Part shown: in pieces, positions 1 through 64,000 of the stretch | Numbering within the stretch: position 1 is the first letter of the stretch | Layout: each line of letters starts with the position of its first letter | NCBI GenBank assembly: GCA_030698885.1 | Contig: JAUYLN010000038.1 | Location: forward strand, 1-64,000 | Direction of reading: 5' to 3' | Source of the DNA: a bacterium | Lineage (GTDB): Bacteria > Patescibacteriota > Minisyncoccia > 2-02-FULL-40-12 > IGHO2-01-FULL-4-A | DNA: 64,000 nucleotides | Program-made: the position numbers and the translations under genes | Notes under the pieces: model-generated | What the model was told of the DNA's origin: nothing | What the model saw: only the letters and a program-made list of their open reading frames with translations | Databases searched by the model: none

Positions 1-734
<734 letters not shown>

Positions 735-960
735 CACAAAATTAAACCCCACACTAATACGTTTGTGTGTCGTATTAGTGAGTAAATTTTCAATGTTCAG
801 TCTTTCTATCTTTTAATCATCCAGACTCTCAACTGCCAGCACATGACTAGCAATTGAGAACCCACATAATATCATCATTTTTTAAATATAAATGCCGCTT
901 TCAGGCGGCTTCAGAAATCAGACAATAATAACCCCTACAGGATTAGCCGCTTTTAGAATG
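735..960 (-). other. Structured leader of the 23S rRNA transcript
   Basis: Between the candidate promoter and the 23S 5' end there is no ORF. Three local hairpins are visible on the minus strand: arms 752-761/771-780 (10 bp, perfect); a longer one around 830-862 made of TTCTCAATTGC and GCAGTTGAGAG; and GCCGC-CTGAAA-GCGGC at 894-909 followed by a T/A-rich run. A second GCGGCT at 945-950 can pair with the first arm of the 894-909 hairpin instead, so two mutually exclusive folds exist. Processing stems or attenuation are possible roles. Confidence 0.4.
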
Positions 961-967
961 TTGTGTT

Positions 968-995
968 TTTATAATCATATATATTGTGATGTCAT
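968..995 (-). promoter_or_regulatory. Candidate promoter for the 23S rRNA transcript
   Basis: On the minus strand ATGACA (990-995), a 16-nt spacer and TATAAA (968-973) lie in sigma-70 geometry. They point toward the 23S gene and would give a leader of roughly 230 nt. The terminator-like hairpins just upstream (1007-1073) isolate it from the upstream gene. Inferred from motif match only. Confidence 0.5.
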
Positions 996-1006
996 CGTAT
1001 CAGAAA

Positions 1007-1027
1007 CAAAAAACGGGGTCAAGCCCC
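1007..1027 (-). terminator. Rho-independent terminator
   Basis: Minus strand: GGGG-CTTGA-CCCC followed by GTTTTTTG. It lies downstream of the membrane protein gene at 1131-1817 and upstream of the 23S promoter. Confidence 0.65.
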
Positions 1028-1037
1028 TCTAATGTTG

Positions 1038-1073
1038 ATATCAAAACCCGCGCCTAGGCGCGGGTTTTGATAT
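1038..1073. terminator. Large palindromic terminator, both directions
   Basis: A perfect 17-bp stem (ATATCAAAACCCGCGCC and its complement) with a TA loop. The outer arms give a short T-run on either strand. It follows the gene that ends at 1131. Confidence 0.65.
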
Positions 1074-1130
1074 TGTGGACTCTGCCTACCTATTACCAGT
1101 TACTAGTTACTGATTACTAGTTACTATTTC

Positions 1131-1817
1131 CTATTCACTAATTTTCTTCTTCATATCCTCAATCCATCTTGAGGCGTGTTCTTTACCTCCCAAACCGAAT
1201 GCCAAACCAATAGCCAAAGAACCGGCCGATACTAGTCCGACAACTATTATTCTGATTATTTCCGGAGCAACTTTTAATTGATCCAGTGCTATCAAAACAG
1301 AAAATATCAAAACTGACCACTTGGCCAAAGAGCTAAGTACGTGAGCTGATGCTAACTGCGCCGCCTTAACAGAACCCTTGACCAAACCTTCTAAGAACCT
1401 CGCTACCAAAACACCTATCAGCATTACAAATGCTGCGACAAATACATTAGGCAGATAAAATACTACGGTTCTCAAGAATTCACTTACTTCTCCAAGACCA
1501 AGAATATTGGTTGATGCCATCAGGAACACTATTATGAAAAACCACTTTACGAGCTCGTAAAATAGTTTGGGTGTATTCAACTTGTAGCCGCTTCTTTCCC
1601 AAACCTTTTTAAAGCCGAGGCTTTCCAGTCCGCGATCAACCTGCAAAACCCTGACAACGTGCCAAACTAACTTAGCTATTAATACTGCGATAAGCCAGCC
1701 GACTAAAAAAACGACCAATGCGGCAACAAGCCTCGGTGCGAAACCGGCGACATTGCCCCAAAGAGTCGTTAAAGAAGACCTGACTATATCTGATGCTACT
1801 ATGCTTCCAAAAAACAT
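1131..1817 (-). CDS. Conserved TM-helix membrane protein (CmpX / small mechanosensitive-channel-like)
   Basis: A 228-aa protein rich in membrane segments: hydrophobic stretches near residues 28-50, 88-105, 118-140 and 160-210. The layout and the C-terminal GLAFGLGGKEHASRWIEDM segment resemble the conserved TM-helix repeat family (CmpX-like proteins), which is related to small-conductance mechanosensitive channels. No cytoplasmic MscS vestibule domain is present, so gating function is uncertain. The ATG at 1815-1817 has a strong Shine-Dalgarno (AAAGGAGGT at about 1822-1830). The gene stands alone: terminators follow it and a separate unit lies upstream. A word-repeat tract (AGTTACT words, 1088-1130) reaches up to its stop codon. 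Confidence 0.75.
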   Translation of the reverse strand: MFFGSIVASDIVRSSLTTLWGNVAGFAPRLVAALVVFLVGWLIAVLIAKLVWHVVRVLQVDRGLESLGFKKVWERSGYKLNTPKLFYELVKWFFIIVFLMASTNILGLGEVSEFLRTVVFYLPNVFVAAFVMLIGVLVARFLEGLVKGSVKAAQLASAHVLSSLAKWSVLIFSVLIALDQLKVAPEIIRIIVVGLVSAGSLAIGLAFGLGGKEHASRWIEDMKKKISE

Positions 1818-1961
1818 ATGACACCTCCTTTCTTTTTTGCCGCCAAACCAATTGCTTCTAAGGATAGCCGCAAGATGGAGACAGCTTATTTAAGTTCTTA
1901 TACCTTATTATTTTACCACTTTAGTCAAAATATCGGCAAAACGTTATCAACACAAACAAAA

Positions 1962-1979
1962 AACTCCCTTTTGGGAGTT
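1962..1979 (-). terminator. Rho-independent terminator
   Basis: Minus strand AACTCCC-AAAA-GGGAGTT followed by TTTTG. It overlaps the stop codon of the gene ending at 1979. Confidence 0.75.
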
Positions 1980-2455
1980 TAGTTACCTGACGTTAACCTC
2001 GCAAGCCTCTTTAGCCAAGGCATCCAAGTCGGCTCTTTCGGGCCGGCATCGACATCATAATTTATCAGATATTCATAGATTTTTTTTGTTAAGGATTTCC
2101 AAAACTCTTTGTCTTCTTTCAGATTTTCTTCCATGGCTTCTTTACAAAGCAAGAACCCGTCCGGCCTTAAAATAATAACCGGATATTCTATATCGGCATA
2201 ACCGAAACCATGAAGTCGCCATATAAAACTATCAGCGGTTTCAGAATATAGTCCCCGAGGAACCCTTCTCATGGCTAAACTATTTATTTTAACACCTAAG
2301 ATATCATCAACTTGGTTCAATAATTCTGAAAAAACATATACATCCAAGTCTATGCCCAGTGGCCTAGCTAGCCAAAAAGCAACGACCATCACACTCTCTG
2401 CGGTTATAATTTTTTGTTTTTCTTCGCTCAAGAACGCCTCAGTACTTCTTTGCAT
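1979..2455 (-). CDS. Hypothetical protein (158 aa)
   Basis: Not recognised. The chosen start is the ATG at 2453-2455, which has GGGAGGGAG directly before it; a TTG five codons upstream lies inside the Shine-Dalgarno region and is less likely. The protein is soluble and mixed-charge, with a hydrophobic helix near residues 20-35 (TAESVMVVAFWLARPLG), an acidic C-terminal half and a Trp-rich end (PTWMPWLKRL). No catalytic motif is seen. It overlaps the end of the gene at 2428-2913 by 28 bp, so the two are probably translationally coupled. A terminator overlaps its stop codon. Confidence 0.6.
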   Translation of the reverse strand: MQRSTEAFLSEEKQKIITAESVMVVAFWLARPLGIDLDVYVFSELLNQVDDILGVKINSLAMRRVPRGLYSETADSFIWRLHGFGYADIEYPVIILRPDGFLLCKEAMEENLKEDKEFWKSLTKKIYEYLINYDVDAGPKEPTWMPWLKRLARLTSGN

Positions 2456-2913
2456 ATCTCCCTCCCGCAAATATTACAATACAATGCGTATCCAGATGAT
2501 CCGGCAAGTGGCTGTCGGCCTAGAGTATTAAATTTCTCCTCTCTTGGCTCTCCCCTGACCCAACCGCAGGTGTCTTTTGTTTCTTTCCTTAGTTTGAGGT
2601 TCCATTCATTCATACAAAAATAGGCAAACTCCACCACCATATCCACATCTCTAATCATGGATACAGCAACTCTATAGCACCTCCTGTCCTTATCCTCTTC
2701 CACAAAATGAAGGGCGCCTTTTTTAGGTTTTAAATCATTCAAATCCTTAGCAGCCAGTCCGCTTTCCCAAGCTTTCTTACGGAGAGCTTTAATTCTTTTT
2801 TTGTCTGCCTTCGTCTGCCTGGGAAACATCTTTAAAACATCTTTTTTTATTTTTTGAATCAGGTCCGCATCTTCAGGGTTTAGTCCGGAACTTTTTCGTC
2901 TTCTGCCTGTCAT
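2428..2913 (-). CDS. Hypothetical protein with C-terminal CxxC motif (161 aa)
   Basis: Not recognised. The N-terminus (residues 1-60) is very basic (TGRRRKSS, QTKADKKRIKALRKK) and could bind nucleic acid. The C-terminus ends in YCNICGREICKEVLRR, where Cys-x2-Cys and a further Cys suggest half of a zinc knuckle. The ATG at 2911-2913 is preceded by AAAGGAGTCAGG, a good Shine-Dalgarno. It overlaps the next gene by 28 bp. Function unknown; the pair may form a small two-gene unit. Confidence 0.6.
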   Translation of the reverse strand: MTGRRRKSSGLNPEDADLIQKIKKDVLKMFPRQTKADKKRIKALRKKAWESGLAAKDLNDLKPKKGALHFVEEDKDRRCYRVAVSMIRDVDMVVEFAYFCMNEWNLKLRKETKDTCGWVRGEPREEKFNTLGRQPLAGSSGYALYCNICGREICKEVLRRS

Positions 2914-2968
2914 CCTGACTCCTTTTTTTAAACTTCTAGAAACAAATTAGCACACATAAAGACAAATT

Positions 2969-3002
2969 AAAACACGGCTCCGCCTAAGCGGAGCCGTGTT
3001 TT
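2969..3002. terminator. Bidirectional terminator
   Basis: A 15-bp stem (AAAACACGGCTCCGC and its complement) with a 4-nt loop and T-runs on both strands. It lies beyond the duplicated hppA tail, so it probably served the original 3' end of hppA. Confidence 0.8.
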
Positions 3003-3021
3003 ATGAATTTGAATTTTTATT

Positions 3022-3114
3022 TTAAACCAAAAACGCGGCGATTAATAGGGCGACAATATTCGCCACCTTAATCATCGGATTAATCGCAGGACCTGCCGTA
3101 TCTTTATATGGATC
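3022..3114 (-). pseudogene. Duplicated 3' end of hppA (30 codons plus stop)
   Basis: Reading the minus strand gives [20 protein letters not shown] followed by [10 protein letters not shown] and a stop, identical in amino acids to the last 30 residues of the intact hppA next to it. Many third positions differ (for example GCA/GCT and CTA/TTG), so this is not a recent copy. About 110 bp of hairpin-rich sequence separates it from the intact gene's stop. It has no start codon of its own. Confidence 0.85.
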
Positions 3115-3226
3115 GTCGCTTCGCTCCCAATAGGACTTCCGTCCTCTTGTGTCACTTCGTTCCAGTCACCTCATCGGGAAACCGTCATCGTTTCCCGACC
3201 CCTTCGTTTAGATCCCTACAAAGATA
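3115..3226. other. Hairpin-rich spacer between the two hppA tails
   Basis: About 110 bp with no ORF. It contains CGGGAAAC-CGTCATC-GTTTCCCG, AGGAC-TTCC-GTCCT, and repeated CGAAG-type words on the minus strand (GGAACGAAGTGAC, GAGCGAAGCGAC). It looks like inserted palindromic DNA. Confidence 0.5.
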
Positions 3227-5233
3227 CTAAACCAAGAAAGCTGCGATTAACAACGCGACAATATTCGCAACCTTAATCATCGGGTTTATAGCGGGACCAG
3301 CCGTATCTTTATATGGGTCGCCTACAGTGTCACCGGTGACAGCCGCCTTGTGGGCATCTGAACCTTTTCCGCCATAGTTGCCTTCTTCAATAAATTTCTT
3401 GGCATTATCCCATGCCGCACCGCCCGAAGTCATAGAAATAGCAACGAACAAACCTGTAACAATTACACCCATAAGCAAACCTCCTAAAGCTTCCGCACCG
3501 AGCAAAAATCCTACTGCCACCGGAATTACTATCGGAATCAATGCCGGCAAAATCATTTCACGAAGAGCCGCCCTGGTTACAATATCAACCGCTTTGCCAT
3601 AATCAGGCTTGGCGGTTCTTTCCATAATGCCCGGAATTTCTCTGAACTGCCTTCTCACTTCATCAACTATAGCTCCCCCTGCTTTACCCACCGCCTGCAT
3701 AGCGAGCGAACCGAATAGATAAGGCATCAAACCACCTATAAATAATCCGAGAATAACATTTACATCAGACAAACTAAAAACAACTTCCCTGCCTAAATCG
3801 GAGAGCTCCTGTGTATATGCCGAAAATAAAACCAGAGCGGCAAGACCTGCCGAAGCGATGGCATAACCCTTAGTTACTGCCTTAGTTGTGTTTCCAACCG
3901 CATCCAAGGCATCCGTTGAGGTACGGACATTATCCGGCAGTCCGGCCATCTCTGCAATTCCCCCCGCATTATCAGTAATAGGGCCGAAAGCATCAATGGC
4001 GACAATAATACCCGCGAGAGAAAGCATACTCATCGTCGCCAGCGCCACGCCGTAAAGTCCGGCCAAAGCATAAGCGACAAAAACTCCGGCACTGATTATT
4101 ATAACCGGCAAGGCCGTTGATTCCATGGACATGGCCAAACCGGTGATAATATTAGTACCGTGTCCGGTTGTAGATGATTGGGCAATTTTTTTGACCGGCC
4201 TGAAATTTTTAGAAGTGTAGTACTCTGTTATTACAACCATAAAAGCAGTGACCAAAATACCTATCAGCAAAGAATACATAACGTTGTCACCGGTGATTCC
4301 TGTTTCAGAAATATTTTTAAAAGTCGTGTTCTCCCATATCCAATCAACACTGAAAAATATAAGTCCTATAAAAACCGCTCCGGCTATAGCCAGTCCTTTA
4401 TACAAAGCCCCCATAATGCTCTTTTTTAATTTTACAAAAACCGAACCTATGATTGATGCTCCGATGGCTAAGGCTCCGATCAATAACGGAAACTGAATAA
4501 CCGGCTCATTGTTTCCAAAAAGCAAACTGCCGAGCAACATCACCGATACTGCTGAAACAACATAAGTTTCAAAAAGGTCGGCAGCCATACCCGCATCATC
4601 GCCCACGTTATCACCAACAAGGTCTGCGATTACCGCAGGATTTCGCGGATCATCTTCGGGAATACCGGCTTCTACTTTACCAACAAGGTCTGCGCCGACA
4701 TCAGCGCCCTTAGTAAATATTCCTCCGCCTAAACGGGCAAAAACAGAAATAAGAGAACCACCAAAACTCAAACCGATCAGAACCTTAAGGTCACTGGTTA
4801 GCCAAAACATCAAAGTAATAGAAAAAAGGGCCAAACCCACAACCAAAAATCCGGTTACGGCTCCGCCCTTAAAAGCGATATCAAATGCGGGGGCGATTCC
4901 TGTTTTGGCAGCTTCGGCCACCCGTGAATTTCCACGAACAGCAATAGACATGCCGATATAACCGGCAACTGCAGATGCCACGGCACCGACAATAAATCCG
5001 GCCGAAACCTTCCAACCGAGCATAAAGTATAAAATAATAGCTACAATAATTCCTACTACGGCCACTACGCTATTCTGCCTCTTTAAATATGCGGAAGCGC
5101 CCTCTTGTATGGCCTTTGAAATATCACGCATCTTATCATCACCGGCCGGTTTCTTCAGAACGTCCCAAATCAAAAAAGCGCCGTATCCAAGAGCCAATAG
5201 CGAAGCCGAAAACGCAAACAATAGAATATTCAT
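3227..5233 (-). CDS. hppA: K+-independent H+-translocating membrane pyrophosphatase
   Basis: An integral membrane pump of about 668 aa that couples PPi hydrolysis to proton export. The substrate loops are clear: [20 protein letters not shown] followed by the [15 protein letters not shown] loop, a second acidic loop [18 protein letters not shown], and the C-terminal [10 protein letters not shown] and [14 protein letters not shown] motifs. The segment [17 protein letters not shown] carries Lys where K+-dependent enzymes have Ala, which marks the K+-independent, proton-pumping class. The start is taken at ATG 5231-5233 (MNILLFAF); an in-frame GTG eight codons upstream is possible. No Shine-Dalgarno is seen. 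The last 30 codons are duplicated downstream at 3022-3114. Confidence 0.95.
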
Positions 5234-5307
5234 ACTGTCAAAATAACATACTAGCACTTTAACATAAGGCCTGGATTTAAATATAATTTATTCAAATCAA
5301 AAGCCCA

Positions 5308-5349
5308 ATGTTTAAATGTTAAAATGTTTAAATGTTTAAATGGATTTGA
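5308..5349. repeat. Word-repeat tract (AATGTTTAA words)
   Basis: Four imperfect tandem copies of a TTTAAATG-like word. They run up to the stop codon of rmuC (5350). The outer parts are complementary (AATCAAA near 5295 and TTTGATT near 5345). The same word family occurs at 12304-12335 and 19346-19429. Confidence 0.7.
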
Positions 5350-6438
5350 TTAATTTACCACTTCTTCACTATCTTGTCCAACACTTAGCTTTTTCTCCTC
5401 CTCTCCTCCGGCTTCAAGCACGCTTTGAGCGCGGCCGGTCATGAGTGACAGCCGTTTTTCAGAATTACCATAGGAGCTTTGGGCATCCGATAAATGTTTG
5501 CCAAGTCTCTTGAAGTCTTCTTCCAATTTTTGAGCGTCTTTAATAACCCAGTCAATTTTTTTCATTATGGCCTTGGTCTGACTATTCATCTGAACGTCTT
5601 TCAGCCAATGTCTAATCGCCGAAACAGAAAGCATAAAAGTATTCGGCGAAACAAGAATTACTTTTTTTGACCTTGCATAGGCGCCAATATCAACATCCTT
5701 AATATTATTTACTATTTCGTAATAAACTGTTTCCGCCGGAATATACATAAGGGCCAAATCAGCCGTGCCCTCAGAAGGCCTGATGTATTTTGAAGAAATA
5801 TCGTCAATCTTCTTCTTAACATCCGAAAAAAATGTCTTTTTAAAAACTTCCCTGTTTATATCGTTGTCGGCGTTGACCATTTTTTCAAAATTTTCCCAGG
5901 GGGCCTTGGCATCAATAGACAGCAAAAGCTCATTCGGCAATTTTAATACAGCATCTACCGCTTCCCCGTTCTTAAAATAATACTGCATCTGATAGCCGTC
6001 CCTTGGAAAATACTGTCCGAGAGCGGACTCAAGAGATGCCTCGCCCCAAATACCGCGAAGCTTCGGCGCCTTAAAAATATCCTGAAAAGACACGACGCCT
6101 TTTACTGATTCATGCACCTGTTTCAACCCTTCCGACATTTGCGTCAACCCTGTCGTAAAAGCCTGAACCTGCCTGTGAACATTTTGCGAAGAACGCTCCA
6201 CTGATTCCCGACTGTCTTTCAACTGTTCGCCAACCATTTTTACGGTATCTCTTAATGCCTGGTCGGTTGACTGCTTGGTCCTGTCCAAATAAGCCGCCAT
6301 ATCGGACAATCTCTGATTTAAGATATCAAAATTTTTATCCGTCTTGCCATCATCCTTTGGTTTTTGAGCACGCAAAATCAAAAAGGCAACTATTGCCCCT
6401 CCTGCAACCCCGATTATTATTGGTAGAATTAGGTTCAT
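5350..6438 (-). CDS. rmuC: RmuC-family DNA recombination protein
   Basis: A 362-aa protein with an N-terminal membrane anchor (residues 2-24), a coiled-coil region (about 40-115) and the RmuC nuclease-like core: FKAPKLRGIWGEASLESAL, LLSIDAKAPWENFEKM, LALMYIPAETVYYEIV and VILVSPNTFMLSV. RmuC limits inversions between short inverted repeats in E. coli. That is notable here because the window is full of such repeats, but a link is only a guess. The ATG at 6436-6438 has no Shine-Dalgarno; a word-repeat tract begins 2 nt upstream of it. Confidence 0.93.
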   Translation of the reverse strand: MNLILPIIIGVAGGAIVAFLILRAQKPKDDGKTDKNFDILNQRLSDMAAYLDRTKQSTDQALRDTVKMVGEQLKDSRESVERSSQNVHRQVQAFTTGLTQMSEGLKQVHESVKGVVSFQDIFKAPKLRGIWGEASLESALGQYFPRDGYQMQYYFKNGEAVDAVLKLPNELLLSIDAKAPWENFEKMVNADNDINREVFKKTFFSDVKKKIDDISSKYIRPSEGTADLALMYIPAETVYYEIVNNIKDVDIGAYARSKKVILVSPNTFMLSVSAIRHWLKDVQMNSQTKAIMKKIDWVIKDAQKLEEDFKRLGKHLSDAQSSYGNSEKRLSLMTGRAQSVLEAGGEEEKKLSVGQDSEEVVN

Positions 6439-6440
6439 AA

Positions 6441-6480
6441 AAAGTAGTAAGTAGTAAGTATTAAGCGGTAAGTATAATAC
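6441..6480. repeat. Left inverted arm (AAGTAGTAAGTATTAAG words)
   Basis: A word-repeat tract just upstream of the rmuC start. Its reverse complement recurs at about 6752-6788, on the other side of the small gene at 6543-6713 (about 20 of 24 positions match over the best part). The same word family flanks the gene at 9704-9979. Confidence 0.75.
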
Positions 6481-6482
6481 AT

Positions 6483-6510
6483 TGATTTATTAAGAATAGT
6501 TTGATTTAAT
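6483..6510 (+). promoter_or_regulatory. Candidate promoter of the small membrane protein gene
   Basis: TTGATT (6483-6488), 16 nt, TTTAAT (6505-6510). This leaves a short leader ahead of the Shine-Dalgarno at 6532-6538. Motif match only. Confidence 0.4.
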
Positions 6511-6542
6511 AGTTCTAGTTTATTTTACAAACGGAGAGGCTC

Positions 6543-6713
6543 GTGGAAAACCAGTACTCTAATCTTTGGTTTATGTTGGCAGTAGCTAATGGCTTTATGG
6601 CTAAATATAAAAATGATAGTAGCGGAGGATATGGTTTTGGCGGTTTTGCCTGGTTTCTTATAAGTCTTATCTTCGGTCCTTTGGCAACATTATATATTAT
6701 ACTATTTAAATAA
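6543..6713 (+). CDS. Small membrane protein (56 aa)
   Basis: A short gene starting with GTG at 6543 with GGAGAGG three nt upstream. The product begins MENQYSNLWFMLAVANGFMA, has a Gly/Tyr-rich hinge (SSGGYGFGGFAW) and ends in a hydrophobic helix (FLISLIFGPLATLYIILFK). A strong terminator follows 10 bp after the stop. The gene runs opposite to both neighbours and has its own promoter-like sequence. It sits exactly between inverted word-repeat arms (6441-6480 and 6752-6788). Function unknown; the architecture suggests a single-gene cassette. Confidence 0.7.
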   Translation: MENQYSNLWFMLAVANGFMAKYKNDSSGGYGFGGFAWFLISLIFGPLATLYIILFK

Positions 6714-6723
6714 CCATCCGATT

Positions 6724-6747
6724 GCCTCGTTCTGCGAGGCTTTTTTT
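6724..6747 (+). terminator. Rho-independent terminator
   Basis: GCCTCG-TTCTG-CGAGGC followed by seven T's, 10 bp after the stop of the 56-aa gene. Confidence 0.88.
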
Positions 6748-6751
6748 ATTA

Positions 6752-6788
6752 TAGCTTAATACTTAATACTAACTACTTAATACTTATT
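6752..6788. repeat. Right inverted arm (TTAATACTTAATACT words)
   Basis: The reverse complement reads AAGTAGTTAGTATTAAG and matches the arm at 6441-6480. It ends where the stop codon of the next gene (6789) begins. Confidence 0.75.
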
Positions 6789-7400
6789 TTAAACGTATCT
6801 ATCCGCCACCTTATTGGCCGCATAAGACTCGGGTTTTATACGGGCCTTAAACCCATTACCGGTTATCATACCGACTATCTCCTGAATCATATCCTTGGTC
6901 GGTCCGTTCTGGCCGATGTCCAAGTGGATTTCAAAATCGTAAAAATGACCCTTCAATTTATCTCGGAGCTCGGCCGTCAAACGATGCGCCACGTCCAAAG
7001 AAAAATATGCCTCCTTGAGCATCCTATCATGCCTGTCAAAAGTTTTGACGGCAGGCATTCTTTTCCAAAAATATCTGCCATGTCTGCCCACACGATGAAT
7101 AGTGATAACGCTCACGAAATTGGCAGTGCCCATCCCCTCTTTCTTATGAGAATAACCATTTCCATTTGTTGAAGCACCACCCGCACTGAGCTTAGTCGAA
7201 GTGTTAACTAATCCAACGAATTCTGAATCAGTACCGACAACAACCGAATATCTGGCCAACGGCTCTTCAGCAATAAAGCCGACGATATCCGCTATGACAT
7301 TCAAAAAATCCCTCTTGCCTTTTGAGGGACTGTTGAAATATTCTAAATTATTTTGTGCGGCGCTATTTTCTACAACGCTTAATTTTTCAGACTCCATCAT
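6789..7400 (-). CDS. YkuK-type RNase H-fold protein (DUF458 family)
   Basis: A 203-aa protein that matches the YkuK/DUF458 family, a predicted RNase H-like fold whose activity is not established. Visible hallmarks are SVVVGTDSEF (residues about 52-61), an HRVGRHGRYFWKRMP stretch, the acidic motif IHLDIGQNGPTKDMIQEIVG, and the C-terminal IKPESYAANKVADRYV that ends the family. The start is one of two adjacent Met codons; no Shine-Dalgarno is visible. An 85-bp imperfect hairpin lies just upstream. Confidence 0.85.
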   Translation of the reverse strand: MMESEKLSVVENSAAQNNLEYFNSPSKGKRDFLNVIADIVGFIAEEPLARYSVVVGTDSEFVGLVNTSTKLSAGGASTNGNGYSHKKEGMGTANFVSVITIHRVGRHGRYFWKRMPAVKTFDRHDRMLKEAYFSLDVAHRLTAELRDKLKGHFYDFEIHLDIGQNGPTKDMIQEIVGMITGNGFKARIKPESYAANKVADRYV

Positions 7401-7429
7401 AAGTAATCTAGCAAAAATTTAGCCAAATG

Positions 7430-7503
7430 AAAACCCCGAAGTAGAAATTTGGCTTGTTTGTGTACACAAACATAAATTATGTGCCAAATTACACTTCAGG
7501 GCT
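7430..7503. repeat. Long imperfect hairpin upstream of the YkuK-type gene
   Basis: Nested complementary blocks: CCCCGAAGT/ACTTCAGGG outside, AAATTTGGC/GCCAAATT in the middle, and a TGTTTGTG/TACACAAACA core. It fills most of the gap between the stop at 7512 and the start at 7400. On the minus strand it ends in GGGGTTTT, so it could act as a weak terminator, a leader structure or an inserted palindrome. Confidence 0.6.
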
Positions 7504-7511
7504 AGGACCGC

Positions 7512-7784
7512 TCAACGGTCATCAATCAATCGTCCGGCATTGCATTCTCGGTTAATATATTTATCACAATGGCTATTAAATATCCTGGCAGACCTTATTC
7601 CACTGCTTCTTCCTTTATACAAAGAAAGGCCCACCAAACTAGCTAGTTTTTCATCTTCCTCATGACATCTTTCGTCGCCATTTTTTAGGTAAATCTCAGC
7701 CCATCTTATTATAGATTGGCGTAGCTTTTTTATTTCTTTCCCTCTTTCGCCTAAAGACATTTCTTTAATCGGCTTCAGCTTCAT
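7512..7784 (-). CDS. Hypothetical protein (90 aa)
   Basis: Not recognised. The start is taken at ATG 7782-7784 (MKLKPIKEMSLGERGKEIKK). The ORF extends 33 codons further upstream, but that part runs through an intrinsic terminator (7819-7845), so the upstream start is unlikely. AAGAGG lies 10 nt before this ATG. The product is basic and helical in its first half (KKLRQSIIRWAEIYLK), with CHEEDEKLASLVGL in the middle and two further Cys residues. A small hairpin (GACCG/CGGTC, 7505-7519) overlaps the stop. Confidence 0.5.
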   Translation of the reverse strand: MKLKPIKEMSLGERGKEIKKLRQSIIRWAEIYLKNGDERCHEEDEKLASLVGLSLYKGRSSGIRSARIFNSHCDKYINRECNAGRLIDDR

Positions 7785-7818
7785 TGTTAAATAACCTCTT
7801 GCCTTGTTTCTACATCTA

Positions 7819-7845
7819 TAAAAACAAAAAATGCCCGCAAGGGCA
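7819..7845 (-). terminator. Rho-independent terminator upstream of the 90-aa gene
   Basis: Minus strand TGCCC-TTGC-GGGCA followed by TTTTTTGTTTTTA. It ends about 35 nt before the ATG at 7784, so it either closes the tRNA-Glu transcript or attenuates the gene. Confidence 0.75.
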
Positions 7846-8086
7846 AGTCTGTTTTTCTCATCTTCAAAACTCAATAAAACCAATATACGACTAAATTTCT
7901 AACGGCCTTTCTGATAATAATACCCAATGGGCTTAAATATGTCTGTTTGCCTGAAATTAAACACTAAATACTGGCTTTATTGAGTTTTGACACCTAAATT
8001 ACTCTTCCTATATATACTATCATATACACCCCAAAAAGTCAAATAATAAGTCTCTTCCCCACCCGTTATCGCCTCGTTTTACTCGG

Positions 8087-8161
8087 CGCTCCCGCCGGGA
8101 TTTGAACCCGGGTTACATGGATGAGAACCATGCGTCCTAGACCAGGCTAGACGACAGGAGC
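8087..8161 (-). tRNA. tRNA-Glu (anticodon CUC)
   Basis: The minus strand folds as a tRNA: acceptor GCTCCTG/CGGGAGC, D-arm around GTCTAGCCTGGTCTAGGAC, anticodon stem CATGG/CCATG with loop TTCTCAT (anticodon CTC), and T-arm CCGGGTTCAAATCCCGG. The 3' CCA is not encoded. Confidence 0.95.
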
Positions 8162-8276
8162 ACTCCTGCGCTTTGTATTGTAACAAAGCTTCGGAAGAGC
8201 GAGCCTCTTTAATGAAAAGACGCTTATCCTTCCGAAGCTCAATTAATATTGAGCGAAGGAGGAGACGACAGGAGCA
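8162..8276. repeat. Hairpin-rich insert with a repeat of the tRNA 5' end
   Basis: The first bases of the tRNA (plus-strand AGACGACAGGAGCA) recur at about 8263-8276. Between the two copies lie CTTTGT/ACAAAG, AAGCTTCGGAAG/CTTCCGAAGCTC and CTCAAT/ATTGAG inverted repeats. There is no ORF. Confidence 0.7.
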
Positions 8277-8287
8277 ATTAAATTATA

Positions 8288-9592
8288 TTAAACCGAAATT
8301 TTAATTTTGTCTACAATAATATCCATTTGCATAGAATGCGACCCCTTAACCAGCACCACATCCCCTTCCTGTAAAAGTTCTAGAACTTTGGGCCCGGCTT
8401 CTTCTGAAGTGCTGAAACTTAAAATATTTTCTTTAGGCATTTGGTTTCCGGCAGAATCGGCAATAAATTTAGATGCAGAACCTATCGTTACCAAAATATC
8501 ACACCTCTCACCCGCCAAATTTCCGATGGCTCTATGCGCCTGTTCAGTGTATTGGCCAAGTTCTTTCATATCCCCAAGAACTGCTATTTTTCTACCGGCA
8601 TAATCCGGTCTTATTTTTTTCAATGTTTCGCCAAGCGACCTTAATGTTTCGAGCCCGGCATGAACGGCAATCGGAGAAGCATTGTATGTATCATCTACAA
8701 CTAGCGAGTTTTTAACGCCTTCCAGTAAAGTCATCCTGTGTTTCGGCACCGGCATCTTTTCAAGCGCCATTGAAGCTTCTACCAAGTTAACTCCGAAATA
8801 CATTCCCACAGAAATAGCAGCCAAGGCACTATAAATCTGATGAGTGCCTACAGCCCCTCCCAAACGAAATGGGATAAATGTTTTGCCCTGATTGATTTTA
8901 AATGACAACCCGCCGATACTATCACCGCTCTCATCTATAAAATAAGAAATACCCGACGCCCAAAGGTCCGCTCCTTTATTCAATCCAAATGTCATAATGT
9001 CCGCCCCTGTTTTACCGCGCATATCAAGTACGGTCTGGTCATCATAATTTAGAACCGCAAGCCCATCGTGCAAAGGAAGAGACTCTATAAGCCGTGATTT
9101 TTCTTTGGCAACATCTTCGGGTCCTGCATAAAATTCCACATGCACCGGAACATCACCCACCGTGGTTACCACGCCTACTTTGGGATGGACTATATCAACT
9201 AGATAATCAATGTCGCCCGGCTTAGCGGCGGCAAGCTCAAGCACAAGCATCTCCGGATAGCTCGTATCAAATAGCCCGAATGTCCGCCATTTGGCTTTTA
9301 TAATTTCCCGCCAAAAACGAAAAAGTCTCGGCCAGTTTTTTATCCGAAGGTTGGCCGTGGACAATTTTGGGTCAATACCAAGCACAGTCAAAGGCACGCC
9401 AAGTTCATTATTAAAATTCTCTTCGTTCTTCCTGACGTTAAACTTCCGCGACAAAACGGCATGTATAGCTTCCTTAGCCATGGTCTTGCCGGCTGAACCG
9501 GTCACGCCAATAACCACCGGCTTATAACGCCGGATAGTTCGCTTAGCCAGAACCTTTAAAACAAATTGTAAGATTTTTTGAGAATTGGACAC
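8288..9592 (-). CDS. murF: UDP-N-acetylmuramoyl-tripeptide--D-Ala-D-Ala ligase (MurF)
   Basis: Adds D-Ala-D-Ala to the peptidoglycan precursor in the cytoplasm. Mur-ligase hallmarks are present: P-loop GVTGSAGKT (residues 29-37), ENFNNELGVPLTVLG, the central VVDDTYNASPIAV with the substrate-binding Asn, AVLGDMKELG, and VLVKGSHSMQMD near the C-terminus. The protein (434 aa) lacks most of the N-terminal UDP-binding domain of classical MurF: the P-loop comes only about 28 residues in, which suggests a trimmed form. The start is GTG at 9590-9592, beside a word-repeat tract. Confidence 0.93.
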   Translation of the reverse strand: MSNSQKILQFVLKVLAKRTIRRYKPVVIGVTGSAGKTMAKEAIHAVLSRKFNVRKNEENFNNELGVPLTVLGIDPKLSTANLRIKNWPRLFRFWREIIKAKWRTFGLFDTSYPEMLVLELAAAKPGDIDYLVDIVHPKVGVVTTVGDVPVHVEFYAGPEDVAKEKSRLIESLPLHDGLAVLNYDDQTVLDMRGKTGADIMTFGLNKGADLWASGISYFIDESGDSIGGLSFKINQGKTFIPFRLGGAVGTHQIYSALAAISVGMYFGVNLVEASMALEKMPVPKHRMTLLEGVKNSLVVDDTYNASPIAVHAGLETLRSLGETLKKIRPDYAGRKIAVLGDMKELGQYTEQAHRAIGNLAGERCDILVTIGSASKFIADSAGNQMPKENILSFSTSEEAGPKVLELLQEGDVVLVKGSHSMQMDIIVDKIKISV

Positions 9593-9596
9593 AGGA

Positions 9597-9634
9597 ATTA
9601 AGTATTAAGTATAGAGTAGTAAGTATTGAGCATA
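9597..9634. repeat. Left inverted arm of a second small-gene unit
   Basis: ATTAAGTATTAAGTATAGAG-type words next to the murF start. The reverse complement recurs at 10026-10059; GTAGTAAGTATTRAGCA is shared with one mismatch. Confidence 0.75.
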
Positions 9635-9639
9635 ATTCA

Positions 9640-9668
9640 TTGACAGGATAATGTTATTTTATTATAAG
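9640..9668 (+). promoter_or_regulatory. Sigma-70 promoter of the 91-aa gene
   Basis: TTGACA (9640-9645), exactly 17 nt, TATAAG (9663-9668). Near-consensus. It gives a leader of about 30 nt. Confidence 0.75.
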
Positions 9669-9703
9669 TTATTCTAGAACATTGATTTTATTGAAGGATT
9701 CAT

Positions 9704-9979
9704 ATGGCTAAACTTACACAAAAATTATCTGATGAGGTTTTTGCTGGCAGAGTATTAGAATGCATAAAGAAAAAATTCAAATCTGTATTAGATATACCCT
9801 TAGATTTTATTACCCTTTCTAATACATTAGTTGAGGAGAATCTTGATTTTGAACACACTGAGCTAGAAGACGCATTAAATTTTCTAGCTTCAAAAAATCA
9901 GAACAAACTTGCAGTAAGCCGTATTAGATTACCGATTACCGACATAACTAAAATATCCTTCAGACTAACAGTTCTATAA
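9704..9979 (+). CDS. Hypothetical protein (91 aa) in a repeat-bounded unit
   Basis: Not recognised. The ATG at 9704 has AAGGA five nt upstream and a near-consensus promoter. The product starts MAKLTQKLSDEVFAGRVLEC and is mostly helical with an acidic middle (VEENLDFEHTELEDALNFL) and a basic, beta-like end. It could be a small winged-helix-like protein, but no motif proves it. A strong terminator follows. The whole unit lies between inverted word-repeat arms and runs opposite to murF and ftsI. Confidence 0.65.
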   Translation: MAKLTQKLSDEVFAGRVLECIKKKFKSVLDIPLDFITLSNTLVEENLDFEHTELEDALNFLASKNQNKLAVSRIRLPITDITKISFRLTVL

Positions 9980-9982
9980 CCA

Positions 9983-10025
9983 CCCGCCCTTGGCCTGCCT
10001 GCGCAGACAGGCGGGCTTTTTCTTT
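9983..10025 (+). terminator. Rho-independent terminator
   Basis: GCCTG-C-CTGC/GCAG-A-CAGGC stem-loop followed by GGGCTTTTTCTTTT, directly after the 91-aa gene. Confidence 0.85.
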
Positions 10026-10059
10026 TGCTTAATACTTACTACTTACCCCTTAATACTAT
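10026..10059. repeat. Right inverted arm of the second small-gene unit
   Basis: TTAATACTTACTACTTACC words, the complement of the tract at 9597-9634. The stop codon of ftsI (10056-10058) is formed inside this arm. Confidence 0.75.
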
Positions 10060-11807
10060 CTGCGCGTAGGCGGTATCCCCATATAATTTATCAGAAATCT
10101 GGTTATGTCAGCAAAAGTAGGCGTTAAAGTATTTGAGGCAAATCTTTCACCTTTCGGTCTGTCCATCTTAATCAATATTACAAATCTGGGCTTGTACGAG
10201 GGCGCGAAACCGATAAAATTATGAATAAACTCATCGGAATATCCACCGCCTGGATCGGATATCTGGGCCGTACCGGTCTTTCCGGCAACATCATAGCCCG
10301 GAATACGCGCTTTATCAAATCCATTGTCAACTACGTCAGTTAGCATTGATTTTAAGGTAAGGGCCGTCCTGTCTGATATGGGCTGGCCTAAAACTTCCGG
10401 CTCAACCTTGATGCTTGAACCGTCTTCTCTGATTATTTCTTTCGCCACATAGGGCTTTAACAGTTTACCTCCATTAGCAATAGATGAATAGGCATTTACA
10501 AGCTGAATGGGTGTCACAGCAATGCCCTGGCCAAAAGAAGCAGTCATAAAATTTATTTTTCTTCCGCTGAAAAGGTTTGAAATATTTCCGTTAATTTCGC
10601 CGGGCAAGTCTATTCCGCTTTTTTGCCCAAAACCGAAGGCAACAACATAATTTAAAAAGTCATCATTGCCCAGCTTGCTTTGTGCAAAAATAGAACCGGT
10701 ATTCAATGATTTTTCCAAAACCTGACGCATGGTCTGGATGCCATAAGTCCTTTCATCAAAATTCTTTATAACATATCCCGCCTCAACAATCGCGCCGGTA
10801 TCCTCATAAGTAGTATCCGGCTTGATAACGCCTTTATCCAGGGCGCCGGCCATAGTTATAGGCTTAAAGGAAGAACCGGGCTCAAATAATTTTTGGGTTG
10901 CCGGATTAATAAAACTGGCCAATCCAAACTCATCATAATGGTTAGGGTCAAAACTCGGAGATGATGCCAACCCAAGTATTGCGCCCGTATTTGGATCCTC
11001 CACTATTATCAGCCCGGATGGAGACTCCCACTTCAGCAACAATGCATCCAGCTTGGATTCAATGAAAGATTGAATGTTTTTGTCTATAGTCAAAACGACA
11101 TCACTGCTCTCGTGGTCCTTACCGGCATCAGCAGTATTAGAATTTTGCGCGTCTTTGTCGGCTAAAGATTTAAAAAAATCTGATATCTTTGAATAAGTCT
11201 CGTTGCCAAACCAATTCTGTGTTGCATGTTCTCCGCTTAATACATAATCATAAAATGCCTCAACACCGTATTGACCGACTCTACCGAACCCCTCAAAACC
11301 GACAAAACCAAGAGTAGATGCGGCTGAATATTTTTCCGGATAGATACGGTCAATTCCATTTGCGATGCTAATGCCTTTGATATTTAGTTTTCTTATTTTA
11401 TCAGCCTCAACCTCGCTTACTCTATCCGCCAAGACCACATATTTTTCTTTGTTATCGGAAAGTTTAATTAATATTTCTTCTTTTGAAACCCCCAGCACAT
11501 CTGCTATTTTGAGGGATGCCTCATCTGCCGAATCCAGCTGAGAATTATTTGAATATACATAAATGAATTTTTGATTTGTAGCAGCTAAATGCCGGTCGCC
11601 CAAAACATCAGAAAAATATACATTGCCCCTTTCTGAAAGCTGCGATGAGGGATTCTCATATTGAGCTTTTGCTGATTTAACAAAATCAGAATGCTTAACG
11701 AAAGTTAAATAAAAAAGACGGTACGTTATACCGCCGGCCATTGCAAAAATAATAACTATAAAAACGTTTATTCTCCAATTATTTGAGCCTGTGCTTTTCA
11801 GTTTCAT
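10056..11807 (-). CDS. ftsI: Peptidoglycan D,D-transpeptidase FtsI (PBP3-like)
   Basis: A septal cell-wall cross-linking enzyme of about 583 aa. One N-terminal membrane anchor (INVFIVIIFAMAGGITY) is followed by the PBP dimerisation domain and the transpeptidase domain with all three motifs: SxxK in PGSSFKPITMAG (about residue 312), SxN in KSLNTGS (about 370) and KTG in GKTGTAQ (about 510). The start is taken at ATG 11805-11807 (MKLKSTGSNN); the longer ORF would begin inside a perfect hairpin at 11861-11915. It follows ftsL in the mraZ-rsmH-ftsL-ftsI order. Confidence 0.95.
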   Translation of the reverse strand: MKLKSTGSNNWRINVFIVIIFAMAGGITYRLFYLTFVKHSDFVKSAKAQYENPSSQLSERGNVYFSDVLGDRHLAATNQKFIYVYSNNSQLDSADEASLKIADVLGVSKEEILIKLSDNKEKYVVLADRVSEVEADKIRKLNIKGISIANGIDRIYPEKYSAASTLGFVGFEGFGRVGQYGVEAFYDYVLSGEHATQNWFGNETYSKISDFFKSLADKDAQNSNTADAGKDHESSDVVLTIDKNIQSFIESKLDALLLKWESPSGLIIVEDPNTGAILGLASSPSFDPNHYDEFGLASFINPATQKLFEPGSSFKPITMAGALDKGVIKPDTTYEDTGAIVEAGYVIKNFDERTYGIQTMRQVLEKSLNTGSIFAQSKLGNDDFLNYVVAFGFGQKSGIDLPGEINGNISNLFSGRKINFMTASFGQGIAVTPIQLVNAYSSIANGGKLLKPYVAKEIIREDGSSIKVEPEVLGQPISDRTALTLKSMLTDVVDNGFDKARIPGYDVAGKTGTAQISDPGGGYSDEFIHNFIGFAPSYKPRFVILIKMDRPKGERFASNTLTPTFADITRFLINYMGIPPTRR

Positions 11808-11860
11808 TTCTATCCATAATACAATGTAGTTACCAAGATATAAAGAGCCTAGACAGCCAT

Positions 11861-11915
11861 GCATAAAATTACAGTAGACCCCAGTTGAGGACTTCTGGGG
11901 GCTGTAATTTTATGC
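11861..11915. repeat. Perfect inverted repeat between ftsL and ftsI
   Basis: 14-bp arms (GCATAAAATTACAG and its complement) enclose a second stem CCCCAG/CTGGGG with loop TTGAGGACTT. It begins 5 bp after the ftsL stop and has no T-run, so it is not a standard terminator. Confidence 0.8.
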
Positions 11916-11919
11916 TTAG

Positions 11920-12294
11920 CTACCTGCCCAGGGCTCCTATAGCTACGCTTGAGTCCGTATATACCACATCATGCTCAAGAGAATGAACAAAACCGGCATA
12001 ATGGGCAAATGAATTTATCTCATCAACAGTAACATCCCGGCTCACTCCTTGGCCCAAAGAAACAACCTTCGCGCTTGCCTCGTTGAACTGAGCCTTTAAT
12101 CTGTCTATTTTATATCCTTGAGATACTACATGGTTTGAAACGAACACATAAGCAACCAGAGTCATGGCAAGCAAAATAGAAACGCCTATATTTATGGCAA
12201 GAAATTTTTTATCATACATAAGCAAAGCTTCTGTACGCTGAAGTGAAAATAAACTTTGCTTGTTGGCTATTGATAATTGTCTGTAATAATTCAT
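11920..12294 (-). CDS. ftsL: FtsL-like cell division protein
   Basis: A 124-aa protein called by position between rsmH and ftsI and by shape: a short cytoplasmic N-terminus, one membrane helix (FLAINIGVSILLAMTLVAYV, about residues 31-50) and a coiled-coil-prone stretch (YKIDRLKAQFNEASAKV). FtsL sequences diverge widely, so family assignment rests on context. The C-terminal 40 residues are not obviously coiled coil. No Shine-Dalgarno is seen at the ATG; an internal Met at residue 26 is another possible start. Confidence 0.7.
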   Translation of the reverse strand: MNYYRQLSIANKQSLFSLQRTEALLMYDKKFLAINIGVSILLAMTLVAYVFVSNHVVSQGYKIDRLKAQFNEASAKVVSLGQGVSRDVTVDEINSFAHYAGFVHSLEHDVVYTDSSVAIGALGR

Positions 12295-12303
12295 CTGGGA
12301 AAT

Positions 12304-12335
12304 TTTGTTAGAATGTTTATATGTTTATATGCTTA
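12304..12335. repeat. Word-repeat tract (ATGTTTATATG words)
   Basis: Imperfect tandem copies of ATGTTTATATGCTTAAATG-like words. They fill the gap between the ftsL start and the rsmH stop. Same family as 5308-5349 and 19346-19429. Confidence 0.65.
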
Positions 12336-13238
12336 AATGAGTTCTGCTACTCTTAATTTTGCGCTTCTGGAACGCGGATTATTTATTATTTCTTCACGGC
12401 CCGGCACAATAGGTTTTTTGGTAAGTATTTCCCATTTTCCGTCTTTTTTACCGTCTCTCAGGAAATTTTTAACTATCCTGTCTTCAAGTGAGTGAAAAGA
12501 TATGACTGCCAGCCTGCCTCCTTTTTTTAATACTTGTTCTGACTGCTTAAGTGCTGACTTTAAATTTTCAAGTTCATTATTTGTCTCAACCCTTAACGCC
12601 TGAAATATTTTGGTAGCAAAGTGTATTCTACGATGCTGATACCAACCGGGAACCGTATTTCTTATTATTTCTACCAGTTCAAATGTGGTTTTTATCGTTT
12701 TGTTTTTTCTGGACCTTATTATCGCTTCGGCTATCGGTCCGGCAAATCTCTCTTCCCCGTATTCTTTGAATATTCTGGTTAAATCTTCCGCGCTATATTC
12801 ATTTACAATCCCCTCCGCCGTCTTGTTTGTGTTTTGTAAATTGTGATTTGGGATTTCTAAATATGAACTAATGTTCATATTTAGAGGTTCATCTTTCTGA
12901 AAACTGAAACCTTTCCCGCTTCCCTCAAAATGCCAGCTTGATATACCAAGATCAAACAATATTCCATTAGCATTATTGAAATCATTTTCTTGAGCTATTT
13001 TTTCTAAATTTATGAAATTATCGTTTATTAAAATTAAATTATCTTTTTTACTCTCTACTGCTTTTTTATAAAGCTCTTCGGTTGCCTCAATACCTAGAAT
13101 CCTTCCACCCGTTCCAACTTTCCCGGCCATTGCCAGACTATGTCCGCCAAATCCAAACGTCGCATCAATTATCTTGTCACCGGGCTTAGGGTCTAAATAT
13201 TCAAGAACTTCATTTAATAAAACGGGGGTGTGCAGCAA
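12333..13238 (-). CDS. rsmH: 16S rRNA (cytosine-1402-N4)-methyltransferase RsmH
   Basis: A SAM-dependent methyltransferase of 301 aa. Conserved blocks are HTPVLLNEVLEYL, IIDATFGFGGHS (SAM motif I), ILFDLGISSWHFE, KGFSFQKDEPLNMN, GEERFAGPIAEAI, FQALRVETN and AVISFHSLEDRIVK. The start is TTG at 13236-13238: an in-frame UGA lies two codons upstream, and the family begins at this point; AGGA is 9 nt before it. After PLNMN there are about 10 extra residues compared with E. coli and B. subtilis RsmH (SSYLEIPNHNLQNTN). They are encoded by a palindrome plus an ACAAATCACAA-type repeat, so they look like an in-frame insertion. Confidence 0.95.
   Translation of the reverse strand: MLHTPVLLNEVLEYLDPKPGDKIIDATFGFGGHSLAMAGKVGTGGRILGIEATEELYKKAVESKKDNLILINDNFINLEKIAQENDFNNANGILFDLGISSWHFEGSGKGFSFQKDEPLNMNISSYLEIPNHNLQNTNKTAEGIVNEYSAEDLTRIFKEYGEERFAGPIAEAIIRSRKNKTIKTTFELVEIIRNTVPGWYQHRRIHFATKIFQALRVETNNELENLKSALKQSEQVLKKGGRLAVISFHSLEDRIVKNFLRDGKKDGKWEILTKKPIVPGREEIINNPRSRSAKLRVAELI
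12821..12884. repeat. Repeat inserted in frame within rsmH
   Basis: On the minus strand a 12-bp palindrome (CTAAATATGAAC-ATTA-GTTCATATTTAG, 12857-12884) is followed by AAATCACAATTTACAAAACA, which resembles the repeat inside the O-antigen ligase gene at 20344-20404. Confidence 0.6.
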
Positions 13239-13240
13239 CT

Positions 13241-13346
13241 TTCAAATTCCTAATTGACCTAATTGCTCTAATTGACCTAATGAAATCCCAGTTACAAATT
13301 TAGTTGTTTAGAATAATTAGGTTAATTAGAATAATTAGAATAATTT
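13241..13346. repeat. Palindromic word-repeat tract (CCTAATTGA words)
   Basis: Three copies of CTAATTGACCTAATT-like words on the left and their complements (AATTAGGTTAATTAGAATAA) on the right, around a central AGTTACAAATTTAGTTG. It fills the whole gap from the rsmH start to the mraZ stop. Confidence 0.75.
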
Positions 13347-13781
13347 TTATACGACTCCCAGCTCTCCCAATTTCTCGGCTATTTGGTCACTATTTTTTTC
13401 AAGCTTATCTTTATAACTCTGCCAGCGCTTCTCATCCCAAATTTCCAATCTGTTGAATAGTCCTGCTACTATGGCTTTCTTATCAAGCATGGCGTAGTCT
13501 CTTAAATAATCAGGAATTAAAACTCTGCCCAACTGGTCAACCTCCACCTCAACCGCACCCGACAAAAGCAATCTTACAAATCCTCTTGTGTCTCCCTGTC
13601 CGAAAGGCAGTTTGCCTAATTTCTCCGCCAATTGCTCCCACTCCTTCATCGGAAATAAGAATAAACAATTATCAAGGCCTCTGGTCAAAACAGATTTGGC
13701 GCCAATCTCACGGCGTAATTTTGCCGGTATGGATATTCTTTTTTTGGGATCAATTGTGTGTTTATATTCACCGATTAACAA
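13347..13781 (-). CDS. mraZ: Transcriptional regulator MraZ
   Basis: A 144-aa protein with two AbrB-like MraZ/SpoVT repeats: IGEYKHTIDPKKRISIPAKL near the N-terminus and VEVEVDQLGRVLIPDYLR near residue 80. The family represses the division/cell-wall cluster from sites in its own promoter. The start is TTG at 13779-13781, giving LIGEYKHTID in the family's usual register. A long imperfect palindrome (13790-13915) begins 8 bp upstream of this start and takes up the place where a Shine-Dalgarno would be expected. Confidence 0.95.
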   Translation of the reverse strand: MLIGEYKHTIDPKKRISIPAKLRREIGAKSVLTRGLDNCLFLFPMKEWEQLAEKLGKLPFGQGDTRGFVRLLLSGAVEVEVDQLGRVLIPDYLRDYAMLDKKAIVAGLFNRLEIWDEKRWQSYKDKLEKNSDQIAEKLGELGVV

Positions 13782-13789
13782 AGATAAAC

Positions 13790-13915
13790 TCTAAATCCTA
13801 AGTCCTAAATCCTAAATAAATCCCAATGATCCAAATATCAAATTCAAAACGTTTGAAATTTAAAACTTGGAATTTTGATATTGTTTAGGGTTTAGAGCTT
13901 AGAACTTAGGATTTG
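13790..13915. repeat. 125-bp imperfect palindrome (CTAAATCCTAA words), copy 1
   Basis: Left arm of CTAAATCCTAAGTCCTAAAT-type words and right arm of the complementary words, meeting around AAAACGTTTG. The segment 13872-13897 matches the reverse complement of 16891-16916 at 25 of 26 positions, so this is a dispersed family. Confidence 0.85.
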
Positions 13916-14049
13916 CTGTTGCCGAGTTATCCCCAGCAACAGAGGAGTTATTAACACTTTCATCCACAATTTTACACTTCATTATCATTATAAGCCACTA
14001 GCCTACCACAATGCAACACTTAAAAAGTGCATAAGTTTCATGCCCTAAA

Positions 14050-14078
14050 AATCAAAAAATCGGCCCTTTCAGCCGATT
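14050..14078 (-). terminator. Rho-independent terminator-like hairpin
   Basis: Minus strand AATCGGC-TGAAAG-GCCGATT followed by TTTTGATTTTT. It stands upstream of mraZ and antisense to the leader of the DUF1653 gene. Confidence 0.7.
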
Positions 14079-14127
14079 AAATTAGCTAATCTCTAAAGTT
14101 ATCCACAAATAGCATAAAGAGAAAGGA

Positions 14128-14133
14128 TATACT
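14128..14133 (+). promoter_or_regulatory. Candidate -10 box for a leaderless mRNA
   Basis: TATACT ends 7 nt before the ATG at 14141, so transcription would start at or next to the start codon. No good -35 is seen. Confidence 0.4.
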
Positions 14134-14140
14134 TTAAACA

Positions 14141-14395
14141 ATGAGAGTTAAAAAATCACTGATATTACCTAACGAGGTCTACAAACATTACAAAGGCGGA
14201 CTATACACCGTTTTAATGTTGGCCGATGAATCAACGAATAAGCTTGTCGGCCGAAAAGTAGTTGTTTATATCTCACATACTTACGGCAAAATAAAGGTCC
14301 GCGACCTAAACGAGTTCAATCAAAAAATAAAATGGCCCGATGGAAAGGTCCGGCCGAGATTCATTTTAAGGAAGGATCATGAGCCATCAAAATAA
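14141..14395 (+). CDS. DUF1653-family small protein
   Basis: An 84-aa protein that fits the DUF1653 family: EVYKHYKGGLYTVLMLADES followed by VVVYISHTYGKIKVRDLNEF. It is a small beta-rich domain found across bacteria, often alone or beside nucleotide-handling enzymes; its biochemical role is not established. The N-terminus is basic. A possible -10 box 7 nt from the ATG suggests a leaderless transcript. It runs opposite to mraZ and ends in a bidirectional terminator shared with the transketolase gene. Confidence 0.75.
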   Translation: MRVKKSLILPNEVYKHYKGGLYTVLMLADESTNKLVGRKVVVYISHTYGKIKVRDLNEFNQKIKWPDGKVRPRFILRKDHEPSK

Positions 14396-14420
14396 CCCCG
14401 CCTTGGCGGGGTTATTTTTT
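14391..14420. terminator. Bidirectional terminator
   Basis: A 12-bp stem (AATAACCCCGCC and its complement) with a TT loop and T-run. It lies between the convergent DUF1653 and transketolase C-terminal genes. Confidence 0.9.
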
Positions 14421-15401
14421 GCGTTTCATAACTTTTTTAACTGCCTCTTTGATTGAGCCAACGCCCATCCCAAAAGCCTCCAGCAACTCATCCGGCTCGC
14501 CGGACTCGCCAAATCTGTCATGAACACCTATAAACTCCTGCGGTACAGGATGATTTTGAGCTAATGTCTCCGCTACAGCCGAGCCGAGACCACCAACAAT
14601 TTGATGCTCCTCTACACTGACTACAGCGCCCGTCTTTTTAGCTGATTCTGTAATTGTCTCAACATCAAAAGGTTTTAAGCTTGGAGAATTTATAACCGTA
14701 GCTTCAATTCCTTCTTTTGATAATTCCTCTGCCGCAAGCAATGCATTATAAACCAACATCCCGGCGCTGATTATTGTCGCATCCTTACCTTGCCTGAATA
14801 CTTGGGCTTTGCCAACTTCAAACGGAGTATCTTCTGTTGTGACTATGGCTGACTTCTCCCTCCCAAATCTTATATAAACCGGGCCGGGTAATTGAGCCGC
14901 CGCAAGCGTCGCTTTTTTAGCTTCAACTGCATCACAAGGTACAAGCACGGTCATGTTAGGTAGCATACGCATTAAACCGGCATCCTCCAGCGCCTGATGT
15001 GTTGCCCCGTCCGGTCCTACAGAAATACCGGCATGGGCTCCGGCGATTTTCACCGGAACATTATTTATGCAAATAGTAGTTCTTATCTGTTCATTGTTTC
15101 TTCCGGGCGAAAAAGCGGCATAAGAAGATATAAAAGGAATTTTTCCGTAATTGGCGAGCCCCGAAGCTACTGTCGCCATATTCTGCTCCGCCACACCAAG
15201 CTGAATATATCTTTCCGGAAACTTATCTTTGAACCACTGCGAACGCGTTGACTCTGATAAATCTGCGCAAAGCACCACTATCCTCTCGTCTTTCTCCCCT
15301 GCCTCAACCAAACCCTTCCCGAATCCGTCGCGGGTCGGAAGAAATTCCATTCTATCTTTATCAAATAAATTTTCTACTAATTTTGCTTTTGGATTTATCA
15401 T
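14412..15401 (-). CDS. Transketolase, C-terminal subunit
   Basis: A 329-aa protein holding the pyrimidine-binding and C-terminal domains of transketolase (or a transketolase-like TPP enzyme): LGVAEQNMATVASGLA with the TPP-activating Glu, FISSYAAFSPGRNNEQIRTT, AHAGISVGPDGATHQALED and VYIRFGREK. It needs the TPP/Mg-binding half encoded at 16998-17882. The two halves are normally adjacent, but here four other coding or remnant segments lie between them. Role: non-oxidative pentose phosphate shuttle linking to glyceraldehyde-3-phosphate. Confidence 0.93.
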   Translation of the reverse strand: MINPKAKLVENLFDKDRMEFLPTRDGFGKGLVEAGEKDERIVVLCADLSESTRSQWFKDKFPERYIQLGVAEQNMATVASGLANYGKIPFISSYAAFSPGRNNEQIRTTICINNVPVKIAGAHAGISVGPDGATHQALEDAGLMRMLPNMTVLVPCDAVEAKKATLAAAQLPGPVYIRFGREKSAIVTTEDTPFEVGKAQVFRQGKDATIISAGMLVYNALLAAEELSKEGIEATVINSPSLKPFDVETITESAKKTGAVVSVEEHQIVGGLGSAVAETLAQNHPVPQEFIGVHDRFGESGEPDELLEAFGMGVGSIKEAVKKVMKRKK

Positions 15402-15431
15402 AATGCAATTAATAATAAGTTTATAATTATA

Positions 15432-15806
15432 TCAGTGTTTTGACAAAAAGGCTTTAGTTATAAAATAGGCTAGAAATGGATAGGCCAATTGAGCATAGCT
15501 TAATTTACCAAATAAAATACTAAGTACAAAAAAGGCAAAAAATACGATAAATACACGCTTGCTTATGGCTCCGGCTTCTGGGCTTTGTATTGTTTTTAAT
15601 ATCTTAACTAAAACAGTTGCTGCAAATATTGATATCGAAAAGAGGATTATAGCAATAACAAATTCAAGCAAGGCACCTCGCCCAATATCCGAAAATAATA
15701 ATGCAGAAATAAAAAATAGGGGCACCGCAAAAACTAAATCAAATACAATTATTAGAAAAACCTTTAATCCAATCTTATTATTCTGTTGAGTTAGCTCTTG
15801 CCCCAT
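15432..15806 (-). CDS. Small integral membrane protein (124 aa)
   Basis: Not recognised. A polar N-terminus is followed by four probable membrane helices: residues 15-37 (VFLIIVFDLVFAVPLFFISA), 46-70, 84-103 and 106-120. No charged motif or signal peptide is apparent. It follows the phosphoribosyltransferase-tail remnant and precedes the transketolase C-terminal gene by 30 bp, so it could be co-transcribed with it. Confidence 0.6.
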   Translation of the reverse strand: MGQELTQQNNKIGLKVFLIIVFDLVFAVPLFFISALLFSDIGRGALLEFVIAIILFSISIFAATVLVKILKTIQSPEAGAISKRVFIVFFAFFVLSILFGKLSYAQLAYPFLAYFITKAFLSKH

Positions 15807-15885
15807 TAATTTTATTATTCTTTAAAATTTATAAATTAAAATTGTAATTTTGAATAGCTCCCATCTTAATTTGACTTGAAAGTAC

Positions 15886-15966
15886 TCACAAGTCTTTCGC
15901 AGTACCATCATATCGCGAGCTATGACTGGTCTCCCAGGGAAATACTACCCAGCCATTCTTTAATCT
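15886..15966 (-). pseudogene. Remnant of the 3' end of a phosphoribosyltransferase gene
   Basis: The minus strand reads RLKNGWVVFPWETSHSSRYD, then GTAKDL and a stop. The intact enzyme at 16492-16875 ends RLKDGWVVFPWETEQSSKYD, then KTI. The remnant has no start, overlaps the stop of the membrane gene at 15960-16454 in another frame, and is more diverged at the nucleotide level than a fresh copy would be. Confidence 0.8.
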
Positions 15967-16454
15967 GCCCCTCTAAGTTTCTTGGCAGCATAATAGTAAA
16001 ACTGCCCCAACAGAACACTCACCGTTGCCCCAGCAGCTCCGGCCACTCCGACCAAGAAGCCCAGCAGTTCGTCGTTTGGCCCTACCGCTAAAGAATGTGG
16101 GTATCTAATAAACGTGACTAAAACTACTAATACAACCAGACAGACAACAAGGAACGTAAAGTTCTTAGGTAACGATTGTAAATAAGATATTAATGACGAA
16201 TGTATCTCGTCTGTTGTGACCTTGTCGTGCCGACGAAGATACGGAGTACCTAGTATCCTAGGATCGGGAGTCCACTTCTTCGCAATGAAAAAACCAATAA
16301 AAACACCTAAAATTGCACCCACTCCGACAATCCATATTCTATAGATAACAGCTATCGGAAGAATTGAAATAGCCACACCAACCAAAAACCAGTCACGAGC
16401 ACCATCATTTAGAATAGCGGAAATTCGTGTTTTAATTTGTGAACTTAATTGCAT
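15960..16454 (-). CDS. Integral membrane protein (164 aa) inserted behind the PRTase gene
   Basis: Not recognised. Two hydrophobic pairs are visible: residues about 23-60 (FLVGVAISILPIAVIYRIWI and the following VGVGAILGVFIGFFIA) and about 99-115 plus 130-152, separated by a polar loop (KKWTPDPRILGTPYLRRHDK). It lies exactly between the intact PRTase 3' end and the duplicated PRTase tail, and its stop codon is embedded in that duplicated tail. This suggests it arrived with the rearrangement. Confidence 0.6.
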   Translation of the reverse strand: MQLSSQIKTRISAILNDGARDWFLVGVAISILPIAVIYRIWIVGVGAILGVFIGFFIAKKWTPDPRILGTPYLRRHDKVTTDEIHSSLISYLQSLPKNFTFLVVCLVVLVVLVTFIRYPHSLAVGPNDELLGFLVGVAGAAGATVSVLLGQFYYYAAKKLRGAD

Positions 16455-16491
16455 TTTATTATTTATATAGATATTAAGATGCTGATATATA

Positions 16492-16875
16492 TTAAATCGT
16501 TTTATCGTATTTTGAACTCTGTTCAGTTTCCCATGGAAACACTACCCAGCCATCCTTCAGTCTGCAATGGAAATCCGGCATAAATACACTTTGCTTATCA
16601 AGATAAATTGTTACGACACTAACTTTTTTCTTGCCGAGCATTTTCTTAAGCGTCTTGCCTGTATCTGCTATGTCATCAACTATCAAAGTCTTGTCTGTTA
16701 TTTTTTCCTTATCCCAGACAAGGGGCAACCCTAAACCATGCGATAACGATACCGCTAACGGCAATCCACCTCTTGGCAAGCCATAAATGTTTTTAAATTT
16801 TCGCCCCCGCGCCCATCTGGCAATCTTTTTAACATCCTTATCAAATTCCGACCAATCGTAATAATCTCGTTTCAA
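16492..16875 (-). CDS. Purine-type phosphoribosyltransferase (Gpt-like)
   Basis: A 127-aa type I phosphoribosyltransferase. The PRPP-binding loop is TLIVDDIADTGKTL (residues 63-76), the PPi loop is YGLPRGGLPLAV (31-42), and the C-terminal GWVVFPWE is the hallmark of the xanthine/hypoxanthine-guanine group. Likely role: purine base salvage. The start is TTG at 16873-16875, directly beside a palindromic repeat. A diverged copy of its last 20 codons lies 500 bp downstream. Confidence 0.85.
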   Translation of the reverse strand: MKRDYYDWSEFDKDVKKIARWARGRKFKNIYGLPRGGLPLAVSLSHGLGLPLVWDKEKITDKTLIVDDIADTGKTLKKMLGKKKVSVVTIYLDKQSVFMPDFHCRLKDGWVVFPWETEQSSKYDKTI

Positions 16876-16994
16876 GCCCTAAACCTAAAACTCTAAATCC
16901 TAAACAATATCAAAATCTTAATGACCGAAATTCAAAAATTAGAATTTGGGATTTGAGATTTGTTTAGAAATTAGGAATTAGAAATTAGAAATTT
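16876..16994. repeat. 120-bp imperfect palindrome (CTAAATCCTAA words), copy 2
   Basis: Arms of CCTAAACCTAAAACTCTAAA-type words and the complementary TTAGGAATTAGAAATTAGAA words. It fills the gap from the PRTase start to the stop of the transketolase N-terminal gene. It shares a 26-bp segment (25 identical) with the palindrome upstream of mraZ. Confidence 0.85.
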
Positions 16995-16997
16995 CCG

Positions 16998-17882
16998 CTA
17001 CTCATGCTCGCTTCTTATCTTCCCCTCTAGCGTTCTTAATCGTTTTAGCATCTCTTCACCTTGTTTCTCTTTCTTGAATACATCCTCCGGTCCTTTGCCG
17101 GGCGGATTGCCGTGCCACCTGTAATCAAACTCAATTTCCGGGATTCCTTTGCCGGGAATTGTATGGGCAATTATCAGAGTCGGCTTCTCAAATATAGCCT
17201 TCGCCTGCTCAACGGCATCAACAATAGCTTCAAAGTTATGACCATCTACGTCTATCACATGCCAGTTAAAAGCTTCGTATTTATCTCTCAATGATTCTAG
17301 CGGCATTATATCCTCCGTCACTCCGTCAATCTGAATATTGTTCCTGTCTATTAATCCTGTCAGGTTTGAAAGCTTATTCTTTCCGGCAAACATAGCCGAT
17401 TCCCAAATATTCCCCGTGTCGTGTTCTCCGTCAGACATCAGGCAGTAAGTCCTAAACTTTTTGCCGTCCATTCTGGCTCCGTAAGCAATGCCGGCGGCTT
17501 GGCCTAGCCCTGAACCTAGAGGACCGGACGTACTCTCTACTCCGGGCAATTTATTGCGTTCCGGATGACCCTGCAAACGAGTTCCGAACTTTCTTAACGT
17601 TTGAAGCTCCTCAACCGGGAAATATCCGGCATGAGCCATAGCCGCATAGCGTATCGGCACAATATGACCATTTGAAAGTATCAGCCTGTCCCGGTCTTCC
17701 ATGTCAGGATTTTTGGGGTCGTGATTTAAAATATGAAAATAAAAAGCCGTAAAAACATCGGCCATGCCAAGAGGACCGGCAGTATGACCGGAACCGGCAG
17801 CCATCAGCGACTCAATCAAAGACTGCCGAATTAAATTCGCTTTTTCCTCTAACTCTTTGATTTTATCATCGTGTAAATGCAT
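16998..17882 (-). CDS. Transketolase, N-terminal (TPP-binding) subunit
   Basis: A 294-aa protein with the TPP/Mg-binding domain: AGSGHTAGPLGMADVFTAFY, the phosphate-binding LILSNGHIVPIRYAA, ESTSGPLGSGLGQAAGIAYG and the TPP motif SDGEHDTGNIWESAMFAG through LTGLIDRNNIQ (about residues 149-185). SDGE stands where GDGE is usual. Its partner is encoded at 14412-15401. ATG at 17880-17882; a word-repeat arm begins 2 bp upstream, so there is no normal Shine-Dalgarno. Confidence 0.93.
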   Translation of the reverse strand: MHLHDDKIKELEEKANLIRQSLIESLMAAGSGHTAGPLGMADVFTAFYFHILNHDPKNPDMEDRDRLILSNGHIVPIRYAAMAHAGYFPVEELQTLRKFGTRLQGHPERNKLPGVESTSGPLGSGLGQAAGIAYGARMDGKKFRTYCLMSDGEHDTGNIWESAMFAGKNKLSNLTGLIDRNNIQIDGVTEDIMPLESLRDKYEAFNWHVIDVDGHNFEAIVDAVEQAKAIFEKPTLIIAHTIPGKGIPEIEFDYRWHGNPPGKGPEDVFKKEKQGEEMLKRLRTLEGKIRSEHE

Positions 17883-17884
17883 TA

Positions 17885-17922
17885 GGTTGCCGTAAAGCTA
17901 TAGAGCCATAAGCTATAAAGCC
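17885..17922. repeat. Left inverted arm of the S23-gene unit
   Basis: CCGTAAAGCTATAGAGCC-type words. CCATAAGCTATAAAG on this arm matches the reverse complement of the right arm (CCATAAAGCTGTAAAG). The stop codon of the four-helix-bundle gene lies inside it. Confidence 0.65.
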
Positions 17923-18260
17923 TTATTTAAAGATTCCAGCATAGCTCCAATTTCTCTGGCCATATTGTTTAGAGTTATGCCGATTTCAAGGTCTATATAT
18001 TTTAGTTCGTAACTTAACAAAAAATAATATTTCAATTCCTCTAAGGAAGTTTCCGACATATTATGAAAATGTTTTCTATCTTTGACTGATTTTCTTTTGG
18101 TACCCTCCACTATGTTTGATGCTACAGAAATGGCAGCTCTTCTCATTTGGGGTACTAGGGCGAATTTTTCTTGCGATGGGAAGTTTATTGTTATTTTATA
18201 TACTTCTAAAACTAGCCTATGCGCTTTTTGCCAAACTTTTAATTTTTTAAATTTTTCCAA
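17913..18260 (-). CDS. S23-type four-helix bundle protein
   Basis: A 115-aa protein of the family first found in intervening sequences of bacterial 23S rRNA genes (S23, four helix bundle protein). Hallmarks are KLKVWQKAHRLVLEVYKIT, QMRRAAISVASNIVEGTKR and the AETSLEEL-like segment MSETSLEELKYYFLLSYEL. The molecular role is not established. TTG start at 18258-18260, with AAAGGAGGG about 12 nt upstream. The gene fills the space between inverted word-repeat arms at 17885-17922 and 18279-18317, between the transketolase and gapdh genes. Confidence 0.9.
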   Translation of the reverse strand: MEKFKKLKVWQKAHRLVLEVYKITINFPSQEKFALVPQMRRAAISVASNIVEGTKRKSVKDRKHFHNMSETSLEELKYYFLLSYELKYIDLEIGITLNNMAREIGAMLESLNKAL

Positions 18261-18278
18261 ATTTTATCTGTACCCTCC

Positions 18279-18317
18279 TTTACAGCTTTATGGCCTACGG
18301 CCTTAAGGCTATAGAAT
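18279..18317. repeat. Right inverted arm of the S23-gene unit
   Basis: ACAGCTTTATGGCCTACGGC-type words, complementary in part to 17885-17922. The stop codon of gapdh (18309-18311) lies in this arm. Confidence 0.65.
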
Positions 18318-19313
18318 TTGTGCCACCGCAACCACATGCTTCAACAGCATCGCCGCATAACCTGCTTCATTATCATACCACGCCATCACTTTTACCAAAT
18401 CTCCGTCCACTACCCTTGTCATGGATAGGTCTATGATAGAACCATAAGGCTGTCCCAAAATATCTGATGACACCAACGCCTCTTCAGTAACAGCCAGTAT
18501 CCCCTGCCACTCTTCTTTGCCTGCCGCTTCACGAAAAATATTATTAATCTCTTCAACGGAAGTCGGTTTCTCTGAAATAAAAGTAAAATCAATAATTGAA
18601 CCCGATGGCACGGGAACTCTTATTGCGATACCATCAAACTTATCTTTAAGTCCCGGAACAGCTCTTGTTGCCGCCAATGCCGCTCCGGTAGAAGATGGGA
18701 CAATATTTATCGCCGCCGCTCTGCCCCGGCGAAAATCTTTGGCAACCGGGCTGTCAACAATACTTTGAGTAGCCGTATAGCCATGAACAGTGCTTAAAAG
18801 GGCCTTTTTTACTCCGGGATTGGCCGACATAACCGCCATTACCGGCGTTGTAGCATTGGTTGTACAGGAAGCATTGGAGGTTATTTTTTCAAGCTTCAGA
18901 TTTTCCATTCCGACATTTGGCGTTGCTGTAGGTGTTATCTCATCTTTTGCGGGAGCGCTAATTATAACCCTCTTTGCTCCGGCATCTAAATGCGGAGTAG
19001 CTTTGTCCCGGGATTCAAAAACTCCGGTAGACTCAATAACTATATCAACACCTAAATCTTTCCACGGCAATTTGCCCGGTTCTTTTTCCTGAACTATGTG
19101 TATATCCTTTCCATCAACCAATAGTTTACCGTCTTTTACTTCAACACTCTTATCATATCTGCCATAAACAGAATCGTACTTTAAAAGATACGCCAGATTG
19201 TCTAAGTCTCCGAGGTCATTAATCGCCACAATATCTATACCATCAAAACCGAAAGCCTTGCGAAAAAACATCCGCCCTATCCTGCCAAAACCATTGATTG
19301 CAATTTTAGTCAT
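18309..19313 (-). CDS. gap: Glyceraldehyde-3-phosphate dehydrogenase
   Basis: A 334-aa class I GAPDH. NAD-binding motif INGFGRIGRMFFRKAF at the N-terminus, catalytic Cys in SNASCTTNATTPV (about residue 149), phosphate-binding STVHGYTATQSIVD, and WYDNEAGYAAMLLKHV near the end. It performs the oxidative step of glycolysis and fits with the transketolase genes next to it. ATG start, no Shine-Dalgarno visible. Word-repeat tracts of different families bound it on both sides. Confidence 0.97.
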   Translation of the reverse strand: MTKIAINGFGRIGRMFFRKAFGFDGIDIVAINDLGDLDNLAYLLKYDSVYGRYDKSVEVKDGKLLVDGKDIHIVQEKEPGKLPWKDLGVDIVIESTGVFESRDKATPHLDAGAKRVIISAPAKDEITPTATPNVGMENLKLEKITSNASCTTNATTPVMAVMSANPGVKKALLSTVHGYTATQSIVDSPVAKDFRRGRAAAINIVPSSTGAALAATRAVPGLKDKFDGIAIRVPVPSGSIIDFTFISEKPTSVEEINNIFREAAGKEEWQGILAVTEEALVSSDILGQPYGSIIDLSMTRVVDGDLVKVMAWYDNEAGYAAMLLKHVVAVAQIL

Positions 19314-19345
19314 ATTATTTTAATTCTAACAGATTATTCATAAAT

Positions 19346-19429
19346 CTAAAATGCTTAAGTGTTTAAATGCTCTAATGTTTATATGATTAAATGCTTATAT
19401 GCTTAAGTGTTTAAATGTTTTAATGCTTA
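19346..19429. repeat. Word-repeat tract (ATGCTTAAGTGTTTAA words)
   Basis: About eight imperfect copies of ATG-C/T-TTA-type words between the gapdh start and the O-antigen ligase stop. The ligase stop codon is part of the last word. Confidence 0.75.
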
Positions 19430-21721
19430 CCGTCCCAAACTCTTTATAAACAGCTCCGCCTCCCCAGCATAATCCTTGGGATTAACCTCTGCCGCCTTGC
19501 GGGCTGCCGTCACGGCATCGTCTATACGGCCAATTTTAGCATAGGCCGCCGCCAACGATGCCCAGTACTGAGCATTGCCCGGCTTGAACCCTATAAGAGC
19601 TTCGTATAGCTCTGCTATCTTATTATAATCATTCAACTTAATATAAAGGTTTATGAGTCTCAAAATATCCCCCTCGCTAAAGCTATAACCCAGCCTTCTG
19701 GCCTCGGTCAGCTCGGCAAATCCTTTATCGTTATCCCCGCTGTCAAAATAACTGGCCGATAGATACCAATGCGTCAGGGCAACATCCGGATTAAGTTCTA
19801 CCGCTTTTTTAAAATATTCAATGGCCTTTTCAGAATCTTTTTTATTAAGATACGCCTGGCCTATTTCGTAATAAGTTCTGACAAATGTCGGCGATATCTC
19901 AAGGGCTTTCATAGAATTTTTTAATGCTTCGTCATTATATGGCGAATCGGCACCTTCTTTTCCAAGAACAATATTCAAGCGTGACATATAAAGATACGGC
20001 AAATAGTCTTCGTTGCTTTCATCCGCATTCTTTTGTACTTCTTGCATCGCAAACAAAATTACTTCTTTTTCTTTTTCATCGGGAGCTTTATTATTGGTAC
20101 GCTCAAGAATGTATTGGGCAAAACGATGCCTATACTCGTACTTACCTGGCACATTGTAGTTTAAAGATTCTTTGAATTTATCTACTGCTCCGCCAAAATC
20201 TCCGGACCAAGAAGCTATGATAGCCCTGGTGGTGGCATAATTGGCTTTAGACTGAGCGATACTAGTTTTATAAATCAACACACCGGCTCCAACAAGAAGA
20301 GCCAGCATTAACATCTGAAGGCCCGCACCAAGCCTTAGTTTTACGATTTGATTTTTTGAATTTGAAATTTGTTTGTTATTTGTAATTTGTGATTTGTGAT
20401 TTTGCCCTCCGGGCTGGGGTGTCAGCCAAACAATAAATCCTAATGCGGTAAAGAAAATAATAAAATTAGCCGAGGTATCAAAGATAAAAGCATTATGTAT
20501 CATATAGGCCAAAATAAGAGATATCAGGCCAATGCCCATTATTTTTTGAGAACGGTCTTCGGTATTTTTTATGGCCCTGTTCCAAATAGACCTGACGGCC
20601 AGTACAAACATGGCAACATATGCCAAAAACGTAAGCAGGCCCATTGTCACCAAAACCTCAACGAACATATTGTGGGCCCGGTCAAATAAAGTTTCTGAAC
20701 CCAAGCCTTGGAAAAACTTAGGATTAAAATACTTTGAAAAAGGCACATTAAAATTCTCCGGCCCCCAGCCAAGTAAAATAGTTTTTGGATTTTCCTTCCA
20801 GCCCTCAATACCGGCCTGCCAAGCCCAGAACCTGGTCTGAACCGTCTGGGTTTTAAAAGAAACATCAGTCAGACGGGTTAAATAGCTTGAGCCCTTAACA
20901 AGGTTGGAGTCTCCAAATGCCATTACGAAAAACACATACAAGACTATGACTGCAAGAATACTGGTAACCATCTTTCTGGCCAGATGGGATCTAAAGACCA
21001 TGAGATACAAAACGGCAAACAATAGAAAGGCCGCGCCGACACCCAATATGGAACCTCTCACGGCTGTCATAAAAACAGCGATAGTGCTTATAAATGCCGC
21101 AATAAGCAGAAAATTCTTTTCCTTTTGGTTCACCCATGAAGACAAAGCCAGGGAAAGAGCCAGAAACAGAACGACTATCTGATATCCGGCAAACAGCGCC
21201 GCGTTGCCTATGGTGCCGAAAATTCTGGCTCTATTTCCGGAACCGATGAAAAATTCAATATTAGTTTTCTGTCCAAATCCGTATATAGCAGAAAGAAAGC
21301 CCACAAATATAGAAAGCCTTAACAGATTCATCCACTCCTTCTTTTCTCTGAAAACAGAAGTCAGGATGACGAAATAAATGAGATAGTGGGTAAAAGTCCA
21401 AAATCCGCCCATGCGTTCAAGCGAGCCCCAGAAGCTCAAATGAGGATTGACGCTAAAAATAGTAGTTATGCCGAACATCACCGTCAGCAAACCAAAAATA
21501 CCGAGTAAAATATGCTTTGGCGGAAGCCACCTTCTGTCCCTCAAAATAAGAATCAAATAAAAAACAGCCATGATCTCAACCAGACTGCGAAATACAACTA
21601 CTTTGCCGAAATGAAACGGCGATATGAACTGTGAAAAAATAACCAACGGCACAAATGCCGTAATATAAACCATCCACCGAAGAATATTAGCCAATACGGG
21701 TTTTGTATTGTAGTTTTTCAT
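19427..21721 (-). CDS. O-antigen ligase/polymerase-like membrane protein with TPR domain
   Basis: 764 aa. The N-terminal two thirds has about 11-13 membrane helices and the Wzy/WaaL signature region: TRFWAWQAGIEGWKENP, then LLGWGPENFNVPF and DRAHNMFVEVLVTMGLLTF, with the conserved His. The C-terminal 250 residues carry TPR repeats (for example YYEIGQAYLNKKDSEKAIEYF and YWASLAAAYAKIGRIDDAVT). It likely joins or polymerises surface glycans at the outer face of the membrane. A repeat-derived linker, NHKSQITNNKQISNSKNQI, interrupts the protein at about residues 440-459, between the last helices. Confidence 0.85.
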   Translation of the reverse strand: MKNYNTKPVLANILRWMVYITAFVPLVIFSQFISPFHFGKVVVFRSLVEIMAVFYLILILRDRRWLPPKHILLGIFGLLTVMFGITTIFSVNPHLSFWGSLERMGGFWTFTHYLIYFVILTSVFREKKEWMNLLRLSIFVGFLSAIYGFGQKTNIEFFIGSGNRARIFGTIGNAALFAGYQIVVLFLALSLALSSWVNQKEKNFLLIAAFISTIAVFMTAVRGSILGVGAAFLLFAVLYLMVFRSHLARKMVTSILAVIVLYVFFVMAFGDSNLVKGSSYLTRLTDVSFKTQTVQTRFWAWQAGIEGWKENPKTILLGWGPENFNVPFSKYFNPKFFQGLGSETLFDRAHNMFVEVLVTMGLLTFLAYVAMFVLAVRSIWNRAIKNTEDRSQKIMGIGLISLILAYMIHNAFIFDTSANFIIFFTALGFIVWLTPQPGGQNHKSQITNNKQISNSKNQIVKLRLGAGLQMLMLALLVGAGVLIYKTSIAQSKANYATTRAIIASWSGDFGGAVDKFKESLNYNVPGKYEYRHRFAQYILERTNNKAPDEKEKEVILFAMQEVQKNADESNEDYLPYLYMSRLNIVLGKEGADSPYNDEALKNSMKALEISPTFVRTYYEIGQAYLNKKDSEKAIEYFKKAVELNPDVALTHWYLSASYFDSGDNDKGFAELTEARRLGYSFSEGDILRLINLYIKLNDYNKIAELYEALIGFKPGNAQYWASLAAAYAKIGRIDDAVTAARKAAEVNPKDYAGEAELFIKSLGR
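20344..20404. repeat. Repeat inserted in frame within the O-antigen ligase gene
   Basis: The minus strand reads AAATCACAAATCACAAATTA-type words, then ACAAATAACAAACAAATTTC. It is translated as an Asn/Lys/Gln/Ser-rich linker. It resembles the segment inserted in rsmH and, more loosely, one arm of the CTAAATCCTAA palindromes. Confidence 0.7.
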
Positions 21722-21811
21722 AACAATTAATTTTTACTCTATCATAAAAGCCATTAAAGGTGAACAAGTATAACGATTACTAAATGCCATATTTTAAAAA
21801 TTTAGTATAGA

Positions 21812-21840
21812 TTGACGCTAGGGCATTACTTAATTATGGT
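21812..21840 (+). promoter_or_regulatory. Candidate promoter of gmd
   Basis: TTGACG (21812-21817), 17 nt, TATGGT (21835-21840). The -10 ends 9 nt before the ATG at 21850, so the mRNA would be leaderless or nearly so. Confidence 0.55.
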
Positions 21841-21849
21841 ATAAAAATT

Positions 21850-22884
21850 ATGACTTCAAAAAACAAAAAAGCATTAATAACCGGATTAACCGGACAGGAT
21901 GGCTCCTATCTGGCGGAACTGCTATTGAATAAAGGATACACAGTCCATGGTGTTATCAGAAGGGCCTCAACCTTCAATACACATCGTATAGATCACCTAT
22001 CAGAAGGCTATCATAAAAAAGACATAAAATTCTTTAGTCATTACGGAGATTTGGCCGATGCCAATACTATACGCAAATTAATTTATGCTGTCGGGCCTGA
22101 TGAAATATATAATTTAGGTGCGCAATCCCATGTCAGGGTTTCTTTTGATATACCCGAATATACGGCTAATATCACCGGAATGGGTACTTTGCGAATACTT
22201 GAAGCAATAAAAGACTACCAGGAAAAAACAGGAAAAAAAATAAAATATTACCAGGCCAGCTCTAGTGAAATGTTCGGCTCCTCTCCCCCGCCCCAAAACG
22301 AAAAGACGCCATTTAAGCCGAGAAGTCCTTATGGTTGCGCTAAGGTCTTTGCTTATCATACGACGGTCAATTATCGTGAAGCTTACGGAATATTCGCATC
22401 TAACGGTATACTTTTTAATCACGAGAGCCCCCGAAGAGGAGAAACATTCGTAACCAGAAAAATAACCCGAGGCATCACCAGAATATTAGCCGGCTTAGAT
22501 AAAAAAATATATCTGGGTAATCTAAATGCTCGCCGAGACTGGGGCTACGCACCGGAATATGTTGAGGCAATGTGGTTAATGCTTCAACATGATAAACCGG
22601 GCGACTTCGTAATAGGGACGGGCGAGAGCCACTCTATAAAAGAATTTCTTAAAATAGCCTTCAGTGAAGCCGGCTTAGGAAATTACAAAAAATATGTTGA
22701 TATAGACCCGCGTTACTACCGTCCGACTGAAGTTGACCATTTAGTAGCAGATATCAGTAAAACAAAAAGGGTTCTTGGCTGGAAACCAAAAACAAGTTTC
22801 AATCAGCTGGTTAAAATAATGCTGGAACACGACCTAAGAGACCATGGCCTGCATGAACACGCGAAAAAAATAAAATTAACCTAG
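21850..22884 (+). CDS. gmd: GDP-mannose 4,6-dehydratase
   Basis: 344 aa, extended SDR. NAD(P)-binding [15 protein letters not shown], the [14 protein letters not shown] substrate region, catalytic SSSEMFGS plus YGCAK (Tyr about residue 160), [20 protein letters not shown] and the C-terminal [13 protein letters not shown] are all diagnostic. It makes GDP-4-keto-6-deoxymannose, the precursor of GDP-fucose, -rhamnose and -perosamine. It is the only plus-strand gene in its part of the sugar cluster. Candidate users of its product are encoded at 28209 (fucose synthase) and 34004 (aminotransferase). Confidence 0.96.
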
Positions 22885-22932
22885 GGAAAGGGAGCAGAAT
22901 TCAAACTGACATCAGCTTGAGAAGCTTATGAA

Positions 22933-23304
22933 CTATAACGGCTTCAGGAGAAGAAAAATTCCCAAAATTATAATTCCGATGCCTACAACTTGGACAATAG
23001 ATAACGCCTCTTTTAATAAGAGCCACGAACCAAGAGATAGCAAGGCTATCTGTAAGGCAGTAGATACAGGATATACAACGTGAAGTTGCATCTTTGATAA
23101 AATCCATACCCACATCACAAAAGCAATTCCGAATAAAACTAGTCCCCCCATTATGTTCGCGCTTTTTAACATAGAAAGGCCAAAGCTTACTATATCTTTG
23201 GGAGACTTCAGGACTTCGCTGACCACCATAGACCCCCTTTTCAAAAGTATTTGGCCGGAAACCGCAAAAACAATTGCTATAAATAAAATAATATAGTTAA
23301 ACAT
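22933..23304 (-). CDS. SMR/EamA-type small transporter or flippase subunit
   Basis: 123 aa, four membrane helices, with the drug/metabolite transporter pattern: GQILLKRGS in helix 1, WVWILSKMQLHVVYPVSTAL and LLKEALSIVQVVGIGIIILG at the C-terminus. It resembles the half-size EmrE/ArnE/ArnF group, where ArnE/F flip undecaprenyl-linked sugars. In this glycan cluster a role in moving a lipid-linked sugar is plausible but not shown. It lies 8 bp before the next gene upstream (23313-24272), so the two are likely in one operon. Confidence 0.75.
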   Translation of the reverse strand: MFNYIILFIAIVFAVSGQILLKRGSMVVSEVLKSPKDIVSFGLSMLKSANIMGGLVLFGIAFVMWVWILSKMQLHVVYPVSTALQIALLSLGSWLLLKEALSIVQVVGIGIIILGIFLLLKPL

Positions 23305-23312
23305 ATTTAATA

Positions 23313-24272
23313 TTATATTACGCTATCAAAATATTTTACAGTTTTTTTAGTACCGCGTTTTAAATTAGTTGAGGGCAGCCAGCCAAAAACCTTCTTACAC
23401 CTCTTTACGCCCATTATTTTATACGGTGCGCCGTCAGGATAATTTGTATCAAAAACGAGCTTGCCCTTATAGCCCACAACGTCTTTTATCAATAAGGCCA
23501 ATTTTTTTATAGAAACGCCTGTTCCGGAACCAATATTTATCGGGTCAATAGTCGGTTCAATCTTCAAGGCCCTCATAATGGCCTCTGCTGCGTCTTCCAC
23601 ATAAAGCCACTCCCTGACTGGCTTGCCGGTACCCCAGACTATCACCTCTTTAACTTTATTGCGTTTGGCAATAATAAATTTCTTAACAAGCGCGCCCAAA
23701 GCATGACATCTTACTTCATCAGTATGATCACCCGGACCATACATATTTGGAAATATCAGATTAATGAACCTCATCCCGTATTGCTTGTTATATGCCCAAG
23801 CATTTACCCAGCTGGCCTTTCTTGTTAAACCATAACTTAGAACCGATTCGTGAAGAGGGCCATCCCACCATTCATTTTCTTCTAGTTTTTTATCTAAAAC
23901 ATCAGGGTATGAACAATTCGGTATTGGATTAACAAATAAATAAACACCGGCACGCCTTGAGCCTTCAATAAGATTAGTATTTATAAGCGTATTATTAAAA
24001 TAGATTTCACCCGGCTTTTGATAGCCGAATTGAATTCCGCCTACGAAAGCTGAGGCATTTATCACGACATCCGGTTTCTCTTTCTTGAAAAATCTGTCCA
24101 GCTGTTTTATGTCCCTAAAATCAACACCCTTGCTCAATGATGCAGCTACATAGGGAATTTTATCTTTCTTAATCCTTGCCACCAAGTGCTTACCCAAAAA
24201 ACCGGTCCCGCCGGCAATAAATATTTTTTTGGGTTTAAATTTTATCAAGGCCTTGTTGAATACTTTATTCAT
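23313..24272 (-). CDS. NAD-dependent epimerase/reductase, GDP-fucose-synthase-like
   Basis: 319 aa, extended SDR. FIAGGTGFLGKHLV binds the cofactor; ASAFVGGIQFGYQKPGEIYF, NMYGPGDHTDEVRCHALGAL and [20 protein letters not shown] match the GDP-L-fucose synthase group. The catalytic YxxxK is altered: the sequence is SYGLTRKASW, so Arg stands at the +4 position with Lys at +5. Activity may be changed. It is likely to act on a 4-keto-6-deoxyhexose made by gmd or by a related dehydratase. Confidence 0.8.
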   Translation of the reverse strand: MNKVFNKALIKFKPKKIFIAGGTGFLGKHLVARIKKDKIPYVAASLSKGVDFRDIKQLDRFFKKEKPDVVINASAFVGGIQFGYQKPGEIYFNNTLINTNLIEGSRRAGVYLFVNPIPNCSYPDVLDKKLEENEWWDGPLHESVLSYGLTRKASWVNAWAYNKQYGMRFINLIFPNMYGPGDHTDEVRCHALGALVKKFIIAKRNKVKEVIVWGTGKPVREWLYVEDAAEAIMRALKIEPTIDPINIGSGTGVSIKKLALLIKDVVGYKGKLVFDTNYPDGAPYKIMGVKRCKKVFGWLPSTNLKRGTKKTVKYFDSVI

Positions 24273-24358
24273 CTCACAATAGTATATAAAACCAAATTAG
24301 AATGCAATTATGCCCCGATAGACTTATCGGAAGCAAATACAGTATATAATTTATTCAT

Positions 24359-25081
24359 TTATATCTTCTCAATCTCAACGGTAACAAACATCGAAATTTC
24401 CGGAAATATTCTAGAGACAATGTCATCAAACCTCCTTATCAGAGGATAGGCTATCGTAGGCAAAAATTGAAAATTAGACAGTCCGCCAGAAAATAAATAT
24501 TTAAAAGGCGAATGATAATAAATTTTAATTATTTTTAGGTGCGGAAATCTTTTCTCAAAAATCTTCCTATCTCTTACAAACAATATCCACGGGAGGGCAA
24601 TATTGGAATCAGACATTCTTCCTTCACCCTCTATTCTCCATCCTGCTTTTGGATCAAATTTTTCTTTGTGAATATATTTATAAATAATTCTGCCCCACAT
24701 AGAATTAATCGGTTCTATCATAATAATCTTTCCGCCAATCTTCAAAGATCTTTCCATTTCCTGAATAGCTTTTTCTGAATTTTTAATATGGTGCAACACA
24801 TTTAACATAAAAAAGGCCGATACGCTATCCGCCGAATATGGAATCTCAGTGGCCGGAAAAATTTTATCAATACCCGGAGCCTCCAACAAATCGGATGTTA
24901 TGACATCGGGAATAATTTCTTTCAGAAACCCGCCTCCCGAACCAAGCTCTATACAAAGTCCCCCGGGAACACTGCTTGCCTTAAAATGATTATAAAAATC
25001 AATATATACTTTATTTAAAATGTCTTTTTGTTTAATTCTATTTTTGTGTAAAAATAATGCTTCTTTTGTGTCCTGATTCAT
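24359..25081 (-). CDS. SAM-dependent methyltransferase
   Basis: 240 aa, class I fold. The SAM-binding motif I is CIELGSGGGFLKEI; VSAFFMLNVLHHI and SLKIGGKIIMIEP follow in the usual order. The start is taken at ATG 25079-25081 (MNQDTKEAL); the longer ORF would begin at TTG overlapping the upstream gene. The substrate is probably a sugar of the surface glycan, judged from context only. Confidence 0.75.
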   Translation of the reverse strand: MNQDTKEALFLHKNRIKQKDILNKVYIDFYNHFKASSVPGGLCIELGSGGGFLKEIIPDVITSDLLEAPGIDKIFPATEIPYSADSVSAFFMLNVLHHIKNSEKAIQEMERSLKIGGKIIMIEPINSMWGRIIYKYIHKEKFDPKAGWRIEGEGRMSDSNIALPWILFVRDRKIFEKRFPHLKIIKIYYHSPFKYLFSGGLSNFQFLPTIAYPLIRRFDDIVSRIFPEISMFVTVEIEKI

Positions 25082-25094
25082 ATATGGATGTTTT

Positions 25095-25853
25095 TTAGAA
25101 CAATTTTTTTGCCACAAACATTATCTTCCAGTCTTTTTCTGTCGCTTTTTGCTCTGGCCTAAGCAACGGCGAGCTCCATAACAATTCTAATCCTGCCTGC
25201 TTTAAGGATCGCCCGATCTGTAGGGGCGTCCAGAGTTTCTGACTGATTATAAATTTATCTTCTTTAATTAATTTGCCTTTTGTTACTTTAATATTATAGG
25301 AGAGTTTAGTCTTTTTATTAATAAAGCTGGTCCTGGGTATTATTTCAAGTTCTATCAACTCTCCTTTTCGCTTCATATGTATTTGTTTCTTTTTAGGCGG
25401 ATCCTTCATGGCCGCCACTCCATTCCATGAATCAAATATAAATACCCCTCCCGGCTCTAAACGACTGCTGACGCCCTTCATAAAAGAGAGCAGCTCGTTT
25501 GTATGCTGTATATAGGTTACTACATTAAACATGGCAACGGCTAAATCGAATTTTTTTAAATCCAACTGCTCTACTTTCTTTTCAAGAACAATCACATTCT
25601 TCAGTTTCTTCTGTTTTATTTTATTTTTAGCCAAAGCGGTCATACTCGGATCTATATCAATGGCCAAAACATCCACGGCCTTCCGGGCTAATTCCACGGT
25701 ATGATTTCCGGTTCCGCAGCCAATTTCCAGAATATGCCCGGGAAAACCCGGACCAAATTTTTTTCCCAATGATAAAATAATATCTACTTCGGCAGAATAA
25801 TTTTTATCTTGAAAAAATATGTCATAAAAATCATAAAAAAGTCGGCTACTCAT
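25095..25853 (-). CDS. SAM-dependent methyltransferase
   Basis: 252 aa, class I fold: HILEIGCGTGNHTVELA (motif I, about residues 41-57), VLAIDIDPSMTALA, FDLAVAMFNVVTYI and LEPGGVFIFDSWNG. The C-terminal half is beta-rich, as in small-molecule methyltransferases that modify sugars or amino groups. ATG start; it overlaps the end of the upstream aminotransferase gene by 8 bp, which indicates an operon. Confidence 0.78.
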   Translation of the reverse strand: MSSRLFYDFYDIFFQDKNYSAEVDIILSLGKKFGPGFPGHILEIGCGTGNHTVELARKAVDVLAIDIDPSMTALAKNKIKQKKLKNVIVLEKKVEQLDLKKFDLAVAMFNVVTYIQHTNELLSFMKGVSSRLEPGGVFIFDSWNGVAAMKDPPKKKQIHMKRKGELIELEIIPRTSFINKKTKLSYNIKVTKGKLIKEDKFIISQKLWTPLQIGRSLKQAGLELLWSSPLLRPEQKATEKDWKIMFVAKKLF

Positions 25854-26949
25854 AAAAATCTTTTATCGTATCGCAAACATAAAGAATTTGCCTATCAGTT
25901 AAAGTCGGGAAAATTGGCAAACAGATTCCATGCTCATAACCATATATGGCATTTTGGAAATATTTATCATCCTGGTCTTTACGTCCCTTTTGAAGATATT
26001 TAAAATAAGGCTGCCTGTGCAAAGGATAAAAGAAAGTTCTTGATTCTATTCCTTTCTCTCTCATAAAAGACATCAACTCATGGGCCTTATCAACTAATAT
26101 GCAGACCCTGAAAGGAATCATTTCTACCCCTGCGTCTGGCTCAAAAAAGGTTATTTCAGATAGTTTAGCAAGCTGCTTTTTATAAATTGATAATATTCTA
26201 TTTTTTATTTTTTTAATTTCAGGTAACTTTCTAAGCTGAACAAGCCCTATTGCTGAGTGGATATCAGTAATTCTGAAATTATAGCCAATTTGGGGATGGA
26301 TAAATGATCCCCTGTCTATTCTGCCCTGATTTCTAAGAAAAAGCAGTTTTTGGTAAAGTTTTTCATCATTTGTAATAACATATCCACCCTCAACGGTACT
26401 TACAGTTTTATCAGCAAAAAATGAAAAACACCCAACCTCACCAAAGGTACCCGCGTGCTTACCATCTCTATGAACGCCGACAGCCTGGCAAGCGTCTTCA
26501 ATAATTTTTAACTTATGCCTCTTGGCAAATCTTACAACAGACTTCATGTCGGCAATTGTTCCATAAATATGAACGGGCATTATTGCCTTGGTCTTTTTAT
26601 TAACTAATCTATCGGCATTTTTTAAATCTATCTGGAAATTTTTTCTATTAACATCAACAAAAACAGGCTTGGCTCCTGTCATTTCCACAGAAGTGGCGGA
26701 AGCATAAAAGGTAAAGTCCGGTACAATAACTTCATCGCCCGGACCAATATCCAACGCCCTTAGTCCTAAATACAAAGCCAGGGTGCCATTTGGAGCAAAG
26801 ACCCCAAAACGTGCTTTGGTTAATTTTAAAAGTTTTTCATTAAATTGTTTGGTTTTAGGCCCTTCTGTTAGCCAGTTTTCTTTAAAACAGGATTCTATTG
26901 CCTTATATTCTTCCTTGCCGAGCCAGGGCGACATTTGAGGAACTTTCAT
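25846..26949 (-). CDS. DegT/DnrJ/EryC1-type sugar aminotransferase
   Basis: 367 aa, PLP-dependent nucleotide-sugar aminotransferase. The PLP lysine is in CFSFFADKTVSTVEGGYV; other signatures are ARFGVFAPNGTLALYLGLRA, GDEVIVPDFTFYASA, VHIYGTIADMKSV and IIEDACQAVGV. It would transfer an amino group to a keto sugar (C3 or C4). Its neighbours on the same strand are two methyltransferases, so an N- or O-methylated amino sugar is a possible product. Confidence 0.88.
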   Translation of the reverse strand: MKVPQMSPWLGKEEYKAIESCFKENWLTEGPKTKQFNEKLLKLTKARFGVFAPNGTLALYLGLRALDIGPGDEVIVPDFTFYASATSVEMTGAKPVFVDVNRKNFQIDLKNADRLVNKKTKAIMPVHIYGTIADMKSVVRFAKRHKLKIIEDACQAVGVHRDGKHAGTFGEVGCFSFFADKTVSTVEGGYVITNDEKLYQKLLFLRNQGRIDRGSFIHPQIGYNFRITDIHSAIGLVQLRKLPEIKKIKNRILSIYKKQLAKLSEITFFEPDAGVEMIPFRVCILVDKAHELMSFMREKGIESRTFFYPLHRQPYFKYLQKGRKDQDDKYFQNAIYGYEHGICLPIFPTLTDRQILYVCDTIKDFYE

Positions 26950-26964
26950 GACTTAGAGTTTAAA

Positions 26965-28200
26965 TCAATGTTTTCTAAAAATCAAATAACCTTTGATGGC
27001 CATTTTTATTAAATAAAATCCATGTTTAAAAACTTTACTTTTTGAAGAACCATAAACTCTAGGATAATAACGCATCGGAATTTCCCCGAATTTTAAACCC
27101 ATTCTTGCCGCACCATATAAAAGCTCGAAGTCGCCAAAAGGATCCTGAAAACCCAAAAAACCCCAATGCTCAGAAAGGATATCAAAATCTTTTTTTGAAA
27201 TTGCCTTTATTCCCGATAAAACATCCGTCGTTCTCTGTCCCAAAAAAAATGAGAACCATTTTGCAAAAAAGATATTGCCTAACTTATTTGGCAGCGGCAT
27301 TGTTTCTGCGACTAGAGGATAAACGAATCGGCTTCCCTCTATAAATTCAAAACGACCAGCCCTCATAGTATCATAAAAATATTTAAGGTCATCGGGATCC
27401 GACGTGCCGTCGCCTTCATATAAAATAATCAGGTCTTTTTTTGCATCTTTAAATCCGGCTCTAATTGCATCGCCCTGCCCCTCTCCCGGTTGTCCAATTA
27501 ATCTGATATTCTTATCCGGATATTTTTTTATAATCCTTTCAACCTCCTGTTTTGTGCCATCACTTGAATGTCCCTCTATGAAGAGGACCTCCTGGTCTAC
27601 GCAAACCAACGGTAATGTTTTAATAATTTTTTCAATATTTTCTTTTTCATTCCTGACAGTAATACAGATGGATAAACTCTTGTGTGTATCCTCAAAAAAT
27701 CCTGATGAAGGGCGTGCCAGAATGAATTGGTCTAATTTAAAAAAATCAAAAAATGGCAAAAGAGTACCAATCCAATTTATTAAAGGTCCTAAACCAAAAG
27801 CAAACACCGGACAAAGCGTCCTCTTAAATATCCTGGTCACTTCAAAGCCGCAACTGGAAAAATATATTGAAATATCCCCGATTGACAGCCAATTTTGCCT
27901 ACTCTCTTTCCGTTTAAGGTGCAAACTTTCGGATAGATTTATTATCCATTGCCACAGATAATTCCGCTGATAGATTAAAATTCTAGTTTGAGAATGACAA
28001 TATTTATTTAAATTAGAGATTAGCCCCATCAAATCACTGCTTCTTTCCATGGCTCTGTCTAAAAAAATATAATCAAATTTTTGATTATATTTTTCAGGAG
28101 GAATATTATTATCCCTAAGAGTGAGCACTGTTTTGCCAGGATAAATAATAAAAGCCAAAGCATTCTTAATCCCTTTTTTATAGTATTTATTACTTAGCAT
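26965..28200 (-). CDS. Family 2 glycosyltransferase with N-terminal methyltransferase-like remnant
   Basis: 411 aa. The C-terminal 240 residues are a GT2 (dolichyl-phosphate-mannose-synthase-like) domain: SICITVRNEKENIEKIIKTL, EGHSSDGTKQEVE, LIILYEGDGTSDPDDL (DxD-like), and a C-terminal GEIPMRYYPRVYGSSK. The first 165 residues look like the second half of a class I methyltransferase (FDYIFLDRAMERSSDLMGLI, then WLSIGDISIYFSSCGFEV) with no SAM motif I. The fusion may therefore be enzymatically single-function. Confidence 0.75.
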   Translation of the reverse strand: MLSNKYYKKGIKNALAFIIYPGKTVLTLRDNNIPPEKYNQKFDYIFLDRAMERSSDLMGLISNLNKYCHSQTRILIYQRNYLWQWIINLSESLHLKRKESRQNWLSIGDISIYFSSCGFEVTRIFKRTLCPVFAFGLGPLINWIGTLLPFFDFFKLDQFILARPSSGFFEDTHKSLSICITVRNEKENIEKIIKTLPLVCVDQEVLFIEGHSSDGTKQEVERIIKKYPDKNIRLIGQPGEGQGDAIRAGFKDAKKDLIILYEGDGTSDPDDLKYFYDTMRAGRFEFIEGSRFVYPLVAETMPLPNKLGNIFFAKWFSFFLGQRTTDVLSGIKAISKKDFDILSEHWGFLGFQDPFGDFELLYGAARMGLKFGEIPMRYYPRVYGSSKSKVFKHGFYLIKMAIKGYLIFRKH

Positions 28201-28208
28201 AAATATTT

Positions 28209-29153
28209 TTATCTATTCTTGATATACCAATCTATAGTTTTTTGAAGGCCTTCTCTAAAATCCGTCCTGGCCTTGAAATCAAATTCTTTTTTTGCACGGC
28301 TGGTATCCAGCATCCTGCGTGGCTGTCCATCGGGTTTATCCTTATTCCATATGACTTTTCCCTTATAACCGGCCAGCTGACATATTAACCTTACCAAGTT
28401 CCTTATAGATATCTCCGCCCCTGAACCCAAATTTATCGGTTCATTTCCATTATAACTATCTACGGCCATAATTATACCCTCCGCGGCATCTTCAACATAT
28501 AAGAATTCTCTAGTAGCCCTGCCCATGCCCCAAACTTCTACACTTTTTTGTTTTTTTCTTTTGGCTTCAAAAATCTTATGTATAAGCGCCGGAATCACGT
28601 GAGATACGGCCGGATCAAATTTATCACCCGGACCATATAGATTTACCGGCAATAAATAGATGGCGTTAAAGTTATACTGCTGACGATAGGCCTGGGCTTG
28701 TACCAGAAGCATTTTTTTTGCCAAACCATATGGAGCATTAGTTTCTTCAGGATAGCCATTCCATAAATTCTCTTCCCTAAATGGTATCGGGGTAAATTTA
28801 GGATAAGCACAAATAGTTCCAATAGCTACAAATTTTTTAACTCCGGCTAATCTGGCAGCTTCCATAAGCTGCGCTCCAATTATTATGTTATCATAAAATA
28901 ATTCGCCCGGTTTAGCACGGTTAAAACCTATCCCGCCAACCTTGGCTGCCAAATGAATTACAATATCTTGACCCTTAACGACTTTCTGACAATTTTCTAA
29001 TTTTCTTAGGTCATATTTTTTAGAACGTGGAACAAAAATATTCTTTTTCGGAACCCCCCTCTTTTGAAGCCTCTCCACCACAAAAGAGCCCAGGAAGCCC
29101 GACCCTCCGGTTACAAGAATTTTATTTCTTTTAATATCCGGTCCATTTCTCAT
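28209..29153 (-). CDS. fcl: GDP-L-fucose synthase-like epimerase/reductase
   Basis: 314 aa, extended [60 protein letters not shown], catalytic Tyr/Lys in [10 protein letters not shown], and [20 protein letters not shown] are the GDP-fucose synthase set. It uses the gmd product to make GDP-L-fucose or a related sugar. ATG at 29151-29153. Confidence 0.9.
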
Positions 29154-29368
29154 ACATGGACATTATCAAGAAAAATAAAAATAATCAAAACAATTTATAA
29201 ATAAAATATTGGGGGGAACCCCTTTTAAACATTTCGGGGTTTTTATTTTTACCCCTGCCAAAAAACAAGATTAAACTTTAAACATCAGCACCTGTTGATA
29301 ACTTGCCCTGCGATATGGCGAGGCTATGGAATTTGCAATAAAGACAGATATAAACTAGATTCAATAAT
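29154..29368. other. Divergent spacer between fcl and a glycosyltransferase gene
   Basis: No ORF. A plus-strand hairpin ACCCC/GGGGT with a long loop (about 29218-29240) is followed by TTTTATTTTT and could terminate or attenuate transcription into the gene at 29369. The rest is AT-rich, as expected for back-to-back promoters. Confidence 0.45.
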
Positions 29369-30505
29369 ATGCGCATATGCTATTTCAATCTCACCGAGAA
29401 AATCCATACCCGAGATGTCATATATCTTAACGGGCTCAAAAAGCTAGGGGTAGACCCCGTTAGAAGTCGCGCTCATGCTGAAGGCATGAGTCCAGAGGAC
29501 CGCGGCGCGGCTACTTCTAACGGGGTAGAAATAATAGATTGCCGGGATTGGACACCGGGAATAAAAAAGTTTTGGAATTTATATAAAAAACATCGTGCCC
29601 TAAAGAATAATTATGATTTATTATTCATAGGTTTTTCGGGTCATATTCTGGTTCCTTTTGCCAAACTAATATCAGATAAAAAAATTGTTTTTGATGCCTT
29701 GGGCTCTCTATATGACGGAATAATAATGTCCCGCAAAAAATACGGATTTCTAGGCTGGAGAATATTATACGTATGGCTGGTGGATTGGCTGGCATTTAAC
29801 CTGGCCGACATATCGCTTGTTGATACTAACACCAGAAAAAAATTCATTTCCGACAAGTTTTTTATACCCGAACGAAAACTTATCCGATTATGGACCGGTG
29901 TAGATGACACAGTTTTTATATATAATCCTGACATAAAAAAACTACCCCCATTCACAGTTCTATTCCGGGGCGCATTAATGCCGGAATCGGGAATTGAATA
30001 TATGCTAGAGGCCGCAAAAATTTTAGAAAAAGAGCCTGTGCAATTTAGAATAATGGGTTCCGGATATTTAGCGCCGTTAGTTGAAAAAATGATAAAAGAC
30101 TTAGATTTAAAAAATGTAGAATGGCTCACTCAACGTTTTTCCTGGGAAGAGATGACCGGCAAGATGCAAGAATGCCATTTAAGTCTCGGCCAGCTATCTG
30201 ACCACAAACGGCAAGAGTTCCATGTTCCGTTTAAAACTATGGAAAGCATGGCCCTGCATATTCCTTATATGATAACCAGCAACTCATACGGCATCATGGA
30301 ATTCCTCAAAGATAACGAGACCTGCCTTACGGTAAAACCGGCTAGCGCTGATGATTTAGCAAAAAAAATACTTTGGGCAAAAAATAATCCCGATCAGCTG
30401 AATCAGGTTGCGGAAAATGCCCATGCTCTATTTAAAACAAACTTTACCACCGATGTTTTGGCTCGTGAGCTAAATAAAATCTTATCCTCTCTTCTTCATT
30501 CTTAA
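29369..30505 (+). CDS. GT-B glycosyltransferase (family 4-like) with in-frame repeat insert
   Basis: 378 aa. The C-terminal half has the GT-B donor site pattern: LPPFTVLFRGALMPESGIEY, FRIMGSGYLAPLVEKMI and VPFKTMESMALHIPYMITSN. Residues about 28-52 (DPVRSRAHAEGMSPEDRGAA, then TSNGV) are encoded by a 75-bp palindromic insert flanked by the 8-bp direct repeat GGGGTAGA. Removing it joins LKKLGV to EIIDCRDW, the normal family reading. The 3' end overlaps the convergent gene at 30482-31426 by 24 bp. Confidence 0.85.
   Translation: MRICYFNLTEKIHTRDVIYLNGLKKLGVDPVRSRAHAEGMSPEDRGAATSNGVEIIDCRDWTPGIKKFWNLYKKHRALKNNYDLLFIGFSGHILVPFAKLISDKKIVFDALGSLYDGIIMSRKKYGFLGWRILYVWLVDWLAFNLADISLVDTNTRKKFISDKFFIPERKLIRLWTGVDDTVFIYNPDIKKLPPFTVLFRGALMPESGIEYMLEAAKILEKEPVQFRIMGSGYLAPLVEKMIKDLDLKNVEWLTQRFSWEEMTGKMQECHLSLGQLSDHKRQEFHVPFKTMESMALHIPYMITSNSYGIMEFLKDNETCLTVKPASADDLAKKILWAKNNPDQLNQVAENAHALFKTNFTTDVLARELNKILSSLLHS
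29447..29529. mobile_element. Palindromic element inserted in frame in a glycosyltransferase gene
   Basis: Perfect 14-bp arms ACCCCGTTAGAAGT (29454-29467) and complement (29513-29526), an inner CGCGC/GCGCG pairing, and two small hairpins (TCATGC/GCATGA and GTCC/GGAC) give a cloverleaf-like fold. GGGGTAGA occurs at both ends (29447-29454, 29522-29529), so the net insertion is 75 bp, or 25 codons. Confidence 0.8.
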
Positions 30506-31426
30506 GAAATAAGCAACTGTTCTTTTTAGGCCTTCGTCCAGACTGACTTCAGGCTGCCAGCCAAGCTCTTTCTTGGCTTTTTTATTTGAAACGCAAAATC
30601 TTAATATTTCTCCCGGCCTTGAATTATAATATGCCGGCTTGGCATCAGGTTTTTTTAATAACTTAGCTATCTTGCTATGTAATTCGTTTAGGGTAGTTTC
30701 TTTAGCTGAACCCAGATTAATTACCGGAACATTTCCTTTAGTCTCTAAACCAAGGGCAACGATATTGGCTTTTATATTATCTTCAACATATATATAATCA
30801 CGAGTTATATTGCCGTCACCAAACATTTCTACAGCCAGCCCAGAATCTATTTTTCTGATATAGTCAGCCATTGCTCCCCTAACCTGTCGCGGACCATAAG
30901 TTGTTGCATAACGCAATATTACGCAAGATATCCCATAGGTCTTATTGAAATATCGTAAATAATTCTCTGCTGTTAATTTTGATACCACATATGGCGATAC
31001 CGGCTGCGACTCATGCTCCTCTGTCACCGGCAGCATCCTGGACGGATAATTTCCATAAACAAAGGCCGATGATGCCATTATTATTTTTTTAACTCCATAC
31101 TTAACAGCATTATTGAAAATATTCAAAGAACCGGTGATGCTCCCGGCATCAAACATAGGGTCTTCAACTGACTTAGGTACATTAGTGTTAAATGCAAGAT
31201 GATATATTATTTCCGGTTTTTCTTTTTTAAATACATTATCTATCTCCGGACTATTCATATCTAAGTTATAAAATTTTGCCCTGGGATTAATATTTTCTTT
31301 TAGGCCCGTTGAGAGATTATCAACAATAAAAACCCTAGCCCCCTGTTTAACTAGAGCATCCGCTAAATGACTGCCCAAAAACCCCGCCCCGCCGGTAACA
31401 AGAATTTTTTTATTTTTTATTTTCAT
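30482..31426 (-). CDS. NAD-dependent epimerase/dehydratase (UDP-glucose 4-epimerase-like)
   Basis: 314 aa, extended SDR with intact motifs: LVTGGAGFLGSHLADAL, VDNLSTG, ASSAFVYGN, catalytic Tyr/Lys in SPYVVSKLTAE, and YIYVEDNIKAN. The nucleotide-sugar substrate cannot be told from sequence; the UDP-hexose 4-epimerase branch fits best. A GATTCTAATATAC-type repeat tract lies between its start and the next gene upstream. Confidence 0.85.
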   Translation of the reverse strand: MKIKNKKILVTGGAGFLGSHLADALVKQGARVFIVDNLSTGLKENINPRAKFYNLDMNSPEIDNVFKKEKPEIIYHLAFNTNVPKSVEDPMFDAGSITGSLNIFNNAVKYGVKKIIMASSAFVYGNYPSRMLPVTEEHESQPVSPYVVSKLTAENYLRYFNKTYGISCVILRYATTYGPRQVRGAMADYIRKIDSGLAVEMFGDGNITRDYIYVEDNIKANIVALGLETKGNVPVINLGSAKETTLNELHSKIAKLLKKPDAKPAYYNSRPGEILRFCVSNKKAKKELGWQPEVSLDEGLKRTVAYFLRMKKRG

Positions 31427-31433
31427 TCTGGTG

Positions 31434-31480
31434 CGATTCTAATATACAAATGCATACTAATTATACTAATGAACTTGTAG
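31434..31480. repeat. Single copy of the TAATATACNAATGCATACTAAT repeat end
   Basis: GCGATTCTAATATACAAATG followed by CATACTAATTATACTAATG closely matches the arm at 36106-36177 (in reverse complement). No clear second arm is present. Confidence 0.7.
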
Positions 31481-31492
31481 ATTTGCATAATA

Positions 31493-32386
31493 TTATCTAA
31501 TTTGTTTAAAAATCTTGTATACCCATGGGAATAACTCTCGTAGAAGATGTTTTCTAAATCCCCATATTAATGCCGGGGCTCTTAGGGGTAGAATCTTAGC
31601 TTTTTCAACTAAACTTATGTTAGGTGATTTGAAAAGTCGGGATATGGCCTTCACAACATGTTTTGCATTAGCATAATCATTGGTAAAAATTTTCTGATAA
31701 TCACCGGTATATCTTTTGGCATCAGGAACAAATGAAGAAGTCCTCACCCATAGAATATCGGGAACAGAGCAAAAACGGGTAAACAAAGAAGCTTCATACA
31801 TGATTATTTTGTCTGGCCCTAAAACCTTCGGCGAATTTTCCCAAAAAAGCTTTTTTAGTATCTCTGTCCTATAAAGACCCATGATAAAAAAGTGGGTCGG
31901 CGGATTTTTAAAAATTACCTCATTGAATGTTCTGTTTCGGCTGAATTTTGATACATCATTTGAGCCTTCATATCTAACCTCATTTGCTAAACTACCGTCT
32001 TCATGAACCTGCCTTAACGAACTCATGGCAATCCCGCATTCCTGATTTTTATCCAAGGCATCTCTTAGCTTAAGAACAAAATCCGGATGCCACCAGTCAT
32101 CATCGGAAGCAAACATAAAATATTCCCCCTCCGCCTTACTAACTACAAAATTAGAGTTGGCTATCAATCCGATGTTATGCGACTGCCTGAAATATTTTAC
32201 ACGACTATCTTTCTTTGCATAATCAAGGCAAATTTTTTCAGTATCATCTGAAGATGCATTGTCAGAAATTATCAACTCAAAATTTTTGTATGTCTGGGCG
32301 AGTAAAGAATCCACCGCCCTGACCAGTGTTGAAGCCCTGTTAAATGTGGGAAGACCGATGCTAATTAAATTACTTCGTTCGTTCAT
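31493..32386 (-). CDS. Family 2 glycosyltransferase
   Basis: 297 aa, GT-A fold: ISIGLPTFNRASTLVRAVDS at the N-terminus, FELIISDNASSDDTEKIC, the DxD motif in YFMFASDDDWWHPDF, and a C-terminal helical region. It transfers a sugar to a growing glycan. The start is ATG 32384-32386 (MNERSNLIS). The longer ORF begins inside a terminator hairpin whose T-run ends at this ATG. Confidence 0.85.
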   Translation of the reverse strand: MNERSNLISIGLPTFNRASTLVRAVDSLLAQTYKNFELIISDNASSDDTEKICLDYAKKDSRVKYFRQSHNIGLIANSNFVVSKAEGEYFMFASDDDWWHPDFVLKLRDALDKNQECGIAMSSLRQVHEDGSLANEVRYEGSNDVSKFSRNRTFNEVIFKNPPTHFFIMGLYRTEILKKLFWENSPKVLGPDKIIMYEASLFTRFCSVPDILWVRTSSFVPDAKRYTGDYQKIFTNDYANAKHVVKAISRLFKSPNISLVEKAKILPLRAPALIWGFRKHLLRELFPWVYKIFKQIR

Positions 32387-32420
32387 AAAATAAAATTCCG
32401 CCAATAAACTAAGGCGGAAT
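32387..32420 (-). terminator. Terminator ending at the start codon of a glycosyltransferase gene
   Basis: Minus strand ATTCCGCC-TTAGTTTATT-GGCGGAAT followed by TTTATTTT and the ATG. It lies between the formyltransferase stop (32428) and the ATG at 32386. Confidence 0.75.
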
Positions 32421-32427
32421 CGTTGAT

Positions 32428-33222
32428 TTAAAAATTAGGTCTTTCTGATAAAGTCACCTTAATATAAACCCTCTTGCCTTCGTGCAAAAAATAAGCATAG
32501 GATCTATTTTTAAAACTTCTGGACCGCAATTGATTAATTAGGTCTTTGCCTAAATATCTTTTTTTAATGTCTATAAAGTCGAGCCGCTCCACTTCTTTTG
32601 CAAAATGATGAGTACCATTTTTATTTTGAGAGATGGGTCTAATTTTATTTTTTTTTAAAGCCGGCCAAGTTTTGATAAATAACTTAATTATTTCATGCAA
32701 GCTAATATCATATAAACTACCTGCTATATCAGTATGCATCGCCCTGATTTCCTGTCTGGTAATTATTTTCCCCGTGTCTATTTTTTCATCTATATAGTGC
32801 AAAGAAACCCCATATTTTGATTCGTCATATAACGCCCAAACATGGGGATATTTTCCACGGTTATATGGCAAGTAACTATTATGAAAATTAATAACACCTG
32901 AAGGAAAGATGTCAATAAAATTTTTTTTAAGAACATGGCCAAACCATGCTGATATAGCTAGGCCAGGATTTAGTTTCGAGATTTTTTCCAAATAAACCGG
33001 ATCCCGCAATTGATCTGCATAGAAAATATTTTTCCTAACTAAACCACCTCTTAATAATACGCTCTTAATTTTACTCGAAAACCTCTCATTGCTCTTTGGA
33101 TGCAAAACTAGCGCAACAATTTTTTCCTTGCACTCACTAAGGTATTTTGCTACCTCTAGACCGACAAGGTCATTTGCAAGCAAAACTACTTTAGGACTTT
33201 TGGGTATGGGCTTTAGTTTCAT
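32428..33222 (-). CDS. Sugar N-formyltransferase-like protein
   Basis: 264 aa, related to methionyl-tRNA formyltransferase. The formyl-folate catalytic triad is visible: Asn and His in GVINFHNSYLPYNRGKYP and Asp in YIDEKIDTGKII. The short length and context fit the group that N-formylates nucleotide-linked 4-amino-4,6-dideoxy sugars (WbkC, VioF and QdtF types). The likely substrate is the product of the aminotransferase at 34004. The start overlaps the upstream gene by 4 bp. Confidence 0.85.
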   Translation of the reverse strand: MKLKPIPKSPKVVLLANDLVGLEVAKYLSECKEKIVALVLHPKSNERFSSKIKSVLLRGGLVRKNIFYADQLRDPVYLEKISKLNPGLAISAWFGHVLKKNFIDIFPSGVINFHNSYLPYNRGKYPHVWALYDESKYGVSLHYIDEKIDTGKIITRQEIRAMHTDIAGSLYDISLHEIIKLFIKTWPALKKNKIRPISQNKNGTHHFAKEVERLDFIDIKKRYLGKDLINQLRSRSFKNRSYAYFLHEGKRVYIKVTLSERPNF

Positions 33223-33962
33223 TTAATCCTCCTTAAATATCCACCCGGTGTAAAAGAGATGGCTAATTTATTATCAAATTCAGTATCTACAATGAAATCA
33301 CTATTTATTTCTAGAAAATCTCTCACAGCAGAAGCCGGGTTATTGCCTTTTGTCCAAGGACGGTTTTTAAATAATTTTTCATCCATGCATTCTATAACAG
33401 TATCAAATACAACTAAATAACTGCCCCGACTTACAAAAGGCGAATACAATTCAAGCTCTCTAAGAACGTGATTACGTGTATGCATGGAGTCCAAACAAAC
33501 TAATATTTTTTTGTGCCCTTTCGCTACCTTAGCAACTTTTTGTATAACTCCCCCGTCTGTTGAAGAGCCGCCAATCATCTTGATGCGCTTGAACATTCTA
33601 TGCCTTTCAATCTCACGCTTGTTGTATTTTCTTATGTCAATATCAATTCCAAGAACTTCTCCCTTGCCTAAAAGTTCAAGCATAGACGCATAGAAGATCA
33701 ATGAGCCGCCACGCGCAATACCCGTCTCAATAATAAGGTCTGGTTTAATTCTCCATATTATTTCCTGCATAGCTAAAATATCCTGAGGTAACTGGATAAT
33801 AGGTAGACCAAGCCAGTCAAAGTTATATGAATACTTATGAGGAGCCTGAAGGTTTATAAAGTCAGTTGCCAGTCTTTTAAGTTTCTTACTGTGGCCAATT
33901 TTTTTTATATTAGCCAGCCTTTCCAGCTTAAACTTTTTTATTTCTGTTATGTTTTGAGCCAT
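33219..33962 (-). CDS. CmcI-family (cephalosporin hydroxylase-like) methyltransferase
   Basis: 247 aa. The SAM-binding region is PDLIIETGIARGGSLIFYAS; GEVLGIDIDIRKYNKREIE, MIGGSSTDGGVIQKV and LVCLDSMHTRNHVLRELELY follow, the layout of the CmcI/rhamnosyl O-methyltransferase family. It probably O-methylates a sugar of the glycan. The start is ATG at 33960-33962 (MAQNITEIKK); the upstream TTG extension is unlikely. It is coupled by a 4-bp overlap to the formyltransferase gene. Confidence 0.82.
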   Translation of the reverse strand: MAQNITEIKKFKLERLANIKKIGHSKKLKRLATDFINLQAPHKYSYNFDWLGLPIIQLPQDILAMQEIIWRIKPDLIIETGIARGGSLIFYASMLELLGKGEVLGIDIDIRKYNKREIERHRMFKRIKMIGGSSTDGGVIQKVAKVAKGHKKILVCLDSMHTRNHVLRELELYSPFVSRGSYLVVFDTVIECMDEKLFKNRPWTKGNNPASAVRDFLEINSDFIVDTEFDNKLAISFTPGGYLRRIK

Positions 33963-34003
33963 ATTTTTGGTTTTTTTAAAATACAATTTTTTAATTAAAT
34001 TAT

Positions 34004-35119
34004 TTATACTCCAAAATACTTAACTAGGCAACTACAAACAGTGCCGACGTCTGCTTTTGTTATATTCTGACCGCAGGGTAGATTTATAGCCCTGGAAGAC
34101 ACATCATAACTTACTGGGGTATTAACTTTAGTCCTTATAGCAGGCAGAGATGACAACGGATAAAAAAATGGGCGCGACTGAATATTGCATTTTGCTAATT
34201 TTTTTATTAAGTTTTCCTTATTTATTTTATATTTTTTATCAAAAACAGCAGTAACCATCCAGTAGGCATTCTTAGTACCCTGCCTTTCCACGTTTAAACT
34301 GACACCCGGAACCTTACTAAGATATTTTTTATACCAGCTGAATATTTTTCTTTTTTTTGCAACTAATTCGTTAACTCTCTCAAGTTGAGCCAAGCCACAA
34401 GCTGCTTGAAAATTAGACATTTTGTATTTATATCCTATGCCTAAATTCCAAAATAATTTCTTAGGGTCCTTGCAGTGGTCATTATAATAACGCGCTTTTT
34501 TTATAATATTCTCATTGTCAGTCAAAAGCATCCCCCCTTCACCGGTAACTAGTGTTTTAGAACCATGAAAACTAAAACAAGAGACACCCCCAAAGCTTCC
34601 TGCTTTTTTGCCATAATATTCGGAGCCGACTGCTTCAGCTGCATCCTCTATAACTTTTAGTTTATATTTTTTGGCAATTTTTAATATAGCTCGCATATCA
34701 GCTACATGGCCATACAAGTCAACCACAAGTATCGCCTTGGTTTTTTTAGTAATCTTTCTTTCAATATCCTTCGGATCCATACACCAGGTATCCGGTTCTA
34801 TATCAGCAAATACAGGACTGGCACCAATATAATAAAGTGGCTCAATGCTAGCAATCCAGGTTATATTGGGAACGATAACCTCATCTCCTTTTTTGAGGCC
34901 TGATGCCAAATATGCCAGATGTAATGCACCCGTACAGGAAGAAGTCGCCAGAGCAAATTTTCTTCCCACATATTTTGAAAATTTTTCTTCAAATAAGTTA
35001 ACATATCTGGTAGCATTTTCATTCCAGCCATCTTTTGCCGCCTTAGCCACATAATCAACTTCCTTTTCTGTTATGGAGGGGCCCGTTATGGGAATTAGTT
35101 TTTTATAATTTTTATTCAT
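34004..35119 (-). CDS. DegT-family aminotransferase, perosamine-synthase-like
   Basis: 371 aa PLP enzyme. The PLP lysine is in CFSFHGSKTLVTGEGGM; FALATSSCTGALHLAYLASG, GDEVIVPNITWIASIEPLYY, VDLYGHVADMRAI and VIEDAAEAVGSEYYGKKAG match C4-aminotransferases such as GDP-perosamine synthase. With gmd present in the cluster and a sugar formyltransferase two genes downstream, an N-formyl-perosamine-type sugar is a reasonable inference. ATG at 35117-35119. Confidence 0.85.
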   Translation of the reverse strand: MNKNYKKLIPITGPSITEKEVDYVAKAAKDGWNENATRYVNLFEEKFSKYVGRKFALATSSCTGALHLAYLASGLKKGDEVIVPNITWIASIEPLYYIGASPVFADIEPDTWCMDPKDIERKITKKTKAILVVDLYGHVADMRAILKIAKKYKLKVIEDAAEAVGSEYYGKKAGSFGGVSCFSFHGSKTLVTGEGGMLLTDNENIIKKARYYNDHCKDPKKLFWNLGIGYKYKMSNFQAACGLAQLERVNELVAKKRKIFSWYKKYLSKVPGVSLNVERQGTKNAYWMVTAVFDKKYKINKENLIKKLAKCNIQSRPFFYPLSSLPAIRTKVNTPVSYDVSSRAINLPCGQNITKADVGTVCSCLVKYFGV

Positions 35120-35131
35120 ATCACAATACTT

Positions 35132-35668
35132 TTATTTTATTGCCTTTACCAAAGGCCAATTCTTATCTTTTTCGGATAAATTTGAAATTTTAAGAGGCCA
35201 TTTAATATTAAAGGCCGGATCGTCCCAGCGTACACCTGCTTCGTCTTTTGGGGAATAAAATTCAGACATAAAATACTGCATCTCACAATTTTTAGTAAGA
35301 GTTTGAAATCCATGGGCAAAACCCTTGGGTATTAAAAACATTCTTGGGTCGTCTTCTTTTAGCTCTACTGCTTCCCACCGGCCATAAGTTTTTGAGCCGG
35401 GCCGAAGATCAAGAGCAACATCATATAGTCTACCCTTTATACATTGAACGATTTTTGCTTGAGCCATCGGCTCTTTCTGCAAATGCATACCGCGAACCGA
35501 ACCTTTTTTAATAGTCAGAGACCTGTTCACCTGGACTATCTTAAAGTTTATGCCTTCTTTTTTTAGCTCATCCTCTCCGAAAATGGTCGTAAAATAACCC
35601 CGCCCGTCTATTTTTAATTCCGGCTCAATGATATAGAGACCCTCTAGTTTTGTTTTGATAAATTTCAT
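35132..35668 (-). CDS. RmlC-like NDP-4-keto-6-deoxyhexose epimerase
   Basis: 178 aa, cupin fold. RGMHLQKEPMAQAKIVQC carries the catalytic His, GRLYDVALDLRPGSKTYG and FLIPKGFAHGFQTL are family blocks, and the C-terminal WDDPAFNIKWP is typical of RmlC (dTDP-4-dehydrorhamnose 3,5-epimerase). Because the genes upstream in the same run make a CDP-sugar (rfbF, rfbG) and add a C-methyl group, the substrate here is more likely CDP-linked than dTDP-linked. A repeat arm starts 5 bp upstream of its ATG. Confidence 0.88.
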   Translation of the reverse strand: MKFIKTKLEGLYIIEPELKIDGRGYFTTIFGEDELKKEGINFKIVQVNRSLTIKKGSVRGMHLQKEPMAQAKIVQCIKGRLYDVALDLRPGSKTYGRWEAVELKEDDPRMFLIPKGFAHGFQTLTKNCEMQYFMSEFYSPKDEAGVRWDDPAFNIKWPLKISNLSEKDKNWPLVKAIK

Positions 35669-35673
35669 TTAAT

Positions 35674-35713
35674 CGATGCTAATATACGAATTTTACTAAT
35701 GATACAAATACTA
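35674..35713. repeat. Left terminal arm of the GxxExxY unit
   Basis: CGATGCTAATATACGAATTT followed by TACTAATGATACAAATACTAG. It matches the left half of 39280-39321 and, inverted, the arm at 36106-36177. Confidence 0.8.
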
Positions 35714-36115
35714 GGCGAACTTGTTTCGAGCATCAGTATCTATCCTTACTATCCTTATTGGTTTTAAATATCTATTTCTAAAATTTATCAGTAACGCTAA
35801 GCGAACATCAGCTGCTTGAATATATTTTTGTGCCTGATAATAATCTTCTTTTAATATTATCGGCTTAGCTTTTAACTCTACGATGATTTTATTATCTATG
35901 AAAAAATCCACCACATTACCGGAGCCCTCTATTGGAAACTCTCTTATATAGGCGATACCTGCTTCTTTAAACCTCTGTTCTAATAAATTTCCGTATTGCC
36001 TTTCTCTCGCATATCTTCCTAGCTCATTGTGAACATCAAAACAGATACCGGTCAGCAGATAAGATAACTCCGGATAAATCAACTTGTCATTTTTATTCGT
36101 ATTATTAGTATGCAT
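35711..36115 (-). CDS. GxxExxY protein
   Basis: About 134 aa, of the family named GxxExxY (a PD-(D/E)xK-like fold of unknown role, common in CPR and Bacteroidetes). Key segments are [20 protein letters not shown], the [16 protein letters not shown] variant of the GxxExxY motif, [15 protein letters not shown] (nuclease-like D...ExK arrangement) and [17 protein letters not shown]. The start codon, either 36113-36115 or 36158-36160, lies inside the right repeat arm, and the stop lies at the edge of the left arm. The ORF and its flanking inverted arms therefore appear as one unit. Confidence 0.88.
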
Positions 36116-36177
36116 TAGTATATTGGTATCGCACTTATTATTAGTATAATTAGTATGCATTAGTATATTGGTATCGC
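36101..36177. repeat. Right terminal arm of the GxxExxY unit, tandemly repeated
   Basis: TAGTATGCATTAGTATATTG followed by GTATCGC occurs twice (36106-36132 and 36151-36177). The reverse complement GCGATACCAATATACTAATG pairs with the left arm. The arm ends 1 bp before the stop of the gene at 36179. Confidence 0.85.
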
Positions 36178-36178
36178 G

Positions 36179-37390
36179 TTAAATGACTTTAACCCTCGGT
36201 ACCGGCACAATGAACTTGCCCCCCGCTTTTTTGTAATCACCGTATTGTTTAACTATCTCATCGGCAATATTCCAAGGGAGAATGAGCAAATAATCCGGTT
36301 TCCTTTTATATACTTCTTCCGGAGGATAAACCATCAAATGCGTACCCGGAGTGTATAGTCCCTGCTTGGCCACTGATTTATCTGAAATAAAATCCAAATA
36401 AGGGGCAATGCCAAAATAATTCATGAGCACCGTGCCTTTGGCTGCGGCGCCATACGCCGCTATTCTTTTACCCCCGGTTTTTATTTTTTTCAATAAAAAT
36501 AATAATTCAGTTTTGAGCTTGCTTACATTATTATTTATTTTTTTATAGGTAGCTAGCTTATCAAAACCATCTTTTAATTCCTTTTTAACTAATTTTTCTA
36601 CATTTTGACTAACAGAAAAATTATCAGGATGAGAAGCAAATATCATCAGGGAGCCACCCTGCATTGGCGTCATCTTAACATCATAGATATCTAATCCGGC
36701 ACTATGAAAAAGGTTGCGCAATGCAACTAAAGAATAATAAAAAACATGCTCATGATAGATAGTATCAAATTTATTTTCAAATAAACCCCTTATATAAGGA
36801 AGCTCAAAAACAGCTGTTCCCCCTTTAGCAAGAACTTCTTTAACTCCTTTAACAAAATCTGTAATCTTTGGAACATGGGCCAGAACATTCGCCCCATATA
36901 TCAGGTCGGCCATGATACCCTTTTTGTCTTTAAGCTGTTTTGCAAATTTATAATTAAAGAAATCAGGCACAGTCTCAATCCCCTCCTTATTTGCAACCTT
37001 GGCAATGTTTTTGGCCGGATCTACGCCGAGAACCCTAACCCCACGCTTCTTAAATGCTTTGAGTTGTGCTCCGTCATTGCTTGCAATCTCAAGGACCAAG
37101 CTTTTTGAGCTAAGATTTAATTTTTTAACCAGTTCTTCGGCCACATCTTCGCAGTGTTTTAAAAACAAAGAAGATGTTGAAGAAAAATAAACATAATTCC
37201 TGAACATTTCTTCAGGAGGAACCGTTTTTGTAAGCTGAACCAGATAACATTTTGGGCAAAAACCTACTGTTAGGTCAAATTTTTTCTCACTCAAAAAATC
37301 TTTCTTTTTTTTTAGAAAGCTGTTGACCAAAGGCATCCGCCCCAAAGAAAAAAACGGCATAATTCTATTTTTACATGATCTACAGTTCAT
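36179..37390 (-). CDS. NDP-hexose C-methyltransferase
   Basis: 403 aa, of the TylC3/NovU-type sugar C-methyltransferase family. An N-terminal zinc-binding segment (MNCRSCKNRIMPFFSLGRMP and GFCPKCYL) precedes the SAM-binding core (VLEIASNDGAQLKAFKKRGV and VDPAKNIAKVANKEG). YHEHVFYYSLVALRNLF holds the conserved His/Glu/Tyr, and a C-terminal domain contains RIAAYGAAAKGTVLMNYFG. It would add a methyl at C3 of a 4-keto-6-deoxyhexose, here most likely CDP-linked. Confidence 0.88.
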   Translation of the reverse strand: MNCRSCKNRIMPFFSLGRMPLVNSFLKKKKDFLSEKKFDLTVGFCPKCYLVQLTKTVPPEEMFRNYVYFSSTSSLFLKHCEDVAEELVKKLNLSSKSLVLEIASNDGAQLKAFKKRGVRVLGVDPAKNIAKVANKEGIETVPDFFNYKFAKQLKDKKGIMADLIYGANVLAHVPKITDFVKGVKEVLAKGGTAVFELPYIRGLFENKFDTIYHEHVFYYSLVALRNLFHSAGLDIYDVKMTPMQGGSLMIFASHPDNFSVSQNVEKLVKKELKDGFDKLATYKKINNNVSKLKTELLFLLKKIKTGGKRIAAYGAAAKGTVLMNYFGIAPYLDFISDKSVAKQGLYTPGTHLMVYPPEEVYKRKPDYLLILPWNIADEIVKQYGDYKKAGGKFIVPVPRVKVI

Positions 37391-37428
37391 AATAAAAAAT
37401 ATTTAATGGCACATTGCCAATTTGAATT

Positions 37429-38502
37429 TTATTTAAAAAAATCTTTTATCTGTTTATCGGTAAGGCTAGACACGTCCCCATTCTCATAATAATTTTTATA
37501 CCAGTCCAGGGTCAATTTTAAGGCCTCGTTGGCATCAATGGCAGAGCGCCATTTTAAATAATTTAGTGCCTTAGAGCTATCAAGTTTCAAAAGTGTGGCC
37601 TCATGTTTGGAAAGGTTCCTTTCCAGGATATATGAACCGGCACCAAGATGCCGGAACGTTCTTTGTAAAATATCCTTAACCTTTAAGTGTCCCGCTTCTT
37701 GAGGACCAAGATTCAAGGCACCCGATAATTCTCTTCGGCCGTTATAAAGATTTTTAGCAAGCGCAAGATATCCGTAAAGCGGTTCGAGCACAAACTGCCA
37801 TGGCCTTATAGCCTCGGGGCTTCTGACGATTACGGCAGATTTAGTTTCAAATATTGCCCGCACAACATCAGTCATAATTCTATCTTTGCTCCAATCTCCG
37901 CCGCCTATAACATTGCCTGCGCGGGCTGATGCAATAAGCGTTTTGTGACTTTTGTTGTAATTTTTAGGATTGAAAAATGATTTAACATAAGAATTAATTA
38001 CTATCTCCGCCGAAGCCTTGCTTGAGCTATAAGGGTCATGACCTCCGAGTTTATCTTCTTCTTTGTAAGGCACATCAGTTTCCTTATTTTCATAAACCTT
38101 GTCCGTGGTAATCATAACTGCCGAACGCACGCTTTTTGCAAAACGAATAGCCTCCAGCACATTAGCCGTACCCATGATATTCGTCTCAAAGGTAAGAGCT
38201 GGATTATCATAGCTTTCACGCACTATAGGCTGGGCGGCAAGATGAAATATAATTTCAGGTTTTTCTCTGGAGAATATTTCTTTAATTTTTTTAAGATTTC
38301 TGACATCAGCAAAATAATTATTCACTCTGGGCCTTATCTTAAGTAAATTAAACAAGGCCGGGCTCGTCGCCGGTCTCAAAGATACCCCCGCCACCTTTGC
38401 ACCCCAAAATAACAAAATCTGACTAAGCCAGCTCCCCTTAAAACCGGAGTGCCCAGTAATTAAGACTTTCTTGTTTTTATAAAAGCTTTGTAAATTTTTC
38501 AT
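37429..38502 (-). CDS. rfbG: CDP-glucose 4,6-dehydratase
   Basis: 357 aa, extended SDR. LITGHSGFKGSWLSQILLFW is the specific N-terminus of RfbG; LAAQPIVRESYDNPALTFET, TTDKVYENKE, catalytic Tyr/Lys in PYSSSKASAE, ARAGNVIGGGDWSKDRIMTD and RPWQFVLEPLYGYL complete the set. It converts CDP-glucose to CDP-4-keto-6-deoxyglucose. It overlaps the end of rfbF by 26 bp. Confidence 0.95.
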   Translation of the reverse strand: MKNLQSFYKNKKVLITGHSGFKGSWLSQILLFWGAKVAGVSLRPATSPALFNLLKIRPRVNNYFADVRNLKKIKEIFSREKPEIIFHLAAQPIVRESYDNPALTFETNIMGTANVLEAIRFAKSVRSAVMITTDKVYENKETDVPYKEEDKLGGHDPYSSSKASAEIVINSYVKSFFNPKNYNKSHKTLIASARAGNVIGGGDWSKDRIMTDVVRAIFETKSAVIVRSPEAIRPWQFVLEPLYGYLALAKNLYNGRRELSGALNLGPQEAGHLKVKDILQRTFRHLGAGSYILERNLSKHEATLLKLDSSKALNYLKWRSAIDANEALKLTLDWYKNYYENGDVSSLTDKQIKDFFK

Positions 38503-39271
38503 TTTTTTTATCTTTCCAAATTAACCACGGCTTTTTCTTGTCCCATAGCTTATTCAGTTCCAGCATTTCCTGATAGGTATCCATAGACTTCCAAAAACCC
38601 TGATGTTTAAAAAATGACAGTTGGCCCTTGGCTGCCAATCTTTTTAATCCATTTTCCATGGGCCCTTCGTCAAAATACTTGAAAGCTTTTTTATTGAAAA
38701 CCATAAATCCACCGCTAACATATTCAGACATTAACGGTTTTTGCCTGAAACTTTTTACTAAATTTTTATCCTCATCTACAGAAACTAGTCCATATTTTGA
38801 ATAAGGATGAACTCCTGTAATGGTTCCAAATTTCTTCTGCTGCCTGTGAAATTTTATTAACTCGTCTATATTTATATCCGCAACCCCGTCGCCGTATGTA
38901 AGCATAAACTCATCTTCGGTTATATACTGCTTGGCAAGTAAAATTCTTTTACCGGTCATGCTTTCCTCCCCCGTCTCGGCAAATGTAATGACAAAATCTT
39001 CGCTATTATTGTTATGATAATGGGTCATCCCATTTCTTGTGTCATGCGTTATGTCGTGAGTAAAAAACTTATGATTAATAAAATAATCTTTTACCATATG
39101 CCCTTTATAACCCAAAGTGAACACAAATTCATTGTGCCCGTAATGATTATAAATTTTCATGATATGCCAAAGAATCGGCTTGTCGCCAATCAATATCATC
39201 GGCTTGGGCTTAAACTCCGTTTCTTCCCTCAGGCGATATCCCATCCCCCCGCATAAAATAATCGTTTTCAC
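38477..39271 (-). CDS. rfbF: Glucose-1-phosphate cytidylyltransferase
   Basis: 264 aa nucleotidyltransferase: KTIILCGGMGYRLREETEFK, PKPMILIGDKPILWHIMKIY, FTLGYKGHMVKDYF, LTYGDGVADINIDELIKFH and GFWKSMDTYQEMLELNKLW are the RfbF signature. It makes CDP-glucose. The start is GTG at 39269-39271; the ORF extends into a repeat tract upstream, which is not coding. First gene of the rfbF-rfbG-C-methyltransferase-GxxExxY-RmlC run. Confidence 0.95.
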   Translation of the reverse strand: MKTIILCGGMGYRLREETEFKPKPMILIGDKPILWHIMKIYNHYGHNEFVFTLGYKGHMVKDYFINHKFFTHDITHDTRNGMTHYHNNNSEDFVITFAETGEESMTGKRILLAKQYITEDEFMLTYGDGVADINIDELIKFHRQQKKFGTITGVHPYSKYGLVSVDEDKNLVKSFRQKPLMSEYVSGGFMVFNKKAFKYFDEGPMENGLKRLAAKGQLSFFKHQGFWKSMDTYQEMLELNKLWDKKKPWLIWKDKKNEKFTKLL

Positions 39272-39279
39272 GTGAACAC

Positions 39280-39361
39280 CGATACTAATATACAAATTTT
39301 ACTAATGATACTAATGAATTTAATTCGTATTATTAGTATGCATTCGTATATAGGCATCGAT
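39280..39361. mobile_element. Palindromic repeat: empty version of the GxxExxY unit
   Basis: The left half (39280-39321) matches the left arm at 35674-35713, and the right half (39322-39360) matches the right arm at 36101-36132, but no ORF lies between. The halves are themselves imperfect inverted repeats (CGATACTAATATACAAAT and CGATGCCTATATACGAAT). Confidence 0.8.
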
Positions 39362-39408
39362 TTAAAACCTATTTGGTTATAACTCCTAAAAGAATTCCAT
39401 TCAAGCAT

Positions 39409-40659
39409 TTACATTTTTTGTTTTTCATATTCTTCCCGAGAAGGAGTATGGAATACTATTAGCTGGTCAAAAATCTCATTAATAGGTCTCTGATACCTAT
39501 TAAAATAGAACTTATTCATTGGTGTAAAAGAAAGAAAAAGAGAACGGTGAAGACCCAGCAGTGGTTCAAAAATTTTATTAAAAAACCAGGTTGCTTTATT
39601 AAAACTAAAATCATCATACGTAGTGTAAATTAAGCTCTGCGGATTATACTGAACATTAATATCCCGCCTTGTTGTAAATCCAATTTTCAAATTTTTCTTA
39701 TAATAAGAGACAAAACAGTCTTCAACAAAATCCGGCTGGGAAGAAATGACGAGAATATCCTCCGGCAGTATCCCCATACCTCTCACCCTTCTTGCTATAT
39801 TTATAGCCTGCAAAAGTCTGGCTGGTTTTAGAGAATAATGTACACGCGGAAAAAATACGACTTCATTAAAATTTTTATTCAAATATTCACTCAGCCTGTC
39901 CCAGCGACGGTGATGCGAGATAATTAGTCCTATTTTTCGGCCAGGAGATAAATCACGAATAAGACCCGCTAAAATATTCAGAGTAACAATATGCTCGCTG
40001 AAAGAACAATAGAACCAGACCTTGCCCTTATTCTCATCCAAAGCTTTTTGAAAAATCTCTCGTAACGAATCATCTCTTTCAAGTACCCGGGAATTATCCC
40101 TGAGAAGCTGACTAAAGTTTTCTATAAAAAAAGACTCCGGCAATTCAAGCAGACTGCAATTCAAACTTAAAACAAAATCCTGGCCGTAAATATCCTTAAA
40201 ACAGCGGAAGAAGGCGTGTGCATCAATGCCCATATTATAAGCATTAAAGGCAGATGATGAACTAATTGTAAATACGGTCCTTATTTTTCCTAAATTTTCA
40301 GATAAAAAAACCTCGGCAGTCGTATCGTTCTGAATAACCCTAAAACCTCTCAAATCCAGAAATGTTTGTTCTTTTTCATCTGCTGGGTGCGCTCTATAAC
40401 AAAGGTCAAAACCATGAAACCTCTCCCGAATATAATCCAGACATTTATTCACCCTGGAAATGTAAGAGCCTTTATCTGCGATGCCCAAATCCAAGACACC
40501 GCTCATATCATTTCCAAAAAAAATCACCATTTTTTTCTCAGAATGATTAATATCCTCAGGATTATCTCGGTTTATAAACCAATAGGGCAAAGGTGCGTTA
40601 ATAATATTATTAATTTTCGTATTAATGCCAGATAATTTTTTTACATCAAATTTTAACAT
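39409..40659 (-). CDS. Putative polysialyltransferase-like glycosyltransferase, paralogue 1
   Basis: 416 aa. Not assigned to a named family with confidence. The first half contains KMVIFFGNDMSGVLDLGIAD and FDLCYRAHPADEKEQTFLDL (a KPHP-like motif of sialyl/polysialyltransferases). The second half has LNILAGLIRDLSPGRKIGLI and ISHHRRWDRLSEYL. It is clearly paralogous to the product at 51770-52963 (shared KMVIF.G.D, R.HPA, HHRRW, RPINEIFD blocks). Because that copy heads the legionaminic-acid operon, transfer of a nonulosonic acid is a plausible role. Confidence 0.55.
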   Translation of the reverse strand: MLKFDVKKLSGINTKINNIINAPLPYWFINRDNPEDINHSEKKMVIFFGNDMSGVLDLGIADKGSYISRVNKCLDYIRERFHGFDLCYRAHPADEKEQTFLDLRGFRVIQNDTTAEVFLSENLGKIRTVFTISSSSAFNAYNMGIDAHAFFRCFKDIYGQDFVLSLNCSLLELPESFFIENFSQLLRDNSRVLERDDSLREIFQKALDENKGKVWFYCSFSEHIVTLNILAGLIRDLSPGRKIGLIISHHRRWDRLSEYLNKNFNEVVFFPRVHYSLKPARLLQAINIARRVRGMGILPEDILVISSQPDFVEDCFVSYYKKNLKIGFTTRRDINVQYNPQSLIYTTYDDFSFNKATWFFNKIFEPLLGLHRSLFLSFTPMNKFYFNRYQRPINEIFDQLIVFHTPSREEYEKQKM

Positions 40660-40763
40660 AATATTTTATAAAAACAGGTTTTACATAAACTTGCAATATA
40701 CCAGTTTTTATTATACAGTCAAACCGAGATCATTAACAAATAGATACCTGTAAGGAGCTAAAA

Positions 40764-40970
40764 ATGAAAGACCTGCTAAAAGGTAACTACAAGGTGCCCC
40801 CCGCAAAAGAAACCGACGAAAGCAAGGAATCAGCAGTTTCATCGGAAGAAACCCTGGAAGAAAAATTTGAGGCTGCGGCACTAAAAAAGCTCGGCGGCAG
40901 TATTACATTCGTCAAAAAAAAGAAGACTCCTTTTGTTTGGGGAGGAAATGAGGATAAAAAAAATGAGTAG
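40764..40970 (+). CDS. Small charged protein upstream of the MAF-like gene
   Basis: 68 aa, not recognised. Very hydrophilic: acidic middle (KETDESKESAVSSEETLEEK) and basic end (FVKKKKTPFVWGG). AAGGAG lies 8 nt before the ATG at 40764. The last codons overlap the start of the next gene (stop at 40970, next ATG 40963), so translation is probably coupled. It could be a target or helper of the DUF115 protein, but nothing in the sequence proves that. Confidence 0.6.
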   Translation: MKDLLKGNYKVPPAKETDESKESAVSSEETLEEKFEAAALKKLGGSITFVKKKKTPFVWGGNEDKKNE

Positions 40971-41979
40971 TATAGGAATCCTAATCTCCGAGCAAATCAG
41001 TGAAGCAACAAAAATAAAATCAGAAAAAATGGGGCTAGAAAATGCAAAAAATAATAGCCCTTATTTTTGTAAAACAATATGCGACCTTCCGGTCCTTAAT
41101 CATCCCAATCTAGAAAAACCGGCCATCGTTATTGTCGGAGGACCAAGCCTGCATCGTAAAAATCCGGTTGCCAAAATTATAGCCTCAGGATTCAGGGGAG
41201 ATATTGTTACCACCGATGGTTCTCTCGGCTATTGTTTAAGAAATGGCCTTGTGCCTGACTATGTCGTAAGTCTTGATCCTCATCCGAAAAGGATCGTCAG
41301 ATGGTTTGGCGATACAGAACTTGAAACCAGGCCTGAAGATGATTATTTTGAGAGGCAAGACTTGGACAAAGAACATTGGAAAAACCAAGAAGAGTGTAAC
41401 CAGCAACTAATCAAGTTAATCAATGAGCACGGCAAAAGAATTAAAGCCATCTTATCAACTAGTGTTGATGCCTCGGTTACGAAACGCTGCATAGAGTCAA
41501 GAATGGAAATTTATTGGTGGAACCCTCTTTACGATGACCCCCAGGAACAGGACAGTATTTCAAAAAGTCTTTTTGAGAGCAATAGAATACCTTGTATGGT
41601 AACCGGTGGAAATGTAGGCACTGCAGCTTGGATACTGGCACATTCAGTTTTAAAAAATAATCACGTGGCAGTAGTCGGCATGGACTTGGGTTATGCGCCC
41701 GGCACACCACTGCTTAACACCCAATATTATTACGAGCTATTAGAACTCCTGGGAAACAGAGTGGCAGAAGTTTTTATAGAAGTCTACAACCCCCACATCA
41801 ATGAGACCTGGTTTACTGACCCGACATATTATTGGTATAGAAAAGTATTTCTAGATCTTGCCGGCGAAGCAAACTGTGTTACTTATAACTGTACCGAAGG
41901 CGGGACGCTTTTTGGCGAACCCATCCACTTTACACACCTGTCTAACTTTTTATCTAAATTTTCAAAACACGGAGGCTAA
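40963..41979 (+). CDS. DUF115/MAF-like glycosyltransferase-type protein
   Basis: 338 aa. PAIVIVGGPSLHRKNPVAKI, VTTDGSLGYCLRNGLVPDYV, SLDPHPKRIVRWF and MVTGGNVGTAAWILAHSVLK with VVGMDLGYAP are the DUF115 pattern shared with motility accessory factors (Maf). Those transfer pseudaminic or legionaminic acid onto flagellin in other bacteria. No flagellar genes are seen here, so another surface protein would be the acceptor. The start is taken at ATG 40963 (GAGG 8 nt upstream); ATG 40948 is an alternative. Confidence 0.78.
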   Translation: MSSIGILISEQISEATKIKSEKMGLENAKNNSPYFCKTICDLPVLNHPNLEKPAIVIVGGPSLHRKNPVAKIIASGFRGDIVTTDGSLGYCLRNGLVPDYVVSLDPHPKRIVRWFGDTELETRPEDDYFERQDLDKEHWKNQEECNQQLIKLINEHGKRIKAILSTSVDASVTKRCIESRMEIYWWNPLYDDPQEQDSISKSLFESNRIPCMVTGGNVGTAAWILAHSVLKNNHVAVVGMDLGYAPGTPLLNTQYYYELLELLGNRVAEVFIEVYNPHINETWFTDPTYYWYRKVFLDLAGEANCVTYNCTEGGTLFGEPIHFTHLSNFLSKFSKHGG

Positions 41980-41980
41980 G

Positions 41981-43591
41981 ATGGCAAAAGTTTTATTCAT
42001 CAATCCTGTTGTTAGGCAGGAAGACGACCCTAAGCATGTACCTTATGGGATTGCATTACTGGCCGCCATAGCTGACAAGGGCGGGCACAAGGTGCAGGTC
42101 CTTGATGCAAATGCCTGGAGGCCGGATGATAAAACCATCTGCTCAATATTAAAAGCGGATGATTGGGATATTATAGGAATAGGTGGAATCACCACTACAT
42201 ACGGTTGGGTAAAAAAAGCCCTTAAATACGCCAAGCAATATTCACCTCAATCGCTTCGCATTGTCGGAGGTGGTTTATTAACCAGTATGCCCAGAGACAT
42301 GATGAATCTTTTGCCGGAGATTGACCTTGGAGTAGTCGGCGAAGCTTTCGAAACATTGCCGGAAATTCTACATAGGGTAGACGAAAAAAAAATGAATTGG
42401 TCTTCTGTCTTGGGTATTATATGGAGAGATTCTTCTGGAATACCCTGCCTGAACCCTCCCCGCCCGCTCATTAAAGACATTGATCAACTGCCATATCCCG
42501 CCTGGGATATGATGCCTATGGATATTTATTTCAAAAACAGTTCTCTTCTTTACAGCGAGGAAAGTTTTACGGCAAAACGCCGAATGGATGTGAACGGAAG
42601 CTTTGGCTGTCCATTTATCTGCCGATTTTGTTTTCACCTTGGGCTAGCGGGCGATTTACAATACGATAACCCGAGTAATCCTATAGCCGACGTCACCTTT
42701 ACGCATGACCGTATAAATCGGATGCATAGTCCGCGTTATCTTGTAGATATGGTCAAACATATGCGCAATAAATATGGAACGGATTTTGTGCTTTTCTCTG
42801 ACGAAAATCTGTTAGCCATGAATAGCGCTTCAAAAAATACATGGCTACCCGCATTATGCGATTTATGGATTAAGGAAGGCCTCCAGCCTCAATGTGTGCG
42901 CGACGGGGTATCACATGACCCCGAAAAATGCAATGGGGTACATTGGGGCGGAACCAGCCATGCAACATTAGCTACCGAGGGCATTCTTAAACAAATGCAT
43001 AACGCCGGCTGCTCTCAACTATTGTACGGCTACGAATCTTTTTCTAAACGAGTACTCAAAAATGTTGGCAAGGGCGCTACGCCCGAAACCAACGAGAAAT
43101 CATTAAGAATAACTATGGAAGCAGGCATACGGCCTATACCAAATCAAATGATGGGATTTCCGGATGATTTTTTTGACAGTTTAATAGATTGCGTGGAGGC
43201 TTGGGAACGGCTTGGCATAGAGGTAGTTCCTTTCTTTGCTACTCCATATCCCGGAACTGAATGGTATAACAAATATAAGGATAAAATCCTAGCTCAATAT
43301 GGCTATAATAATGGCGGAGAGACAGATTATCTTCGTGCCCTTAATGCATACCTAATAGACTTGGGAGATGCCACCAAGATCACCGCAGTTATTTCAGAAT
43401 ATTTTACCGCAGTTGAATTGCTTGGCCTTAGAGAACTTATGGTAAACCGCGATATAAAACGAATACGTGAATACGAAAAAATCTGGCGAAAAATTCACAA
43501 CATACAAGGAGAGCTACGGTTCTCGGATGTAAACTGGGAACCAGCAGAACGCAAAAATAGTCCGAAATTAAAGTTGCGTGTTATTCAATAG
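41981..43591 (+). CDS. B12-binding radical SAM protein
   Basis: 536 aa. The N-terminal cobalamin-binding-like domain (residues 1-150: VLFINPVVRQEDDP, VPYGIALLAAIADKGGHKVQ, IGIGGITTTYGWVKKALKYA) is followed by a radical SAM domain. The cluster motif is CPFICRFC (about residues 210-217), with LLYGYESFSKRVLKNVGKG further on. It starts 1 bp after the MAF-like gene, with GGAGG 5 nt upstream of the ATG. The class includes sugar and lipid methyltransferases and P-methylases; the substrate is unknown. A DxHxW-like B12 motif is not obvious, so cobalamin binding is uncertain. Confidence 0.82.
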   Translation: MAKVLFINPVVRQEDDPKHVPYGIALLAAIADKGGHKVQVLDANAWRPDDKTICSILKADDWDIIGIGGITTTYGWVKKALKYAKQYSPQSLRIVGGGLLTSMPRDMMNLLPEIDLGVVGEAFETLPEILHRVDEKKMNWSSVLGIIWRDSSGIPCLNPPRPLIKDIDQLPYPAWDMMPMDIYFKNSSLLYSEESFTAKRRMDVNGSFGCPFICRFCFHLGLAGDLQYDNPSNPIADVTFTHDRINRMHSPRYLVDMVKHMRNKYGTDFVLFSDENLLAMNSASKNTWLPALCDLWIKEGLQPQCVRDGVSHDPEKCNGVHWGGTSHATLATEGILKQMHNAGCSQLLYGYESFSKRVLKNVGKGATPETNEKSLRITMEAGIRPIPNQMMGFPDDFFDSLIDCVEAWERLGIEVVPFFATPYPGTEWYNKYKDKILAQYGYNNGGETDYLRALNAYLIDLGDATKITAVISEYFTAVELLGLRELMVNRDIKRIREYEKIWRKIHNIQGELRFSDVNWEPAERKNSPKLKLRVIQ

Positions 43592-43606
43592 CAAATATCA
43601 GCAATA

Positions 43607-43629
43607 GCCCCCAATCAAGGGGCTTTTAC
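43607..43629 (+). terminator. Rho-independent terminator
   Basis: GCCCC-CAATCAA-GGGGC followed by TTTTACTTT, after the radical SAM gene and facing the convergent legB gene. Confidence 0.75.
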
Positions 43630-43634
43630 TTTGC

Positions 43635-44627
43635 CTAAACTATTCGCTCAACTTTTTTAATATCCAAATGATCCTGAGAAGAAAAGCTTGAGCTAGATTC
43701 ATTTTTTTTAAAATTCTCGTAAGAATGCGGCTCAACATTAAGATTATGAATGTGAGTTGTGGGTACTAAAATAAACATCTCGTTATTAGCCCAAACCTCA
43801 TTATTCCAATCATTCAAACCAATTAAATCCTCATGCAATTTATCACCGGCACGATCACCTGTGTACTTTATTTTTATTTTCTTTCTGGAATGATATTTTT
43901 TTATAAACATTTCGGCTAAATTTTGCAAACGAATTGACGGCATTTTCAAAATAAAAACTTCACCGCCCAAACAAAGCTGGGCTGCTTTTAGGGTTAGGTT
44001 GACGGCCTGCTTTATAGACATGAGAAAACGTGTTGCGTCTTTATTGGTGACATTGATTGCACCGTTGACCTCCGCTTGTTTTGTCCACATCGGCAGAACC
44101 GAGCCGTCGGCCCAGGCAACATTACCGAACCGGACACAAGAAAGTTTTATTCTATCGCCAAGAAAAAAATTAGAATTAATAAATAACTTCTCCATCATAA
44201 GCTTAGAAACACCAAGTACATTTAAAGGATTCGCAACTTTATCGGTAGATATAGCAATAACTTTTTCCACTCCGGCATGTAAGGCGGCATCAATAACATT
44301 ATGTGAACCGGCAATATTCGTTTTCATCGCTTCTGACGGGTTATATTCACAAAATGGAACGTGTTTAAGGGCGGCAGTATGAAAAACGATGTCCACGTTT
44401 TTAAAAGCAAGCTGCAAACGCTCCCGGTCTCTTATGTCCCCGATTAACATCCTCAAGTTCTTGGGGTAACGAAGCGCCTCCAGTAAATGGTATTGGCGGG
44501 TCTCATTTCGAGATAAAACCCTTACCTGCTTAGGCCTATATTTTAAAATTTGACGCACTAATTCAGAACCGATTGAGCCGGTACCGCCGGTTACTAATAT
44601 TATTTTGTCCTCAAATTCGTTTTGCAT
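43635..44627 (-). CDS. legB: UDP-N-acetylhexosamine 4,6-dehydratase (LegB/CapD-like)
   Basis: 330 aa, of the Polysacc_synt_2 family: IILVTGGTGSIGSELVRQIL, VLSRNETRQYHLLEAL, AALKHVPFCEYNPSEAMKTN, AISTDKVANPLNVLGVSKLM and CVRFGNVAWADGSVLPMW. The same family includes PseB and LegB. The LegB role is inferred from the ordered neighbours (legC, legH, legG, legI, legF). It makes the 4-keto-6-deoxy intermediate. The start overlaps legC by 17 bp. The Ser-rich C-terminal 50 residues are not typical of the family. Confidence 0.85.
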   Translation of the reverse strand: MQNEFEDKIILVTGGTGSIGSELVRQILKYRPKQVRVLSRNETRQYHLLEALRYPKNLRMLIGDIRDRERLQLAFKNVDIVFHTAALKHVPFCEYNPSEAMKTNIAGSHNVIDAALHAGVEKVIAISTDKVANPLNVLGVSKLMMEKLFINSNFFLGDRIKLSCVRFGNVAWADGSVLPMWTKQAEVNGAINVTNKDATRFLMSIKQAVNLTLKAAQLCLGGEVFILKMPSIRLQNLAEMFIKKYHSRKKIKIKYTGDRAGDKLHEDLIGLNDWNNEVWANNEMFILVPTTHIHNLNVEPHSYENFKKNESSSSFSSQDHLDIKKVERIV

Positions 44628-45741
44628 GTTTTTGTAAAACTTTTATAACCTTATTTGATATGTAACTAACATCCTCTTCTTTTAAGCCAATATACATAGG
44701 TAGGGCCAAAGAGAATTGGCTAACATTTTCAGAAATAGGAAAATCCCCATCCTTAAAGCCAAACTTCTGCTTATAAAAACTAAACAAGTGTATAGAGGGC
44801 AGATAGGCCTTCGTACTAACACCTAGCCTCTGTAAATCTGAGATTACCTCATCCCTATCGGTGTTTTTATCTTTAATCCTTATCACGTAAACAAACCAAG
44901 TATGACTATTGCCCTTAGCTACCATCGGAATATCTATCAAGCCAGAGAATAAACCCAAATTCTTATTATATAAACTAGCGATTTTCTGCCTATGTTTTAT
45001 CATAAAATCAAATTTTTGCAACTGGCTGATGCCTAAAGCCGCGCTCAATTCATCCATCCGATAATTGTACCCCAAATGTTCATGATCCAGCCATTGCATG
45101 TTTTCAGCCCGACCTTGATTTCTTAAACTTAGAAAAAGTTTATTTAACCCTGGCTTATCGGTTACTATCATGCCGCCCTCACCGGTAGTCATCTGCTTAT
45201 TAGGATAGAAGGCAAAAACTGCCGACTCTCCGAATGTTCCGGTATTTTTGCCTTTATATTTCGCCCCCATAGATTCACAGGCATCTTCAATAATCTTGAG
45301 TTTGTGTTTTTTAGCAATTTTAATGATCGGGTCCATGTCCGCCGATTGACCAAAAATATGGACCACCAGAATGGCTTTGGTTTTAGAGGTTATTTTTTCC
45401 TCTATCCTACTGGGATCCATATTGAAGGTTACGGAATCTATGTCAACAAAAACTGGCCTTGCGCCAACATATAAGATACAATTCGCCGAAGCCACAAATG
45501 AGAACGGCGAAGTTATAACTTCATCACCAGGACCAATCCCGGCACTAATCATGGTAAGATGTAAACCAGCCGTACCACTAGAAACGGCACAGGCATATTT
45601 TGTGCCAATTTTTTTTGCAAAAATCCGCTCAAATTTATTCAACTTAGGACCCAAACTTAAAAAATCCGTCCTGAGAACAGCCGTTACTGATTTTCTGTCG
45701 TCATCAGTTAAATAAGGTTTTGAAATTTGATATTTTTTCAC
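44611..45741 (-). CDS. legC: UDP-4-keto sugar C4-aminotransferase (LegC-like)
   Basis: 376 aa DegT-family PLP enzyme. The PLP lysine is in AFYPNKQMTTGEGGMIV; KYACAVSSGTAGLHLTMISA, GDEVITSPFSFVASANCILY and LVVHIFGQSADMDPIIKIA are standard blocks. It aminates the LegB product. The start is GTG at 45739-45741. A terminator-like hairpin ends just before it, so transcription through legH into legC may be attenuated. Confidence 0.88.
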   Translation of the reverse strand: MKKYQISKPYLTDDDRKSVTAVLRTDFLSLGPKLNKFERIFAKKIGTKYACAVSSGTAGLHLTMISAGIGPGDEVITSPFSFVASANCILYVGARPVFVDIDSVTFNMDPSRIEEKITSKTKAILVVHIFGQSADMDPIIKIAKKHKLKIIEDACESMGAKYKGKNTGTFGESAVFAFYPNKQMTTGEGGMIVTDKPGLNKLFLSLRNQGRAENMQWLDHEHLGYNYRMDELSAALGISQLQKFDFMIKHRQKIASLYNKNLGLFSGLIDIPMVAKGNSHTWFVYVIRIKDKNTDRDEVISDLQRLGVSTKAYLPSIHLFSFYKQKFGFKDGDFPISENVSQFSLALPMYIGLKEEDVSYISNKVIKVLQKHAKRI

Positions 45742-45745
45742 TTTT

Positions 45746-45773
45746 ATTAAAAAGGCCCGATATAATTACGGGC
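45746..45773 (-). terminator. Terminator hairpin inside the leg operon
   Basis: Minus strand GCCCG-TAATTATAT-CGGGC followed by CTTTTTAATAAAA, ending about 5 nt before the GTG start of legC and 7 nt after the legH stop. Confidence 0.65.
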
Positions 45774-45779
45774 TTCATA

Positions 45780-46178
45780 TTATTTCTTTTTAATAACCTT
45801 GGCGGGACAGCCAAAAGCAATCACGCCGGCAGGTAAATCTTTATTGACCAGACTGCATGCACCCACCACCGTATTTTTGCCCACTTTTACGCCCGGCATA
45901 ACAACGCTATGGGCTCCAATCATACAGCCTTCTCCTAATACAATCTTTCCTTTTTTCCCGTCAATAGTAGATACAGAATAGATATGGCAGCCTCCTCCAA
46001 TCTCAACACGGTCCCCTATCTCAACTCCTGCCTGGGCATTAATATATGTAAAAGCTCCAATATCAGTTTTCTTACCAAGTTTTAAACCTGAAACACCCTG
46101 TACCATCCAGTTCCATTTAGTAAGCTGGCCATCTTTGATTACCGGTTTTTTCCAATTTTTGAATCTTTTTTGAAACAT
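45780..46178 (-). CDS. legH: Hexapeptide-repeat acetyltransferase (LegH-like)
   Basis: 132 aa left-handed beta-helix: LGKKTDIGAFTYINAQAGVE, IGDRVEIGGGCHIYSVST, IVLGEGCMIGAHSVVMPGVK, VGKNTVVGACSLVNKDLPAG, then GVIAFGCPAKVIKK. It would N-acetylate the 4-amino sugar made by LegC. It is shorter than PglD/LegH-type enzymes because the N-terminal domain is missing. The role follows from the pathway context. Confidence 0.82.
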   Translation of the reverse strand: MFQKRFKNWKKPVIKDGQLTKWNWMVQGVSGLKLGKKTDIGAFTYINAQAGVEIGDRVEIGGGCHIYSVSTIDGKKGKIVLGEGCMIGAHSVVMPGVKVGKNTVVGACSLVNKDLPAGVIAFGCPAKVIKKK

Positions 46179-46186
46179 ATATCTCC

Positions 46187-47347
46187 TTAATAAACAATCT
46201 GCTTTGTAAATAATCTGGCATTAAGCTTAACATTCTCTAAAATTTTAGCAACTCTCGGGCCTGTCTTACCATCCCCCCAGGGGTTTTTTATTTTGGCCAG
46301 GCTGGCTAAATATTCTTTATCATTAATAGCCCTATCAATTGCCACGGCAATCTCGCCAGAATTATAGCTTACATCAATTACATTATCTCCCCTCTGGCGC
46401 CCCGTCTGGCGAGTGCCTATATTCACAACCGGAGTCTTAAAAGAAGACGATTCTATCATAGCTCCGCTTGAATTGCCTATCCAAACAGCGGCCTCCCTCT
46501 CAAGGGCAAGAAATTGCTTATATTCTAAACTGGAAAATATATGGAAAAGCGAATTGTTTTTTTGTTTTTCTATAATTCTTATGATTTTTCTGCCACCAGC
46601 GTCAGCATGAGGATATATAACGACGACTGGCAGTTTAAAGGCTTTGACTGCAGTAAGGGTTTCTTCCATCTGTTTTCCGGCATCGTTAACTTCTTCACTC
46701 ACCGGATGTTGGGTGACTAAAATAACTTTATCTTCAGGATTTATGCTAAGCTCTCCGAACAATTCATCCCTTGTCGGGAGTCTCTCGTTTAGTATTGTGT
46801 CTAAGGCCGGCGCGCCAACAACATTAATTCTCCATTTTTCTTCACCCATTTTTTCAATACGGCGAAATGATTCTTCGGTTGCCGGAAAATGAAGATGTGA
46901 GAGTTTTGTAATAGCATGCCTGGCAACTTCATCAACGGTAAAGGTCTTCTCTCCACCATGGATTTGGCCCGTAGGAATTCCGAGATATAGACAGGCCGTT
47001 GCCACACAAAGCATTTCCGGCCTATCGCCAAGGGTCAAAACAAAATCCGGTCTGTCTGTGGCCAATATCTTAACTAACTTAGTTAAAAAATTTCCGGTAA
47101 AGTTGGCTATACCAAATCTATCGTCAGAATTAAATGTCGCCTCTATTTTTTTGACACCTGAAAACCCTTTCCTTACTTGTTCAAACGTGTACCCAAATTC
47201 TTTCATTAAATGCACACCCGTTGCATATACTTGCAAACCAAGCTTTGGGTTTTTGCTTATAGCCTTCAGTATTGGCGTCATCAAGCCAAAATCTGCTCTC
47301 GTGCCGGTAATATAAGCAATTTTCTTTTTTTTAGTTTTGGCAATCAT
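46187..47347 (-). CDS. legG: UDP-sugar 2-epimerase, hydrolysing (LegG/NeuC)
   Basis: About 386 aa, of the UDP-GlcNAc 2-epimerase family. KIAYITGTRADFGLMTPILK at the N-terminus, DFVLTLGDRPEMLCVATACL, PTGQIHGGEKTFTVDEVARH, LHFPATEESFRRIEKMGEE and IGNSSGAMIESSSFKTPVVN are diagnostic of the hydrolysing NeuC/LegG branch. The start is ATG 47345-47347, overlapping legI by 17 bp; the ORF extends 7 codons further upstream. Confidence 0.93.
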   Translation of the reverse strand: MIAKTKKKKIAYITGTRADFGLMTPILKAISKNPKLGLQVYATGVHLMKEFGYTFEQVRKGFSGVKKIEATFNSDDRFGIANFTGNFLTKLVKILATDRPDFVLTLGDRPEMLCVATACLYLGIPTGQIHGGEKTFTVDEVARHAITKLSHLHFPATEESFRRIEKMGEEKWRINVVGAPALDTILNERLPTRDELFGELSINPEDKVILVTQHPVSEEVNDAGKQMEETLTAVKAFKLPVVVIYPHADAGGRKIIRIIEKQKNNSLFHIFSSLEYKQFLALEREAAVWIGNSSGAMIESSSFKTPVVNIGTRQTGRQRGDNVIDVSYNSGEIAVAIDRAINDKEYLASLAKIKNPWGDGKTGPRVAKILENVKLNARLFTKQIVY

Positions 47348-48386
47348 TTTTCTGCAAAAATTCACCAATCCGAATATTTCTATGCGCTTTTTTATTTAAT
47401 AAACTAGAGTAAAATTTCGGCGCGAGACCGGTACCTGGACGTTTTATTCCAATGTTTTTTTTATTAAAAACATCTCCCTTCTTTATGTTTAAAATTGCCA
47501 CAAGACTTTTTCTTACCATAGATCTCATCTTAACCTCACTTGGCGTAAATTTTTTATCCGAATTTCCCAAAATAGTGTTTATTTTTCTTATTTCATCAAC
47601 CATATTTTTAAATACTTCCGGACTAGCAGAGGCTTTGTGGTCTGGCCCCGGCATACTATTATCTAAAGTTAGGTGTTTCTCAATTACTAACGCTCCCAGC
47701 GTCGTCGCCATCACTGCCACTTGCGAACCGAGGGTGTGGTCCGAATATCCAACCACAACGTCAAACTCTCTGATCATTGTTTGCATTGCCCGGAGATTAA
47801 CTTCCTCAAAAGGACAAGGATAATTAGTTGTGCAATGCAATATAATAATTTTTGAATTACCGGCCTTTTTAATTACTCTGATGGCATCCTCCACCTCAAT
47901 CATAGTTGCCATGCCAGTCCCTAAAATTATGGGCTTATTAAGCCGGGCAGCATACCCGAGAAGCGGTAGGTTAGTCAGATCTCCGGAACCAAACTTAAAA
48001 GCTGGCACCCTTAATTTATGAAGCAAGTCCACCGAATCAAAGCCCCCATGAGGTGTTGATAGAAATACAATCCCCCTTTTCTTGCAGTGAGAGATAATCC
48101 CCGGGTACCAGTTCTCATCAAATTCTAGTTTTTTTAACATTTTAATCTGGCTTTCGGTTTTACCCGTATTCTTTTTCTGATATTCCGCCATCTCTCCGGT
48201 TTCAGTCACAACCTGCTCCGCCTTGAAAGTCTGAAATTTAATCGCATCAGCGCCGACATCAGCTGCGGCATCAACAAGCTTTAACGCTAAATCAAGTTTT
48301 CCGTTATGATTAACACCCGCTTCAGCAATAATAAAAACTGACTGACCATATCCGATTTTACGATTTTGTATTAAAATTCTTTTCAT
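47331..48386 (-). CDS. legI: Nonulosonic acid synthase (LegI/NeuB) with SAF domain
   Basis: 351 aa. TIM-barrel synthase: FIIAEAGVNHNGKLDLALKL, DAIKFQTFKAEQVVTETGEM, FKFGSGDLTNLPLLGYAARL, ILHCTTNYPCPFEEVNLRAM, VVVGYSDHTLGSQVAVMATT, and EKHLTLDNSMPGPDHKASA with the metal His. The C-terminal SAF (antifreeze-like) domain is complete (RKSLVAILNIKKGDVFNKKN). It condenses PEP with the 6-deoxymannosamine derivative to form the nonulosonate. It overlaps legF by 4 bp. Confidence 0.95.
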   Translation of the reverse strand: MKRILIQNRKIGYGQSVFIIAEAGVNHNGKLDLALKLVDAAADVGADAIKFQTFKAEQVVTETGEMAEYQKKNTGKTESQIKMLKKLEFDENWYPGIISHCKKRGIVFLSTPHGGFDSVDLLHKLRVPAFKFGSGDLTNLPLLGYAARLNKPIILGTGMATMIEVEDAIRVIKKAGNSKIIILHCTTNYPCPFEEVNLRAMQTMIREFDVVVGYSDHTLGSQVAVMATTLGALVIEKHLTLDNSMPGPDHKASASPEVFKNMVDEIRKINTILGNSDKKFTPSEVKMRSMVRKSLVAILNIKKGDVFNKKNIGIKRPGTGLAPKFYSSLLNKKAHRNIRIGEFLQKNDCQN

Positions 48387-49081
48387 CTATTACTGCGTAA
48401 AATAGCTTCAGCTAATTTAAAATCAATGAGCTCATCTACATCCACAGACCTCTCACGTGGCATTATAAAAATATCGGAATTATCATCAATTACTTTGTTC
48501 TTTTTCATAAGGACATCTCTGGCAATAACATAAACAGCTCCGTTTATTTTATAGAGATTAGACAACTCCTGGCTTCTTTTCTGGGTCCCGGAACCGCTCA
48601 AAAGAAGAACGGGCTTTTTCGCCTTAATTTGATACATCCACTCCGGCCTTTCTCTTATTTCGCATACTCCTATACATGAACCCGCTTTTGTCTTGAAAAA
48701 CTTATTTATCGCACCATCAATATCTACGGTTGAAATAAGCGGACTGGTAGGCTGTATAAGAACTATCGGATCCGCGTTAAAGCCCCTTGAGGAAAAAAAC
48801 TCAACAGCATGCTGAAGCACGTGTTCCGGTCGTGCAGTATCAGCTGCAAGTTCAGCCGGTCTTATAAATGGCACTTCGGCACCATATCTCTTGCTAATAC
48901 CCGCGATTTTAATATCATCGGTAGAAACTACAACCCTATCAATATAATTGGACGATAGTGCGGCTGTTATTGTATAGCTTATCATGGGTCTTCCATTAAG
49001 CTTTTTTATGTTTTTACCCGGCAACCTTTTTGAACCTCCCCTTGCCGGTATAACAGCCAATATTTTTTTATCTTTATACAT
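48383..49081 (-). CDS. legF: CMP-nonulosonic acid cytidylyltransferase (LegF/NeuA)
   Basis: 232 aa. AVIPARGGSKRLPGKNIKKL at the N-terminus, DRVVVSTDDIKIAGISKRYG, FIRPAELAADTARPEHVLQH and VLIQPTSPLISTVDIDGAIN are the CMP-sialic acid synthetase signature. It activates the nonulosonate with CTP. Translation is coupled to legI by a 4-bp overlap. Confidence 0.94.
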   Translation of the reverse strand: MYKDKKILAVIPARGGSKRLPGKNIKKLNGRPMISYTITAALSSNYIDRVVVSTDDIKIAGISKRYGAEVPFIRPAELAADTARPEHVLQHAVEFFSSRGFNADPIVLIQPTSPLISTVDIDGAINKFFKTKAGSCIGVCEIRERPEWMYQIKAKKPVLLLSGSGTQKRSQELSNLYKINGAVYVIARDVLMKKNKVIDDNSDIFIMPRERSVDVDELIDFKLAEAILRSNR

Positions 49082-49096
49082 AGGCTATATATGGGC

Positions 49097-50347
49097 TTAT
49101 TTTACCTGACGCTTTAATTTCCACCTGCCCTTTTCTTTTTTCCATAGATGAGGCGAACGGAATTTATCGGCTAAGCTCATAAAGTATTTTTTATCCATTG
49201 CGGACTGCCTGAACATTTTGTATGCCTTAGGAAACTCTTTTTTTGTAATGCTTAAATACTCCCACAATTCATCGGCAAATCTTTCCGGAAACTCTCCGTC
49301 AAATCTTTTTACCAACGACACTCCTTCTTCGCGCGTTATTTCACCCGAACGAACCTCTTGAGAAGCATCATAAGTCGCCCGCCCAATACCAAACTTAATA
49401 AAGGTTGTATAATAGTGTAAATCGTCAATCTTATCATCTATACTGTTATATTTACTGTAAGTGCCGGGTGTTCTTTCAGGAGAAGCCTGAAAATTGCCAT
49501 GTTCAACCGCATAATAGTAAGCTTCTTGGGGGTGCCATTTTATATAGTAACCCAAATATTGAACTTCTATCTTATTTTTTAATATATCTGCCGGATTAGC
49601 CGGAAGATAAGCATCAAGATCGTTTTTACTCACTCCATATTTTTTTATTAAGTCAGAGAAAGAAGTTCCACCGAGATAAATTTTTGATTTATCCTTAGCT
49701 GTAAAATAAGCCCAGTCACGTTTTGCTTTTTCATTATCTGCAATTGGATTGCCGTATTCGGCCTCATTTTCTCCATATATTACTAGGGGTATTTTATATA
49801 AAGAAGCTATCTTCGGAGCTAAAGCTTTTTGACCGATAATAAATGGCTGAAAAGGGTGGAAAAGATTTTCCGTAGCTAGGCGGGTCAGCAAGCGATGCAC
49901 CTTTCCATTCGGGGTAAATAAAATATTATCCAAGCCGGATTGAATCCAGGATTCAAAATTTTTCCAACCCCAAGAAGTATAAATATGGGGCGCCCAGGTT
50001 ACCGTAAGAGGGTGCATTCCGTATTTATACTTTAATAAATGTGACGTGTAAAAACTGTCCTTCCCTCCCGAACCAGGGATTACACAATCGTAGGAACCGT
50101 CATTTTTTCTAAAACGATCCAGTAACTTTAAAAGTTCTTTTTCTCTTTTTTTCCAATCAATTATTTCTTTATTTTTTGTTACCCAACAAGCATCGCAGAC
50201 GCCATCTTTATCAAAATTTATAGTTTCTTTTTTGCTTTTACCGGTATGGGAATACTCTACCGCCGAATTCGGACGCTGATTTGAAATAACACATTTTTTA
50301 CAAAACACCACCTTAGACGGTAACCCATATTTTGTTTTTGTAATCAT
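49097..50347 (-). CDS. N-acetyl sugar amidotransferase (WbpG/PseA family)
   Basis: 416 aa. An N-terminal zinc-binding part (FCKKCVISNQRPNS and DGVCDACW) precedes the ATP pyrophosphatase loop CVIPGSGGKDSFYTSHLLKY. VTWAPHIYTSWGWKNFESWI and VIYGENEAEYGNP follow, as in WbpG/PseA. With the HisH- and HisF-like partners next in line, it would convert an N-acetyl group on the nonulosonate (or its precursor) to an acetamidino group. ATG start; 3 bp from the hisH-like stop. Confidence 0.9.
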   Translation of the reverse strand: MITKTKYGLPSKVVFCKKCVISNQRPNSAVEYSHTGKSKKETINFDKDGVCDACWVTKNKEIIDWKKREKELLKLLDRFRKNDGSYDCVIPGSGGKDSFYTSHLLKYKYGMHPLTVTWAPHIYTSWGWKNFESWIQSGLDNILFTPNGKVHRLLTRLATENLFHPFQPFIIGQKALAPKIASLYKIPLVIYGENEAEYGNPIADNEKAKRDWAYFTAKDKSKIYLGGTSFSDLIKKYGVSKNDLDAYLPANPADILKNKIEVQYLGYYIKWHPQEAYYYAVEHGNFQASPERTPGTYSKYNSIDDKIDDLHYYTTFIKFGIGRATYDASQEVRSGEITREEGVSLVKRFDGEFPERFADELWEYLSITKKEFPKAYKMFRQSAMDKKYFMSLADKFRSPHLWKKEKGRWKLKRQVK

Positions 50348-50350
50348 CTT

Positions 50351-51010
50351 TTATTTCGCTAGATTAATAAAATTTTCTATTAATTTTAAACCGGCCTCAC
50401 CACTTTTTTCAGGATGGAACTGGCAACCATACACATTTCCACCATAAACATTATTGGCTGTTTTTATTATTGAACAAAACCTATGACCGCCATATTCTGT
50501 CTTGGCAAAAATATTCTTTTTATCATCGGGCTCAAAAATATATGAATGGACAAAATAAAATATTGGGTCCCTAACATTGTTGACGAAAACGCTATTCTCT
50601 TTGTTGCCTAAAAGTACCACCGAATTCCATCCGATGTGGGGAATTTTAAATCCATTCTTTAATTTGGGAAATTTTATAACCCTTCCTTTAATTATATCCA
50701 GACCATCAAATTCACCGAACTCATAACCTTTACTCATAAGCAATTGTGTCCCTAAGCATATGCCCAGGATGGGCTTACCCGTCTTCCAAAATTCTATTAT
50801 TGTATTAAATAGACCCCTTAGCTTAATGCCCTTCATCCCCGCCTCAAAAGAACCGACGCCTGGTAAAATAACACCGTCCGACTTTAAAATTTCTGTAGCA
50901 TCTTCTGTTACCGAAACTCTGTCAGTAAATAGCCGAACAGCTCTCTCAAGACTATACAAATTGCCTACTCCATAGTCAACTATAGAAATTTTTGGTCTTT
51001 TTGAAATCAT
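50351..51010 (-). CDS. HisH-like glutamine amidotransferase subunit for sugar amidination
   Basis: 219 aa class I glutaminase. Nucleophile Cys in PILGICLGTQLLMSKGYEFG; His and Glu in YGCQFHPEKSGEAGL; GVILPGVGSFEAGMKGIK at the N-terminus. No other histidine genes are present, and it sits between WbpG-like and HisF-like genes, as in acetamidino-sugar clusters of Pseudomonas O-antigens. It supplies ammonia. Confidence 0.9.
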   Translation of the reverse strand: MISKRPKISIVDYGVGNLYSLERAVRLFTDRVSVTEDATEILKSDGVILPGVGSFEAGMKGIKLRGLFNTIIEFWKTGKPILGICLGTQLLMSKGYEFGEFDGLDIIKGRVIKFPKLKNGFKIPHIGWNSVVLLGNKENSVFVNNVRDPIFYFVHSYIFEPDDKKNIFAKTEYGGHRFCSIIKTANNVYGGNVYGCQFHPEKSGEAGLKLIENFINLAK

Positions 51011-51014
51011 TATA

Positions 51015-51773
51015 TTAAATTCTTACCTGAAAATTATTCTTCTTAAGAAATTTTTTAACTTCATGTATGCTATGACTTTGGTAATGAAATACAGATGCGG
51101 CAGACAAAGCATCCGGATGGCACATATCTAAAATATCCTTAAATGAAGCCGGACTGGAAGCCCCTCCATGAACTATGACCGGTATATTCGCGAAAGACAT
51201 TACTTTAGAATTAAGCTCTGCATCATATCCTCGGCCCGAACCATCCCTGTCTATTGAAGTAATAATAACCTCCCCCACGCCGAGCTCTATAGCTTTCTTT
51301 ACCCAGCCAATAGCATCTTTACCGGTTTTTTCTCTACCACCATCAGTATATGCCTCCCACTTATTAGGTCCTGTTTTTTTAGCCTCAACCGACAAAACAA
51401 TACATTGTGAGCCAAACCTACGAACAGCTTCTGATATAAATTTGGGGTTGTTTATTGCAAAAGTATTTACAGCAACCTTATCGGCCCCGGCCCTTAGGGC
51501 ATTGTCTATATCTCCCAAAGATCTGATCCCCCCTCCTACGGTCACGGGAATAAAAATACCCTCCACGACTGATTTGAGAAGATTAAAATCAATGTTTCTC
51601 TGATACAGACTCGCAACAATATCCATATAAAGCAGCTCATCTGCGCCATCTTTATAGTATCTGTTTACCAATTCTTTAGGATTACCAACGACCCTTAATC
51701 CTTCGGTAAAAACACCCTTAACTACGTTGGGGCCTTTTATATCAAGCCTGGAAATTATTCTTATATTCCTCAT
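51015..51773 (-). CDS. HisF-like cyclase subunit for sugar amidination
   Basis: 252 aa TIM barrel: RIISRLDIKGPNVVKGVFTE, YYKDGADELLYMDIVASLYQ, FIPVTVGGGIRSLGDIDNAL, ADKVAVNTFAINNPKFISEA and VIVHGGASSPASFKDIL. The usual HisF start (CLDVKDGRVVKG) is replaced by SRLDIKGPNVVKG, which fits the WbpH/HisF2-type paralogue used in sugar amidination. The start is ATG 51771-51773, overlapping the stop of the upstream gene (ATGA). Confidence 0.9.
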   Translation of the reverse strand: MRNIRIISRLDIKGPNVVKGVFTEGLRVVGNPKELVNRYYKDGADELLYMDIVASLYQRNIDFNLLKSVVEGIFIPVTVGGGIRSLGDIDNALRAGADKVAVNTFAINNPKFISEAVRRFGSQCIVLSVEAKKTGPNKWEAYTDGGREKTGKDAIGWVKKAIELGVGEVIITSIDRDGSGRGYDAELNSKVMSFANIPVIVHGGASSPASFKDILDMCHPDALSAASVFHYQSHSIHEVKKFLKKNNFQVRI

Positions 51774-52963
51774 AAAACTGTTGGGTGAACCCAAACATAA
51801 TCAAAAATATCATTTATAGGCCGCGTAAATCTTCCTACGTTATGGACACGCTGTTTATGCTCAAGAAATATCGCCCGCTCAACACCTAAAAGAGGCTCTA
51901 CGACTCTGCTAAAAAAAATAAAGCCGGGCCGTGTTCTAAAATTTGACCCACTAAAAACCCTCCCTTCACAAATAAGACTGAACGAATCCCTAGAAGTCAA
52001 AAAAACTTTAATATTACTTGGGAAGTAAGAAGCAAGACAATTAGTAGCAAAACTACCGGACCCGATTATAATATCTTCCGGCTTTAGGGAAAGCTTTTTA
52101 ATCATTCTTGCCGCCTTAACTGCTTTTATGATTCTGGCCGGACGCATTGAGCGAAATGCTCTTGGAACAATTATTATTTTATCAAAATATTCTTTTATAT
52201 CTTCTATTGGAACTGTAGCCCACCTGTGATGGTCGGCAATTATTAAGTTTATATTCCTACTGGGATTAATCTTTTTAGCCAAAGAAGCAACTGTTAAAAT
52301 GTCAACGATAGCGGACGTATCAGCAATTGACAACCAGACATCTCCATCTTTTTTTAAAAATATTTCGCGCATATTTTTTTCCAACGTTCCATCGTTGTTG
52401 ATATTTTTTCTATTTTCCTTAAGGACTTGGCTGAAACTATTTATAAAACATTCCTTCGGTATTTTACTGAAATATTTTTTAAATCCACTAAAGGTTGGCT
52501 CATCAATTGCATTACGAAATAAATCAAAAAACATATAGGAATTGAAGCCGGAATCATAGGCCGCAATATTTCCATAAGAGAAAGCGGCAAAAACATATTT
52601 GATTTTCCGGGCATTTTTGAAATAAAAAATTTCCGCAAGAATCTTGCTTTCTATTTTAAAACCGGAAAGATCCATAAGGCTCGCCTCATCGGTTTCAGCA
52701 GGATGCGGTTTATATCGCAAATCATAGCCCCTACATTCACGACGAACATAATCAAGGCAAAGATTCTGAATCTTTGCAAACTCTTTGACATTAACTCCGG
52801 GTATATTCTTAAAATCAGAACCTAAAAAAATAACCATTTTTGATTCACGGCCTGATGTATCTGGATTAATGACACTACCTAGCGCAGAATAAGGCGGTAT
52901 AGTAACATCGCGTATGTTATCTTTACTATCATTTATAAGTCTTTTGAATACAAAATTTTTCAT
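51770..52963 (-). CDS. Putative polysialyltransferase-like glycosyltransferase, paralogue 2
   Basis: 397 aa, first gene of the legionaminic-type operon. It shares ordered blocks with the protein at 39409-40659: KMVIFLGSDFKNIPGVNVKE, YDLRYKPHPAETDEASLMDL, LIIADHHRWATVPIEDIKEY and a C-terminal RPINDIFDYVW. The YKPHP segment recalls alpha-2,8-polysialyltransferase-like GT-B enzymes. It is translationally coupled to the HisF-like gene. A transferase for the CMP-nonulosonate is the best guess; no biochemical proof can be drawn from sequence. Confidence 0.55.
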   Translation of the reverse strand: MKNFVFKRLINDSKDNIRDVTIPPYSALGSVINPDTSGRESKMVIFLGSDFKNIPGVNVKEFAKIQNLCLDYVRRECRGYDLRYKPHPAETDEASLMDLSGFKIESKILAEIFYFKNARKIKYVFAAFSYGNIAAYDSGFNSYMFFDLFRNAIDEPTFSGFKKYFSKIPKECFINSFSQVLKENRKNINNDGTLEKNMREIFLKKDGDVWLSIADTSAIVDILTVASLAKKINPSRNINLIIADHHRWATVPIEDIKEYFDKIIIVPRAFRSMRPARIIKAVKAARMIKKLSLKPEDIIIGSGSFATNCLASYFPSNIKVFLTSRDSFSLICEGRVFSGSNFRTRPGFIFFSRVVEPLLGVERAIFLEHKQRVHNVGRFTRPINDIFDYVWVHPTVL

Positions 52964-52973
52964 GATGTAACTG

Positions 52974-53148
52974 AGGCTATCTCAAAACTCTTTTCGTAGC
53001 GAAATTTTTGATTTTTGGATAAGATGAGGAAGATGAATAAAATGCCCAGAGGCGTAGCAGTGGCTACGATGAGGACATTTTATGAAATCTGACGAAATAT
53101 TATTCAAAAATCATAGATTGTAGCAGAAATAGGGTTTTGAGATGGCCT
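52974..53148. mobile_element. MITE-like element with long terminal inverted repeats
   Basis: The left end AGGCTATCTCAAAACTC and the right end (inverted) AGGCCATCTCAAAACCC match, and the complementarity continues inward for about 70 bp with gaps (GATTTTTGGATAA / GATTTTTGAATAA; AATAAAATGCCC / CATAAAATGTCC). The centre holds GTAGC-AGTG-GCTAC. Length 175 bp, no ORF. No clear target duplication. Confidence 0.75.
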
Positions 53149-53264
53149 AGCCATATAAAACTAACCCGAAATGCAATCTTAAGCAATCTTTGGATTAAAA
53201 ACAATCTGAACCAATAATCAAAATAAAATCCCCGCAACCTTTATGTCGTGGGGATAATAAATAT

Positions 53265-54023
53265 TCAATCTCCTCCCGAGACGGTAAATATCTGGCCCGT
53301 AATGAAAGAAGCGGCTGGCGAAAGAAGATAGGCAATCATTTCGGCAATGTCTTCGGGTTTCCCGGAGCGATGAAGCGGTATCATGGCCACGCGCTTATCG
53401 CATTCTTCCCGGGTCATGTCTTGATTCATAGGAGTCATAATAAAACCCGGGCGGATAGCATTTACTAAAATATTGTGCCGGGCTCCCGCCTTAGCCAATC
53501 CAAGCGTCATTGTTTCAAGCGCTGATTTAGCTGCGGCGTAATGCAGGGACGTCGGAGAACCGCCATATTTAACGCCTATTGAGCTTATGTTTACTATTCG
53601 TCCACCCTTTTGCTTCTTCATGTATGCAAAAACATACTGGCAAAGATGGGCCGGCGCAAAAACATTTAATTCAAAGACTTCAATCCAATCTTGATGGCTA
53701 AGAGTATTAAATTCACGAGGCGATGAAAGTCCTCCGGCATTATTAACAAGTGCGTTAAGCCCGCCGAAAGTCTTAATCACGCCATGAATAAGCAGCCAGC
53801 GCCCATCTGGATTAATCAGATCGGCTTGAAATAATTCGGCCCTGGCGCCCATGTCTTTTATTTTAGTGCATGTCGCTTTAGCACCTTCATAATTTTTATT
53901 ATAATGAACTCCTACAATAGCCCCCAGCTTTCCAAGCAAACAAGCAGTGGCCGCGCCTATTCCGGAACTGGCGCCAGTCACTAAAATACGCTGACCCGCC
54001 AATGGCATAACATCTCCCGACAT
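53265..54023 (-). CDS. Short-chain dehydrogenase/reductase (FabG-like)
   Basis: 252 aa classical SDR: LVTGASSGIGAATACLLGKL (cofactor), LVNNAGGLSS, INISSI-type IVNISSIGVKYGG, catalytic Tyr/Lys in SLHYAAAKSALETM, and a C-terminal ASFITGQIFTVSGGD. The start is ATG 54021-54023 with AGGGG 8 nt upstream; the ORF extends 12 codons further. It lies in a second nonulosonate-like gene set and may oxidise or reduce a sugar there, though substrate cannot be read from the sequence. Confidence 0.85.
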   Translation of the reverse strand: MSGDVMPLAGQRILVTGASSGIGAATACLLGKLGAIVGVHYNKNYEGAKATCTKIKDMGARAELFQADLINPDGRWLLIHGVIKTFGGLNALVNNAGGLSSPREFNTLSHQDWIEVFELNVFAPAHLCQYVFAYMKKQKGGRIVNISSIGVKYGGSPTSLHYAAAKSALETMTLGLAKAGARHNILVNAIRPGFIMTPMNQDMTREECDKRVAMIPLHRSGKPEDIAEMIAYLLSPAASFITGQIFTVSGGD

Positions 54024-54161
54024 CTGTTTTTCCCCTTTATTTAAAGTACATGCTATCAAGATGCTACCATAGACAATCCCCGAAAATCAACGAAACATAC
54101 TATTATTCAACTTTGCGGGAATAATTGTAGAGCTTCCAACTTCAAGCGCGTAAATCCTAGG

Positions 54162-54190
54162 TTGATTTAAATGTAAATTAGTGTTAAATT
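54162..54190 (+). promoter_or_regulatory. Candidate promoter of the SPASM radical SAM gene
   Basis: TTGATT (54162-54167), 17 nt, TAAATT (54185-54190), about 38 nt before the ATG with its AAGGA Shine-Dalgarno. Confidence 0.5.
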
Positions 54191-54227
54191 ATGCAACAAG
54201 TTTTTTAACAAGCCAAGGATACAAAAA

Positions 54228-55427
54228 ATGAGTAACAGCCCTGACAAAACCATAGGCGTACCTCCGGCTGACAGTATTCGGTTTACCTGTAAGCGTAACC
54301 AGCCAAAATTAAATCAACAGGACATTGAACAATTAATTTCTGCCGTAAACCAAGAGAAAAACCGCAGTTCTAAATATTCACAGCAAATTCTTGACGGTGT
54401 TCTGGGATTTTTAGATACCGGCCAACTGCATGACTTTGAGGGAAGAGACTACCTCCAGGCTAAAAAATCATTTGCTGAAAGCGAACTTGAAATGGCGCTC
54501 TCCTTCCCGGACGATGAAACCCGAATTAAATATCTGGTATACCGATACAAATTTATTGAATACCCTAAAAATAAAATCGTAGATGGCTTTCCTATCGTCG
54601 TATCTCTTGAACCTGTAAGCTACTGCAATCTCCGCTGTACGATGTGCTTTCAGGTGGACAGAAAATTTTTCACCGATAAATCGGTAATGGGCTTTATGGA
54701 TATGACCCTGTACCGAAAGCTTGTTGATGAGATGGCGGAAAATCAATTGTGCTCGCTTCTGTTTGGCGGCCGCGGAGAACCGATGCTTCACAAAAATTTT
54801 ATAGAGATGGTCACATATGCGACCCAAAAAGGTATCATAGATACCAAAATTAATACTAACGCAACCAAACTCACCGCCGAGAAAAGCAGAGAGCTATTGA
54901 GGGCCGCCCCTAAAACGATAGTTTTCTCTGTAGATGCCGGCAATAAACAAGAATACGAAGCCATCCGAGTTGGCGCTAATTTTGATCAAGTGGTAGCGAA
55001 TATAAAAACCTTCCACGAAATACGCGAAAAGGAATTTCCTCAGTCACGCTCAAGAACAAGAGTATCAATGACGATATTTCGCGAGAGTCAGGATGCCAAG
55101 GAAGCAGAGAACCTATGGTCAAACATGGTTGATGAGTTTTCCATTCAATCGGCAGACTTTCGGGTTGATATTTATGACCACCCGCTTCTTCTCAACGAAA
55201 CAAGGCCATGCGCCTTACTATGGGAGCGCTTATATGTTTGGTGGGATGGCAATATGAACCCATGTGATATTGATTACCGGTCGCACTTGGGACTGGGACA
55301 AATAAGCAAAGAACGCCCTACGATAAAATCAATATGGCTTGGAGAAAAAATGGAAAAAATGCGCCGGGACCATCTGGAGGGCCGAAAAAATAGCTTTTAT
55401 CCTTGCAATCAATGCTACGGACTTTAA
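54228..55427 (+). CDS. Radical SAM/SPASM domain protein
   Basis: 399 aa. The radical SAM motif CNLRCTMC is at about residues 132-139, after an N-terminal helical extension of about 120 residues. LLFGGRGEPMLHKNFIEM is the GGE-like region. The C-terminal SPASM-type cysteines are in RPCALLW, NPCDIDY and YPCNQCYG. It may modify a sugar or a peptide: in glycan clusters such enzymes dehydrogenate or epimerise sugars. AAGGA is 8 nt before the ATG; a terminator follows. Confidence 0.85.
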   Translation: MSNSPDKTIGVPPADSIRFTCKRNQPKLNQQDIEQLISAVNQEKNRSSKYSQQILDGVLGFLDTGQLHDFEGRDYLQAKKSFAESELEMALSFPDDETRIKYLVYRYKFIEYPKNKIVDGFPIVVSLEPVSYCNLRCTMCFQVDRKFFTDKSVMGFMDMTLYRKLVDEMAENQLCSLLFGGRGEPMLHKNFIEMVTYATQKGIIDTKINTNATKLTAEKSRELLRAAPKTIVFSVDAGNKQEYEAIRVGANFDQVVANIKTFHEIREKEFPQSRSRTRVSMTIFRESQDAKEAENLWSNMVDEFSIQSADFRVDIYDHPLLLNETRPCALLWERLYVWWDGNMNPCDIDYRSHLGLGQISKERPTIKSIWLGEKMEKMRRDHLEGRKNSFYPCNQCYGL

Positions 55428-55450
55428 AAAAATAATTACGTAATAAAATT

Positions 55451-55477
55451 AAAAGCGCCCTTCGCCGGCGCTTTTTA
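55451..55477 (+). terminator. Rho-independent terminator
   Basis: AAAGCGCC-CTTCGCC-GGCGCTTT with a following T-run, after the radical SAM gene. Confidence 0.85.
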
Positions 55478-55529
55478 TATCTCTTAATAAAAAGTTGCGA
55501 TACCTACTATTGTTGCCTATCAAAATAGC

Positions 55530-56381
55530 CTAATATCCTCTTAGTTTTTTACGTATCGGCAATTCGCTATCATAAACCCTTTTTTCACCATCCCCTACCT
55601 GCCAAGAAACCGCCCTTATTTGCTTATAAAGTTTGTCCATACCTTGTGGTTCAATACTGGCAGACTGGTCCGTCCCCCACATAGAATGATCTAGAGTTAT
55701 GTGCCTCTCAATAACTTGTGCGCCCATGGCAACAGCCATAGTTGTAGAATCAAGGCCAAACTCGTGTCCGCTATAACCCACTACACAGTTATATCTTTTT
55801 TTAAGCATGGGAATTACATTTAAATTTAATTCTTTTAAATTTGCCGGATAAGAAGAATTACAGTGCATCAAAACATATTGAGAGGCATGTTCTTCAAGTA
55901 AATTCACAGCACTATCTATTTCTTCTAGCGTACTCATGCCTGTTGAAACTATTATGGGCAAACCTGTTTTGCATGACCCCAGAAGAAGCTCATGATTTGT
56001 AAGATGCGCTGAAGGAATTTTAAGAAATGGGACCTCGTATTGTTTAATAAACTCCAAACTATCCAAATCCCAAACCGACACCGTCCAATCTATCGGTTTG
56101 GCTCTGCAATAAATGTCCAGCCTGTCATATTCTTCTTTGCCAAATTCCATTCTATGCTTATACTCCAAATAAGTCATATGACCCCAGGGCGTATCCTTAG
56201 GCTCATTTTTTTGATGTTCGGGCACAGATAAATCAGGATTTTTCTTCTGAAATTTAGCACAGTCCCAATTGCACGCAAAAGCTGCATCAATCAACTTCTT
56301 AGCAATTTGCATACTGGCATTGTGATTAATGCCTATTTCAGCAATAAGATAGGGTTTTTTTAAATTTTTAAAATCAATCAC
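55530..56381 (-). CDS. NeuB-like nonulosonate synthase without SAF domain
   Basis: 283 aa, second NeuB-family enzyme: YLIAEIGINHNASMQIAKKL, CAKFQKKNPDLSVPEHQKNE, LKIPSAHLTNHELLLGSCKT, LMHCNSSYPANLKELNLNVI, VVGYSGHEFGLDSTTMAVAM and VIERHITLDHSMWGTDQSAS. It stops after the barrel; the C-terminal SAF domain present in legI is missing. Kdn/Neu-9-phosphate-type and some other synthases share this lack. With a KdsC-like phosphatase encoded nearby, a phosphorylated sugar substrate is plausible. Confidence 0.9.
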   Translation of the reverse strand: MIDFKNLKKPYLIAEIGINHNASMQIAKKLIDAAFACNWDCAKFQKKNPDLSVPEHQKNEPKDTPWGHMTYLEYKHRMEFGKEEYDRLDIYCRAKPIDWTVSVWDLDSLEFIKQYEVPFLKIPSAHLTNHELLLGSCKTGLPIIVSTGMSTLEEIDSAVNLLEEHASQYVLMHCNSSYPANLKELNLNVIPMLKKRYNCVVGYSGHEFGLDSTTMAVAMGAQVIERHITLDHSMWGTDQSASIEPQGMDKLYKQIRAVSWQVGDGEKRVYDSELPIRKKLRGY

Positions 56382-56482
56382 AAGTTTAAAATTACTGTCT
56401 TTATACTAATAATTTAATAAAATATTTTAAGCTCTATTTTTTATATTAGTAATTAAGCACCGCCCCGCCTTATATGCAAGGA

Positions 56483-56511
56483 TTGACAAGAATAATAATA
56501 AATTATATAAA
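56483..56511 (+). promoter_or_regulatory. Consensus sigma-70 promoter of the phosphatase gene
   Basis: TTGACA (56483-56488), exactly 17 nt, TATAAA (56506-56511). AGGAG Shine-Dalgarno follows at about 56538, 7 nt before the ATG. Confidence 0.8.
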
Positions 56512-56549
56512 TTTATTATTATTGCTAATTAAAAACCAGGAGAACAAAC

Positions 56550-57062
56550 ATGCGCGACAACGCTAGCTTACTTAATATAAAATTATTAGTTCTTGATTTT
56601 GACGGAATTATGACTAACGGCAAGGTCAGAGTTGACCAAAACGGTATAGAATCGGTAGAGTGCAGCCGTAAGGATGGGCTTGGTATAGACCTATTAAAAA
56701 AATATGGTATCAGTGTTTGCGTAATTTCGAAAGAAACCAATCCGGTAGTTTCAAAGAGGTGTGCAAAATTAAAAATTCCTTGCGTTCAGGCCATAGAAAA
56801 TTCAGACGGCAAGCTAGAGATACTGTCGCGCATAATGAAAGAAATGTCGCTTAAGCCCGATGAGGTGGCATTCATGGGAGATGACTTAAACGATATAGAT
56901 GCCTTAAAAAATGCCGGAGTGTCTTTTACGGTGTCCGATGGCCATCCTGAAGTCAAAAAAATATGTAACTATATTACCAGGGCCGGCGGCGGTCAACATG
57001 CGGTTAGAGAAGTGGCCGAATTAATATTGAAAGCAAAAGGAATTCGACTAAATAAGTTTTAA
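56550..57062 (+). CDS. KdsC-like HAD phosphatase
   Basis: 170 aa, of the HAD C0 group: LLVLDFDGIMTNGKVRVDQN (motif I), DGLGIDLLKKYGISVCVISK (motif II region), GKLEILSRIMKE, and VAFMGDDLNDIDALKNAGVS (motif III), ending in THRAGGGQHA-type ITRAGGGQHAVREVAELIL. Such enzymes remove the phosphate from Kdo-8-P, Kdn-9-P or related acids. Here it probably acts on the product of the NeuB-like enzyme at 55530. Strong promoter and Shine-Dalgarno; terminator follows. Confidence 0.9.
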   Translation: MRDNASLLNIKLLVLDFDGIMTNGKVRVDQNGIESVECSRKDGLGIDLLKKYGISVCVISKETNPVVSKRCAKLKIPCVQAIENSDGKLEILSRIMKEMSLKPDEVAFMGDDLNDIDALKNAGVSFTVSDGHPEVKKICNYITRAGGGQHAVREVAELILKAKGIRLNKF

Positions 57063-57090
57063 AAAAATACAGCACTTAGTGCTGTATTAC
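57063..57090. terminator. Bidirectional terminator
   Basis: TACAGCAC-TTA-GTGCTGTA with T-rich tails on both strands, between the convergent phosphatase and SDR genes. Confidence 0.85.
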
Positions 57091-57096
57091 TTTTTA

Positions 57097-57783
57097 TTAC
57101 CAAGCAGTCCAACCGCCATCAACGTAAAATTCGGCACCTGTCATATAGGTTGATCTTGGATCTAACAGAAGTTCAAAAATAGGCGGAACCTCTTCAATAT
57201 CCATCATTCTCCCTACCGGTGCATGCCGGCTATACTTCAATACAAAAGTATCTTCTTGTTTCTTGTCTGAAATACCACCCAGAACCACCGTATTTATCCT
57301 GAACAGTGGCGCATAGTAAGTGGCAAGATATTTCGTCATTATAATAACCGCCGCCTTAGACATAGAATACCCCAACGGTTTAACAAAATTATTATAGATG
57401 TCATGTCTGGGAGAAACTACGCCATAAAGAGATGCTATGTTTATGATAGTGCCGTTCATATTATTTCGGATAAAATTTTGGCAAACGCTAAAGGCACTCA
57501 GTGCGTTCACTTCCATGTACTGCCTTAACTCCTCAAGTGGAGTGTCAACAGGCTCCTGTTTTATTGTCTTCCCAACAGGAACAGGATTTAAAGCATGGCA
57601 GACTATCATGCCGTATAAATTACGGTTAGCCCTAAACCAACCTGAAACAAAGTCTTCACTGGTAAGATCATGTCCTAAAGCAAGGTCAAGTTTTAGAACC
57701 TCAAACTTATCTGAAAAATGATCTACTAATTTTTTACCTATTAACCCCTCACTGCCCGTAATAACAATCCTCTTTTTTGCCAT
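57097..57783 (-). CDS. Short-chain dehydrogenase/reductase
   Basis: 228 aa classical SDR. Cofactor loop VITGSEGLIGKKLVDHF; IVCHALNPVP replaces the usual NNAG; NIASLYGVVSPRHDIYNN; catalytic Tyr/Lys in LGYSMSKAAVIIMTK; C-terminal YMTGAEFYVDGGWTAW. The start is ATG 57781-57783 with AGGAGGTAAG immediately upstream, 1 bp after the stop of the aminotransferase gene. It is probably the reductase or dehydrogenase step of the second nonulosonate-like set. Confidence 0.85.
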   Translation of the reverse strand: MAKKRIVITGSEGLIGKKLVDHFSDKFEVLKLDLALGHDLTSEDFVSGWFRANRNLYGMIVCHALNPVPVGKTIKQEPVDTPLEELRQYMEVNALSAFSVCQNFIRNNMNGTIINIASLYGVVSPRHDIYNNFVKPLGYSMSKAAVIIMTKYLATYYAPLFRINTVVLGGISDKKQEDTFVLKYSRHAPVGRMMDIEEVPPIFELLLDPRSTYMTGAEFYVDGGWTAW

Positions 57784-57784
57784 C

Positions 57785-59047
57785 TTACCTCCTGCCAAAA
57801 TAATTGATTGCCTTTTCCAGGGCATTCATCTGAATATTCATGTCTTCTTCTATGCCCTGATTTGATGTAAAGAGCATCAATTTTTTCTGAATTTTTTCAG
57901 AAACAGGACATTGAGCATTTTCTACAAACCCTTTAAGTATAGCACCCTGCCCCTCTATATCATGAAAAAACCTGCCGGACCCGCTGATCATTTGCATTAC
58001 AGGCTCATTATAAATCAAGGCCAGAGCAGCATATATGCCATCACCGCCCAATTCCATAAATTTTCTCCTAAACTCATACCAGCTGATACCTAGCCTCTCT
58101 TCTCCTTCATATCGTACAGCAAAGGTATAATAAGAATTAACCGCACCCAAGGGAACTCCTTGTGGCACCAGCCAATCACAGCCGGTGCGTTCAATAGCTT
58201 CCAGGTACTTGTAGGCTATCTGCTGTCTTTTAGATACCAGGTAATCTATTCTTTCCACTTGAGCCAAGCCAACGGCAGCGGCAACTTCAGGCAACCTGTA
58301 ATTCCAGCCGAATGCATCATGCCGCAAATATAACGGATCCTGGAAAACGTCCTTATTTTTTCTTACTTGGCCATTTTCTGCCTTAATATTCTTGAATCCG
58401 AGGCCACCGAATTTTCGCATTCTTTCGGCAAAAACCTCATTATTGGTAATCAGGATACCGCCATCACCCGTTGAAAGATGTTTTGAATTCTCAAAGCTAA
58501 AACTTCCTATATCCCCTATCGTACCGCCAATCCTGCCTCTACTATCAGTTCCGAGATAGCACTGGGCACAATCTTCTATCACGTATAGGTTGTGGTTTTT
58601 CGCAATTTTTAAAATAGCCTCCATATTACAAACTTGGCCAAACATGTGCACAGGCATTATCGCTTTTGTTTTTATGGTTATTTTCTTTTCCACATCAGAA
58701 GGATCCATCAGGAAAGTCTTGGAATCTACATCGGCAAAAATTGGCTTTGCGCCGACATGAAGCACCGCATAACCGCACATTACTACAGTTAGGGCAGGAA
58801 GAATAACCTCATCTCCAGGACCAACGCCAAAAGCAACTAGGGCCTGATGAAGCGTTGAAGTACCAGAATTAGAAGTTACGGCATATTTAACGCCGAATCT
58901 CTCCGCAAAAGCCCTTTCCAGACGCTGATTCATATTACCGCTAGTTGAGCTTCCAAAGCCTGAATCTAAAACTTCTTTGACATATTTGAGTTCGTTGCCG
59001 GTAAATCTCCAGCTATTACTAGTTTTTAAAGTACTCGCATCTTTCAT
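57785..59047 (-). CDS. DegT/DnrJ-type sugar aminotransferase
   Basis: 420 aa PLP enzyme. The PLP lysine is in GSFSFENSKHLSTGDGGIL; KYAVTSNSGTSTLHQALVAF, GDEVILPALTVVMCGYAVLH, VHMFGQVCNMEAILKIA and VIEDCAQCYLGTDSRG are family blocks. It is longer than the aminotransferases at 25846, 34004 and 44611. Directly coupled to the SDR downstream. It may introduce an amino group on an open-chain or nucleotide-free sugar of the second nonulosonate-like pathway. Confidence 0.88.
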   Translation of the reverse strand: MKDASTLKTSNSWRFTGNELKYVKEVLDSGFGSSTSGNMNQRLERAFAERFGVKYAVTSNSGTSTLHQALVAFGVGPGDEVILPALTVVMCGYAVLHVGAKPIFADVDSKTFLMDPSDVEKKITIKTKAIMPVHMFGQVCNMEAILKIAKNHNLYVIEDCAQCYLGTDSRGRIGGTIGDIGSFSFENSKHLSTGDGGILITNNEVFAERMRKFGGLGFKNIKAENGQVRKNKDVFQDPLYLRHDAFGWNYRLPEVAAAVGLAQVERIDYLVSKRQQIAYKYLEAIERTGCDWLVPQGVPLGAVNSYYTFAVRYEGEERLGISWYEFRRKFMELGGDGIYAALALIYNEPVMQMISGSGRFFHDIEGQGAILKGFVENAQCPVSEKIQKKLMLFTSNQGIEEDMNIQMNALEKAINYFGRR

Positions 59048-59177
59048 TTGGCTTGCCCTCCTGCCCCTTCTTCGCCTGTTTCTGATTTATCAAATTCTAC
59101 CCTATTGTCAAGATAATTTACAACTTTAAAACACCGTACAAACCAACTCCGCAAACAGTGGCGATGAAACCGCTTGG

Positions 59178-59203
59178 TAAAAAACTCCCCGCTTATGGCG
59201 GGG
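59178..59203 (-). terminator. Rho-independent terminator
   Basis: Minus strand CCCCGC-CATAA-GCGGGG followed by AGTTTTTTACC. It closes the transcript that ends with the SpsF-like gene. Confidence 0.85.
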
Positions 59204-59210
59204 CTTTATT

Positions 59211-60029
59211 TTACACAGAATCTATTTTGGGTGTTTTTGAATATTCTTTTTTTAAAATAAGCTTTGTTTTGTTTTTCTGATTATCCAGAAATTCTTCTTG
59301 TCGAAACCAGTTAATCTCAGCAATTTCCGGTTTGGCTTTTATTAATTCCAGAATAGTTCTTAGGGGCACGTTGTTGGTTGTAACGCCAAGCTCACTAAAG
59401 ACCCTCTTGAAAAACTCATAATCCTCTCTATAGTCAAGCGTCATCCTGACCTTACCGTTAAAAAATATCGGGTCTTCCACCTTGAGAACTCCTGTCTTAA
59501 ACAATCCTGTATCAGTGAAATAAACCCACATCATTTCGGTATCATCGGTATCCTTAATTTCACAGACTTTGCGCAGAGCAGAAACCGCGATGCAATGGGT
59601 AAATTCTCCATACCTCATCCTCGGGTCAGTTTTCAGAAAATCCAAGCTTTCTTCAAGCATCTGGTCTACTGCTAAATCAATAAGCTCCGGATCGCAAAAT
59701 AAATCATCGCCATCAAATGTCACAAAATAATCTAAGCTAAACTTATCAGCCGCTCCCAGCCAACGCGCAAGCTTATCTTTAAGCGAACCGCGATAAACAT
59801 TCGCGCCTGCCGACCTGGCAATATTTGCCAGGTCGGCATCTTCCGGCTGATCAGAGGTGCAAATAACTACCTGGTCAATTTTTTTCGCAAGACACGCTCT
59901 GTCAATATCATGCTCAATAACTAACTTCCCGGCTATAGGTAACAGCATTTTATTTGGCAGCCTGGAAGAACCGGTTCTTGCAGTAATAAATAGGCCAAAT
60001 TTTGGCTTTTTGTTTTTTGCCCCAGCCAT
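59211..60029 (-). CDS. SpsF/NeuA-like cytidylyltransferase
   Basis: 272 aa. GLFITARTGSSRLPNKMLLP is the nucleotide-binding start, followed by DQVVICTSDQPEDADLANIA, GSLKDKLARWLGAADKFSLD and FVTFDGDDLFCDPELIDLAV. This is the SpsF/CMP-sugar synthetase-like group often paired with NeuB-like synthases. AGGAG lies 7 nt before the ATG. It is 42 bp downstream of the DUF4956 gene and ends in a terminator, so it may be read with the CotH operon. Confidence 0.85.
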   Translation of the reverse strand: MAGAKNKKPKFGLFITARTGSSRLPNKMLLPIAGKLVIEHDIDRACLAKKIDQVVICTSDQPEDADLANIARSAGANVYRGSLKDKLARWLGAADKFSLDYFVTFDGDDLFCDPELIDLAVDQMLEESLDFLKTDPRMRYGEFTHCIAVSALRKVCEIKDTDDTEMMWVYFTDTGLFKTGVLKVEDPIFFNGKVRMTLDYREDYEFFKRVFSELGVTTNNVPLRTILELIKAKPEIAEINWFRQEEFLDNQKNKTKLILKKEYSKTPKIDSV

Positions 60030-60071
60030 GGTCCACTCCTGTTTGTTAAAGATAGTTTATAAAATAATGAT

Positions 60072-60752
60072 TTAATATTCCGCAGCATCTTTGCCGGATA
60101 TCAATTCTACCGCCTTCATACCTTGTGAGGTCCTCATTTGCTGAACAAATTCGCCTAAATCAGTACCCTCTTTGAAAAGTAATGAAAAATAATATTCTTG
60201 CTCACCTTCCGGTTGGGTTTTAGCCTGTAAAAACTTATACGAAGCAGTCTGCTTGCTTATAATTCCCTCCCCAATCTTAAAATTGTAGCTTTTGTCTGTC
60301 ACCAAAACTAGAACGAAGCCATTCTTTGCAGTTGACCAGAACTCATATTTTTCAAGGAAAATAAGCATTAGGGAAATAACTGGCGTGCCTATGGCAGCAA
60401 TAACATAGTTATTCGTTCCAACTGCCATGCCCATTGCCAAAGCAAAAAACAAATATGCCATATCTTTCGGATCTTTTAATATTGTTCTGAACCGTATTAA
60501 AGAAAATATACCCAAAACGCCTAGGGCGCGAACCACATTATTGCCCAAAATCATCATAGAAACAGACGCAAGCACTGACATCATAATCATTGCGACCGGA
60601 AAAGATTTGGAATAGGAAACTCCGCGATGAGTTTTTTGATAAGTCCACGCAACCACAAGCGCGATAATAAAAGTAAACAGCATATTCACAATAATCACTG
60701 CGGCGCTTATCTCAAGTAAAGAATTTTTTGGTAGATTTATAAAATCAAACAT
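60072..60752 (-). CDS. DUF4956 membrane protein
   Basis: 226 aa. Four to five membrane helices in the first 150 residues (for example LEISAAVIIVNMLFTFIIAL, VIAAIGTPVISLMLIFLEKY). The conserved GVLGIFSLIRFRTILKDPKD segment with YLFFALAMGMAVGTNN defines DUF4956. The C-terminal 75 residues form a soluble alpha/beta domain. The family is commonly encoded with VTC-domain and CotH proteins, as here. Function not established. Confidence 0.9.
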   Translation of the reverse strand: MFDFINLPKNSLLEISAAVIIVNMLFTFIIALVVAWTYQKTHRGVSYSKSFPVAMIMMSVLASVSMMILGNNVVRALGVLGIFSLIRFRTILKDPKDMAYLFFALAMGMAVGTNNYVIAAIGTPVISLMLIFLEKYEFWSTAKNGFVLVLVTDKSYNFKIGEGIISKQTASYKFLQAKTQPEGEQEYYFSLLFKEGTDLGEFVQQMRTSQGMKAVELISGKDAAEY

Positions 60753-60784
60753 ATTTTTAAATCAATAATATTCGGACTAAATGT

Positions 60785-61519
60785 CTAGCGAGGTAAAGAA
60801 TTATAGCGAAAAATTGCCTCAACTCCACGGGCATATTTGGATATAGCTTCTTTCTTTAAATTATACTTTTTTATAATTTCTCCCAACCAGAAAGGCAAAG
60901 CGGAATTTGATTTTATTTCTATAATAATATTGTCATCCAAATCCGCATCAACCATGAAGCCACTATACAGCAAGTCTGATTTTTTACAAGCCTTTAACTC
61001 CGTATCAAAAGTTATCCTTAAATTGCTTGACGGTACAACAAACGACTTACGTTTATATTGAACAACGACCTTAGGCTTGGCGGAATAATTTATGAGATTC
61101 CATGCGATTTCATTTTTGGCATCATTTTCTAATCCTGCGCGTTCTAGGGCCAAAAGCGCGGTAACTCCCCGACTCATAAAACTTTCCCACTCATCTCTGT
61201 TTAATTTCAACCTTATCTTTGAAACCCTTACATCATTTTTTTTCTTAATCTCAAGCCACACAGTTTTTGATTTATCCAAATACGGCTCGTAGATTCTTGC
61301 CCTTAGTTTCTTTCTCCTTATCAGACCCGCAGATTTTTCCTGATAATCTTTAAACTCATAGGAATCAAAATAAAGACTCGTGACCCAAGAAATACCCCCC
61401 GTAGAGGCGCTATGCGTATCTGGCCCCATGCCAAAATGACCAAGTTCGCGTTCAATAGATAATGCATCCTGCCGGCTTGCCCAATATTTAAATTCAAAAC
61501 GATAAGGTTTGTTAGTCAT
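60785..61519 (-). CDS. VTC-domain protein (polyphosphate polymerase-like)
   Basis: 244 aa. RFEFKYWASRQDALSIEREL at the N-terminus, VTSLYFDSYEFKDYQEKSAG, IRRKKLRARIYEP, VWLEIKKKNDVRVSKIRLKL and a C-terminal IIEIKSNSALPFWLGEIIKK fit the tunnel-forming VTC/TTM fold. The basic residues and Glu of EIKKK and EIKSN are in place. In yeast Vtc4 this domain makes polyphosphate from ATP; the bacterial role is inferred. 6 bp after the CotH gene stop and 32 bp before DUF4956. Confidence 0.9.
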   Translation of the reverse strand: MTNKPYRFEFKYWASRQDALSIERELGHFGMGPDTHSASTGGISWVTSLYFDSYEFKDYQEKSAGLIRRKKLRARIYEPYLDKSKTVWLEIKKKNDVRVSKIRLKLNRDEWESFMSRGVTALLALERAGLENDAKNEIAWNLINYSAKPKVVVQYKRKSFVVPSSNLRITFDTELKACKKSDLLYSGFMVDADLDDNIIIEIKSNSALPFWLGEIIKKYNLKKEAISKYARGVEAIFRYNSLPR

Positions 61520-61525
61520 ATAAAA

Positions 61526-63979
61526 TTATAATTTGAGGTACCTCGCGATGCTGGCAGGTAAAATGCGATAAAAATCAGGTCTGTCAGTTTTTATATTCTC
61601 ACCACGAAACCCTCCCTCGATGGTGCTGTCTTTCACAGATAAACTGGATATCCCCTGCTCCTCAATCTGTTTCCATTCTCCCGATTTAGTAGAATATTCA
61701 GAAGTTTCGTCTATGGTTATCTCTCTAGCGTTGCCCCATAAAATTGAATTTATAATCTCGGCACTGCCTCCTTTGATAAATTCTTGTTTTTTTCTATATA
61801 AAGCCACTCCGGCAGTTTTATTGCCAACTATTATATTATTATCAATTACTGCCCGAGAGTCATCCTTTACGGCTAACCCGTAATTACACCCTGCCAAAAT
61901 ATTATTCTTAATTACCGCCTCTGCCTTCTCGCCGATACTGATACACTTATCCCCGAAATTGCTTATTTGATTATTAAAAATTTCAAGGTTGTCTGTACCA
62001 GAAATATCAAGCCCATCTCCATCATTACCGCTACTGTCCGGATTGTAATTGTAAAACCTGTTCCCCGAAACTATTGAGTCCCTCACCATGTCCAAATCAA
62101 GGGCATCGGAATGGGTATCTCTGAATATGCTATATCGGATTACAACGGAACCCCAAATAGCATGGAAGGCGTCATCAGTATGACCGTTCTCAAAAATAGA
62201 ATTATATACTTCTGAATTTGTGTTGCGTAAAGAAAATTGAGATATAAAAGGAACTCCATTCAATAGCTCGGTAGTTGAACCGCCCCAAGCCGATCCTCCA
62301 CTAACATGAACGAAAACAAAATAATTCTTTTCTTCGCCGGTATTTATCACCCCAAAACTCCCCCAGGGCTGACTTGAATACCCTGCTATGGTTATGGGCG
62401 AAGAAGCATTAGCAACGGCAGAAACGGGGCTGTAGGATATGATTGATATCTTAGGTCCAAGAAGTATGGTCGCTCCCGGCTCTATCACCAGCCTCAACCC
62501 TTTTGGAATAATGACACTTTGATTAAATACGTGAGTCCCCGAAGGTAAAACAATGGTTTTCCAGTCTTTTTTTAAAAACTGGGAATTTTTTATTATAAAT
62601 ACATCTATACTTACAAATATATCGTTGAAATATTTAAAACTGCCATCAAAAACAACGGCGTTTTTACTATAGCCAGTCTCCTTTGGTGTAAAATCGGAAG
62701 GTGAAAGACCAGCAGTTAAATCTTTGAGCATGTGAAAATTATCAACTAACCATGTTCTATGCTGCTTCACCTTTCTATCAAAAACATAATCCGGATCAAG
62801 TTTTAATTGATCTTTATAGAATTCTTTGAAATATTTTTGATAAAGACCGTCATAAAAAGCCAGATCATCTTTCAAATTATCATCATCAGAGACATAGTCG
62901 CTAACAACTTTCTTATACTCTTTAAGAATTTGCTCGTCGGACAAAATTCTTTTTGCTAAGGTTAGGGTAAAATCATATGAATAAGCCGGGCCGATGTTAA
63001 TATCAAACGGCAGGAATTCAAACTTACCCGTTATTTGGTTGAACATCAAAACAAAATTAGAGCTATCTCCAACATGGCTGGAGCCAGCAAGGGCAAGCAC
63101 AAGCTGCCAACGGTAAAACTTTTCAAGATCTACAAGGGAACCTATCTTTAACTTAAATTCTTTATCATCCGCATCCTCCAAGAGCGTAAGCAATGTCGCC
63201 AATTCATCAAAATGCGCCACATCTTCGTTGATATAACTTTTCCAGTTAGGAATCATTTCTTTTTTGAAAAAAGATACGTCCTCTTCCTCTATATCTTTTT
63301 TGGAAAGTATATTGTTGGTATCTATCATAAGGTTTCTGGCAAGAAATTCTTTAGACCAGGGCTCTACTGCCAAATACACGCCCCTATCAACACCGTTTAT
63401 TACCCCTCTGACAAACTTAAATTCCCGTGTTAGCAGGCCAAGCTTCTTAGCCCGATAAGAACTAAGCACTTCCGTAAAATAATACCTGTCTTCCGGAATA
63501 ATTAAATCCAGACCGGACATACCCTGAAATAAATTATCTTTAAATTTAATCCTGTATGATTTCTTGCCGGCATTCCAATGATTCGGAGAGCTTCCCTTAA
63601 ACCTTATTTTAACCCTCTCTTCATAGCCATCCGCGGGACTCGCAAAATCGGCATTTACATATGTTTTATCTTCTCCGAGCATTTTTTTATAAGAAAAAGT
63701 TTCCTGATCAAACGGTATTGCATCAATTAATTCTCCTTCATTTTCTCTGGATATATTTATATATAATACGGGTAAGTCGGTTTTACCTAACCAATATGGC
63801 AGATGAACAATATTAAAAACCTTCTTTATGGAATTCTTGCTTGGGGTAAACAATTTTCCGATTGCAGTGTGCTTGATAGTATTTTTTAAATCTACGGGAA
63901 GCAAAAAACCATAGGCCAAAATTACAACCAGTATTAAGGTGCCGAATGAGATTGGATTAAAAATATGAAATTTCTTCAT
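61526..63979 (-). CDS. CotH-kinase-like protein with C-terminal parallel beta-helix
   Basis: 817 aa. An N-terminal membrane anchor (FGTLILVVILAYGFLLPV) is followed by a CotH domain at about residues 55-400: KIRFKGSSPNHWNAGKKSYR, IKFKDNLFQGMSGLDLIIPE, WQLVLALAGSSHVGDSSNFV and FLPFDINIGPAYSY. A right-handed beta-helix occupies about 480-800 (SGNRFYNYNPDSSGNDGDGL, NLEIFNNQISNFGDKCISIG, AGCNYGLAVKDDSRAVIDNN). The mature part is probably outside the cell. CotH kinases phosphorylate proteins with ATP; the start is taken at ATG 63977-63979. Confidence 0.88.
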   Translation of the reverse strand: MKKFHIFNPISFGTLILVVILAYGFLLPVDLKNTIKHTAIGKLFTPSKNSIKKVFNIVHLPYWLGKTDLPVLYINISRENEGELIDAIPFDQETFSYKKMLGEDKTYVNADFASPADGYEERVKIRFKGSSPNHWNAGKKSYRIKFKDNLFQGMSGLDLIIPEDRYYFTEVLSSYRAKKLGLLTREFKFVRGVINGVDRGVYLAVEPWSKEFLARNLMIDTNNILSKKDIEEEDVSFFKKEMIPNWKSYINEDVAHFDELATLLTLLEDADDKEFKLKIGSLVDLEKFYRWQLVLALAGSSHVGDSSNFVLMFNQITGKFEFLPFDINIGPAYSYDFTLTLAKRILSDEQILKEYKKVVSDYVSDDDNLKDDLAFYDGLYQKYFKEFYKDQLKLDPDYVFDRKVKQHRTWLVDNFHMLKDLTAGLSPSDFTPKETGYSKNAVVFDGSFKYFNDIFVSIDVFIIKNSQFLKKDWKTIVLPSGTHVFNQSVIIPKGLRLVIEPGATILLGPKISIISYSPVSAVANASSPITIAGYSSQPWGSFGVINTGEEKNYFVFVHVSGGSAWGGSTTELLNGVPFISQFSLRNTNSEVYNSIFENGHTDDAFHAIWGSVVIRYSIFRDTHSDALDLDMVRDSIVSGNRFYNYNPDSSGNDGDGLDISGTDNLEIFNNQISNFGDKCISIGEKAEAVIKNNILAGCNYGLAVKDDSRAVIDNNIIVGNKTAGVALYRKKQEFIKGGSAEIINSILWGNAREITIDETSEYSTKSGEWKQIEEQGISSLSVKDSTIEGGFRGENIKTDRPDFYRILPASIARYLKL

Positions 63980-64000
63980 GGCTTTAAACAATCACTGAAT

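Follow-up and report, generated by a model that had tools for sequence, protein, structure and literature searches.

Cassette 1 and its host operon

Between rmuC and a YkuK-type gene of the same operon lies a small antisense gene enclosed by inverted arrays of a short word, which raises the question of what kind of unit this is and how it came to occupy the junction. The unit (6441-6788) is called cassette 1 and a second one (9592-10052) cassette 2; the window, i.e., the whole stretch of 64,000 nt that was analysed, is contig C11 of genome G000 (957 kb, 38 contigs), referred to as the own genome. The features of cassette 1 and its host genes are the following:

5350..6438, minus strand, host gene rmuC (PF02646), whose ATG abuts cassette 1
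6441..6475, plus strand, 5' arm of cassette 1, five TAAGTAK-type heptamers, the word reading in the same direction as the cargo gene
6533..6539, plus strand, Shine-Dalgarno-like GGAGAGG, read from the sequence
6543..6713, plus strand, cargo ORF of 56 aa with a GTG start, from the ORF list
6724..6750, plus strand, intrinsic terminator-like stem (6724-6740) with a T tail, from the terminator scan
6752..6786, minus strand, 3' arm of cassette 1, inverted copy with five heptamers
6789..7400, minus strand, host gene of the YkuK type, RNaseH_like (PF04308), whose stop abuts cassette 1

The relatives of the RmuC protein belong mostly to Candidatus Yanofskybacteria and other Parcubacteria. As rmuC starts at 6438 and the YkuK-type gene stops at 6789, the cassette fills the gap from start to stop codon, the exact fit that the initial annotation had described; its inverted word arrays lie flush with the neighbouring stop and start codons, and the 3' arm starts 2 nt past the stop codon of the YkuK-type gene. 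The Shine-Dalgarno sequence, the gene of 56 codons on the strand opposite to both host genes and the terminator, all claimed in that annotation, were found again (one terminator-like stem on the plus strand of the cassette against 0.2 expected). Its promoter-like sequence was the sole claim left unconfirmed: the scan for sigma-70-type sites, with other promoter types outside its scope, gave no site on the plus strand, and on the minus strand one site against 1.9 expected, i.e., below chance. A promoter of its own would be expected if the unit were a moron, which combines promoter, gene and terminator.

The arms, likewise read at the outset as inverted copies, pair over 30 nt (6442-6471 with 6749-6778) with 87% complementarity, or in an alternative alignment over 43 nt (6430-6472 with 6755-6797) with 79%, and TRF assigned period 7 to both, with about 4.7 and 4.6 copies. 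Among the inverted repeats of the entire window with segments 150-600 nt apart they score highest (23.2), followed by the pair round 9601/10023 in cassette 2 (19.6). Three Markov-resampled windows peaked at 14.2, 15.6 and 14.4, so that a chance origin of the arms, at 23.2 against at most 15.6, was rejected. The predicted fold of the operon strand contains a long stem that joins the two arms (-78.8 kcal/mol, z -5.1). No recombinase, transposase or reverse transcriptase is encoded within cassette 1, and the search for known RNA families in 6300-10200 returned only a tRNA and no rRNA match.

The cargo is an orphan, predicted gene as judged from its sequence, and the single hydrophobic stretch seen by eye makes a membrane protein probable. 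The gene is present in a single copy in the own genome and was found in none of the seven other genomes of the family and none of 378 other genomes of the phylum; it is thus not syntenic between rmuC and the YkuK-type gene in the relatives, and a conserved ancestral gene was excluded on these counts. The identification as DUF997 was dropped because the match was sub-threshold (E 0.021), far under the curated cut-off. Searches of NCBIfam, PHROGs and PADLOC gave no match, nor did PF05635 or TIGR02436, the models of the S23 genes that are located elsewhere in this genome.

The insertion site in sibling genomes

At the ykuK-rmuC junction, cassette 1 is a genuine insert. The empty site, for which a comparison with relatives had been proposed, exists in G003, where the ykuK stop and the rmuC start abut as TAAATG (contig JACOZZ010000010.1 is identical there), and the cassette was therefore inserted between the stop of the YkuK-type gene and the start of rmuC. 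The comparison supports the inserted-cassette reading of the initial annotation, whose observation is itself partly confirmed. Relatives of YkuK occur in 9 of the 45 genomes of the order, and the content of the junction varies among them: a 53-bp hairpin built of 8-mer words in G002, inverted word arms of about 100 bp in G005, a PF05635 gene between arms of the TAATTTTT word in G004 and a plain short spacer in G006. G001 has another ORF after ykuK, with rmuC about 1 kb further, and the outgroups G010 and G008 carry different spacers. No clear target-site duplication is visible at the TAA or ATG of the junction with cassette 1.

The PBP-murF junction, which carries cassette 2, varies similarly, with spacers of 19 bp in G006, 67 bp in G002 and 211 bp in G007, an inverted hairpin of the AATTTTTA type with no gene in G004, a hairpin of another word in G005 and other content in G001; the contig of G003 ends at this junction. 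Cassette 2 is composed of the following parts:

9592..9626, plus strand, 5' arm of cassette 2, same word as in cassette 1
9704..9979, plus strand, cargo ORF of 91 aa, no family match
10025..10052, minus strand, 3' arm of cassette 2, at the stop of the PBP gene

Dispersal of the arm word

The arm word also occurs at dozens of other sites of the own genome, some of them as inverted pairs. Allowing at most 3 mismatches, the pattern TAAGTANTAAGTANTAAGTA matched the genome 76+51 times and its reversal 19+17 times, and a related pattern had 109 matches in G000 (30 for its reversed control), the most among the 45 genomes of the order, the next having 39. In the window and 20 further stretches of the own genome, 45 arrays of the TAAGTAK word were delimited, a number that is not a density since the stretches were picked round pattern hits. 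Within 700 nt, 11 of the 45 arrays have a convergent and 6 a divergent partner, and 22 start between -25 and +15 nt from a stop codon of the same sense.

Gene-less TAAGTA arrays were also observed in frame within priA (L064:903-2891), fmt (L064:4172-5113) and uvrC (L054:1107-2513). They are translated in both senses, giving peptides of the SSKYQVLS- and LNTKYLI-type. In an alignment of three PriA sequences, one array-encoded stretch corresponds to a 19-residue insertion relative to G001 and the other lies without a clear gap.

S23 genes between word arms

S23 (PF05635) is the 23S rRNA intervening-sequence protein, or IVP. One convergent pair of arrays in the own genome (C14:61774-62207) encloses a PF05635 gene (C14:61807-62187, locus L084), and because PF05635 was found both here and at the G004 junction, the genes of this family were surveyed. 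The window itself contains one:

17913..18260, minus strand, S23/IVP gene (PF05635, TIGR02436), with its own arms, whose word differs from that of cassette 1

A PF05635 gene is present in 35 of the 45 order genomes and in 129 of 188 genomes of a class sample. The S23 set comprised 129 loci, namely the best match per genome and 60 further loci picked high in the match lists, rather than every match; 127 gave an ORF (L138 and L140 gave none), of which 121 had full flanks and six were cut. Loci with an inverted-arm score of at least 14 were termed armed, and 90 of the 121 S23 loci fell into this class, compared with 47 of 968 mismatched pairings, in which the left flank of one locus was joined to the right flank of another; the remaining 31 had no arms at this threshold. 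Of the loci numbered L141 and higher, which were added once the first analysis had been made, 63 of 83 were armed. When the window was taken together with 17 stretches from genomes of the family, arms were found at 12 of 16 S23 genes and at 17 of 313 other ORFs; these background ORFs were chosen by length, not curated, and two of the 17 armed ones are cassettes 1 and 2. Among solved structures, the chains nearest to S23 by sequence are 2gsc and, with a weak match, 2rld. In G007 a weakly S23-like gene, which lies beside a reverse transcriptase and by this position is probably a DGR Avd, has no arms.

The best arm period over the 90 armed loci was 7 in 63, 8 in 16, 9 in 10 and 5 in one. Arrays of period 7 hold a median of about 6 words, those of periods 8-9 hold 4-5. 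An exact match of the word number to the S23 pentamer was dropped, five words being common and not fixed. Both neighbours are co-directional with S23 at 72 of the 78 placeable armed loci (the other 12 of the 90 were left out, a neighbour or an arm having no assignable position). Cassettes 1 and 2 are both antisense to their host operon, an orientation found in only 2 of the 78 S23 cassettes. At the armed S23 loci the median distance is 0 nt between the upstream stop and the start of the arm, and 6 nt between the arm end and the next start, values that are somewhat flattering because the arrays hold stop codons and ORF starts were set at the first possible codon.

Gain and loss of S23 cassettes, rRNA genes and plasmids

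In genus g3, an S23 cassette of G005 splits the stop and start of a gene pair that overlaps as TGATG in G004, and two more sites have a cassette in one genome and unrelated filler in the other. G005 also carries an armed S23 gene within its LSU (23S) rRNA gene (L102:6527-6880), and G003 has at the same rRNA helix a plain short helix with S23 absent; the rRNA-borne cassette is an IVS of the classical kind, flanked by word arms.

Matches to the L084 protein were obtained in 25 plasmid records, most of them cyanobacterial. All 12 of these loci that were examined have inverted arrays of the heptamer type, with scores of 15.8-31.8, and at L248, L250 and L251 armed S23 genes lie in CRISPR-Cas operons of cyanobacterial plasmids, between cas10/cmr3 and cas6/cas4. 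In a Nostoc plasmid, 50 kb outside the S23 locus contain four period-7 arrays, compared with 0-1 for each other period tested. The phage collection gave no match to L084-type S23, and a phage origin was dropped on this ground. A PF00078 reverse transcriptase was found in 6 of 8 family genomes and in neither G000 nor G001, so that a reverse transcriptase acting in trans today was likewise dropped.

The arm word follows the S23 subfamily

Across genomes, comparison of the sequences indicates that the word follows the S23 subfamily. The correlation between protein similarity and arm 5-mer similarity was 0.273 (Mantel rho), the maximum of 500 permutations being 0.142, and the mean arm cosine was 0.343 at protein similarity of at least 0.6 and about 0.05 in distant pairs. 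With one arm set reverse-complemented the mean cosine fell to 0.051, so the link holds in the same sense only. Restriction to pairs with unrelated outer flanks gave cosines of 0.167, 0.289 and 0.580 with rising similarity class (n 275, 141 and 21). The word is tied most closely to the protein columns of residues 65 and 60 in L084 numbering (z 6.5 and 4.6, with overall identity corrected by a quadratic fit and no tree), both of which adjoin the motif N-I-A-E-G. Of the proteins with R at residue 60, 16 of 16 have TAG[CG]T in their arms, compared with 3 of 33 of those with F.

The arms of cassette 1 are nearest to those of L084 of the own genome (cosine 0.88), then L166 and L200, and in antisense the best cosine with any S23 arms was 0.18. 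Its word thus matches that of the L084 subfamily in the same sense relative to the gene. By this likeness the arms are assigned to a subfamily of S23/IVP elements, a wider identity that was beyond the reach of the initial annotation.

Dispersal of words in their owner genomes, determined for 14 words, was strong for L085 and L098 and about twofold for L092 and L095; most of the remaining words showed little or none, and L083 none.

Origin of cassette 1

The most plausible explanation, and one that we consider likely, is that cassette 1 belongs to a mobile family of S23 word-armed elements, as a non-autonomous member with swapped cargo; neither the own genome nor the 378 phylum genomes hold a second copy of the 56-aa cargo that would attest movement as a unit. 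In its favour are the empty and differently filled sites at two junctions of sibling genomes, the frequency of arms at S23 genes, also on plasmids and in one LSU rRNA gene, the presence or absence of S23 cassettes within genus g3, the link between word and subfamily, the likeness of the arms to those of L084 and the predicted stem. Against it count the lack of an S23 gene and of an rRNA location, the lack of a clear target-site duplication, the 31 S23 loci below the arm threshold, a dispersal that is clear for only some words and the antisense orientation of cassettes 1 and 2. Full members of the family would be S23 genes between inverted arrays of short words, with the arms as the element ends, and cassette 1 would carry the TAAGTAK word of the L084 subfamily with the 56-aa cargo in place of S23. 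In the operon transcript the arms are predicted to fold into a long stem, which RNase III may cut, by analogy with rRNA IVSs, so that the insert would cost the operon little. The word arrays, either as DNA or as an RNA stem, are probably recognised by the S23 pentamer, which is ring-shaped; its word specificity may be set partly by the variable residues after N-I-A-E-G, and S23 would act in trans when word-armed units are copied or moved.

It could be argued that the arms were made locally, slippage expanding a 7-mer and fold-back synthesis inverting it, in which case the cargo would be a chance capture, with no mobility and no part for S23. The words do change between junctions and between genomes, and slippage has been proposed for bacterial heptamer repeats, a view reported in the passages of PMC4679880 drawn on here. 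However, one word recurs in 45 arrays of the window and the 20 selected stretches, the word follows the S23 subfamily despite unrelated flanks, and S23 genes are strongly over-represented between arms, which makes a purely local origin unlikely. It also seems improbable that the arms are an RNA-processing and stop-codon device of operon junctions, supplying stop codons in every frame and a stem for RNase III, with the ORF incidental. The position of 22 of the 45 own-genome arrays at same-sense stops, the terminator-like hairpins seen by eye after several arrays and the fold of the operon strand (z -5.1) would agree with such a device, but priA, fmt and uvrC have arrays in frame within their coding sequences, the sibling G003 has no array at the ykuK-rmuC junction, and the link with S23 is left unexplained. 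As a secondary function, a role at junctions may nevertheless apply.

Inverted ends, multiple copies and an empty site would be expected of a conventional MITE or transposon that has terminal inverted repeats and is mobilised in trans by a DDE or HUH transposase. The ends, however, are word arrays that differ between loci and have no fixed sequence, those of cassette 1 being degenerate word arrays and not a fixed terminal repeat; target-site duplication was not seen, and the gene found between such ends is S23, not a transposase, so that this explanation is very improbable. We retain the S23 word-armed family as the preferred origin. A more general proposal, put forward tentatively and at somewhat less than an even chance, is that the S23 four-helix-bundle proteins are word-specific factors of bacterial mobile elements which read the words of their subfamilies via the loop after N-I-A-E-G. 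The same ends would mobilise S23, foreign cargo and gene-less hairpins into operon junctions, into rRNA helices and, in frame, into protein genes, and rRNA IVSs and the heptamers of the cyanobacterial and Beggiatoaceae type would be one system.

Comparison with known repeats and insertions

According to the parts of PMC4990558 used here, rRNA IVSs are cut by RNase III and their ends pair; the IVS of Coxiella burnetii has complementary ends that form a 28-bp stem, with GACAGAT tandem heptamers just before the S23p start. The same source describes this S23p IVS as regarded as selfish and horizontally acquired, and the S23p of Xanthomonas as a toroidal homopentamer. Cassette 1 resembles S23-bearing IVSs in its stem-forming complementary ends and the tandem heptamers upstream of its ORF, but it lies between protein genes, in antisense and with a non-S23 cargo. 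Its word, unlike that of the Coxiella IVS, is common to dozens of gene-less arrays of the own genome. Cassette 1 is not itself an IVS because it has neither an S23 gene nor an rRNA location. Insertions in the rRNA genes of CPR bacteria include ORFs for 23S_rRNA_IVP, and the sections of PMC11270868 concerned deal with rRNA genes only and describe no word arms or intergenic cassettes.

The TAACTGA heptamer arrays of Beggiatoaceae and cyanobacteria, whose transfer mechanism is given as not known in the excerpts of PMC4679880, resemble the arms of cassette 1 as intergenic arrays of one heptamer with forward stops in all frames, mostly at gene boundaries. These excerpts describe direct repeats with one indirect case and no link to S23, in contrast to the inverted pairs round genes and the S23-subfamily-specific words found here. 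The passages on STRR in PMC5088731 give no repeat sequences.

In frame within conserved genes, the TAAGTA arrays of priA, fmt and uvrC are like the Rickettsia palindromic elements, which are gene-less, fixed palindromic repeats; unlike these, they are heptamer arrays linked to a protein family. The STRR repeats of cyanobacteria are tandem heptanucleotide arrays in intergenic DNA, as are the arms of cassette 1, and the host group differs.

Searches of the open-licence literature gave no title or abstract opening that joins intergenic S23 genes with word arms, and the survey suggests that S23 word-armed units are a large, overlooked family of mobile DNA. Neither the S23/IVP proteins nor the heptanucleotide repeats found between genes in several phyla have had a settled role so far; if the arrays are the ends of S23 elements, the two would merge into one question, that of whether S23 binds its own word and whether this moves DNA. 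This would also explain the gain of orphan genes between operon genes in the very small CPR genomes, at a low cost because the insert lies between stop and start and can be folded away in the transcript. From the words specific to each subfamily, and from the residues that vary next to an invariant motif, it is predicted that the specificity can be swapped.

Other word arrays

The pilus operon of the own genome (L056:13274-17950; C14:61774-66445) contains an S23 cassette, a T2SSF gene and four more genes, two of them with N-methylation motifs. Each of the four is preceded by a near-identical 35-nt array and starts with GCATGAATACAAAAA, as does the S23 gene of this operon; the 5' end of the element seems to have become the leader of these four genes.

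Arrays of 8-bp words of the AAATGTTT type are present in the window at 5304-5347, 12305-12343 and 19374-19429. They resemble the arms of the S23 gene L098 of the same genome, and arms of this type flank a SIMPL (DUF541) gene at L113:11380-12156. Two gene-less inverted word hairpins, of 9-bp and 7-bp words, lie between genes at 13248-13353 and 13784-13914. Two arrays of nonamers of the ATTAGTATC type, at 36095-36175 and 39281-39324, lie in opposite sense about 3.1 kb apart, and the ORF 35711-36160 is built in part from such nonamer repeats.

Follow-up and report, generated by a model that had tools for sequence, protein, structure and literature searches.

A single GxxExxY gene is enclosed between inverted arms of ~38 bp at positions 35674–36177 of the window (the whole 64,000-nucleotide stretch of DNA that was analyzed), forming a compact unit. 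We think it probable that this unit represents a minimal mobile element, ~460–500 bp long and autonomous, consisting of two inverted arms and one small PD-(D/E)XK nuclease gene whose product recognizes its own arms. Mobility itself is well supported: the element forms a discrete module whose ends accompany the gene, sister species differ in whether they have the element, and gene-less copies are dispersed in numbers that track the full element. We infer that the nuclease itself mobilizes its arms, a step backed by the coupling of copy numbers. The earlier note on this DNA had proposed a mobile single-gene cassette, and the occurrence of armed elements at unrelated sites, the gene-less arm pairs and the covariation of arms and protein support that proposal.

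Architecture of the unit and its nuclease

The left arm CGATGCTAATATACGAATTTTACTAATGATACAAATA aligns with the right arm CGATACCAATATACTAATGCATACTAATAATACGAATA when the latter is reverse-complemented, and an alignment of ~38 bp with one gap is obtained with either of the two right-arm copies (Table 1). The arm-arm score of 34–35 was reached by 27–29 of 100,000 random window pairs, a sample that includes copies of the family itself, whereas no shuffle out of 20,000 attained it. Together, the alignment and these controls confirm the coordinates and the matching inverted ends proposed in the earlier note. Its description of the right arm as a tandem repeat that supplies both possible start codons also holds; the duplicated unit, however, is 43 nt long at a spacing of 45, rather than 26–27 bp. 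The first 16–25 residues of the protein are arm-encoded. Both start and stop had been placed inside the arms, and this is correct for the starts, while the stop codon (TAG, 35711–35713) abuts the left arm. As a guess, the doubled right arm could be the outcome of a one-ended event.

Table 1. Positions of the window element, its arms and the related ends in the window
Feature	Position	Strand	Remarks
Left terminal arm (L type)	35674..35711	+	CGATGCTAATATACGAATTTTACTAATGATACAAATACTA; four degenerate AC(T/G/A)AAT units
GxxExxY ORF, PD-(D/E)XK nuclease fold	35711..36160	-	149 aa; 134 aa from alternative start 36115
Inner right terminal arm (R type)	36090..36132	-	Alternative ATG 36115 inside
Outer right terminal arm	36135..36177	-	Tandem duplicate of inner copy, 93% identical; ATG 36160 inside
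Gene-less miniature copy, 80 bp	39280..39359	+	L-type and R-type ends joined
Solo R-type end	31434..31474	+	Precedes by ~7 nt the ATG of an epimerase gene, 30482-31426(-)

The host is represented by a 957 kb MAG of the Patescibacteria (Paceibacteria-like), in a class that also includes Azambacteria, Sungbacteria and other Parcubacteria, judging by the organism names of relatives. The element lies in a CDP-sugar operon with the order cytidylyltransferase, CDP-glucose 4,6-dehydratase, C-methyltransferase, element, RmlC-like and DegT, in agreement with the earlier claim that it interrupts the operon between the C-methyltransferase and RmlC-like genes. It is separated by 1–2 nt from the methyltransferase stop codon and by 5 nt from the rmlC-like start codon. 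No target-site duplication is visible at this copy, and no nucleotide-exact empty site was found for it. The only ORF in the element is PDDEXK_3, and the element contains no DDE transposase, no HUH (Y1) transposase and no reverse transcriptase. The region gave no Rfam match above noise, and an RNA family or intron was rejected on this ground.

The window protein belongs to the GxxExxY family, with matches to PF13366 (E=1.2e-18, 68.1 bits, cut-off 22) and TIGR04256 (E=9e-17, 61.5 bits, cut-off 35). Its PD-(D/E)XK motif is formed by D85, E95 and K97, and E53 is the glutamate of GxxExxY. Among 79 sequences D85 and K97 are invariant and E95 and E53 are conserved in >90%, so that the catalytic core is intact. 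Together with the AlphaFold2 model (pLDDT 88.6, falling to 54–60 in the arm-encoded N terminus) and the fold comparison, this agrees with the nuclease-like fold put forward in the earlier note. The closest solved folds, all of them weak matches, are lambda-exonuclease-like, Cas4-like, a Holliday-junction resolvase and the homing nuclease I-Bth0305I. The sequence profile gave weak matches to T7 endonuclease I in four entries (E=0.019–0.6), which are not significant by sequence; T7 endonuclease I shares the D-x9-E-x-K catalytic spacing with the GxxExxY protein. These matches suggest, but do not show, that the GxxExxY nuclease may prefer branched DNA, a predicted preference that would fit arms able to extrude as cruciforms. 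In the open-access literature we found no established function for GxxExxY proteins and no report of their mobility.

Arms, gene-less copies and sister genomes

Across 109 distinct GxxExxY loci, the inverted-arm score has a median of 37, compared with 18 for arms mispaired between loci, and 49 of the 109 lie above the 99th percentile of mispaired arms; this control is conservative because the ACGAAT core is common to many elements. The units vary from element to element (ACTAAT, ACGAAT, ACGCAGA, ACGGAT, GCTAAT, ATGCAAAT and others), but within one element both arms are built of one kind of unit. For a second set, 80 loci drawn from named genomes, the more alike the proteins, the more alike the arms tend to be (rho 0.34), but there is no such correlation for the outer flanks (rho 0.04); these values come from 1770 pairs that are neither mutually nor phylogenetically independent. 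The relatives occupy unrelated sites, such as dnaB-recR (L003) and nusG-rplK (L005), assigned by Pfam on the flanks, with NusG from a KOW match and its position, and no conserved neighbors were found. The earlier note had suggested a comparison of this kind; its outcome is that the arms accompany the gene whatever the site. Of the two observations that it had named as contrary evidence, the gene at other sites without arms and arms at this site only, neither was made: relatives at unrelated sites carry arms, and gene-less arm pairs occur elsewhere in this and other genomes. Compared with same-side arms of the nearest relative, the two arms within an element show no excess of identity (84 versus 80, p=0.81); the arms are therefore not visibly copied from each other, and an explanation by concerted copying between arms was dropped.

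A gene-less copy is present in the window itself. This miniature copy at 39280–39359 matches the left end of the window element at 92% identity over 36 nt and its right end at 84% over 50 nt; it precedes the glucose-1-phosphate cytidylyltransferase gene, whose probable GTG start is ~7 nt away, and forms a hairpin of almost full length (z=-2.5 as single-stranded DNA). A search with a 28-position pattern, allowing up to three mismatches, detected the end motif in 67 out of 384 genomes from the class, most of the surveyed genomes being MAGs, with a maximum of 33 ends per genome (G381 and G052, the latter an Azambacteria record); the reversed pattern gave ~2 matches in total. Among 20 places that were read, many are discrete two-ended gene-less copies of ~75–95 bp in unrelated flanks, with the termini TGCGATRC...GYATCGCA, and in one genome (G258) three such copies are nearly identical. 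They fold as hairpins nearly end to end (z -2.2 to -6.7 as single-stranded DNA), and no target-site duplication is visible at the 20 gene-less copies read.

Sister genomes differ by presence and absence. In lepA, two genomes carry an in-frame element (G132, G083) where same-genus genomes have a plain short loop (G066, G110, G166; two genera in all). Furthermore, the element L094 of G230 is absent from the orthologous interval of same-genus G253, and the gene-less copy L019 of G007 is absent between the same two genes in G006. The site of L072 in G253 was rejected as a clean empty site, since its sister G230 holds a different AT-rich repeat insertion there, which shows only a shared insertion-prone site.

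The number of gene-less copies follows the resident gene. Besides L094 itself, G230 has L094-type ends at 27 places, whereas its sister species G253, from which L094 is absent, has them at 2 (binomial p ~2e-6; counted as BLAST matches to one query). Over the range G095–G264, taken as all searched in both scans, at least two window-type ends are present in 14 of 58 genomes with GxxExxY versus 4 of 112 without (p=8e-5), and 9 of the 11 genomes with at least 10 ends hold the gene, compared with ~30% of the class (70/238). GxxExxY was not detected in the end-rich genomes G090, G032, G099 and G024, whose ends may be relics or may have been moved by something else. A separate observation in G230 is a second repeat (query 457–588), present in dozens of copies, that is nested in the L094 element (L314, G230 versus G253), so that repeat families nest in each other.

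Placement between operon genes and inside lepA and recG

Among 66 intergenic elements whose arms are clear, the upstream neighbor is co-directional in 55 of 63 cases and the downstream neighbor in 56 of 60; both are co-directional 48 times and both opposite once. The arms mostly end ~0–10 nt from the stop codon and the next start codon. The simplest reading of this bias is selection, in which elements persist only at harmless spots in compact operons and only in the orientation expressed by read-through, although a mechanistic insertion bias could also lie behind it.

A smaller group, 17 of 109 loci, lies inside a long open frame, mostly in lepA (9) and recG (6). The lepA inserts (L013, L015, L045, L047, L051, L057, L143) are in frame between PVRM and LNLIDTPGH, and the recG inserts (L041, L044, L046, L048, L068, L124) are in frame at two places in RecG. 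The recG inserts other than L124 form one clade with the lepA inserts (support 97/95), and this clade of 14 occurs at only two sites, in lepA and recG, in unrelated families; specific occupancy of homologous sites is confined to the lepA/recG clade and is not seen in the window clade. A group I or II intron or an intein was rejected for the in-frame inserts, as no such domains are present and the frame is open throughout. Carriage by phages or plasmids was likewise rejected, as phage records and viral contigs gave no matches and plasmids three weak ones.

At both junctions in lepA, an inverted copy of the host codons comes after them, e.g., GTTCGCATG-ATATAT-CATGCGAAC. These foldbacks are matched in cis with the synonymous codons of each genome (0 of 100,000 permutations) and are not found at the empty lepA sites (L125–L128), and they may be a trace of how insertion takes place. 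They were rejected as a signature of insertion in general, since a profile over 142 junctions has no peak, which restricts them to the lepA/recG side of the tree. The lepA loop also takes unrelated in-frame repeat insertions (L143 in G124, L137 in G153), one of which consists of 8-bp units without GxxExxY and has the same flank foldbacks; the loop is an insertion-tolerant hot spot.

Mechanism, alternatives and related systems

The arms could instead be miniature elements moved by another enzyme, either an IS200/IS605-type or RAYT HUH transposase or host recombination, with GxxExxY only as cargo. A Y1 transposase family is present in 11 of 15 end-bearing genomes, several end-rich genomes are without GxxExxY as described above, and the ends form hairpins like those of REP/REPINs. 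We nevertheless consider this unlikely: Y1 transposases are absent from G000, G124 and the two genomes with 33 ends, the arms of GxxExxY loci diverge jointly with the protein, and gene-less copy number tracks the resident full element. Less likely again is a homing-type selfish gene, whose nuclease would cut vacant alleles at preferred sites and be spread by repair from the filled allele, leaving the arms as repair by-products. Homing alone predicts neither the many unrelated sites of the window clade nor its two-ended gene-less copies, and the flank foldbacks are not general, even though the restriction of one clade to lepA and recG, the cis-matched inverted codons around the lepA inserts and the weak fold similarity to I-Bth0305I all speak for it.

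Iteron-like units, arms that adjoin start codons and co-directional placement would also suit an ordinary operon gene with regulatory iterons, in which the arms are immobile operators or mRNA hairpins. This reading is largely refuted by the presence/absence differences between sister species and by the dispersal of two-ended gene-less copies; with the in-frame placement in unrelated essential genes and the lack of conserved neighbors also against it, we regard it as highly improbable. We give still less credence to an RNA-level element like the S23-encoding intervening sequences (IVS) of 23S rRNA, i.e., an RNase III-processed stem spread by RNA retro-insertion. It would share the strong co-directional bias and, as in the Coxiella IVS, a single ORF within inverted arms (PMC4990558), but the in-gene copies are stop-free through arms and gene, which RNA excision would not need, and neither an Rfam match in the region nor a reverse transcriptase in the element was found.

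We therefore return to the preferred reading, an autonomous element moved by its own nuclease, for which the following steps can be envisaged. Each arm comprises about four degenerate units of 7–10 bp with the core ACTAAT or ACGAAT, and the nuclease would bind these repeated units of its own arms, probably as an extruded hairpin or cruciform. Cleavage at the arm ends would follow, perhaps while the arms are extruded, and arm-gene-arm DNA, either released or copied, would be joined elsewhere without target duplication. A gene-less arm pair could presumably be mobilized in trans by the resident nuclease. Viable insertions would be those that spare genes, either in tight co-directional operon gaps, where read-through expresses the nuclease, or in frame in tolerant protein loops.

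By analogy, the GxxExxY element would work most like RAYT/REPIN, from which it differs in enzyme and ends. In RAYT/REPIN systems the gene-less two-ended copies are ~80–100 bp long, mainly extragenic and hairpin-forming, with no obvious target duplication. RAYT (TnpA_REP) likewise places one nuclease gene between inverted short repeats (PMC3116915, PMC8266576, PMC2817692). However, its enzyme is HUH/Y1 whereas that of the GxxExxY element is PD-(D/E)XK, the REP tag GTAG/CGTC is absent from the latter, whose ends read CGATRCYAATATAC in four-unit iteron arrays starting CGATRC, and full GxxExxY elements, unlike RAYT/REPIN, also occur inside coding frames. By both its enzyme (no HUH/Y1) and its end tag, the element falls outside that group. 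Rickettsia palindromic elements are short, palindromic and located in frame within protein-coding genes; GxxExxY elements, in contrast, encode a nuclease, and their main insertion class lies between operon genes. Compared with PD-(D/E)XK homing endonucleases and T7 endonuclease I, the GxxExxY element has no intron or intein and has arms of its own. Pairs of IS and MITEs, which depend on DDE enzymes, resemble it in having terminal inverted repeats together with non-autonomous copies that are internally deleted (PMC10969869, a review of prokaryotic MITEs that also names the Rickettsia elements). The inverted repeats and their derivatives are indeed found here, but there is no DDE transposase, no target-site duplication was seen, and the sole gene is a nuclease. 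There is a real chance that the GxxExxY element, which is of a known sort as a small mobile element with non-autonomous copies, represents a new class.

The IVS of 23S rRNA with an S23 four-helix-bundle ORF likewise consist of a small ORF in inverted terminal repeats, and their mobility has been suspected for decades (PMC4990558). They differ in being rRNA-bound, in being removed by RNase III and in their protein; with its place in a sugar operon, a different ORF and no Rfam match, the window element is not one of them. S23-family genes of the class, however, carry iteron arms like those of GxxExxY outside rRNA. In the window, an S23-type four-helix-bundle gene (17913–18260, TIGR02436) appears to be enclosed by inverted arms of 7–8 bp units at 17887–18320, and the genome contains six TIGR02436 matches. 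Over 24 S23-family loci (L204–L233), the median arm score is 34.5 versus 18 for mispaired arms, with 10 above the 99th percentile, and these units look like a parallel class of one-gene element. Quite possibly, although we propose it tentatively, GxxExxY elements form a class of transposable elements whose sole enzyme is a PD-(D/E)XK nuclease acting on iteron-type arms, with S23 genes as a parallel class.

Further repeats are present in the window. Inverted-arm units of AAGTAGTAAGTATTAAGC-type repeats surround a short ORF (6442–6490/6744–6789) and a 91-aa ORF (9704–9979, with arms at 9596–9635/10017–10057). Gene-free intergenic arrays of 7–8 bp units (AATGTTTA type, AAATCCT type) at 5303–5346, 12308–12343, 19346–19429, 13786–13915 and 16873–16990 are probably gene-less members of similar families. 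A 93-nt direct repeat (86%; 3023–3115 and 3228–3320), which spans the 3′ end of an H+-pyrophosphatase-like gene (3227–5257) and the DNA just beyond, is a partial gene duplication or remnant.

On the preferred reading, a widespread gene family without an established function gains a testable role, that of the enzyme behind a minimal mobile element. If this is correct, one more enzyme type would join the short list of nucleases that mobilize DNA alone, and the elements, widespread in Patescibacteria, would rank with the smallest mobile elements that are autonomous. The parallel with S23 units touches the old question of the nature of the rRNA intervening sequences. Gene-less copies seeded in trans would account for one class of the repeats found between genes in tiny genomes that are regarded as streamlined, and entry into the coding frames of lepA and recG would provide a natural route for domain insertion into essential proteins.
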